A stretch of 40,042 nucleotides of DNA from an uncultured Pelagibacteraceae bacterium. Its GTDB lineage: Bacteria; Pseudomonadota; Alphaproteobacteria; Pelagibacterales; Pelagibacteraceae. The notes beneath the pieces are model-generated. The model was not told the DNA's origin. It made no database searches and saw only the letters and a program-made list of their open reading frames with translations. A program made the position numbers and the translations under genes. Below are positions 1 to 40,042 of the stretch, piece by piece. Every line of letters starts with the position of its first letter. The first letter of the stretch is position 1. Location: NCBI GenBank assembly GCA_902536975.1, contig CACAZG010000005.1:1-40042 (forward strand). The letters run 5' to 3'.

Positions 1-586
1 TTCTTAAAGCTCCAAATGCAGTTACTAAAGCTTTATTTCCAGATTTAGCAGCAACTTTTCCTGCCTCTCCTGAAAAGATTTCATAAAGAATGTAAATCCA
101 TCCAGCCATACCGATTATGAAACCTAGTGTAGCATTAATGAATCCAGCTTCTCCAAGATATCCACCTATTAACATAACTAGTGAACCAATTAAGATTCTC
201 CAGAATATGTTTGTGTCAACTTTTCTTACTGCTGAAAGAATTAAGTAAAATTCTACTAGCTGTAGTGGTACAGTAATTAACCAGTCAATGTATCTGTATA
301 CAGTTGGAGTATCACCTGTTTCAACCCATACTGCTCTCATATACATATAATGAATAAATGCTATACCTGTTACTAATCCAGCTACGTTTACTGATTTTCT
401 CCACTGTGAACCGACATTAGCCTGTTCCATAAAGAAAAATGCTGTAGCTGCTAACATACCCATTGAAATTAACCAAAACGAAATACCTACGAAATCGTCT
501 GTAGCTAAAAAGGCTGTTGCCGCGTTAGCTGCCGTAGTTGCTCCGAAAAGCACTGCCGCTAAAGCTAACATTTTCATTGTCTTCAT
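1..586 (-). CDS. Proteorhodopsin (partial, C-terminus runs off window start)
   Basis: Manual reverse-complement translation from ATG at 586: MKTMKMLALAAVLFGATTAANAATAFLATDDFVGISFWLISMGMLAATAFFFMEQANVGSQWRKSVNVAGLVTGIAFIHYMYMRAVWVETGDTPTVYRYIDWLITVPLQLVEFYLIL...; RYIDWL and HYxYMR rhodopsin motifs. Not in the ORF track because no stop lies within the window. Confidence 0.96.
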   Translation of the reverse strand, partial: MKTMKMLALAAVLFGATTAANAATAFLATDDFVGISFWLISMGMLAATAFFFMEQANVGSQWRKSVNVAGLVTGIAFIHYMYMRAVWVETGDTPTVYRYIDWLITVPLQLVEFYLILSAVRKVDTNIFWRILIGSLVMLIGGYLGEAGFINATLGFIIGMAGWIYILYEIFSGEAGKVAAKSGNKALVTAFGALR

Positions 587-802
587 AAAAAACTCCCTCA
601 TAGTTAGTTTTTTTTTATTAGTTTAAATTTAAACTACAGACTAATCTAATGATTAGCCTAAAGTTAGGGTTAAATAGCAAAAAAAATTGGTTTATTGAAG
701 AGTTTTTGACCTCTAAAAAGTATTGATTTTACTTACTTTGTGAAATTAAATACAACCTGTTACATAAAATCATTATAAAAGTGAGTCAAAAAACAAATCA
801 CC

Positions 803-2698
803 ATGAAAGACAGTTTTAACAAAATTTATCAAGAGTCTGTCCAAAATCCTGAGAAATTTTGGCAAAATGTATCTGAAGATATCTTTTGGTTTAAGAAACC
901 CACAAAAATTTTAAACAAATCAAACCCTCCTTTTTACAAATGGTTCGAGGATGGGGTTACAAACACATGCTATAACGCTATTGATACTCATATCGATCAA
1001 GGCAAAGGCGATAAGACAGCATTAATATATGACAGTCCTATTACAAAATATAAAGCAAAGTTCACATACAACGAATTAAAAGAAAAAATTTCAAAATTTG
1101 CTGGTGCATTAGACAATCAAGGAGTCAAGAAAGGTGACAGAGTTATTATTTATATGCCTATGATACCAGAAGCAGTCATTGCTATGCTTGCATGTGGAAG
1201 AATTGGGGCCATACACTCAGTTGTATTTGGTGGATTTGCATCAAATGAGTTAGCAAGTAGGATTGATGATAGTAAAGCAAAGATTTTAATTACTGCCTCT
1301 TGTGGATATGAGCCAGGCAGAACAGTTGAGTATAGACCACTAGTTGATGGAGCTCTTAAAATTGCAAAACATAAAGTTAAAAAAGTAATTTTCTTTCAAA
1401 GAAAAGACCATGAGATAAAACTAAACTCTCCACTTGAGATAAGTTGGGAAGAATCTTTAGTAAATGCAAAAGATAAAGATTGTGTTGAAATAGGAGCTAA
1501 TGAATTTGCTTACATTTTATACACATCAGGAACTACTGGAATACCAAAAGGTATAGTAAGAGATGTTGGTGGTCACATTGTTGCTCTTAAGTGGACAATG
1601 AAAAATATTTACAATATAGATGAAAATGATATTTGGTGGTCTGCAAGCGATATTGGATGGATAGTAGGACACTCATATATTGTTTATGCTCCTTTGTTCA
1701 AAGGATGTACAACTGTATTGTTTGAAGGTAAACCAGTTGGAACCCCTGATGCTGGAGTTTTTTGGAGAATAATTTCTGAATACAAAATAAAATCTTTGTT
1801 TACAGCTCCAACAGCTTTCAGGGCCATTAAAAAAGAAGACCCAGATGGAAAATTTTTTTCTAAATATGACTTAAGTTCGTTTGAGTCATTGTTTTTAGCC
1901 GGAGAGAGAGCTGATCCTGATACTTTAAAGTGGGCAGAAAATCTTTTAAATGTTCCTGTCATTGATCACTGGTGGCAAACTGAAACTAGTTGGGCCATAA
2001 GTTCAAATTGTACTGGGATAGAAATGCAAAAAACTAAATATGGGTCAGCATGTAAAGCAGTTCCAGGTTACGATGTTAAAATTATTAAACCAGATCACTC
2101 AATAGCAAAACCAAATGAGATGGGCGATATAGTTGTTAAATTACCTTTGCCTCCTGGTACATTTCCTACACTTTGGAACGCTGATAAGAGATATGAAGAA
2201 AATTATATGACTAATTATAAAGGTTATTACCAAACTTATGATGCAGGGCATATTGATGAGGATGGATACATTTGGATTATGTCACGAACAGATGACATCA
2301 TTAATGTTGCTGGTCATAGATTATCGACAGGTGCAATTGAAGAGGTGTTATCAGAACATCAGTCTGTTGCTGAGTGCGCCGTTCTTGGAATTGCAGATAA
2401 ATTAAAAGGACAATTGCCAATAGGTTTAATTGTTTTAAAGTCTGGAGTTGAAAAAGCTAATGATACTATATCAAAAGAATGTATTCAGATGGTTAGAGAC
2501 AAAATTGGACCAGTTGCTGCATTTAAAGTTGCAATAGTTATAAAAAGATTACCTAAAACAAGATCAGGAAAAATTTTAAGGGGTACTATTAGAAAAATAG
2601 CTGACAAAGAAGATTATAAAATGCCAGCAACAATCGACGATCCTACAATTCTGGATGAAATTAAAAATGATTTAATAAAGAGTAATATTATAAAATAA
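803..2698 (+). CDS. prpE: Propionyl-CoA/acetyl-CoA synthetase (AMP-forming, PrpE-like)
   Basis: ORF 631 aa; YTSGTTGIPKG AMP-binding motif, SRTDDIINVAGHRLSTGAIE, PKTRSGKILRG catalytic Lys motif. Confidence 0.88.
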   Translation: MKDSFNKIYQESVQNPEKFWQNVSEDIFWFKKPTKILNKSNPPFYKWFEDGVTNTCYNAIDTHIDQGKGDKTALIYDSPITKYKAKFTYNELKEKISKFAGALDNQGVKKGDRVIIYMPMIPEAVIAMLACGRIGAIHSVVFGGFASNELASRIDDSKAKILITASCGYEPGRTVEYRPLVDGALKIAKHKVKKVIFFQRKDHEIKLNSPLEISWEESLVNAKDKDCVEIGANEFAYILYTSGTTGIPKGIVRDVGGHIVALKWTMKNIYNIDENDIWWSASDIGWIVGHSYIVYAPLFKGCTTVLFEGKPVGTPDAGVFWRIISEYKIKSLFTAPTAFRAIKKEDPDGKFFSKYDLSSFESLFLAGERADPDTLKWAENLLNVPVIDHWWQTETSWAISSNCTGIEMQKTKYGSACKAVPGYDVKIIKPDHSIAKPNEMGDIVVKLPLPPGTFPTLWNADKRYEENYMTNYKGYYQTYDAGHIDEDGYIWIMSRTDDIINVAGHRLSTGAIEEVLSEHQSVAECAVLGIADKLKGQLPIGLIVLKSGVEKANDTISKECIQMVRDKIGPVAAFKVAIVIKRLPKTRSGKILRGTIRKIADKEDYKMPATIDDPTILDEIKNDLIKSNIIK

Positions 2699-3030
2699 TG
2701 CTTAAAACATATTTATTTTTATTTGGAGCAATTATTTGTGAAGTTTGTGGAACCATGTTGCTACCTGTAACCCAAAACTTTACAAAACTAACACCTACAA
2801 TATTTCTATCAATATTTTATTTGTCAGCTTTTTACCTACTTACATTTGTTGTTAACAAACTACCTATTGCTATTGTTTATGGAACTTGGAGTGGACTGGG
2901 TATATTTACAATTGCTATACTAGGATATATTTTTTTCAAACAGTCTTTAAGCTGGCAAGCAATAATAGGAATGTTTTTTATTGTAATAGGTGTTACACTA
3001 GTAAATATATATTCTAGTAAAACTATATAA
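2698..3030 (+). CDS. Small multidrug resistance (SMR/EmrE-like) transporter
   Basis: ORF 110 aa, four predicted TM segments, AIVYGTWSGLGIF motif; ATG overlaps the upstream stop. Confidence 0.9.
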   Translation: MLKTYLFLFGAIICEVCGTMLLPVTQNFTKLTPTIFLSIFYLSAFYLLTFVVNKLPIAIVYGTWSGLGIFTIAILGYIFFKQSLSWQAIIGMFFIVIGVTLVNIYSSKTI

Positions 3031-3031
3031 T

Positions 3032-4342
3032 TTAATTTTGAAAACTTAATGGTTTACCCGAAGGTTCACCAAGAATTTCACCATCTTTCATTTTTATTTC
3101 ACCATTAATGATTGTATAAACTGGAGTTCCCTTAAACTTATATCCATTGAAAGGCGACCATCCACACTTACTCTCTATTTTTTCATTTTTGATTTCGATA
3201 ATTTTGTTCATATCCACAATTGTAAAGTCTGCATCATAATTTTTCTTTATATATCCCTTACCAATAATACCAAAAATTTTAGCTGGATTTTCACAGACAA
3301 GATTCATTAATTGAACTAAAGTTAGTTTTTCATCATTTACATGGTTTAACATAACAGGTAATAAAGTTTGAACTCCTGGCATTCCTGATGGGGTATCTGG
3401 ATATTCTTTGTCTTTATTTACTCTTAAATGTGGAGCATGGTCCGAACCAATAGTATCATTATAATTGTTTCTTACTGCATACCATAAACGATCATAATGA
3501 CTTTTATCTCTTATTGGTGGATTCATTTGTGCATAAGTTCCAAGTTTGTCGTAGCAATCTGGAGCAAACATAGTTAAATGTTGTGGAGTTATTTCAAAAG
3601 TTATATCTCCTTTATTTTGAGATAAAAAATCAATCTCCTGTTTTGTTGTTATATGTAAGATGTGAGCCTTTTTACCCAGCCTTTTTGCAATTTTGACAAT
3701 TTTTCTAGTAGAAGAAATTGCACATTCTTCATCCCTCCATATTGGATGTGAATGAACATTACCTTTTTCTCTTAGCTTCTTTCTTAGATTTAAAATATCT
3801 TCATCCTCTGAGTGAACTGCAACAATTTTTGATGTGCTTTCAAATACTTTTTCAATATCTTCTTCTTTATGAACTAGCAAAGTTCCAGTGGACGAACCAG
3901 CAAACAATTTTACACCACAACATCCATCTAAACCCTTAAGGTCAGCTAATTCGCTTTGATTAGTGGGAGTAGCCCCAAAATAAAATGCATGATTACAATA
4001 CATCCTATTTTTTGCTAAATCTATTTTTCTTTGAAACTCTGCTTTATTTGTGGTTGCAGGATTTGTATTTGGCATTTCAAACACTGAGGTAATACCTCCA
4101 ACAATTGCTGCTCTACTTCCTGTGGCTAAATCTTCAGTATCTGTTGAGCCTGGTTCTCTAAAATGCGTTTGAGTGTCAATACATCCGGGAAGAACTGTAA
4201 GTCCAGTTGCATCAATTGATTGACTTGCATCTTCATTTAACTTTCCAATTTTTACGATCTTGCTATTTTGAATACCTATATCTACATCTTTAAGATCTTT
4301 ATCAATATAACACTTTCCATTTTTGATTATTAGGTCTAACAT
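3032..4342 (-). CDS. pyrC: Dihydroorotase-like cyclic amidohydrolase
   Basis: ORF 436 aa; DTQTHFREPGSTDTEDLATGSRAA, HILHITT, GSDHAPH motifs. Confidence 0.85.
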   Translation of the reverse strand: MLDLIIKNGKCYIDKDLKDVDIGIQNSKIVKIGKLNEDASQSIDATGLTVLPGCIDTQTHFREPGSTDTEDLATGSRAAIVGGITSVFEMPNTNPATTNKAEFQRKIDLAKNRMYCNHAFYFGATPTNQSELADLKGLDGCCGVKLFAGSSTGTLLVHKEEDIEKVFESTSKIVAVHSEDEDILNLRKKLREKGNVHSHPIWRDEECAISSTRKIVKIAKRLGKKAHILHITTKQEIDFLSQNKGDITFEITPQHLTMFAPDCYDKLGTYAQMNPPIRDKSHYDRLWYAVRNNYNDTIGSDHAPHLRVNKDKEYPDTPSGMPGVQTLLPVMLNHVNDEKLTLVQLMNLVCENPAKIFGIIGKGYIKKNYDADFTIVDMNKIIEIKNEKIESKCGWSPFNGYKFKGTPVYTIINGEIKMKDGEILGEPSGKPLSFQN

Positions 4343-4384
4343 TTATAAAAAAAGTACTTATATCATTTGTTATAATATTACAAT

Positions 4385-5266
4385 ATGAATAGAAATAATG
4401 TTTACATATTAGAAGATAGAGGTCTTCTTTATATCAATGGAGGCGATGCTAAAGAGTTTTTGCAAAATATAATCACCAACAATATTGAAAATGTATCAGA
4501 AATCAGAAGTTGTTTTTCAGCTCTTCTAACCCCTCAAGGTAAATATCTCTACGATTTTATAATTATCAAATATAAATTGGGCTATCTGTTAGATTGTGAG
4601 AAAAAAAATATAGATGATTTATATAAACAATTAAATTTATACAAACTAAGGTCAAAAGTAGAAATATTAAATCTTAGTAATGAGTTTGTTATAGCAAATT
4701 TGAGTAAAGAAAAATTTTTAGAGATAGAAAACTCTAAAGATGAGGAAGGTAATACAATTAAATTTAGAGAAGATCCTATCCTTTTAGATCCAAGATCTAA
4801 AAAATTAGGAGCTAGGTTGGTAATTAATTTAGAAAAATTATATTTGTCATTAAAAAAATTAGGTTTAGAAGTTTCAGACGTAGAAGAGTACTATAATCAC
4901 AGTCATGAATTGGGCATACCTCAAATTGACACGAAAGATTTACAAAATAAAATTTTTGGTATTGAATGTAACTTTGAAGAGTTAAATGGAATTGATTTTC
5001 AAAAAGGATGTTATGTGGGACAAGAGAACACGGCAAGAATAAAACTTAAAGATAAACTTAATAAAAGATTATTTGCAATTAAAGTACTAAATGGTGATCT
5101 CAAAAGTGAAGAAATTACTTCTGGGAATAAAAATATAGGAAAGTTATTGATTAATAATAAAAATCCATTTGCTTTATTAAAACTGGAAAATAAAAAATTT
5201 AATTTTGAGGATGATTTAAAATGTGGAGATGCAAATATTAAAGCTCTCAAACCAAGCTGGTTATAA
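4385..5266 (+). CDS. ygfZ: YgfZ/GcvT-like folate-binding Fe-S maintenance protein
   Basis: ORF 293 aa with KGCYVGQE signature. Confidence 0.9.
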   Translation: MNRNNVYILEDRGLLYINGGDAKEFLQNIITNNIENVSEIRSCFSALLTPQGKYLYDFIIIKYKLGYLLDCEKKNIDDLYKQLNLYKLRSKVEILNLSNEFVIANLSKEKFLEIENSKDEEGNTIKFREDPILLDPRSKKLGARLVINLEKLYLSLKKLGLEVSDVEEYYNHSHELGIPQIDTKDLQNKIFGIECNFEELNGIDFQKGCYVGQENTARIKLKDKLNKRLFAIKVLNGDLKSEEITSGNKNIGKLLINNKNPFALLKLENKKFNFEDDLKCGDANIKALKPSWL

Positions 5267-5267
5267 G

Positions 5268-5639
5268 TTATTTAATAAATTTTGACAAATTTGGTTTAAA
5301 ATAATCAGGCCCCTTCATTACTTTTCCGAATTCATTAAATATAGGTTTTCCATCTTTTCCTAACTTACTCATGTTGGACTTTTGAACTTCATCAAAACAT
5401 TTATCTAAATTAATACCAAATGCATGCCCTGCCCCATAAGTTACATACAATATATCAGTTAAAGCATCAGCAACTTCAGTTAAATTTTTATCTGATATAG
5501 CTTGTTTGAGTTCCTCTAATTCCTCATTAATAAGTGATATTCTTAATGAATTTATTTTATCTGTGCTGAGGCTTGATGAAACTTTAACATCTTGATTAAA
5601 AGTTTTCATAAATAATCCAACCTTTTCAAAATTTGTCAT
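5268..5639 (-). CDS. MazG/HisE-like NTP pyrophosphohydrolase
   Basis: ORF 123 aa; NEELEELKQAI...EVADALTDILYVTYG all-alpha NTP pyrophosphatase motif. Confidence 0.8.
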   Translation of the reverse strand: MTNFEKVGLFMKTFNQDVKVSSSLSTDKINSLRISLINEELEELKQAISDKNLTEVADALTDILYVTYGAGHAFGINLDKCFDEVQKSNMSKLGKDGKPIFNEFGKVMKGPDYFKPNLSKFIK

Positions 5640-5705
5640 TTTGCTCCTATATGAATTTAATATTATTTAATGTATAAGGATTTAATATACTCTCAAGATT
5701 TAATT

Positions 5706-7094
5706 ATGAAATTCAGAAAAGAATATGACAGCATAGGCACTATTAAGGTGCCTGTGGATAAGTATTGGGGAGCTTCTACTCAAAGATCCAAAAAATACTT
5801 TGATATCGGGGATGTCTTAGTAAGGCCGAAATTAATAAAGTCTATAGCTATAATAAAAAAAGCTGCAGCAATAACAAACTATAAAAATAAAGATATTAAT
5901 TCAAAAATATATAAATCAATTATTAAAGCTGCAAGCGAAGTAATTAATGGAAAGTTAGATAGTCATTTTCCACTTAAAGTTTGGCAAACTGGTTCGGGTA
6001 CTCAAACTAATATGAATGTAAACGAGGTGATATCTAATAGGGCAATTGAAATACTAAAAGGGAAAAAAGGAACAAAAAAACCTGTGCATCCAAACGATCA
6101 TGTAAATAAATCTCAATCTACCAATGATGTATTTCCTACCGCAATGCATATTGCAATAGCTATGGAAACTAGAGAAAAACTATTACCAAGTTTAAATCTA
6201 TTAAATAAGGAATTAAAAAAAAAAGTAAGAGAATTTAACAAAATTGTAAAAATAGGGAGAACACACCTTCAAGATGCAACTCCCTTGTCATTAGGACAAG
6301 AATTTTCAGGTTATCAATCACAATTAGAAGAGTGTATCAAAAGAATCGAGTCGTCTTTAAGTGAAATTTACTTTCTTGCTCAAGGTGGTACTGCTGTTGG
6401 AACTGGAATAAATACAAAAAAGAATTTTGATAAAAAAATAGTAAATGAAATTAAAAAAATTACTAAACTACCATTTAAACCTGCCAAAAATAAATTTGCA
6501 GCTTTAGCCGCTCATGATCCAATTGTTAATTACTCAGGTACACTAAATACAACTGCGGTATGTTTAATGAAGATTGCAAATGATATAAGATTTTTAGGAT
6601 CAGGGCCTAGGGCAGGATATGGAGAATTAATACTTCCAGAAAATGAGCCTGGATCATCAATAATGCCTGGCAAAGTAAACCCAACTCAATGTGAAGCCGT
6701 AACAATGGTTTGTGTAAAAGTAATAGGAAATCACAATGGAATTACTATGGCTGGATCTCATGGGCATTTTGAGCTGAATGTTTTCAAGCCTTTGATAATT
6801 CACAACGTTCTTCAATCAATTCAAATATTATCAGATAGCACAAGAAGTTTTGGAAAATATTGTATATCTGGATTGAAGGCAGACAAAAATAGAATTAAAC
6901 ATTTAGTTGATAATTCATTAATGTTAGTAACTGCCCTATCCCCAAAAATTGGCTATGATAATGCAGCAAAGATAGCAAAAAACGCATTGAAAAATAAAAC
7001 TACACTCAAAATTGAGGCTATAAAAACAGGACTTATTAGCGAAAATGAGTATGATAAAATTGTTGATCCATATAAGATGATTAAACCTCTTTAA
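5706..7094 (+). CDS. fumC: Fumarate hydratase class II
   Basis: ORF 5670..7094; [16 protein letters not shown] signature. Start trimmed to internal ATG at 5706 ([16 protein letters not shown]), which fits FumC N-termini better. Confidence 0.95.
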
Positions 7095-8467
7095 TTATTT
7101 ATAATTCTTTTAACCAGCGATTTAAGTTCTTGTGTATTTTTTACATCATACACAAGCTTTTCTCTATTTTTGTCCACATTATCTAATTTATTTATTTTTA
7201 TGTCAGATATTGAAATTAGACCTGTATTAATATTTTTTTTTATTTTAAAAAAAATCTGGTTTAAATCTTTAACTTTACTTTTATTTAATTGAAATTTTTT
7301 TGCAAAATTCTTATAGCTTTTTATTTTAATAACATTTGAGGAATTAAATATTATTTCACCTTTTTCATCCTCATAATTAATTTCAGACTCAATAATACCT
7401 ATATCACTTAAATTGAATATAACTTTATCTAATTCGATAGAATTATTTTTTATATCAAAACTAATATAACCGTCTCTTATAAGTTCATGTTCGATGTTAG
7501 TTAAGGATAATTTTAAATCTCCGTTTAAATTTCCTAATAAATCAGGTTTCAAACTCAATGTTGAAAAAATTAGTTCATCAATCAAAAAATTTAAATTTTG
7601 TCTATTTAAAATAATATTTGAATTTAAATAAAATGGTTTTAATTCGATATTTGTATCAATTTTTATATCATTATTATTATCTGGTGATTTTAAATAAATT
7701 TTATTATTTTTAAATTTATAATCAATCTCTACATTTTTATTTAAAAAGTTAATTAATGTTGATCCTTTAAAATCTGAACTGTTATCATAAGTTAATTTAT
7801 TTTTGATTAATATATTAGGTGATTTAAAATCTATTTCTATTTGCGAGTCTAAATCTGAATTAAACTCTTTTTTCCAAAAAGATTTAAATTTTAGATCAAA
7901 TATATTTCCATTAATATTCAACTTTTTAAAATTATCTTTCTTCGAAGTTGTAAAAATTATTTTTTCTATTGGAGATATAATTATAGTCTCTCCTTGTTCA
8001 TCTAACATAAATATTTTACTTTTTTTAATATGAATGGGTTTGCTTTCACTATTATGAAAGTAATATCTTAAAATATTATATTCATTTACTTTTAATAAAA
8101 AATTATTTTCTTGTATTTCAAATTTTGCAAAATTTAATTTAGATTTTGGATATAAATTTTTTGTATGTAAAAAAACTTTTAATTTATCAATATCTATTGA
8201 GATAACTCTCTCGCTTTTTTTATCATCTATTGATAAAGATGGATTACTAATTAACAAATGAGGTTTTGGCAGTAATTGGTACTTTATGTCACCATTGATA
8301 TTTAAGTTAATATTAAAATCAGAATAAAATTTTTTCTCAATGATGTTTTCTATACTTTTATAATTAAATAAAACTGGTATTGATAAATAAATGCCTAGTA
8401 AAAAAAATAACAGAATTGATAAGAAAACGCCCCTAACAAAGTACGTGGGTTTTTCTTTTTTTTTCAT
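7091..8467 (-). CDS. AsmA-like inner-membrane/envelope protein
   Basis: ORF 458 aa; single N-terminal TM then low-complexity beta-rich sequence with [24 protein letters not shown], typical of the AsmA family. Confidence 0.65.
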
Positions 8468-8500
8468 AAATTCAATATCGCTTAAATTAAAAAAAAATAA

Positions 8501-10531
8501 ATGATGAATTTAGACTATTTAACAAATCTCAATAAAAATCAGGAAGAAGCTGTTTTATATATAAATGGACCGCTCTTAATTGTTGCTGGTGCAGGATCTG
8601 GTAAAACAAGGGTTCTAACTTCTAGAATTGCCCACATAGTTAAGCAACACAAAGCATTCCCTAATCAAATTCTAGCAGTAACATTTACAAATAAAGCCGC
8701 AAAAGAAATGCAGCTAAGAGTCTCAAAATTTTTAAGAAAAGAAGCTACAGGTCTACCATGGCTTGGTACTTTTCACTCAATAAGTGCAAAAATATTAAGA
8801 AAACATGCTGAAGCAGCTGGATTAAAATCAAATTTTTCAATTATTGATCAAGATGATCAAATAAGATTAATAAAAAATATTTGTAAATCTGAAAACATTG
8901 ATACAAAAAAAATATCTCCAAGATATATTTTAGCAATAATCGATAAGTGGAAAAATAAAGGTTTCTATCCAGATGAGGTAGTGCTCAAACGTAAAGATAT
9001 TTTAGAAAAAAGCTTTCTTGGTATTTACAAAATATATCAACAAAAATTAATCGATTTAAATTCAGCTGACTTTAGTGACTTAATTCTTCATACTGTTAAA
9101 ATTTTTGAAAGACATAATGATATTTCAAAAATGTATTCTAAAAAATTTAAATATATATTAGTGGATGAGTATCAAGATACAAATTATATTCAAAGTGAGT
9201 GGCTTAAATATTTAGCAGAACATAACCAAAATATATGCTGTGTTGGAGATGATGATCAATCAATATATAGTTGGAGAGGTGCAGAAATTAAAAATTTCCT
9301 TCAATTCGAAAATGTTTATGAAAATACTAAAATAATAAGATTAGAAAAAAATTATCGATCTACTCAAAATATTTTAAATGTTGCTTCGAATATTATTGAA
9401 AATAATCAAAATAGGGTTGGAAAAAAACTTTTTACCGATCAGGAGGAAGGTGAACTTGTGTCTTTAAATTGCTTTAGAAATGTAAAAGATGAGGCAACTG
9501 AGATTGGTTCTAATATCGAGGATTTCAAAAAGAAATTTTCATTAAATGAAGTTGCAATTCTAGTAAGAGCTATTTTTCAAACAAGAGAATTTGAAGAAAG
9601 ATTTTTAAAGATAGGGATACCTTATAGAATTATCGGTGGAATAAAATTTTATGAAAGAGCTGAGGTAAAAGATTGTGTTGCTTATCTAAAAACAGTTTAT
9701 CAGGAACAAGATGATTTATCTTTTGAGAGAATTCTAAATGTTCCAAAGAGATCTATTGGTGATACGACTGTAAAAGCTATTAACAATTTTGCTAAATTAA
9801 ATAGATGTTCATTAGAAATTGCTTCAAAAAACTTAATCGAGCAAAATAAAATTAAACCTAAAACTAAAATAGGTCTTAATTCATTGCTTAATCTTTTAGC
9901 CAAGTGGAGAAATGATTTTAAAAGTAAAATGAATCATAATAAGCTTTTACAAACAATTTTAGATGAGTCTGGATATAGTGAAATGCTTAAGAACAAAAAA
10001 GATTTAGAAAATGAAAATAGATTAGAAAATATAAAAGAATTACTAAATGCAATGAAAGAATTTGATAACTTAGAGAGCTTTTTAGAACACGTTGCTCTTG
10101 CCACATCACTAGACCAAGACTGGCAAAGCGAAAAAGTTAATTTAATGACAATTCATGCCTCAAAAGGTTTAGAGTTCGATGTAGTCTTCCTTCCAGGGTG
10201 GGAGGAAGGACTGTTCCCACATCAAAAAAGTATTGAAGAAAAAGGTGAAAGTGGACTAGAGGAGGAGAGAAGATTAGCATATGTAGCTATTACCAGAGCA
10301 AAAAAACTTGCAAAAATTTCTTTTTCTATGAATAGATTTTACCAAGGTGACTGGATTGATAGTATGGCATCAAGATTTGTTGACGAACTTCCAGATGAAT
10401 ATATTAAAAAAAATAATAACTTTATAGATGATGGAGAGGAAGATTTTGAATTTAACCAAGATATAGATTTTGATGCAGAAAGCGAAATTAGAAGCCCAGG
10501 CTGGTTACGCTATCAAAAAAAACTAAAATGA
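8501..10531 (+). CDS. uvrD: UvrD/PcrA-type superfamily 1 DNA helicase
   Basis: ORF 676 aa; VAGAGSGKTRVLTSRI Walker A, VDEYQDTN, GDDDQSIYSWRGA, TIHASKGLEFDVVFLPGWEEGLFP, EEERRLAYVAITRAKK. Confidence 0.95.
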   Translation: MMNLDYLTNLNKNQEEAVLYINGPLLIVAGAGSGKTRVLTSRIAHIVKQHKAFPNQILAVTFTNKAAKEMQLRVSKFLRKEATGLPWLGTFHSISAKILRKHAEAAGLKSNFSIIDQDDQIRLIKNICKSENIDTKKISPRYILAIIDKWKNKGFYPDEVVLKRKDILEKSFLGIYKIYQQKLIDLNSADFSDLILHTVKIFERHNDISKMYSKKFKYILVDEYQDTNYIQSEWLKYLAEHNQNICCVGDDDQSIYSWRGAEIKNFLQFENVYENTKIIRLEKNYRSTQNILNVASNIIENNQNRVGKKLFTDQEEGELVSLNCFRNVKDEATEIGSNIEDFKKKFSLNEVAILVRAIFQTREFEERFLKIGIPYRIIGGIKFYERAEVKDCVAYLKTVYQEQDDLSFERILNVPKRSIGDTTVKAINNFAKLNRCSLEIASKNLIEQNKIKPKTKIGLNSLLNLLAKWRNDFKSKMNHNKLLQTILDESGYSEMLKNKKDLENENRLENIKELLNAMKEFDNLESFLEHVALATSLDQDWQSEKVNLMTIHASKGLEFDVVFLPGWEEGLFPHQKSIEEKGESGLEEERRLAYVAITRAKKLAKISFSMNRFYQGDWIDSMASRFVDELPDEYIKKNNNFIDDGEEDFEFNQDIDFDAESEIRSPGWLRYQKKLK

Positions 10532-12207
10532 ATTCTGAAATAAAAAAAATAATTCTTACAAATAATTTAGATGGTTATATTCTACCAAAAAATGATAATT
10601 ATTTCACAGAATACTCTATAACAAACAAACTCAAAACAATTACAAATTTTTCAGGATCTGCAGGATTTGCTATTTTTTTAAAAAATAGAAAATATTTATT
10701 TGTTGATGGAAGATATACAATTCAAGCGGAAAAGGAGTCAGGAAATAAATTTCAAATTTGTGAAATTCCTTATGTGTGGCCTAAGAATGTTTTAAAAACA
10801 AAAATTAAAATTGGATTCGATCCAAATCTTTTTACACGAGAAACCTTAAATAAATATTTTGGAGATAATTACAACCTTATTCCTTTAAATTTAAAATTTA
10901 AAAATAAAAATAAATCATTAAAAATTTTTCCATTCTTTAGTTTGAGTTCTGATGTTGCAGGCAAGTCTATAAATAATAAAATAAATGAGTTAATCAGAAT
11001 AATGTTAAAAAGAAAAATTGATTATATTTATATCAGTGCTGGTGAAAATATTTGTTGGCTTCTTAACATAAGAGGAAAAGATCTTCCTCATTCTCCAATT
11101 GCAAATTGTAAAATGGTCTTAACAAATAAAAAAGAAATATATTTTTTTTCCAAAAAAAAGAAAATACAAAAAATAAAATTAAGTCTTAAAAAATTAAAAA
11201 TATTTTTTCTTGAAGAAAATGATATTTTTAAATGTTTAAATGATCTAAAAAGTGGAAATTTTTGTATAGATAGTAAAACTTGCTCAGTTTTTGAAGAAAG
11301 CTTAATCAATTATAAATTTAAAATAACTGAAAGAGAGGACCCAATATATAATTTAAAATCTTTAAAAAATAAAACAGAGATTAAAAATATGATAAATGTA
11401 CATATTAAAGATGGAGTTGCGTTAACAAAATTTTTATATTGGATAAAGAATAATAAAATAAATAACCTTACAGAAAAAAATATTGAAAAAAAATTAGAAA
11501 ATTTTAGGAAAACAAACGAAAGTTATTTATACCCGAGTTTTAATACAATTGCTGGATCGGGGCCAAATGGGGCAGTTATCCATTATAGATCTGATAGATT
11601 TTCAAATAGAAAATTAAGATACAATGAACTATTACTACTTGATTCTGGAGGACAATATAGATGGGGAACTACAGACGTAACTAGAACTATATGTTTCTCA
11701 AATGTGTCTAAAGAAATTAAAAATATTTTTACAAGGGTTTTAAAGGGTCATATTGCTGTTGCCTTAAGTAATATAAATAAGCAAAAAAATGGCCATAATA
11801 TTGATAAAATTGCTAGAAAAAGTCTTAATTCAGCTGGTTTAGATTACCGTCATGGCACGGGTCATGGAGTTGGGGCATTTCTAAATGTTCATGAAGGGCC
11901 ACAAGGAATATCTAAAAACAATTATGTAAAATTAAAAGAGGGGATGATTTTAAGCAATGAACCTGGTTTTTATAAGAAAAATTATTTTGGTATAAGAATT
12001 GAAAATTTAGTATTTGTTAAAAGAATTAAATCCAAGCTAATATTTGAAAACCTTACAATGGCACCGATCGATGTAGATTTAATTAATTTTAAAATGCTTA
12101 ATAAAGATGAAACAAAATATTTATTTAAGTATCATTTTGATGTTTACAAAAATATCTCTCCATTTTTAAATAAAAAAGAAAAGAAATGGTTAGCTGATTT
12201 AATCTAA
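10528..12207 (+). CDS. pepP: M24 family Xaa-Pro aminopeptidase
   Basis: ORF 559 aa; metal-site residues in LLLDSGGQYRWGTTDVTRTI, RHGTGHGVG, LSNEPGFY, IRIENL. ATGA overlap with the helicase stop. Confidence 0.88.
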   Translation: MNSEIKKIILTNNLDGYILPKNDNYFTEYSITNKLKTITNFSGSAGFAIFLKNRKYLFVDGRYTIQAEKESGNKFQICEIPYVWPKNVLKTKIKIGFDPNLFTRETLNKYFGDNYNLIPLNLKFKNKNKSLKIFPFFSLSSDVAGKSINNKINELIRIMLKRKIDYIYISAGENICWLLNIRGKDLPHSPIANCKMVLTNKKEIYFFSKKKKIQKIKLSLKKLKIFFLEENDIFKCLNDLKSGNFCIDSKTCSVFEESLINYKFKITEREDPIYNLKSLKNKTEIKNMINVHIKDGVALTKFLYWIKNNKINNLTEKNIEKKLENFRKTNESYLYPSFNTIAGSGPNGAVIHYRSDRFSNRKLRYNELLLLDSGGQYRWGTTDVTRTICFSNVSKEIKNIFTRVLKGHIAVALSNINKQKNGHNIDKIARKSLNSAGLDYRHGTGHGVGAFLNVHEGPQGISKNNYVKLKEGMILSNEPGFYKKNYFGIRIENLVFVKRIKSKLIFENLTMAPIDVDLINFKMLNKDETKYLFKYHFDVYKNISPFLNKKEKKWLADLI

Positions 12208-14211
12208 TAATCTAAGCCATTGTTTTTCAGATAGAATTTTAATCCCTAATTGTTTTGCTTGTTCCACTTTTCTATTTGTAGGTTTTTCGCCAATAATCAA
12301 ATATTTTAATTTTTTATTTATTGAGCTTGTAACCGATCCAGAGTTTTTTTCTATTAAGGATTTTGCTTCAGCTCTACTCATATCTGATAGTTTTCCAGTA
12401 AACATAAATGTATTATTTGAAAGTTTACCTTTTTTATTCAATTTAAGATCAGAAATCATTAGAGTATTTGATAATTTTTTAATCACACTGTAATTTAATT
12501 TATTATCAAAAAATTTTTTTAAAGAGTGTATCTGTGTATCTCCAATTCCATCTATATTTAAAAGTTCGTTTAATTTTTTTTTATCAATAAAACTCATAAG
12601 ATTCTTTATAGACTTTGTATACTCTGCTATAAGCTTAGCATTTTCTACACCTATGTGTCTTATCCCAATAGCGTATAAAAATCTATCTAAAGGAACTTTT
12701 TTTGATTGATCTATTGAATATTTTAAGTTAGAGACTGATAAATTTCCCCAACCTTCAAGATTTGAAATTTTTTTATAGTCTAAATTATATATATCTTGTG
12801 GAAACCTAATTAAATTTAGACTCCAAAAATTTTCTACAACTTTTTTACCGAGCCCATCAATATTCATTGCCTCTTTAGATATAAAGTGTTTAATTTTTTC
12901 AATTGCAATTTTTTCACAGTCATAACCCTCATTTGTACATCTTCTAACAGCATCATATTTTTTTGTTAATCTATTGAGCTCTTTAATTGTTTCTGAACCA
13001 CATGAGGGACAAGTGATAGGAAATTCAAATTTTTTTGATTTTTTATCTCTTTTCTTAAGGTCAACATGTATAACATGAGGTATTACATCTCCAGCTCTCT
13101 CAATTTTAACAGTATCACCAATTCGAATATCTTTCCTAATTATTTCATCCTCATTATGAAGAGTTGCATTTGATACTACCACGCCACCAATATTTACTGG
13201 TTTTATTCTTGCTACTGGTGTTAATGCACCAGTTCTCCCAACCTGAATACTTATGTCTGTTATTTGAGAATAGGCACTGTCTGCTGAAAATTTATGAGCA
13301 ATAGCCCATCTTGGAGAATTTGACGTAAACCCCAATCTTCTTTGTAATTCAAGACTATTAATTTTGTAAACTAAACCATCGACATCATATTCTAAATCAA
13401 ACCTATCGTTTTCAAATTTCTTATGAAAATTGACCAAATCATCAATAGTTTTTAAAATTTTATTATGTTCATTTATTTTAAATCCCCATTTTTTTAATGA
13501 ATTTAAAAAATCTGACTGTTTCTTTATTTCTGCACTTTCAAAATAGCCATAGGTATATGCAACAAAATTTAATGGAATTTTTTTAGTCTCTGCAGGATTT
13601 TTTTGTCTAAGTGTACCAGATGCTGCATTTCTAGGGTTTGCAAAATTATTTTTCAATTTTTTAAAATCATTTTTTTTTATAAAAACTTCACCTCTTATAT
13701 CAATATCTTTTGGGAAATCTCTGTTAGTAATTTTGTGCGGTATGTCACTAATTGTTTTTAAGTTTTCTGTAATAACTTCACCTGTCGCACCATCTCCTCT
13801 GGACGTTCCCAGAACCAGTAAACCATTTTTATACGTTAATGAAGCTGAAATACCGTCTATTTTTGGCTCGACACTATATTCTATATTTGTCTTTTGATTT
13901 AAGTAATTAAATATTTTTTTTTCAAAGTTTTCTAAGTCTTCTTTGTTAAAAGCATTAGATAAAGACAACATTTTTATTCTATGTTTAGATTTTAGAAAGT
14001 TTTTTGAAGGGGGATATCCTAAAGAGTCTGAAGGTGATGATGGATTTGTTAAATTTGGGTATTTTTTTTCTAAATCAAGTATTTCTCTCTTAATTAGATC
14101 ATATTCATAATCTGAAATTATTGGTGAACTCTTTTCAAAATAATATTTATTGTGTTTTTTAAGTTCACTTATTTTATTATCATATCTTTTTTTTATCTCA
14201 CTTTTCTTCAT
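12199..14211 (-). CDS. ligA: NAD-dependent DNA ligase
   Basis: ORF 670 aa; EPKIDGISASL (KxDG), Cys4 zinc region CPSCG...RCTNEGYDC, HhH repeats and C-terminal BRCT. Confidence 0.97.
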   Translation of the reverse strand: MKKSEIKKRYDNKISELKKHNKYYFEKSSPIISDYEYDLIKREILDLEKKYPNLTNPSSPSDSLGYPPSKNFLKSKHRIKMLSLSNAFNKEDLENFEKKIFNYLNQKTNIEYSVEPKIDGISASLTYKNGLLVLGTSRGDGATGEVITENLKTISDIPHKITNRDFPKDIDIRGEVFIKKNDFKKLKNNFANPRNAASGTLRQKNPAETKKIPLNFVAYTYGYFESAEIKKQSDFLNSLKKWGFKINEHNKILKTIDDLVNFHKKFENDRFDLEYDVDGLVYKINSLELQRRLGFTSNSPRWAIAHKFSADSAYSQITDISIQVGRTGALTPVARIKPVNIGGVVVSNATLHNEDEIIRKDIRIGDTVKIERAGDVIPHVIHVDLKKRDKKSKKFEFPITCPSCGSETIKELNRLTKKYDAVRRCTNEGYDCEKIAIEKIKHFISKEAMNIDGLGKKVVENFWSLNLIRFPQDIYNLDYKKISNLEGWGNLSVSNLKYSIDQSKKVPLDRFLYAIGIRHIGVENAKLIAEYTKSIKNLMSFIDKKKLNELLNIDGIGDTQIHSLKKFFDNKLNYSVIKKLSNTLMISDLKLNKKGKLSNNTFMFTGKLSDMSRAEAKSLIEKNSGSVTSSINKKLKYLIIGEKPTNRKVEQAKQLGIKILSEKQWLRLLD

Positions 14212-14219
14212 ATATATTG

Positions 14220-15059
14220 TTATTTAAATAGATCTTTGAATTTTGTGAGTAAAGATTTTTCTTTTTTAAGATTTTTTTTAATATAAGTTTTTTTATAATT
14301 TTTATTTACAATTTTATAAGATCTTTCATACCATTTACTTGATTGATAATTATAACCCAGTACGGCTGCATATTTTTTAGCCTCATCTGTAAGACCTAAT
14401 TTGTAATTCAATTCAACAAGCCTGTATAATGCCTCTTCAACAAAAATAGTGGTATCATACTCATTTACAATCGTTTTATACCTATTTATTGCAGGTATCC
14501 ATTTTTCTCTATTTAGATAATAGTTTGCTAAATATATTTCTTTAGATGCAAGTATTTCTTCAATAAGATCGAGTTTAAATTTAGCATCTTCAGCAAAATC
14601 TGTATTTGGAAACTCACTAACTAATAAACTAAAATATTTTTTAGCCTTTACTATTTCTCCTAAATCTCTTGTTTCATCTACTATTTGATTGTAATGGCAA
14701 ACTGCAAGTAAATAATAGGCATAGTCAGCATCAGGATGATTTTTATATTTATCAAAAAATCTTTCCAATTCATAAATTGCGTCAGTAAAATATAATTGTG
14801 AATAATATGCATAAGCTGCCATTAAAGTAGACCTTGGGGCCCATATAGATTGTGGATACAAAAGCTCAACTTCATTAAATTTTTTTACTGCAAAAAAAAT
14901 ATCTCCTTTATTAAACTCTTTAAGTCCTTCGTTGTAAGCCTCTATCATTTGCATTTCTAAATTATCCTGATTGATTACTGAAACTTTTTCTACTTTTTTA
15001 GTACAAGATGTTTGTGCTAATATTATTAATAAAATTAGTAATATATTATGAATCTTCAT
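14220..15059 (-). CDS. bamD: Outer-membrane assembly lipoprotein BamD
   Basis: ORF 279 aa; lipobox LLIILAQTSC, TPR-like repeats AYNEGLKEFNKGDIFFAVKKFNEVELLYPQSIWAPRS. Confidence 0.9.
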   Translation of the reverse strand: MKIHNILLILLIILAQTSCTKKVEKVSVINQDNLEMQMIEAYNEGLKEFNKGDIFFAVKKFNEVELLYPQSIWAPRSTLMAAYAYYSQLYFTDAIYELERFFDKYKNHPDADYAYYLLAVCHYNQIVDETRDLGEIVKAKKYFSLLVSEFPNTDFAEDAKFKLDLIEEILASKEIYLANYYLNREKWIPAINRYKTIVNEYDTTIFVEEALYRLVELNYKLGLTDEAKKYAAVLGYNYQSSKWYERSYKIVNKNYKKTYIKKNLKKEKSLLTKFKDLFK

Positions 15060-15097
15060 TGAAGAATTTTAACAGAATATTTTTAAAATTCTAATTT

Positions 15098-16015
15098 TTA
15101 AGCAATAGATTTCAAGTTGTGACGATTATTTATTAGTGAATGTGGTAAACTTTTTCCTTTAATTTCTAACAAAGAGTAATTTCTTTGATCACTAAATACT
15201 TTTCTTAATAGTTTGTTTGTCAAACTGTGGCCACCATGACTACATTTAATTGAGCCAATTAATCTATATCCAACTAAATACAAGTCGCCCATACAATCAA
15301 GTATTTTATGATTTACAAATTCTTTTTTATTTCTCAAACCATTTTTATTAAGAATATTATTATCTTTTACAACAATTGCGTTATCTAATGAACCTCCTTT
15401 TCCTAAACCTATTTTTTTAAGCTTCTCTATATCTTCATATAAACAAAAGGTCCTTGAATTGAAAATATCTTCCAAATTATCTTCAAAAATATTAACTTTA
15501 TTTCTTTGTTTGCCTATAAGTTGATTTTTATAATTAATTTCAAATTCTATTTCCAATGTAGTATTTGATTTATCAATAGATATATATTTATTCTCTTCAT
15601 GAAACTCGACATGATTATTAATTTTTATTAGTTTGATAGGAACATCGCTAGTTTGTAGCCCTGTTTTTTTTAATATTTTTACAAAATCTTTCGCTGATCC
15701 ATCAAGAATTGGTAATTCTTGAGAGTCTACTTCTACAACAGCGTTATCTATTCCTAAACCTAAAAAAGCTCCCATAAGATGTTCAATTGTTGAAACTTTC
15801 ACTCCATATTGATTTGATAATGTTGTACAAAGAGTAGCATCACTCACATTTTCAAAATTAGGAATTATTATATTTTTTTCTTTTAAATCTACTCTTTTAA
15901 AAACAATTCCAGAATTAGGAGATGAAGGTAAAATGTCTATATTAACTTTTCTACCAGTGTGAATTCCGATACCTGAAAATGATACTTTTTTGGCAACAAG
16001 TATTAATTGGATCAA
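15098..16015 (-). CDS. lpxC: UDP-3-O-acyl-N-acetylglucosamine deacetylase (probable TTG start)
   Basis: ORF 305 aa; KKVSFSGIGIHTGRKV, VSTIEHLMGAFLGLGIDN, HKILDCMGDLYLVG, SHGGHSLTN. Start codon is TTG and is immediately preceded in frame by TAA. Confidence 0.93.
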   Translation of the reverse strand: MIQLILVAKKVSFSGIGIHTGRKVNIDILPSSPNSGIVFKRVDLKEKNIIIPNFENVSDATLCTTLSNQYGVKVSTIEHLMGAFLGLGIDNAVVEVDSQELPILDGSAKDFVKILKKTGLQTSDVPIKLIKINNHVEFHEENKYISIDKSNTTLEIEFEINYKNQLIGKQRNKVNIFEDNLEDIFNSRTFCLYEDIEKLKKIGLGKGGSLDNAIVVKDNNILNKNGLRNKKEFVNHKILDCMGDLYLVGYRLIGSIKCSHGGHSLTNKLLRKVFSDQRNYSLLEIKGKSLPHSLINNRHNLKSIA

Positions 16016-16074
16016 TTATAGTACTAGCTGTTTATGTTGATGTATTGAGAAGGGATTTCGGGACAAGAAAATAA
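15988..16074 (+). pseudogene. C-terminal remnant of an RbsC-type (CUT2) sugar ABC permease
   Basis: Plus-strand frame reads FWQQVLIGSIIVLAVYVDVLRRDFGTRK* with stop TAA at 16072-16074; resembles the conserved C-terminus of RbsC/AraH-type permeases (Y/W-Q-...-ILAV..D..RR). Lies directly upstream of a CUT2-type SBP gene. Upstream boundary estimated where lpxC coding resumes on the minus strand. Confidence 0.72.
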
Positions 16075-16179
16075 AACACGCGTTAGTTGAAACTTAAAAT
16101 AGTTACCATTGTAACAGTTGAATTTTTTTAAAAAATTTTATTAAATTGAAGTTTAATAATTATTAAAGGGGATAAATTA

Positions 16180-17103
16180 ATGAGTAAATTGTTTAAATTA
16201 ATAGGTGCTTTTACAGCATCTGTTTTTCTTCTTTTAAGTATTACAACAAGTGTTAGTGCTGAGAAGAAAATTTTATTTAGTATAAAAGGACCTGGTTCAG
16301 GAAACCCATTTTGGGCTTCAGTGACTAAAGGTGCAGAAGAAGAAGCTGCAAAATTAGGTGTAAAACTAATTTTGATTGCTCCACCACAAGAGGGAGATGT
16401 TCAAGCACAAATTAACCAAGTGGAAGATCAACTTGCAAAAGGTGTTGACGCTCTAGCTCTTGCACCAGGAGATCCAAACGCTTTTGCTCCAATAGTAGAC
16501 GATGCTATTAAGAGTGGAGTTCCAGTTGTATTTGTTGATACAAAAGGAATTAACGAAGGTGTTACTTTTATTGGAACAAATAATATGAATGGTGCAGAAT
16601 TAGCTGCAAAATTTATTTGTGATAAAACTCCAAAAGGATCAGATGTTGCAATTCTTACAGGGATTGAGTCTCAATCAACTGCATTATTAAGAAGAGATGG
16701 TGCAATTAAAGGATTTAAAAATTGTGGTTTAAATCTTGTTGCTACTCAAACTGCTGAGTGGGATACTGCAAAAGGTAGATCTGTTACTGAATCAATCATT
16801 TTGAAAAATCCTAACATCAAAGCAATATTTGCTTCTAACGACAATATGGGCTTAGGTGCAATGCAAGCTCTTAAGGATGCTGATATGAATGATGTAATCG
16901 TTGTTGGTTTTGATGCTACTCCTGATGCTGCTACAAGTATCTTAAAAGGAGAGATGACTGCAACAATAGCTCAGTTCTCATACAATATGGGTGCATATGG
17001 AGTTAAGTATGCTCTTGAGTTAGCTAACGGTGGAAGTATCGATCCTAATATTGATACTGGTACACAATTAGTAACTAAAGAAAACGCTAACGATTTTAAA
17101 TAA
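16180..17103 (+). CDS. Periplasmic sugar-binding protein, RbsB-like (CUT2 ABC family)
   Basis: ORF 307 aa; signal peptide then KKILFSIKGPGSGNPFWASVTKGAEEEAAKLG..., VVFVDTKG, NDNMGLGAMQAL periplasmic binding protein motifs. Confidence 0.92.
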   Translation: MSKLFKLIGAFTASVFLLLSITTSVSAEKKILFSIKGPGSGNPFWASVTKGAEEEAAKLGVKLILIAPPQEGDVQAQINQVEDQLAKGVDALALAPGDPNAFAPIVDDAIKSGVPVVFVDTKGINEGVTFIGTNNMNGAELAAKFICDKTPKGSDVAILTGIESQSTALLRRDGAIKGFKNCGLNLVATQTAEWDTAKGRSVTESIILKNPNIKAIFASNDNMGLGAMQALKDADMNDVIVVGFDATPDAATSILKGEMTATIAQFSYNMGAYGVKYALELANGGSIDPNIDTGTQLVTKENANDFK

Positions 17104-17123
17104 TCTTTAGAATAATCAAAATT

Positions 17124-17157
17124 AAAAGGGTGGAATTTTATTTCACCCTTTTTTTTT
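17124..17157 (+). terminator. Rho-independent terminator after RbsB-like SBP
   Basis: AAAAGGGTGgaattttatttCACCCTTTTTTTTTT: GC-containing stem plus long T run. Confidence 0.88.
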
Positions 17158-17175
17158 ATGTAATATAGTAGTTTA

Positions 17176-17640
17176 ATGCTAATTAATATTAATCCAATTT
17201 TAAACCCTGAACTTTTGTATCAATTAAGAGCAATGGGCCATGGTGATAAATTAGTTTTAACAGATGCTAATTTTCCTGCATATTCACATTCTTTAAACAA
17301 TAAAGTAATTAGATTAGATGGTATTAATATTTATGAAGCCGCAAAAGCTATTCTTTCAGTTTTTCCATTAGATAGTTTTATAGACTCTGCTGCAGAAAGA
17401 ATGCAAGTTGATAATAAACCAGATGAATTAACAGAGTGTCACAAAGATTTTATAAAAGCTGTAAAAGAAACCTCTGGAGAAAATTGGAAAGTAGGTTCAA
17501 TTGAGAGGCAAGAATTTTATAAAGTAGCAAAAAAATCTCAATTAATCGTATCTACTTCTGAAACAAGGCCTTATGGATGTTTTATACTAACAAAAGGAGT
17601 AATTAAACCAGATGGTAGCGTTTGGGTTCTTGATAAATAA
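17176..17640 (+). CDS. RbsD/FucU family sugar mutarotase (FucU-like)
   Basis: ORF 154 aa; LNPELLYQLRAMGHGDKLVLTDANFPA; TRPYGCFILTKGV near C-terminus. Confidence 0.9.
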   Translation: MLININPILNPELLYQLRAMGHGDKLVLTDANFPAYSHSLNNKVIRLDGINIYEAAKAILSVFPLDSFIDSAAERMQVDNKPDELTECHKDFIKAVKETSGENWKVGSIERQEFYKVAKKSQLIVSTSETRPYGCFILTKGVIKPDGSVWVLDK

Positions 17641-18554
17641 TGAACTCTATATGCATTTTTGGAGTATTCGTAGCTGACCTATGTTTCTTTGCTGAAAAAA
17701 TTCCTGTTAAAGGAGAAACAGTTTTAGGTAAAAATCATATAATTGGGCCGGGCGGCAAAGGATCTAATCAAGCAATTGCTGCTGCAAGACTTGGTGGAAA
17801 TGTAAATTTTATTACTAAAATTGGAAATGATCAAAATGCTAAGATGGCTCTTAAGCTTTATGAAGAAGCTGGAATTAATACAAGTTCAATAATCCAAGAT
17901 CCAAATCAGTCAACTGGTGTTGCAGGTATAATGATAAATGAAAAAACAGGGGATAATGCTATCAATATTGTACCAGGAGCAGCTGGTACGATATCCAATA
18001 AAGATATTGATAACAATATTGATTTTATAAAACAATCAGAAATTTTTTTAACACAACTAGAAACACCTAATGAAGTAACTAGTTATGCACTCAATAGAGC
18101 AAAAGAGACAGGGTCTGTTACAATTTTTAATCCAGCTCCTGCATCAGATATTAAAGAAAGTGATTTTAAATGTATTGATTATTTTACTCCTAATGAAACT
18201 GAAGCAAGTTTTTATTTAGATAAAAAGGTTGAAAGTAAAATAGAAATTGAAGAAGCTGCAAAAACTTTTTTGGCAAAAGGAGTAAAAAATATTGTTATAA
18301 CATTAGGCCCAAAAGGTCTTTACTTTGCAAATTCTGAAGAAAGTTTTTTTATAGATGTTTATAGTTTAAAGGATAAAGTGATTGATACAACTGGAGCAGG
18401 TGATGCTTTTAATGGGGCATTCGCTTATGCTTTATCCAATAAATTTAAAATTAAAGATGCTCTTGAATTTTCAAACAAAGTAGCTGCAATTTCCACAACA
18501 AAAGCAGGTGCAGCAAATTCAATGCCCAGTATTAATGAAGTAGAAACTTATTAG
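17640..18554 (+). CDS. rbsK: Ribokinase / PfkB family sugar kinase
   Basis: ORF 304 aa; GPGGKGSNQAIAAARLGG and DTTGAGDAFNGAFAYAL PfkB signatures. Confidence 0.92.
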   Translation: MNSICIFGVFVADLCFFAEKIPVKGETVLGKNHIIGPGGKGSNQAIAAARLGGNVNFITKIGNDQNAKMALKLYEEAGINTSSIIQDPNQSTGVAGIMINEKTGDNAINIVPGAAGTISNKDIDNNIDFIKQSEIFLTQLETPNEVTSYALNRAKETGSVTIFNPAPASDIKESDFKCIDYFTPNETEASFYLDKKVESKIEIEEAAKTFLAKGVKNIVITLGPKGLYFANSEESFFIDVYSLKDKVIDTTGAGDAFNGAFAYALSNKFKIKDALEFSNKVAAISTTKAGAANSMPSINEVETY

Positions 18555-19730
18555 TTATTCGATTATTTTGAAATCTGATTTGAATTTATCAGTTATAGTT
18601 AAACCTAGACCAGGTTTATTGTCATCCAAGTTAATATATCCATAATCAGGAACTGGGTCACCTTCAAAAATATAGTAAAATAGCTCATTACCAATTTCTA
18701 CATCGTGCACAGGAAAAAATTCGGATATAGGACAATTAAAGTTAGACATTGTTAAATGATAATTATGCATTTGCCCAGCATGTGGAATAACTGGTACTTG
18801 ATAAGCTTCCGCTAACGCATTTATTTTACTCGCAATAGTAAAACCACCAACTCTATTATTATCATATTGAATATAACTAACTGCTTTTAAATCTAACAAT
18901 TGTTTAAATCCAAATAAGTTGAATTCATGTTCTCCGCCAGATATTGGAATAGCATTCATATTATTTAGTTCAGCATAACCATGAATATCGTCTGCTATAA
19001 CAGGTTCCTCTAGCCATCTGGGATTAAACTTTACTAATTTAGGAATCATTCTTTTAGAGTAGTCTAAATTCCATCCCATATAACATTCCATCATAAGGTC
19101 TGTGTCATAGCCAATCACTTCTCTAACAGCCTCTGCTAGTTCCAAATTTTTCTTCATTCCATCAGGTCCGTCTTTTGGTCCCCATCCAAATCTCATTTTA
19201 AACATTTTAAAACCTTGATTAACGTAAATTTCAGCTTCTTTTTGTAGTTCTTTTATTGGTTGGCTATAAAGTTTTGACGCATAGACTGGAATTTTCTCTT
19301 TAGTTCTTCCACCTAATAATTTGAAAACTGGTTTATTTGTAATTTTTCCCATTATGTCCCACAAAGCAATATCAATTGCTGAAATAGCGACCATTCCTAA
19401 TCCTCTTCTACCCCATGCATGAGTTCTTCTGTACATTTTTTCCCAAATATAAGCATAATCAAAAGGGTCCTTACCAATAACTAAAGGAGTTAAATAAGTA
19501 TCAATGGTTTTTTTTACTAATTGTGGTGCAAGTGCTGCATTTCCAATTCCAATAATTCCATCGTCTGTTTCAACTTCACATATTAACCATTCATGAAATC
19601 TAAAAGATCCCATTGCATCTGATTTTTCAAATAAAAGGTCAGAAGCATTTGTACAAAAATTATTTTGCGGTGGAACAGTTTTGCCATTCCATTGGTAAAC
19701 TTTTGTTCTTATGTTTTTAATCTTTGTCAT
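18555..19730 (-). CDS. Enolase-superfamily sugar-acid dehydratase, L-rhamnonate dehydratase-like
   Basis: ORF 391 aa; [74 protein letters not shown]; strongly RhmD-like. Confidence 0.83.
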
Positions 19731-19751
19731 TTTTTTTTATATTTTACAATT

Positions 19752-20750
19752 TCATAATCTATTTTTATTTTCAGCCATTGTAAGTGCAATTTTAAACGAA
19801 TTCAAAGTTGGTTCTAAATTTGCTATATTTTTACCGGCAATATCAAAAGCTGTACCATGGGCAGGAGTTGTAATGGGCACAGGAAGACCTCCTTGGACGG
19901 TTACACCTCGGTCAAATCCAAACGCTTTTAACCCAGATTGAAGTGCATCATGATACATTCCAACAATACAATCGTGATTTCCGTTTTTATATGCTGTTAT
20001 AAATGAAGTATCACAAGGTAGAGGGCCATCAGCATTTATTCCTAATTTTTTTACCTCTTCTATTGCTGGTATAATTTCATCTTTTTCCTCTGTACCAAAT
20101 TCAGCGTGAGGATTAAGTGCCTGAACAGCTACTCTTGGCTTTTTTATACCATTTAGTTTCATTGCTTCATTAATCAGTTTAATTGGTTCGATTATTTTTT
20201 CTTTTTTTATATTATTTGGGACTTCTCTAATTGGAATATGTGATGTTACACGTGCAGTCCAAAAATTATCAATTACATTAAATTCACAAAAAAAATTTTT
20301 AACATTAAGCTTTTCAGCCATTAAATGTAATTCATCAGAATATCTATTACCACCAAGTTTAAGACTTGTTTTATTAAATGGACCAAAATTTATTGCATGA
20401 ATTTTTTTTTCTTTAGCTAATTCTAAAGCAATATTTAAAGCCGACAGAACACTTTCACCTGATTCTTTTGAACATTCTGACAGCTTATAATCATGATTTT
20501 TGCCTCGTGTAATGTCTAGAAAAAATTTATTACTTTTTTCAAAATCTATTTTGTCAAATTCATCTACATAATTAATATTATGTTTATTGCCTGAAATTTC
20601 ATTTCCATTTTCTAAAATTTTTCTCTCTCCAATTATAACTATATTAGCTTTATTTGTAATATCCTCGCTCAATAGTTTTGAGACCAATTCGGGTCCTATG
20701 CCCGAAGGGTCACCAAGCAATAAAGCAATATTAATTTTATTAAGAGACAT
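19752..20750 (-). CDS. PdxA family dehydrogenase (PdxA2-like 4-phospho-threonate/erythronate dehydrogenase candidate)
   Basis: ORF 332 aa; LLGDPSGIGPEL, LNPHAEFGTEE, MYHDALQSGLKAFGFDRGVTVQGGLPVPITTPAHGTAFDIAGK. Confidence 0.85.
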   Translation of the reverse strand: MSLNKINIALLLGDPSGIGPELVSKLLSEDITNKANIVIIGERKILENGNEISGNKHNINYVDEFDKIDFEKSNKFFLDITRGKNHDYKLSECSKESGESVLSALNIALELAKEKKIHAINFGPFNKTSLKLGGNRYSDELHLMAEKLNVKNFFCEFNVIDNFWTARVTSHIPIREVPNNIKKEKIIEPIKLINEAMKLNGIKKPRVAVQALNPHAEFGTEEKDEIIPAIEEVKKLGINADGPLPCDTSFITAYKNGNHDCIVGMYHDALQSGLKAFGFDRGVTVQGGLPVPITTPAHGTAFDIAGKNIANLEPTLNSFKIALTMAENKNRL

Positions 20751-20820
20751 TTTTTTCTTTACGGTTTGTATCAGATTATGTTTATATTATTAATTATAAA
20801 TTAACAATTAGAGGGAAATA

Positions 20821-21795
20821 ATGAAAAAAAGTTTTAAATTATTTTTAGCTGCCGCATTTTTGGTAACTGAATTTTTCGTTGTTGCACTTCCACTTATGAT
20901 TACCTCTGCAAAAGCAGATGGACACCCAATCCAAGCAATTACTCATGCTGGTTTTGGTGGTGGAACAGACGTAACAACTAGAATGATGTTACTAAGAACT
21001 AGAAGGTATCTAAAACAAGATATGCAATTAGTTAACAAAAAAGGTGGTGGTGGAGCAGCATCAATGGATTATATGATGACTTTACCTGCAGATGGTCAAC
21101 ACACTTTAACTTGGACAACAGGTCATGCTGTTTCAATGGCATTGGGTAAAACTAAAGTTAAATTAAGTGACATGCAACCATTAGCAAGAGGAACAGATGA
21201 TCCTCAGTTATTTGTTGTAAATTGTAAAAATGAAATCAAAGACGCTAAGAAATTTATTAGTGCACAAAAATCAAAATCATTAAAATATGGCACAACTCAT
21301 GTTGGTGGTATTGATGATGTAAGTGCAATTGCATTTACAAAAAAAGGAAAATTAACTGACCCAACAATTGTTCCATACAAAGGAGTTGGTCCTATTAAAA
21401 CTAACCTAATCAAAGGAGATATTGATGTAGGTGTTTTAAACTTAGGTGAAGCAGTTACAGAAATTGAAGATGGAACATTATGTGTTTCAGTTGTTCTTGC
21501 AAGTAACAGAATGGAAAAATTAAGTAATGTTCCTACTGCTACAGAGCTTGGAATACCAGTTGTGTTATCTACTGTTAGAGGATTTGTAACAAGAAAAGGG
21601 GTTCCAGCCGACAGAAAGAAACAATTGGAAGATGCTATGATAAAAGCTATGGAGCATAAATATTTCCAGAGCTTTTTAACTGACATCGGACTTGATTCAA
21701 CTAGTGTTGTTGGAGCTGATGAGTGGGGTAAGCAAATGGAAGTGATGCTTGCAGAAATGACTGCTCAACTTAAAGCTTTGGGTTACATTAATTAG
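20821..21795 (+). CDS. Tripartite tricarboxylate transporter substrate-binding protein (TctC family)
   Basis: ORF 324 aa; signal peptide, AITHAGFGGGTDVTTRMM, GGGGAASMDYM, YKGVGPIKTNLIKGDIDVGVLNLGE; followed by TctB and TctA. Confidence 0.9.
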   Translation: MKKSFKLFLAAAFLVTEFFVVALPLMITSAKADGHPIQAITHAGFGGGTDVTTRMMLLRTRRYLKQDMQLVNKKGGGGAASMDYMMTLPADGQHTLTWTTGHAVSMALGKTKVKLSDMQPLARGTDDPQLFVVNCKNEIKDAKKFISAQKSKSLKYGTTHVGGIDDVSAIAFTKKGKLTDPTIVPYKGVGPIKTNLIKGDIDVGVLNLGEAVTEIEDGTLCVSVVLASNRMEKLSNVPTATELGIPVVLSTVRGFVTRKGVPADRKKQLEDAMIKAMEHKYFQSFLTDIGLDSTSVVGADEWGKQMEVMLAEMTAQLKALGYIN

Positions 21796-21818
21796 TCATA
21801 AGAAAGTACATTTTTTTT

Positions 21819-22325
21819 ATGAATAATGTACAAAATAAAAAAAGGGCAAACAAAAGTTTGCCCTTTTTTTTTAAAGATGAATTTAAAGTATTTTTTGTAA
21901 TAATTTTTTTTTCTACAATATTATTAATTTCCACATTTACTTTTGATAAGGTTCCACCAATTTTAAACAGAGGTATTCAGCCTGCAACTTTCCCAAAAGG
22001 ATTGTTAGTATTGATAATGTTTTTAACAACAATTATTTATTATCTATCATTCAAAAATCCCTGGAAAAAAGAAAAAAAACTTCCAAAACCATTTTTTTTA
22101 ACAATCTTAAGTTTTATTTTATTTGTAGTAATTTCTAAAACATTAGATTTTTTTTTAGCTATTTCAGTACTTTCTATATTTGTTTCTTATAATTGGGGTG
22201 AAAGGAGAGTTTTTTATTTACTACTGGTTGGAATTATATTTCCACTAGTAGTTTTTATATTTTTCGAAATGATACTGGGTCTTAGATTTCCTCCAGGAAT
22301 AATTACAAACCTTTATTACTACTAG
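21819..22325 (+). CDS. Tripartite tricarboxylate transporter small membrane subunit (TctB family)
   Basis: ORF 168 aa with four hydrophobic segments; located between TctC- and TctA-like genes. Start codon uncertain (ATG 21819 or TTG 21858). Confidence 0.83.
   Translation: MNNVQNKKRANKSLPFFFKDEFKVFFVIIFFSTILLISTFTFDKVPPILNRGIQPATFPKGLLVLIMFLTTIIYYLSFKNPWKKEKKLPKPFFLTILSFILFVVISKTLDFFLAISVLSIFVSYNWGERRVFYLLLVGIIFPLVVFIFFEMILGLRFPPGIITNLYYY
21837..21872 (+). terminator. Intrinsic terminator-like hairpin inside the tctB 5' coding region
   Basis: AAAAAAAGGGCAAAC-AAAA-GTTTGCCCTTTTTTTTT: perfect 8-bp GC-containing stem (extended by A-T pairs), 4-nt loop, 9 T run; lies in codons 7-18 of the tctB ORF. 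Confidence 0.88.
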
Positions 22326-22326
22326 T

Positions 22327-23799
22327 ATGGATAATCTTTTATTAATGATGGCGCCTTTGTTTAGTTCCAAGTTGTTAATCGTTTTACTTTTTGGAACTTT
22401 ATTTGGACTAATTTTAGGTGTTCTGCCAGGATTAGGTCCTACAACAGGTGGAGCATTAATTTTACCATTTACTATGACTTTAGACCCTCTTTCAGCAATA
22501 GTATTATTAACATCAATTTATTGTGCCGGAACATACGGTGGTGCAATCACTGCAGTTTTAATTAATACACCTGGAACTCCAGCAGCAGCAGCCACTTGTC
22601 TAGATGGTTATCCTTTAGCTCAAAAGGGAGAAGCAGGAAGAGCTTTAGGTATGGCAACAGTTTCAAGTACTGTGGGTGGAATTTTTAGTGTAATAGTTTT
22701 GGTATTTTTTGCACCTGTATTAGCTAAACTTGCCTATGAATTTGGCCAACCTGAATATTTTGCATTAGCTATTTTTGGTTTAACAATGCTTGCATCAATT
22801 GGCGAGGGAAGTCCAATTAAAAATTTAATCGCTGGCGCATTTGGAATTTTAATTTCAACTATTGGAAAAGATTTTATGACTTCAATTGATAGATTTACTT
22901 ATGGAATTAATGAACTATCGGTTGGGATTGGGTTTATACCTGTAGTAGTAGGTTTATTTGCTATAAGCGAAATGTTAACCCAGTCTACACTTCTTGATCA
23001 AGTTTTTAAAAGAGTTGCACTAAAAGCTGTAAAACTTCCATCTCTAGATGATTATAAACAAACATGGAAAACAATTCTAAGATCAAGCGGTATAGGATCT
23101 TTTATTGGTGTTTTACCGGCCGAGGGAGGAACAGTTGCATCTTTAATTGGTTATTCAGAAGCAAAAAGATTTTCTAAAGAACCAGAGGAATTTGGCAAAG
23201 GATCAATAGAGGGAATTGCTGGAGCAGAGGCTGCTAACAATGCTGCTACTGGAGGTGCAATGGTTCCAACTTTAGCCCTTGGAATTCCTGGAAGTGCTAC
23301 AACAGCAGTAATATTAACTGGTTTAATTATTCATGGTGTTAGGCCTGGTCCAGATTTATTTAGAGAACAGCCAGACTTTTTATATGGAATTTTTGGGGCC
23401 ATGTTAATAGCAAATGTTTTATTTTTTATATTTGGATTTTTTGGTGCAAAATTATTTGCTAGGATAACTCTTGTTCCTAACAAAATTTTATGGCCTATGA
23501 TATTTGCTGTATCTGTTTGTGGAACTTATTCTTTAAGTCAATCAATAATTGATGTTTGGATTATGTTATTTTTTGGTGTGCTTGGATTTTTTATGAGAAG
23601 ATTTGGTTTTTCGGTTGTACCTGTAATTATAGGATTAATTTTAGGAGAATTAGTAGAGGGAACTTTAAGACAATCTTTAGTTATATTTGATGGAAATTGG
23701 CTAATGTTCTTAACAAGACCAATTGCTTTAACATTTTTTATTTTATCTTTAATTGCATTAGCTTTTCCTTTATTAAGATCAAAAAAACAAAAAGAATAA
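22327..23799 (+). CDS. Tripartite tricarboxylate transporter large membrane subunit (TctA family)
   Basis: ORF 490 aa; GVLPGLGPTTGGALILPFT, YCAGTYGGAITAVLINTPGTPAAAATCLDGYPLA, IGVLPAEGGTVASLIGYSEAKR, GIPGSATTAV. Confidence 0.95.
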   Translation: MDNLLLMMAPLFSSKLLIVLLFGTLFGLILGVLPGLGPTTGGALILPFTMTLDPLSAIVLLTSIYCAGTYGGAITAVLINTPGTPAAAATCLDGYPLAQKGEAGRALGMATVSSTVGGIFSVIVLVFFAPVLAKLAYEFGQPEYFALAIFGLTMLASIGEGSPIKNLIAGAFGILISTIGKDFMTSIDRFTYGINELSVGIGFIPVVVGLFAISEMLTQSTLLDQVFKRVALKAVKLPSLDDYKQTWKTILRSSGIGSFIGVLPAEGGTVASLIGYSEAKRFSKEPEEFGKGSIEGIAGAEAANNAATGGAMVPTLALGIPGSATTAVILTGLIIHGVRPGPDLFREQPDFLYGIFGAMLIANVLFFIFGFFGAKLFARITLVPNKILWPMIFAVSVCGTYSLSQSIIDVWIMLFFGVLGFFMRRFGFSVVPVIIGLILGELVEGTLRQSLVIFDGNWLMFLTRPIALTFFILSLIALAFPLLRSKKQKE

Positions 23800-23800
23800 T

Positions 23801-24550
23801 ATGATTAATTTCGACTTAAAAAATAGAGTTGCAATAGTAACTGGAGGAGCCCAAGGTTTTGGATTGGCTATAACTGAAAGGTTTATAGAATCTGGAGCGA
23901 GTGTAGTAATTTGGGATATAGATGAAGAAGCGATTAAAACGGCAATTAGCAAAATTAATTCTGATAAAGTCTCATATCAGATTGTTGATGTTGGAAATTA
24001 TGAAAGTATCGAAAAAAATTTAATTGAAATTGAAAAAACACACAAAAAAATCGATATTTTTATTAACAATGCAGGAGTTGCAGGAAAAAATACTACAGTA
24101 GTTGATTACCCACTTGAAGAATGGAAAAAGGTAATAGATTTAAATTTAAATGCAGTGTTTTATTGCTGTAAAGCGGTAACCCCATACATGATAAAGAATA
24201 ATTATGGAAGAATTGTAAATATTGCCTCAATTGCTGGAAAAGAAGGCAATCCTAATGCGAGCGCTTACAGTACATCAAAAGCAGGAGTAATTGGATTAAC
24301 TAAATCATTAGGAAAAGAATTAGCGCTAAAAAATATTGCAGTAAATTGCGTTACGCCAGCAGCTGCAAAAACGCGAATTTTTGATCAAATGACTGAAGAG
24401 CATATCAATTACATGTTATCCAAAATTCCTAGAAATAAATTTGCAAAAGTAGATGAATTGGCATCTTTAGTTACTTGGTTATCAAGTGAGGAAAACTCTT
24501 TTTCAACAGCTGCAGTATTTGATTTAAGTGGTGGCAGAGCAACTTATTAA
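23801..24550 (+). CDS. SDR-family oxidoreductase (sugar-acid dehydrogenase candidate)
   Basis: ORF 249 aa; VTGGAQGFGLA Rossmann motif, NNAG, YSTSKAG active site. Confidence 0.88.
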   Translation: MINFDLKNRVAIVTGGAQGFGLAITERFIESGASVVIWDIDEEAIKTAISKINSDKVSYQIVDVGNYESIEKNLIEIEKTHKKIDIFINNAGVAGKNTTVVDYPLEEWKKVIDLNLNAVFYCCKAVTPYMIKNNYGRIVNIASIAGKEGNPNASAYSTSKAGVIGLTKSLGKELALKNIAVNCVTPAAAKTRIFDQMTEEHINYMLSKIPRNKFAKVDELASLVTWLSSEENSFSTAAVFDLSGGRATY

Positions 24551-24553
24551 TTT

Positions 24554-25456
24554 ATGCAGATAGGTATAGACGTTGGAGCAACAAAAATTGAGAGTGTGGT
24601 TCTTGATGAAAATGGTAACGAAAGTAATCGTGAAAGAACTGATTGTCCCAAAGATTACACAAAGATAATTAAGACAATAAAAGAGATAAGTGATAAATTA
24701 GAAAAAGAGTTAAAAAGAGAATTACCTATAGGTGTTTGTCATCCTGGAATTCATTCTCCTCAAACAGGATTAGTTAAAAATGCACCAAATTGTCTCTGGT
24801 TAGAAAAAAAACCATTTCAAAAAGATCTAAGAAAAATACTAGGTAAGGAAGTATTTTGTGAAAATGATGCAAACTCCTTTGCTTTATCAGAAGCTATTGA
24901 TGGATCTGGAAAACATTATAAAATAGTATATGGCATTATACTTGGTTCTGGTGCTGGCGGTGGTTTAGTAATTGATAAAAAAATTGTAACCGGCCCAAAT
25001 GGTGTAGCAGGAGAGTGGGGTCACAATCAAATTACTCATTTAATAGCAAAAAAAGAAAATATTCAATCTACTAACTTAAGAGAAGGAGAAATTGAGAGTT
25101 TTATTTCAGGCTTAAGTTTAGCTAAAAAATTTAATAAGCAATATAAAAAAAATTTAAAAACTAATGAGATCTTTGAGCTATATAGAAAACATGATTTAGA
25201 TGCAGAAAATTTAATAGATAATTTTAAAGTAAATTTAGCAATGTCTCTAGCAAATATAATTAATATTCTTGATCCAGATTGTTTTGTTTTTGGTGGAGGC
25301 GTATCAAACGAAATTGATTTTTTAAGTGAAATTGAAACTATTGTAAGAAAATTTGTAACTGGAAGAGAATATGAAGGTGTGTTTCTTAAACCAAAATATG
25401 GAGATGCTAGTGGCGTAAGAGGTGCGGCAAGGTTGGGAAGGAAATCTATTTATTAA
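24554..25456 (+). CDS. ROK family sugar kinase lacking the CxCGxxGC zinc motif
   Basis: ORF 300 aa; IGIDVGATKIESVVLDENG, ENDANSFALSEA, LGSGAGGGLVIDKKIVTGPNGVAGEWGHN. Confidence 0.88.
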   Translation: MQIGIDVGATKIESVVLDENGNESNRERTDCPKDYTKIIKTIKEISDKLEKELKRELPIGVCHPGIHSPQTGLVKNAPNCLWLEKKPFQKDLRKILGKEVFCENDANSFALSEAIDGSGKHYKIVYGIILGSGAGGGLVIDKKIVTGPNGVAGEWGHNQITHLIAKKENIQSTNLREGEIESFISGLSLAKKFNKQYKKNLKTNEIFELYRKHDLDAENLIDNFKVNLAMSLANIINILDPDCFVFGGGVSNEIDFLSEIETIVRKFVTGREYEGVFLKPKYGDASGVRGAARLGRKSIY

Positions 25457-25640
25457 ATACAATTTAAAATTTAAAAAAAACTTACAATAAAATTCCTTTA
25501 AATATCAGTGCTTATAAATTTTATTAAATTTTCTAGAATCAATTCTAGGTTGTATTTTTTTTTTATTGTAGACTAACCCCAAAACAATCTATACTTGATT
25601 TTTTTAAGTTAACTTAATTTAACAAATAAGAGGGAAATAT

Positions 25641-26897
25641 ATGAAAAAAATGTTAATTGCTTTAATAGCATTTGCATTCACATCTACTTCTTCTATTGCT
25701 GGACCAAAAATTGAGGTTTTGCACTGGTGGACATCAGGTGGTGAAGCTGCTGCTCTTAAAGTATTAAAAGATGATTTCGCTGCTAACGGTGGTGAGTGGC
25801 TAGATATGCCAGTAACAGGTGGTGGTGGAGATGCTGCTAATGTTGCTTTAAAAGCAAGAATAGTTGCAGGAGATCCTCCGTCAGCTTCTCAAATTAAAGG
25901 ACCAACAATTCAAGAATACGATCAAGAAGGTGTAGTTGCTCCTTATAATATTGATCCAATTGCACAGTCAGAAGGTTGGGATAATTTATTAGATCCAATG
26001 ATTGCAGCAGTTCACAAATGTCAAAATAATAGTGGTCCATATTGTGCAGCTCCAGTAAACATTCATAGAATTGACTGGATGTGGGCAAACAAAGCAGTAT
26101 TCGATGCTAATGGAATTTCGGTTCCAACATCATGGGATGAATTAAATGCAGCAGCAGAAAAACTACAAGCAGCTGGTGTAATTCCATTTGCACATGGTGG
26201 TCAAGCTTGGCAAGATGCAACAGTATTCGAAGCAGTTGCTATGGGTATCGGTGGAAACAACTATTATAAAAACTGCTATGTTGATCTTAAAGAAACTTGT
26301 TTAAGAAGCGAAACAACTGTTAAAGTTTTTGATCAAATGAGAAAACTTCAAGGTTTCACAGATGAAGGTAGCCCAGGAAGAGATTGGAACGTTGCGACTG
26401 GAATGGTTATCGAAGGTAAAGCAGGTTTTCAAATTATGGGAGATTGGGCAAAAGGTGAATTTACAGCTGCTGGAAAAGTTCCAGGTGTAGATTACTATTG
26501 TGCTCCAACACCTTCTAATAATGGATACTTATACAATGTAGATAGTTTCATATTCTACAAAACTAGTGATCCAGAAAAACAAGAAGGTCAAAAATTATTA
26601 GCTAAGTTAATGATGGGTAAAAACTTCCAAAAAGTTTTTAACCTATACAAAGGATCAATTCCAGCAAGATTAGATGTTTCTATGGATGAATTTGATAAAT
26701 GCGCAAAAACCTCAAATTCTGACATTAAAACTGCAGGTGCTAGTGGTGGTTTAGTACCAAGTTTTGCTCATGGAATGGCTCAAGGCAATACTATGAAAGC
26801 TGCACTTCAAGATGTAATAACAGAACACTTTAATTCTGATATGTCATCTGTTGATGCTGCAAATGCTTTAGCTGACTCTGTATTAGATAATATGTAA
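25641..26897 (+). CDS. CUT1 sugar ABC transporter substrate-binding protein
   Basis: ORF 418 aa; signal peptide, IEVLHWWTSGGEAAALKVLKDDF; followed by two permeases and an ATPase. Confidence 0.92.
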   Translation: MKKMLIALIAFAFTSTSSIAGPKIEVLHWWTSGGEAAALKVLKDDFAANGGEWLDMPVTGGGGDAANVALKARIVAGDPPSASQIKGPTIQEYDQEGVVAPYNIDPIAQSEGWDNLLDPMIAAVHKCQNNSGPYCAAPVNIHRIDWMWANKAVFDANGISVPTSWDELNAAAEKLQAAGVIPFAHGGQAWQDATVFEAVAMGIGGNNYYKNCYVDLKETCLRSETTVKVFDQMRKLQGFTDEGSPGRDWNVATGMVIEGKAGFQIMGDWAKGEFTAAGKVPGVDYYCAPTPSNNGYLYNVDSFIFYKTSDPEKQEGQKLLAKLMMGKNFQKVFNLYKGSIPARLDVSMDEFDKCAKTSNSDIKTAGASGGLVPSFAHGMAQGNTMKAALQDVITEHFNSDMSSVDAANALADSVLDNM

Positions 26898-26910
26898 AAA
26901 ATAGAAATTG

Positions 26911-26944
26911 AGGCCACCTAATTTTTAGGTGGCCTTTTTTTTTA
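26911..26944 (+). terminator. Rho-independent terminator between SBP and permease genes
   Basis: AGGCCACCTAatttTTAGGTGGCCTTTTTTTTTT: strong GC-rich 10-bp stem plus T run. Confidence 0.92.
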
Positions 26945-26967
26945 ATCAAAATTAAAAAATATTTATA

Positions 26968-27843
26968 ATGTTCAAGTGGTTGGAAAAAAACTTACCAAAA
27001 ATTGTAATGGCGCCTGCTGTTGGATTAATTGGTTGGTTTGTATATGGTTTTGTGCTTTGGACTTTATATATATCTTTTACTAATTCAAAAATTTTACCCA
27101 AATATGAATTATGGGGCGTTGGCCAGTATGTTAAACTTTGGGGGTCAAGAAAGTGGCTAATAGCTGTAGATAATTTACTTATTTTTACTGCATTATTTTT
27201 AATCTTCTGTGTGGTAATTGGAATTATTCTTGCAATATTTTTGGATCAAAAAATTAGAGCAGAGGGTGTTTTAAGAACAATTTACCTATACCCTATGGCT
27301 TTATCTTTCATTGTAACAGGCACTGCATGGAAATGGATTTTAAATCCAACTCTTGGTATCCAAAAAATGTTTATTGATTGGGGATTTGAAAACTTTACAT
27401 TTGATTGGTTGGTTAATCGGGAAATGGCCATTTATACCATCGTAATTGCGGGTGTCTGGCAATCTGCTGGTTTTGTAATGGCATTATTTTTAGCTGGATT
27501 GAGATCAGTTGAAGATGAAATTGTTAAAGCAGCTAAAATAGATGGAGCAAATCTGTTCACAGTTTATTGGAAAATATTACTTCCAATGATGAGACCTGTA
27601 TTTTTTACAAGTTTTGTAATTTTAGTTCATATATCAATTAAAAGTTATGATCTAATAGTTGCGTTAACACAGGGTGGTCCAGGAATATCCACAACTATGC
27701 CTGCATTATATATGACTCAAACTGCTTTTCATAAAAGTCAAGTTGGTTTATCAGCTGCAAGTGCAATGATGATGTTTATGGCAGTAGCAGCGGTAATAAT
27801 ACCATACTTATATTCTGAGTTGAGGAGAGAAAATGCAAGATAA
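26968..27843 (+). CDS. Sugar ABC transporter permease (MalF-type)
   Basis: ORF 291 aa; EAA-loop region EDEIVKAAKIDGANLFTVYWKILLPMMRP. Confidence 0.93.
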   Translation: MFKWLEKNLPKIVMAPAVGLIGWFVYGFVLWTLYISFTNSKILPKYELWGVGQYVKLWGSRKWLIAVDNLLIFTALFLIFCVVIGIILAIFLDQKIRAEGVLRTIYLYPMALSFIVTGTAWKWILNPTLGIQKMFIDWGFENFTFDWLVNREMAIYTIVIAGVWQSAGFVMALFLAGLRSVEDEIVKAAKIDGANLFTVYWKILLPMMRPVFFTSFVILVHISIKSYDLIVALTQGGPGISTTMPALYMTQTAFHKSQVGLSAASAMMMFMAVAAVIIPYLYSELRRENAR

Positions 27844-28735
27844 GATACACACTTCTTATAAGCAACTTGAGCAGAGATCTAAATATACAAACATGTTCTT
27901 AAGATGGTTTTTATACTTAGTACTAATTCTTTTTGCTTTGTATTTTATATTTCCATTATATGTAATGATTGTAACTTCATTAAAAACAATGGAGGAAATT
28001 CGCCAAGGTACATTATTAACCTGGCCAAGTGGATTAAACTTTGACTCCTGGGCTGTTGCTTGGGGAGGTAGAGGATATGGAGCTGGTGATACATTTTTAA
28101 AACCATACTTTTGGAATTCAATTAAGATGGTTGTTCCAGCTGTATTTTTTTCAACATTTATTGGAGCAATGACAGGATATGTTTTAACAAAATGGAGATT
28201 TAAAGGAGACCAATGGGTATTTCTTTTTTTATTATTTGGATGTTTCATTCCATTCCAAGCAATCTTATTACCGATGGCTAGAACTCTTGGAGTTTTAGGA
28301 ATATCGAACTCAGTAATTGGACTTGTGTTAGTCCACACAGTTTACGGAATTCCATTTACAACTTTATTTTTTAGAAATTATTATATTTCTGTTCCGACAG
28401 AATTAGTAAAAGCTGCAAGAATAGATGGAGCTGGTTTTTTTAAAATATTTTTCAAAATTTTGCTTCCTATATCAGCGCCAATTATAGTAGTAACAGTTAT
28501 TTGGCAATTTACTCAAATATGGAATGACTTTTTATTCGGATCAACTTTTTCATTTGGAGAGGCCGCACCAATTCAAGTTGCATTAAATAATATGGTTTTA
28601 TCAAGTACAAGTGTTAAGGAATATAACGTAGATATGGCTTCAGCAATAATTGCAGGTGTTCCTACACTTATTGTTTACGTATTAGCAGGCAAATATTTTA
28701 TTAGAGGATTAACTTCAGGAGCAGTGAAAGGATAA
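27833..28735 (+). CDS. Sugar ABC transporter permease (MalG-type)
   Basis: ORF 300 aa; PTELVKAARIDGAGFFKIFFKILLPISAP EAA loop; overlaps preceding gene. Confidence 0.93.
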   Translation: MQDKIHTSYKQLEQRSKYTNMFLRWFLYLVLILFALYFIFPLYVMIVTSLKTMEEIRQGTLLTWPSGLNFDSWAVAWGGRGYGAGDTFLKPYFWNSIKMVVPAVFFSTFIGAMTGYVLTKWRFKGDQWVFLFLLFGCFIPFQAILLPMARTLGVLGISNSVIGLVLVHTVYGIPFTTLFFRNYYISVPTELVKAARIDGAGFFKIFFKILLPISAPIIVVTVIWQFTQIWNDFLFGSTFSFGEAAPIQVALNNMVLSSTSVKEYNVDMASAIIAGVPTLIVYVLAGKYFIRGLTSGAVKG

Positions 28736-28737
28736 AG

Positions 28738-29832
28738 ATGAAAACGTTAAAAATTGACGAATTATCAAAAAATTTTGGAACAACAGAAGTTTTAAGAAAA
28801 ATTAATTTAGAAATAGACGAAGGAAATTTCTTAGTACTTTTAGGTCCTTCGGGCTGTGGAAAGTCAACGTTATTAAATATTATAGCTGGTTTAGAAACAA
28901 TAAATGAGGGAAATGTTTATATAGATGATTACAATGTAAGCAAAGTAGAACCAAAAGACCGAAATATTGCAATGGTATTTCAGTCTTATGCTTTATATCC
29001 ATCCATGAATGTCAGAGAAAATATGATATTTGGCCTTAAACAAGCCAAAGTATCAAAAGAAAAAATAGAGGAACAGTTACTAAAAGTTTCAAAATTTTTG
29101 CAAGTAGATGCTTTACTAGAAAGGAAACCTTCGCAACTTTCAGGAGGTCAAAGACAACGTGTTGCTATTGGAAGAGCATTAGTAAGGGAGCCTAGAATAT
29201 TTTTATTTGATGAACCATTATCTAATTTGGATGCAAAATTAAGAGTTGAAATGAGAAGAGAGATTAAAAAACTTCATCAACAACTTAAAACAACTGTAGT
29301 TTATGTTACTCATGACCAAACTGAGGCTATGAGTTTAGGTACCAATATTGCAATAATGAATCATGGTGTAATCCAACAAAATGATACGCCAGAAAATATT
29401 TACAACAAGCCTAGCAATACATTTGTGGCGGATTTTATTGGTTCACCATCAATGAATTTGATTAAAGGTAATCTAAAACAAAGTTCAAATCAAATTTCAT
29501 TTGTTGCTAATGGCTCAAATTTTGAAATTCCAATAAATGGATATGATTTTAAAGAAAAATCTAATTTAGAAAACAAAGAAGTTTATTTTGGTATTAGACC
29601 AGAGCATATATTCTCTAAAAAATCTAATGAGGGAGATTTTGAAATTAATCTAAGAGCTGACTTAAGTGAGTATATTGGTCATGAACAAATAATGACATTT
29701 GATTATGAAAATCAAGAAGTGTTAGCTAAATTTCCTTCTACAATAAAAATTGAATTATCAAAAAATACGAAATTATATTTTGATTTAACACAAATTTCAT
29801 TATTTGATGCTAAAACTGAGGAAAGGATTTAA
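28738..29832 (+). CDS. Sugar ABC transporter ATPase (UgpC/MsmK-type)
   Basis: ORF 364 aa; GPSGCGKSTLLN Walker A, LSGGQRQRVAIGRAL signature, FLFDEPLSNLDAKLR Walker B, TOBE-like C-terminus. Confidence 0.96.
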   Translation: MKTLKIDELSKNFGTTEVLRKINLEIDEGNFLVLLGPSGCGKSTLLNIIAGLETINEGNVYIDDYNVSKVEPKDRNIAMVFQSYALYPSMNVRENMIFGLKQAKVSKEKIEEQLLKVSKFLQVDALLERKPSQLSGGQRQRVAIGRALVREPRIFLFDEPLSNLDAKLRVEMRREIKKLHQQLKTTVVYVTHDQTEAMSLGTNIAIMNHGVIQQNDTPENIYNKPSNTFVADFIGSPSMNLIKGNLKQSSNQISFVANGSNFEIPINGYDFKEKSNLENKEVYFGIRPEHIFSKKSNEGDFEINLRADLSEYIGHEQIMTFDYENQEVLAKFPSTIKIELSKNTKLYFDLTQISLFDAKTEERI

Positions 29833-30594
29833 ATGAAAGTAAAATATTTTGATCTTAAAAATAAAAGAGTTTTTATTACAGGAGGAGGATCTGGAATAGG
29901 CGCTTCTATAGTAGAGCATTTTTGTGAGCAAGAATGCGAAGTTTATTTTGTGGATATAAATATAAAAGAATCCAAAAAATTAATTGCAAATTTAAAAAAA
30001 AAAAAGATTAAAGCTCCACACTTTATTGAATGTAATCTTTTAAAAATTAAAAAATTAGAAAATATAATTAAAAAAATAATAAAATCAAAAGGGCCTATTG
30101 ATATTTTAATAAATAACGCAGCCAATGATGATAGGCATTCAACTAAACAGGTAGATGAAAAATATTGGAACAATAGAATGGATGTAAACTTAAAACATTT
30201 TTTCTTTACAATTAAAGCTGTTTTAAGAGGAATGATTCAAAAAAAAGGTGGAGCTATTATAAATTTGAGTTCAGTTTCTTGGATGTTAGGAGAAGGTGAC
30301 AAGGTTGCTTACGAAACAGCAAAATCAGCTGTTATTGGTTTAACTAGATCTTTTGCAAGAGAATTTGGTAAATACAATATTAGGTGCAACTCTGTTACTC
30401 CAGGATCAATTGCTACTGAACGCCAAATAAAGCATTGGTTAACACCTAAATATAAAAAGTTTATTCTTGATAAACAATGTTTGAAAAGGCAATTAAAACC
30501 AGCTGATGTAGCTAGTTTAGTTGTTCATCTCTCTTCTGATGTGTCCTCAGGATGCACCAAACAGAACTTTATTATAGATGCTGGTATCACCTAA
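29833..30594 (+). CDS. SDR-family oxidoreductase
   Basis: ORF 253 aa; FITGGGSGIGASI, NNAA, YETAKSA. Confidence 0.9.
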   Translation: MKVKYFDLKNKRVFITGGGSGIGASIVEHFCEQECEVYFVDINIKESKKLIANLKKKKIKAPHFIECNLLKIKKLENIIKKIIKSKGPIDILINNAANDDRHSTKQVDEKYWNNRMDVNLKHFFFTIKAVLRGMIQKKGGAIINLSSVSWMLGEGDKVAYETAKSAVIGLTRSFAREFGKYNIRCNSVTPGSIATERQIKHWLTPKYKKFILDKQCLKRQLKPADVASLVVHLSSDVSSGCTKQNFIIDAGIT

Positions 30595-30605
30595 GATATA
30601 AATTT

Positions 30606-31646
30606 GTGCCAAAGAAAGTAAAAATCTCAGTTATCGGAATTGGTTTAATGGGATTGCAGCATATTAAAGCAATCCAAAGATCTAAAAATGCTTCTCTTCA
30701 CTCAATTGTAGAAATAAAAAAAACAGGCAGTGAATTAGCGAAAAAATTAAAAGTTCCACTATATAAAAATACTAAAATACTATTAGAAAGTGATAAGCCT
30801 GATGCCGTTGTAGTTGCAACTCCAAATGTTTTACATGAAACGGATACTGTAAAATTTTTAAATTCAAAAATACCTGTTTTGTTAGAAAAACCTATTTCAG
30901 ATAATATTAAATCAGCAAAAAAAATTATAAGTAGTGCAAATAAAAACAAAACATCTTTATTAATAGGATATCATAGACGACATAATTCTATCGTTAATAA
31001 AGTAAAAAAAATAATAGAAGGTAAAAAACTTGGCAAAATTGTATCTGCAAATGTTTTATGTTGGCTTTATAAACACAAAAATTATTTTAATGAAAAATGG
31101 AGAATAAGTGATGGCGGTGGTCCATTAGGTATTAATTTAGTTCATGATATTGATATGATTTGTTATTTACTTGGCCCAGTAAAATATGTTCAGGCTTTTA
31201 AATCAAATAGTATAAGAAAATACAAGGTTGAAGATACAGCTTCCGTAAATCTATTTTTTAAGTCTGGTGCTTTATGTACTTTAAATATATCTGACACTAT
31301 TGCTTCTCCTTGGAGTTATGAGTTAACCGCTGGTGAAAATCCTGCTTATCCAATAACTGATCAATCATCTTATTTTATAGGAGGAACAAAAGGCTCTGTT
31401 CAATTTCCGAATTTAAAATATTGGTATTATCAAAAAGAAAGAAGTTGGTGGAATAGAATTCATAATAATAAAATAAATGTTCAAAAGAGCAATGAAACTT
31501 TGATTAATCAAATTGATCATTTCTCTAAAGTCGTAATAAAAAAAGAAAAACCTAAAGTGACAGGTAATGATGGTCTAAACTCTCTTATTATTTTTGATGC
31601 AATAAATAAAAGTTCAAAATCAGGAAAAAAAATAAAAATTAACTAA
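30606..31646 (+). CDS. Gfo/Idh/MocA family oxidoreductase
   Basis: ORF 30552..31646; conserved part starts VKISVIGIGLMGLQHIKAI; EKPISDN motif. The ATG at 30552 overlaps the upstream SDR out of frame, so GTG at 30606 (VPKKVKISVIG) is a likelier start. Confidence 0.85.
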   Translation: MPKKVKISVIGIGLMGLQHIKAIQRSKNASLHSIVEIKKTGSELAKKLKVPLYKNTKILLESDKPDAVVVATPNVLHETDTVKFLNSKIPVLLEKPISDNIKSAKKIISSANKNKTSLLIGYHRRHNSIVNKVKKIIEGKKLGKIVSANVLCWLYKHKNYFNEKWRISDGGGPLGINLVHDIDMICYLLGPVKYVQAFKSNSIRKYKVEDTASVNLFFKSGALCTLNISDTIASPWSYELTAGENPAYPITDQSSYFIGGTKGSVQFPNLKYWYYQKERSWWNRIHNNKINVQKSNETLINQIDHFSKVVIKKEKPKVTGNDGLNSLIIFDAINKSSKSGKKIKIN

Positions 31647-32523
31647 CTTTTTTAACTTTTTTTGATCCTTCAACTCTAATAAACATAACTCCAAAAATTA
31701 TAATACCTATAAGACCTATTATTTTACTTATATCTGCAGGTACACCAAAAATTAAAAAATTAATTATGGTTGACCATAATAACTGTGAGTATTGAAAGTT
31801 AGTTACAAAAGATAAATTTGATAATTGAATCGCATAAATAATTATAAAGTGACTTATGAAACCAAAAATACCCATTGCTACTAATCCTATCCAATAAAAA
31901 TTATTCTCAATTGGTGTCCAATTAAAAGAAATATAAATAGTAAAAATTAAAGCACCAGTAACAGCGGTATAAAAAACTGCTGAAAAAGGTTCATTGTTCC
32001 CAGAAATAAGTTTGGTAAAGAATTGATAAAGCGCCCAACATAATGGAGGAACAATTGGAAAGATTAGCTCAGGTGATAAAATTTTCATACTAGGACCTAA
32101 AGCGTAAACAATTGACCCAAAACTTAACAGCATTAAAATTATACCTTTGGGAGACAAAATATCTTTTAAAAAGTATGCCGATAATAATGAAACAATTAAT
32201 GGTGCACTAAAAAAAACCACGTATATATCAACTAAATCAAATCTTTGTAATGAATTAAACATAAAAAATGTTGCCGTCACCATCAATAAAGATCTAATAA
32301 TTTGAATTTTAAAGTTTCTAGTTAAATTTAGTTTTGGCTTAAAAAGTAAAAAATAAACACAAAGTGCAATAAAATGGAAAAAAAATCTGCCCCATACTGC
32401 TTGGGTAACAGGCATAACACTTCCTAAATATTTTGCTGTAGAGTCCATGCATACAAACAAAAAAAAACCTGAAGCAGATAGAAAAATTACTTTAAACAAG
32501 GAAGCTTTTGGATTTTTAGACAT
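31639..32523 (-). CDS. EamA/DMT family permease
   Basis: ORF 294 aa, about ten hydrophobic segments, duplicated EamA-like architecture. Confidence 0.88.
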   Translation of the reverse strand: MSKNPKASLFKVIFLSASGFFLFVCMDSTAKYLGSVMPVTQAVWGRFFFHFIALCVYFLLFKPKLNLTRNFKIQIIRSLLMVTATFFMFNSLQRFDLVDIYVVFFSAPLIVSLLSAYFLKDILSPKGIILMLLSFGSIVYALGPSMKILSPELIFPIVPPLCWALYQFFTKLISGNNEPFSAVFYTAVTGALIFTIYISFNWTPIENNFYWIGLVAMGIFGFISHFIIIYAIQLSNLSFVTNFQYSQLLWSTIINFLIFGVPADISKIIGLIGIIIFGVMFIRVEGSKKVKKVS

Positions 32524-32550
32524 GGGAGGTTTTTATCAATCAATCAAAAG

Positions 32551-34056
32551 TTACATTACAACGCCTACTTGCCAAGGATTAAATTCCTCATCACCGTAGC
32601 CATTAATTTCACTTTTTGATTTATTTCCTGAAGCGGTATTTACAACAAGATCAAATATCTTACTTCCAACTTTTTCAATATCTTCTTTTCCTTCAGCTAT
32701 TGTTCCACAATTAATATCCATATCTTCTTCCATTTTTTCATACATTGCAGAATTGGTTGACAATTTTAAACTTGGTACTGGTTTACATCCAAAGCAAGAA
32801 CCTCTACCTGTAGTAAAACATATAACATTTGCACCAGAAGCAACTTGACCTGTCACAGAAACTGGATCATACCCAGGAGAGTCCATAAAATTAAAGCCCT
32901 TATTTTTCAATGGTTCTGCATATTCCAATACATCTTCTAAAATTGATTTACCGCCCTTTGCAACAGCACCAAGAGATTTTTCTAGAATTGTAGTTAAGCC
33001 ACCTCTTTTATTTCCTGGTGCAGGATTGTTGTCCATTGTACTATTGTTTATTGAAGTATAATGCTTCCACCATTCTAATCTTTTCATAAGTTTATCTGCT
33101 GTTTCTTGGCTGTTTGCTCTATTGATTAAAAGGTGTTCTGCACCATAAATCTCAGGAGTTTCTGATAATATAGAACTTCCCCCTTTTTTTACCAACATAT
33201 CAGCTGCTACACCCAAAGCTGGATTTGCAGTTATACCTGAATATCCATCTGAGCCACCACATTGAAGAGCTAAAGTTAAATGACTAACTGACTCTGGAGT
33301 TCTTTTAATATTATTTGCTTCTGATAACAGATTTTTAATTTGAGATAAGACTTTCTCTACAATTTTTTTTGTGCCACCTTCATCCTGAATTGTTAAAAAA
33401 TGTATCCTATTATGTTTTTTGACAGACTCATCAAATAAACTTACTTGTGCGCATTCGCAACCTAAGCCAATGACAAAAACATGTGAAAAATTTGGATGAT
33501 TTTTAAAACCATCAATTGTTCTTTGAAACATTTGCATTCCTTCACTAACTGTATTCATGCCACATCCAGTAGAATGGGTAATTGGAACGATTCCATCTAA
33601 ATTAGGGTAATCATTTAAAATGTTTGAATATTTTATCTTTTCAACAATCATCTTTGTTACAGTTGCTGAACAATTAACTGTACTTACAATTCCTATATAG
33701 TTTCTTGTAGCAACTTGGCCATTTTCTCTCAAAATTCCGTTGAAAAAAGTATCTGCATTTTCATCAACAATTGTTTTTTTATTATTTACTTTAAAGGCTC
33801 TTTCAAATTCTTTGAATTCTAAATTATGCGTGTGAACATGCTCGCCTGCGCTTATATTTTTAGAAGCAAATCCTATTATTTGGTCATATTTGATTATTGG
33901 ATCACCTTTTTTTATTGGTTTTAAACAAACTTTATGTCCAAAAGGTATTGGATCAATAGTGCTAATACCCTGTCCATTAATTTTTGTTTTTTCTGGCATA
34001 ATGAATTGACTTACACCAACATTGTCATTTTTATTTAGAACAATTAGACTATTCAT
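32551..34056 (-). CDS. uxaA: UxaA-family altronate/galactarate dehydratase
   Basis: ORF 501 aa; N-terminal SAF-like domain, GCGMNTVSEGMQMFQRT, LALQCGGSDGYSGITANPALG, CFTTGRGSCFGCKPVPSLKLSTN. Confidence 0.88.
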   Translation of the reverse strand: MNSLIVLNKNDNVGVSQFIMPEKTKINGQGISTIDPIPFGHKVCLKPIKKGDPIIKYDQIIGFASKNISAGEHVHTHNLEFKEFERAFKVNNKKTIVDENADTFFNGILRENGQVATRNYIGIVSTVNCSATVTKMIVEKIKYSNILNDYPNLDGIVPITHSTGCGMNTVSEGMQMFQRTIDGFKNHPNFSHVFVIGLGCECAQVSLFDESVKKHNRIHFLTIQDEGGTKKIVEKVLSQIKNLLSEANNIKRTPESVSHLTLALQCGGSDGYSGITANPALGVAADMLVKKGGSSILSETPEIYGAEHLLINRANSQETADKLMKRLEWWKHYTSINNSTMDNNPAPGNKRGGLTTILEKSLGAVAKGGKSILEDVLEYAEPLKNKGFNFMDSPGYDPVSVTGQVASGANVICFTTGRGSCFGCKPVPSLKLSTNSAMYEKMEEDMDINCGTIAEGKEDIEKVGSKIFDLVVNTASGNKSKSEINGYGDEEFNPWQVGVVM

Positions 34057-34118
34057 TTTTTAATATAAGTTTTATAAAACATTATAAATTAATTTAATTT
34101 AAATAAAATATTTATAAT

Positions 34119-35897
34119 TTGATGAAAAAAAAGAATTTAAGAAGCAAACTATGGTTTGATGATCCTAAAGATCCAGGTATGACAGCCATGTATTTAGAAA
34201 GATATCTAAATTATGGACTTACAAGAGAAGAACTTCAATCAGGTAATCCAATAATAGGTATTGCACAGTCAGGTAGTGATTTGTCACCATGCAATAGACA
34301 TTTTTTATCTTTGAGCAAAAGAATTAAAGATGGAATTAGAAGAGCAGGTGGTATTCCGATGGAATTTCCTACTCACCCAATCCAAGAAACTGGAAAAAAG
34401 CCTACTGCAATGTTGGATCGAAATTTATCTTACTTATCATTGGTCGAAGTTCTTTACGGTTATCCAATAGATGGAGTAATACTTACAACTGGTTGTGATA
34501 AAACTACTCCGGCAGCTTTAATGGCAGCTGCTACAGTAAATATTCCTGCAATTGTTTTATCTGGTGGCCCAATGCTTGATGGAAATTATAAGGGCAAAAA
34601 AGCTGGAGCAGGAACCATTATTTGGGAGGCAAGAAGATTGCATGCTAAAGGAGAAATTAATTACGACGAATTTATGGATATGGCAGCTGCATCTTCACCA
34701 AGTCCTGGTCATTGTAATACAATGGGAACTGCTTCATCAATGAATTCAGTGGCGGAAGCGTTGGGAATGTCTTTACCTGGATGTGCTGTGATACCGGCAC
34801 CTTATCGAGAAAGAGAACAAATTTCTTTTGAGACAGGATCGAGAATTGTAAATATGGTCCATGAAGATCTTACACCCTCTAAAATAATGACAAAGAAAGC
34901 TTTTGAAAATGCAGTTGTGGTTGCTAGTGCTATAGGTGCATCAAGTAATTGTACTACTCATCTAATTGCAATTGCGAAACACATGGGTGTAAAATTTGAT
35001 TTATCTAATTGGCAAAAATTAGGTCATAAAATTCCTTTATTGGCGAACTGCCAACCTGCTGGAGAACATTTAATGGAGGGTTTTTACAGAGCAGGCGGTA
35101 TACCTGCAATCATGAAAGAATTAATGAAGCATAAAAAAATTCACCAAAACTTAATTACTGTAACAGGTAAAACAGTTGCTCAAAACTTAAGAAAAAAAAT
35201 CAATGTCGATAGAGATGTAATAAAAACTTTCAAAGATAATTTAACTGATAAGGCTGGTTTTTTAGTTATGAAAGGTAATTTCTTTTCATCAGCAATCATG
35301 AAAACTTCAGTTATTAGCAAAGAATTTAGGGAAAGATATTTGTCAAATCCTAAACATCCAAATGTCTTTAAAGGTAAAGCTGTAGTTTTTGAAGGTCCTG
35401 AAGATTATCATAAAAGAATAAATAGCAAAAAGTTAAAGATTGACGAAAATTCAATCTTAATAATAAGAGGATGTGGACCTGTTGGATACCCAGGGTCTGC
35501 TGAAGTGGTGAACATGCAACCACCAGATAGATTATTAAAAAAGGGCATAAATGCTTTACCAACCCTTGGTGACGGTAGACAGAGCGGTACCTCAGAAAGT
35601 CCATCAATACTTCATGTATCACCAGAATCTGCAGTAGGTGGAGATTTAGCAATTGTTAAGACTGGTGATAAAATGACAATAGATTTAAAAAAAAGAAGAG
35701 TAGACCTTCAAATAACAAAATTAGAATTTACAAAAAGAAGAAAAAAGAAAAAAATAAAAAAACTTACTAATCAGACTCCTTGGCAAGAAATTTCTAGATC
35801 AAATGTTGGCCAACTCGAAGATGGTGCATGTATAATTTCAAGAGATCAATATTTAGATATTACTAAAACTAAGGGTATTTTAAGAAACTCCCATTAG
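34119..35897 (+). CDS. IlvD/Edd family dehydratase (sugar-acid dehydratase-like)
   Basis: ORF 592 aa; three conserved cysteine contexts SDLSPCNRH, TTGCDKTTPA, SPGHCNTMGTASSMN; C-terminal GPVGYPGSAEVVNMQPP and LGDGRQSGTS. Confidence 0.9.
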   Translation: MMKKKNLRSKLWFDDPKDPGMTAMYLERYLNYGLTREELQSGNPIIGIAQSGSDLSPCNRHFLSLSKRIKDGIRRAGGIPMEFPTHPIQETGKKPTAMLDRNLSYLSLVEVLYGYPIDGVILTTGCDKTTPAALMAAATVNIPAIVLSGGPMLDGNYKGKKAGAGTIIWEARRLHAKGEINYDEFMDMAAASSPSPGHCNTMGTASSMNSVAEALGMSLPGCAVIPAPYREREQISFETGSRIVNMVHEDLTPSKIMTKKAFENAVVVASAIGASSNCTTHLIAIAKHMGVKFDLSNWQKLGHKIPLLANCQPAGEHLMEGFYRAGGIPAIMKELMKHKKIHQNLITVTGKTVAQNLRKKINVDRDVIKTFKDNLTDKAGFLVMKGNFFSSAIMKTSVISKEFRERYLSNPKHPNVFKGKAVVFEGPEDYHKRINSKKLKIDENSILIIRGCGPVGYPGSAEVVNMQPPDRLLKKGINALPTLGDGRQSGTSESPSILHVSPESAVGGDLAIVKTGDKMTIDLKKRRVDLQITKLEFTKRRKKKKIKKLTNQTPWQEISRSNVGQLEDGACIISRDQYLDITKTKGILRNSH

Positions 35898-36866
35898 ATG
35901 AAACCAAAAATACTAGTTTCTAGAAAAATCTCTGATGGAGCAGAGGAAATATTAAAACAAGAATTCGATGTTACTTTAAATTTGAATGACAAACCTTATC
36001 CGTATGAGGAATTAATTAAACTTGTAAATAATTATGATGGATTAATTTCAACAAGTTTTGACAAATTAGACAAGAATTTCTTTGAAAGTTTGACAGGGAG
36101 GTTAAAAGTAATTGGCCATGTTGGAGTTGGATATGATAATATAAATACTCAATCAGCTAAGGAAAAAAACATAAAAATATCGAATACACCGAATGTATTA
36201 AATGATGCTGTAGCAGAAATAACTATTCTACTAATTTTAGCATCTTCAAGAAGAATTGGAGAAGCTTACAATTTAGTAAAGACGAATACCTGGAAAGATC
36301 ACAGACCAGATATTACTAAATTAATGGTTGGTAATGAAATTACAGGAAAAACTTTAGGCATCATAGGAATGGGAAGAATTGGTCAGATTGTTGCTGATAG
36401 AGCAAGAGCTTTTAATATGAAAATAATTTACTTCAATAGAAATAAATTATCTAAAGATCTTGAAAAAGATGCTGCTTATTACTCAGATTTAAAATCAATG
36501 TTACCTAATTGTGATTATGTAAGTTTACATACTCCTGCTACTCCGGAAACAAAAAATATAATCAATTCAGAAACCTTAAAATTATTTCCAAAACATTCAG
36601 TGTTTATAAATACATCAAGAGGATCAACTGTAGATGACGATGCATTAATAGAGGCTTTGAAAAACAAAAAAATTTATGGTGCTGGACTTGATGTATTTAA
36701 TAATGAACCAAATCTAGATAAAAGATATTTAGAATTAGATAATTGTTTTGTCTTACCTCATGTTGGTAGTGCGACACATGAAACTAGATTAGCAATGAGT
36801 ATGTTAGCAGTTAATAATTTAAAGTGTTTTTTTTCAAATAAACCACTGCTTTCAGAAGTGGTTTAA
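35898..36866 (+). CDS. D-isomer-specific 2-hydroxyacid dehydrogenase (glyoxylate/hydroxypyruvate reductase-like)
   Basis: ORF 322 aa; GKTLGIIGMGRIGQIVADRARAF, NTSRGSTVDDDALIEAL, LPHVGSATHETR. Confidence 0.9.
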   Translation: MKPKILVSRKISDGAEEILKQEFDVTLNLNDKPYPYEELIKLVNNYDGLISTSFDKLDKNFFESLTGRLKVIGHVGVGYDNINTQSAKEKNIKISNTPNVLNDAVAEITILLILASSRRIGEAYNLVKTNTWKDHRPDITKLMVGNEITGKTLGIIGMGRIGQIVADRARAFNMKIIYFNRNKLSKDLEKDAAYYSDLKSMLPNCDYVSLHTPATPETKNIINSETLKLFPKHSVFINTSRGSTVDDDALIEALKNKKIYGAGLDVFNNEPNLDKRYLELDNCFVLPHVGSATHETRLAMSMLAVNNLKCFFSNKPLLSEVV

Positions 36867-36989
36867 TATTCGACTAAAGGTTGTACCATTAAAATTATAT
36901 ATATTATATATAAACAAATTCTTTCTTTTATTTGAAATCTTTTTCTCTTTGTGTTTAAATTTAGGTAATAACACAATTGAGAGGAAATA

Positions 36990-38006
36990 ATGTTAAAATT
37001 AATAACTAAACTAACAGCTGCTATTGCCGTAGTATCTATTGCTTTATTTGGTTCTGCTCACGCAAAAACTCTTAAAATAGAAACTCACTTCACAGCAAGC
37101 TCACCAAATGGTGAAGTTGCAGCTCAATTTGCTAAGAATGTAGAAAAGTTCTCTGGGGGAAGCTTAAAAGTACAAATGTTCTATTCGTCATCTGTAACAG
37201 GTAAGTCTGCTGAGGTATTTAACTCTGCACAAACTGGAATTATTGACTGTGATATGACAGGTGCTGGTTATCAAACTGGTAAAAATGCTGCATTCCAATT
37301 TGCAGGAGATGTAATGGGTGGATATGATAACCCATATCAACAATACGAATTCTTGAATTTCCCAGGAGCTCAAGAAGCTGTAGATGCACTTTATAATAAA
37401 TATGGAATGACATTAATTGGTTGGTGGATACCAGGACATGAGTCTTTAATTTCTAGCAGACCAATTCCAGATGTTGCTTCACTAAAAGACTTTAAATTTA
37501 GATCACCTCCAGGAATGGAAAGTATGATCTTTACAGCATTAGGAGCTAAACCAATCGTTATGGATTTCGGTGAAGTTCCAACTGCTTTACAAACTGGTCT
37601 AATCGATGGTGCTGACTATTCATCGTTAGCTACAAACTATGCTGGTGGACACTATGAGCAAAACAAATATGCTACATATCCAGGTTTCCACTCTATGCCA
37701 GCTGACCACTTAGCTTGTAACACTAAAGTTTGGAATAAGTTAAAGCCTCATGAACAAGGTGCGATGTTAGCTGCAATCGAAATCTGTGGTAGAACTATCA
37801 CTAGCTTGGTTGAAAGAAAAAACGCAGAAGCTGTAAAAGCTTTACAAGAAATGGGTGTTACTCTTCATGACTGGTCTAGAGAAGACAGACTTAAATTCAG
37901 ACAAGCTGCACTTGGCGCTTGGGAAGAATGGAAGAAAAAGTCTCCAGAAGCTGCTGCTCTTATAGAGATTCATAAAGCTTACATGAAAGCTAACGGTATC
38001 CTATAA
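36990..38006 (+). CDS. TRAP transporter solute-binding protein (DctP family)
   Basis: ORF 338 aa; signal peptide; LKDFKFRSPPGMESMIFTALGAKPIVMDFGEVPTALQTGLIDGAD typical of DctP. Confidence 0.94.
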   Translation: MLKLITKLTAAIAVVSIALFGSAHAKTLKIETHFTASSPNGEVAAQFAKNVEKFSGGSLKVQMFYSSSVTGKSAEVFNSAQTGIIDCDMTGAGYQTGKNAAFQFAGDVMGGYDNPYQQYEFLNFPGAQEAVDALYNKYGMTLIGWWIPGHESLISSRPIPDVASLKDFKFRSPPGMESMIFTALGAKPIVMDFGEVPTALQTGLIDGADYSSLATNYAGGHYEQNKYATYPGFHSMPADHLACNTKVWNKLKPHEQGAMLAAIEICGRTITSLVERKNAEAVKALQEMGVTLHDWSREDRLKFRQAALGAWEEWKKKSPEAAALIEIHKAYMKANGIL

Positions 38007-38028
38007 TAAAAAGCGCTTAACAAAATAT

Positions 38029-38053
38029 AGAAGGGCCTGAAATAGGCCCTTCT
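38029..38053 (+). terminator. Hairpin (terminator/attenuator-like) between dctP and dctQ
   Basis: AGAAGGGCCTgaaatAGGCCCTTCT: perfect 10-bp stem; the T run follows only after an A/T spacer (tataaaatttttttt), so termination strength is uncertain. Confidence 0.75.
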
Positions 38054-38066
38054 TATAAAATTTTTT

Positions 38067-38657
38067 TTGCCTATGAGTGATAAAGAATTACAAGACAAGC
38101 AATTACAAGAGCAAAATGAAAAAGTTGCAAGTAAAGACGATTTTCCAATAAATTGGATTGATAGAATTTCATTATTTTTAAGCCACACAATTAAGTATTT
38201 AATCCCTGTTATAGTAATCGTAATGATGTATGAAATTTTTATGAGGTACGTGCTATTTAAACCAACATTATGGGCTAATGAATTATGTTTATGGTTAGCT
38301 GGTGTTTGTTATTTAGTTGGTGGAATATATGCAACAAGGCTTAGAAGTCATATCAGAATTGTCTTATTATATGACTATGTAAGTAGGCCAACTCAGCGTA
38401 TTTTTGATCTAATTAGTACTGTAATTATTGTCACTTTTGCAGCTGCCGTAATTTATGGAGGAATGGAGGATGCATATAGATCATTTATAAATTGGGAGAG
38501 ATTTGCAACTTATTGGGATCCACCAATTCCTGCAACTATGAAGCCACTCACGCTTATTTGTATATTTCTTATAGCACTACAATCAATAAATAACTTAATT
38601 ATTGACTGGAAAAATCCTAAAGAAAAACAGTACCAACCTGCCAAAGATTTAAAATAA
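38067..38657 (+). CDS. TRAP transporter small permease (DctQ family)
   Basis: ORF 196 aa; four TM segments, MRYVLFKPTLWANELCLWLAG motif. Confidence 0.92.
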   Translation: MPMSDKELQDKQLQEQNEKVASKDDFPINWIDRISLFLSHTIKYLIPVIVIVMMYEIFMRYVLFKPTLWANELCLWLAGVCYLVGGIYATRLRSHIRIVLLYDYVSRPTQRIFDLISTVIIVTFAAAVIYGGMEDAYRSFINWERFATYWDPPIPATMKPLTLICIFLIALQSINNLIIDWKNPKEKQYQPAKDLK

Positions 38658-38658
38658 A

Positions 38659-39981
38659 ATGGAATTTGAGATAGGAACACTCTCAATAATACTAATAGTA
38701 GGACTATTAGCATTGATATCAATAGGTGTGCCTATGGGTTTTGCTTCAGGTTTTATGGGAGCAGTGCTTGTGTTTTTATATATAGGTGAACATGCTTTAG
38801 GAATTTTGCTTTCAAGATATTATTCTCTTGTTGTAACTTACTCATTCTTATCGGTACCATTATTTATATTCATGGCCTCCTTACTTGAACGCTCGAATAT
38901 TGCAAGAGATTTGTATGATGCGCTAAATGCTTGGTTAAGAAAAACTAGAGGTGGAGTAGGTGTAGTAACAGCAATCATGGCAACAATCATGGCAGCGATG
39001 AGTGGAATTATCGGAGGAGAGATAGTTTTGTTGGGGCTGATTGCACTACCCCAGATGTTGCGATTGAAATATGATCAAGATATGTCGATTGGTATTATTT
39101 GTGCATCAGGTTCTCTAGGCACAATGATCCCACCATCGATTGTTTTAATTATTTATGGACTAACAACAGAAACTTCAATTACCATGTTGTTCCAAGAAGC
39201 AATTGTTCCTGGTCTAATGATATCTGGTTTAATAATTACATACATTCTTATTCGAACAAGAATACAACCTCATCTTGCACCACTTAGTGATGAGCCAGCA
39301 TTAACTTTAAAAGAAAAGATGTCATATCTTCCTGGTCTTTTACCACCTATTGGTATTGTAATAATTGTTTTGGGATCAATTTATTCTGGTATGACTGGTA
39401 TTACAGAAGCAGCTGGTATGGGTGTAGTTGCAACACTAATTATAATAGCTGCTAGAAAAGAGTTAACATGGTTTTTGTTTAAAGATGCACTTGTTAGAAC
39501 CTTTAAAGCTTCAGGAACTATATTAACAATTACTTTTGGTGCTACAGTTTTAGCAGGAGCCTATTCTCTTGCAGGAGGACCCACTTATGTTGCTGAAACA
39601 ATTTTAGCCTATGATTTAAAGCCAATGTATTTAATTTTTATGATGCAAATAATGTTTTTAATAATGGGTGCGTTCATGGATTGGGTTGGAATAGTTCTAT
39701 TAGCAATGCCAGTTTTTTTACCAATAGTACTAGCTCTAGGTTTTGATCCTATTTGGTTTGGAATACTATTCTGTGTAAATATGCAGGTTTCATTTTTAAG
39801 CCCACCATTTGGTCCTGCAGCATTCTATTTAAAATCAGTTGCTCCACCACACATTTCACTAACTGATATTTTCAGAGGTTTTGCACCATTTATAGTAATC
39901 CAATTGATTGTTTTGGCTTGTGTTATGTTCTTTCCAGAAGCAATGACGCAAAACTTCCACGATTTTGTCCCTAGAAAATAA
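38659..39981 (+). CDS. TRAP transporter large permease (DctM family)
   Basis: ORF 440 aa; GVPMGFASGFMGA, PSIVLIIYGLTTETSITMLFQEAIVPGL, FLSPPFGPAAFYLKSVAP. Confidence 0.96.
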   Translation: MEFEIGTLSIILIVGLLALISIGVPMGFASGFMGAVLVFLYIGEHALGILLSRYYSLVVTYSFLSVPLFIFMASLLERSNIARDLYDALNAWLRKTRGGVGVVTAIMATIMAAMSGIIGGEIVLLGLIALPQMLRLKYDQDMSIGIICASGSLGTMIPPSIVLIIYGLTTETSITMLFQEAIVPGLMISGLIITYILIRTRIQPHLAPLSDEPALTLKEKMSYLPGLLPPIGIVIIVLGSIYSGMTGITEAAGMGVVATLIIIAARKELTWFLFKDALVRTFKASGTILTITFGATVLAGAYSLAGGPTYVAETILAYDLKPMYLIFMMQIMFLIMGAFMDWVGIVLLAMPVFLPIVLALGFDPIWFGILFCVNMQVSFLSPPFGPAAFYLKSVAPPHISLTDIFRGFAPFIVIQLIVLACVMFFPEAMTQNFHDFVPRK

Positions 39982-40042
39982 TGCAAAATATAGGTTTTAT
40001 TGGTACTGGCCTTATGGGCTTTCCAATGGCAAAAAACATTCT
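39981..40042 (+). CDS. 3-hydroxyisobutyrate/2-hydroxy-3-oxopropionate reductase family (GarR-like), partial
   Basis: ATG at 39981 overlapping the dctM stop (TAATG) encodes MQNIGFIGTGLMGFPMAKNI, the typical N-terminal NAD(P)-binding motif; runs off the window end. Confidence 0.8.
   Translation, partial: MQNIGFIGTGLMGFPMAKNI

Follow-up and report, generated by a model that had tools for sequence, protein, structure and literature searches.

A conserved probable terminator hairpin inside the first codons of tctB and an invariant inverted repeat around its start codon in SAR11 bacteria

The tctC-tctB-tctA locus

The window, i.e. the whole stretch of 40,042 nucleotides that we analysed, is a SAR11 (Pelagibacteraceae) contig; matching tctB loci, with 98–100% protein identity, came from Pelagibacteraceae single-cell genomes. 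On its forward strand lies an operon with the gene order tctC-tctB-tctA, which encodes a tripartite tricarboxylate transporter (TTT). All three genes were confirmed by Pfam. The gene tctC (20821..21795, with its stop codon TAG at 21793-21795) encodes the periplasmic solute-binding protein (SBP) of the transporter (TctC, PF03401, E 1.2e-17), tctB (21819..22325) the small membrane subunit (TctB, PF07331, E 1.7e-11, residues 27-158) and tctA (22327..23799) the large membrane subunit (TctA, PF01970, E 1.4e-158). Between 17640 and 25456, the TTT genes are found amid catabolic genes of the sugar or sugar-acid type, including members of the PdxA family, an SDR and a ROK kinase according to Pfam, as well as ribokinase-like and enolase-superfamily-like genes as judged by eye. 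In view of these neighbours, the substrate of the transporter may be a sugar acid rather than citrate.

A probable terminator hairpin within tctB codons 7-18

A hairpin, which we call P2, fills codons 7-18 of tctB (21837-21872). It consists of a perfect 15-bp stem, a 4-nt loop and a U9 tract. The 5' arm, A7-GGGCAAAC, occupies codons 7-11 (21837..21851) and is followed by the loop AAAA (21852..21855), which carries in-frame insertions of 3 nt in some orthologues. The 3' arm, GTTTGCCC-T7, spans codons 13-18 (21856..21870), and the U9 tract (21864..21872) coincides with codons 16-18 (Phe-Phe-Phe), of which the TTT codons are nearly invariant. Both arms are supported by sequence, folding and mutual compensatory changes. 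The predicted folding energy of the region is -28.9 kcal/mol, against -10.7 ± 2.6 kcal/mol in dinucleotide shuffles (z = -7.1), and none of 200 shuffles reached the same value. The perfect terminator-like hairpin that an earlier sequence-only reading had placed here thus exists exactly as described, and P2 combines a G+C-rich stem, longer than the usual minimum of 5-7 bp, with a short loop and a U-rich tract directly 3' of it, as expected of an intrinsic terminator.

The exact stem occurred in 7 of 61 genomes, once in each and every time at tctB, and the reversed stem, used as a control pattern, was absent from these 61 genomes. Rfam returned no match above the gathering threshold for the locus; the best matches, STnc320 (32.3, cut-off 50) and MicX (27.4, cut-off 75), all below gathering, are terminator-bearing sRNA families. 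As a separate observation, the T9 run at 21864-21872 within the coding sequence is a candidate site of transcriptional slippage, which could reduce the amount of functional TctB further.

Compensatory evolution of P2

Our comparison comprised 156 tctB orthologues from genus-mates with 60–100% protein identity, many of them from partial single-cell assemblies; codons were counted on the 118 unique sequences. P2 resides at the same codons and retains its paired stem core in all 156 orthologues, among which 23 distinct stem sequences were found. Two-sided changes that preserve pairing affected 5 of the 15 base pairs, or 6 of 15 if the ambiguously aligned orthologue L138 is counted. Pairing was present in 94.8% of the cells of the alignment, compared to a maximum of 93.0% over 1000 column shuffles. 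Near-identical sequences are frequent in this set, and hence the covariation evidence amounts to about six lineages rather than 156 independent cases.

On the tree, compensatory changes were assigned to at least six lineages. The ancestor of L009 and L126 exchanged A-U for G-C at one pair and G-C for A-U at another. L126, L134 and L135 each changed C-G to U-A, with an additional A-U to G-C change in L135. The pair L133/L155 changed A-U to G-C, and L094 did the same with a loop that is 3 nt longer. L138 was left out of the lineage count, since its ambiguous insertion site made its branch artefactually long. In the L009 clade and L126, the swap of two base pairs altered four residues (R>G, A>T, P>S and F>L, i.e. 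R-A-P-F to G-T-S-L); here, RNA pairing was retained while the protein changed.

Codon usage tells a similar story. Synonymous diversity averaged 0.015 over codons 7-18 versus 0.408 over codons 19-65, where the lowest 12-codon window still had a value of 0.27. Third positions in the P2 codons are frozen far below the expectation for the same amino acids: TTT was used at codon 17 in 118 of 118 and at codon 18 in 116 of 118 unique sequences. A run of U8-U9 directly 3' of the stem is present in nearly all orthologues, with TTT at codons 16-18 except for the stem change in the L009 clade and a few divergent orthologues. One of these is L138, the most divergent orthologue (60% identity), which kept the hairpin with its U-tract shortened to TTTATC. 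We also considered P2 as a terminator on the antisense strand. The conserved U-tract of the sense strand speaks against this, as does the variable 5' A-run (TCT, CAA, GAA or TTA at codon 7).

The sequence-only reading had proposed that one stretch of bases acts both as an RNA terminator and as tctB code, and had recommended a search for compensatory changes in the N-terminal codons of relatives. The changes above, some of them at the expense of the protein and all with the frame kept, argue for this double use.

The start codon of tctB

The start codon ATG (21819..21821) lies 18 nt upstream of the P2 stem; no other in-frame start precedes the translated hairpin. Upstream of this ATG, the spacing to a conserved motif is 4, 5, 6, 7, 8, 10 or 12 nt and is not bound to triplets. 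Downstream of it, the register is fixed and free of stop codons, and the only length change is the insertion of 3 nt in the P2 loop (in L008, L094 and L141, and in L138 by inferred register). Since these insertions measure exactly 3 nt, the frame that crosses the hairpin must be translated. A start within the hairpin at TTG 21858 had been suggested as an alternative. This codon occurs in 117 of 118 unique sequences and is absent in L138; its conservation elsewhere is explained by its position in the 3' arm of the P2 stem. None of the orthologues has another start codon before the P2 loop. Together with the triplet insertions and the loss of TTG in L138, this sequence evidence identifies ATG 21819 as the start of tctB, with MNNVQNKKRANKSLPFFF as the predicted N-terminus of TctB, and disqualifies TTG 21858.

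In a related SAR11 family (L011 and L178-L187), TctB starts about 17 codons further in and the hairpin is intergenic. Compared to this intergenic-hairpin family (L011, L012, L014 and L178-L187), the first ~17 codons of tctB are an extension, which suggests that the frame studied here was extended upstream through the terminator. A Shine-Dalgarno-like motif was found upstream of tctB in none of the 156 orthologues. We give little weight to its absence as a special feature of tctB, because only 71 of 392 other genes in this group (18%) carry one.

An inverted repeat around the start codon

A second element had escaped the sequence-only reading. The start codon of tctB is enclosed by the inverted repeat GTACATT-N(9-17)-AATGTAC, which we call P1, and which is invariant save for one wobble. 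Its 5' arm GTACATT (21806..21812) is identical in 156 of 156 orthologues, at a pairwise diversity of 0.49–0.55 in the noncoding flanks. The 3' arm AATGTAC (21825..21831) forms part of tctB codons 3-5 and varies only by an A>G change in one clade (GATGTAC), which gives a G-U pair. Codon constraints are evident here as well: codon 4 (Val) is GTA in 118 of 118 unique sequences, and codon 5 has C as its first base throughout, be it for Gln, Arg, His or, rarely, Leu. The predicted fold has a mean pairing probability of 0.99 and an energy of -5 to -8 kcal/mol, and places the AUG in the loop.

Covariation between the arms of P1 was absent among the 156 orthologues. Pairing of P1 is therefore predicted rather than proven, and pairing alone and direct recognition of the sequence are equally likely. 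A search of 61 genomes for the motif returned just two matches outside tctB (in G019 and G025), which argues against a repeated regulon motif. A dimeric DNA operator is disfavoured too, as the loop between GTACAT and ATGTAC varies from 11 to 19 nt. We further considered a translational-coupling element. P1 begins 7-15 nt past the tctC stop codon across the orthologues (10 nt in the window), so that a ribosome terminating on tctC would overlap P1. In addition, the invariant AUGUAC of P1 contains an out-of-frame AUG, the frame of which crosses the hairpin (21826-21900) and usually comprises 24-30 codons in most orthologues. This AUG could act as a decoy start. Of all parts of the locus, P1 is the one with the least explanation and the greatest interest.

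Terminators behind SBP genes in SAR11

As background, we sampled 400 kb (410 ORFs) of the complete related genome G106, taken as stretches of this one genome, with a custom terminator caller. The sample has a G+C content of 0.29 and a coding fraction of ~97%. Strong perfect terminators were few, and all except the tctB one were located between genes. According to Pfam, the genes upstream of them encode SBPs of five families, RecA, a rhodopsin and an ammonium transporter. For the SBP families searched across G106, 7 of the 10 genes within these 400 kb had a strong terminator directly 3', compared to 5 of the 400 other ORFs (Fisher P = 2.5e-10). In the window, each of the four SBP genes has a hairpin 3' of it, ahead of the next transporter or operon gene (17124-17152, 21837-21872, 26910-26936 and 38030-38053). 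The other three of these genes encode SBPs of the Peripla_BP_4, SBP_bac_1 and DctP families, and two of their hairpins carry T9.

Other SAR11 operons arrange terminator and start codon in different ways. In a second TctB family (27 loci such as L219-L247), the GTG start lies inside the terminator stem (GCAGTGA...TCACTGC followed by U6-7). This terminator lies ~20-60 nt ahead of the region matched by Pfam TctB, and is itself preceded by a small hairpin that covaries and sits at the stop codon of the SBP gene. In TRAP operons (about L257-L276), the U-tract at the dctP-dctQ junction abuts the ATG of dctQ with 0-1 nt in between. For dctQ in the window (38067-38657), the mechanical ORF start is TTG 38067, and the in-frame ATG 38073 just past T8 is the likelier start. 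At two further loci (L188 and L189), the TctB start overlaps the SBP stop (TAATG), and a GCGCCCA...TGGGCGC hairpin without a good U-tract is found in early tctB codons. Most SAR11 operons of the intergenic-hairpin family lack a U-tract.

Comparison with known systems

A close parallel is provided by ABC importers of Clostridia, where a stem-loop is likewise located directly 3' of the SBP gene at the 5' end of the transporter operon (Wu et al., 2022; PMC9045158). In cellulolytic Clostridia, these stem-loops were proposed to yield high SBP and low translocator transcript levels, and terminators 3' of SBP genes were tested there as a cause of SBP transcript excess (PMC9045158). The order in our locus (tctC, then hairpin, then tctB and tctA) is the same. 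However, the Clostridial stem-loops are intergenic (>50 bp), belong to ABC operons of Firmicutes and have U-poor tracts, whereas the present hairpin belongs to a TTT operon of Alphaproteobacteria, lies within codons 7-18 of the next gene in 156 of 156 orthologues, and has a U9 tract and a start-codon hairpin.

In attenuators of the pyrBI type, as in tctB, translation of an ORF passes through an intrinsic terminator soon after the start. In those systems the ORF is a leader; tctB is a structural gene, for which we found no leader peptide, sensing codons or antiterminator fold. Construct W48 of Li et al. (2015; PMC4824070), with terminator tR2 30 bp past the AUG, resembles our locus in being tricistronic, in that its terminator lies within 100 bp of the start of the downstream ORF, and in that its terminated mRNA is non-stop for this ORF. 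W48 is, however, synthetic and has no start-codon hairpin; silencing of the start, as carried out there, is the effect that we suggest for P1 in nature. Hairpins are also among the candidate structured RNAs of 'Ca. Pelagibacter ubique', another SAR11 bacterium (Meyer et al., 2009; PMC2704228). One of these, the rhtB element, has a U-tract 3' of it in about half of the examples and sometimes lies near liv transporter genes (PMC2704228). Since that study searched long intergenic regions, an element in coding sequence was outside its scope, and its text contains no match to the tctB locus.

Proposed mechanism

The structure, its compensatory conservation, the reading frame, the conservation of P1 and the association with SBP genes, as supported by the sequences compared, form the basis of our interpretation. 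We consider it probable that P2 works as an intrinsic terminator and partially attenuates transcription within the operon, at the boundary between the SBP and permease genes, with P1 damping or coupling the initiation of tctB. From this we infer that termination takes place in vivo, with an efficiency such that most transcripts from the tctC promoter would end in the U9 tract, giving SBP mRNA that is protected by its 3' hairpin. The remaining minority would read through into tctBA, and SBP would consequently outnumber the permease. Models predict that SBP excess sets the transport affinity of oligotrophs such as SAR11 (PMC8168909). The tctB frame would have been extended upstream through the terminator, with the same bases encoding a tolerant, polar-to-Phe-rich cytoplasmic N-terminus.

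In E. coli, terminators work even when they lie within 100 bp of the start of a coding region, ribosomes fail to catch RNA polymerase within this distance, and a terminator 30 bp past the AUG lost only ~10% of its efficiency to translation (PMC4824070). A ribosome at an upstream stop codon ceases to interfere with the terminator at >27 nt in the E. coli system; the distance from the tctC stop to the P2 stem is 41 nt, past this limit. The small effect of translation and the 41-nt distance favour a constitutive partial terminator over a switch in which ribosomes melt the hairpin.

In the same E. coli construct, the terminated mRNA was non-stop, which halved upstream expression, and silencing of the start codon restored it (PMC4824070). 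This suggests a role for P1: by holding the tctB AUG in its loop, it may keep ribosomes off the non-stop tctB start and so damp initiation on terminated tctC mRNA. Alternatively or additionally, P1 might couple tctB initiation to ribosomes that finish tctC. The layouts with GTG in the stem and with AUG after the U-tract would likewise keep ribosomes off the start on terminated SBP mRNA.

Alternative explanations

A serious alternative, although we rate it below an even chance, is streamlining alone: an ordinary SBP terminator would have drifted into code for want of intergenic space, and its overlap with tctB would have no function of its own. It coincides with our preferred explanation in that the terminator function is real and differs in that the overlap is neutral. 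The coding fraction of ~97% in the sampled 400 kb is in line with it, as are the other operons that compress terminator and start (dctQ ATG at the U-tract in L258-L276; GTG in the stem in L219-L247). Yet, among the SBP-linked terminators in these 400 kb only that of tctB lies inside a coding region, and drift does not account for the invariant P1 repeat at the start.

More speculatively, P1 and P2 might form a compound RNA. A protein or trans-acting RNA would then recognise P1 sequence-specifically and set tctB initiation, initiation would modulate or protect against the in-gene terminator, and SAR11 SBP operons in general would hide or exclude the downstream start on terminated mRNA, which avoids non-stop translation. 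We regard this extended version as doubtful.

Another explanation is that the hairpin is mainly an mRNA-stability element, which blocks 3'-to-5' decay of processed tctC mRNA with little real termination. Hairpins protect transcripts from 3'-to-5' decay in the cases of malE and puf. A literature search on mRNA stability of periplasmic binding proteins gave no match. L138, which keeps the hairpin without the U-tract, and the paralogous operons with stable hairpins and poor U-tracts (L178-L186, L218, L221 and others) are in favour of such a role. The U8-U9 conserved in nearly all orthologues, the nearly invariant TTT codons 16-18 and the U-rich terminators of several other SAR11 SBP genes speak against it. 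Decay protection as the main function is rather unlikely. Still, given L138 and the family with U-poor hairpins, part of the action of P2 may be to shield SBP mRNA from decay.

Even less probable is a translation-controlled attenuator, in which ribosomes that initiate on tctB or reinitiate from tctC melt the hairpin, so that readthrough senses translation. The start 18 nt before the stem, the ORF spanning the stem in 156 of 156 orthologues, and a P1 at the start at a conserved 7-15 nt from the tctC stop, which suggests controlled initiation, are what such an attenuator would look like, and the principle exists in pyrBI-type leaders. Conversely, the loss of only ~10% efficiency in E. coli (PMC4824070) argues against it. 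We found no antiterminator fold that excludes P2: P1 (21806-21831) and P2 (21837-21870) are disjoint and are predicted to form together. The lack of a Shine-Dalgarno-like motif at tctB also speaks against it, with the reservation that such motifs are uncommon in the group. The sequence-only reading had envisaged translation-coupled control of transporter stoichiometry through ribosomes from 21819. Its stoichiometric part fits the genomic context and the precedent in Clostridia (PMC9045158), while melting of the hairpin by these ribosomes found no support and is disfavoured by the published E. coli tests. Finally, a chance palindrome in a low-complexity, Lys/Phe-rich N-terminus, conceivable in a genome that is rich in AT and in runs of A and T (the sampled relative has a G+C content of 0.29), is ruled out by the covariation in at least six lineages, together with the z of -7.1 and the frozen third positions.

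Implications for SAR11

An in-operon terminator 3' of an SBP gene is already known as a principle. New is the conserved dual coding of a terminator and the start-codon hairpin P1; in the literature searched and in Rfam, we found neither an in-code placement with compensatory evolution nor an invariant start-codon hairpin. As a terminator that is conserved by compensatory mutation within a protein N-terminus, P2 indicates that protein sequence can yield to an RNA signal. A further implication is that annotation and terminator surveys restricted to intergenic regions will miss such elements. The start-codon hairpin P1 offers a discrete, testable feature.

SAR11 bacteria rank among the most abundant cells on Earth, need binding protein in large excess over permease, and have few known regulators. 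Terminators of the kind described here would offer a simple, hard-wired explanation for the SBP:permease ratios across SAR11 transporter operons.
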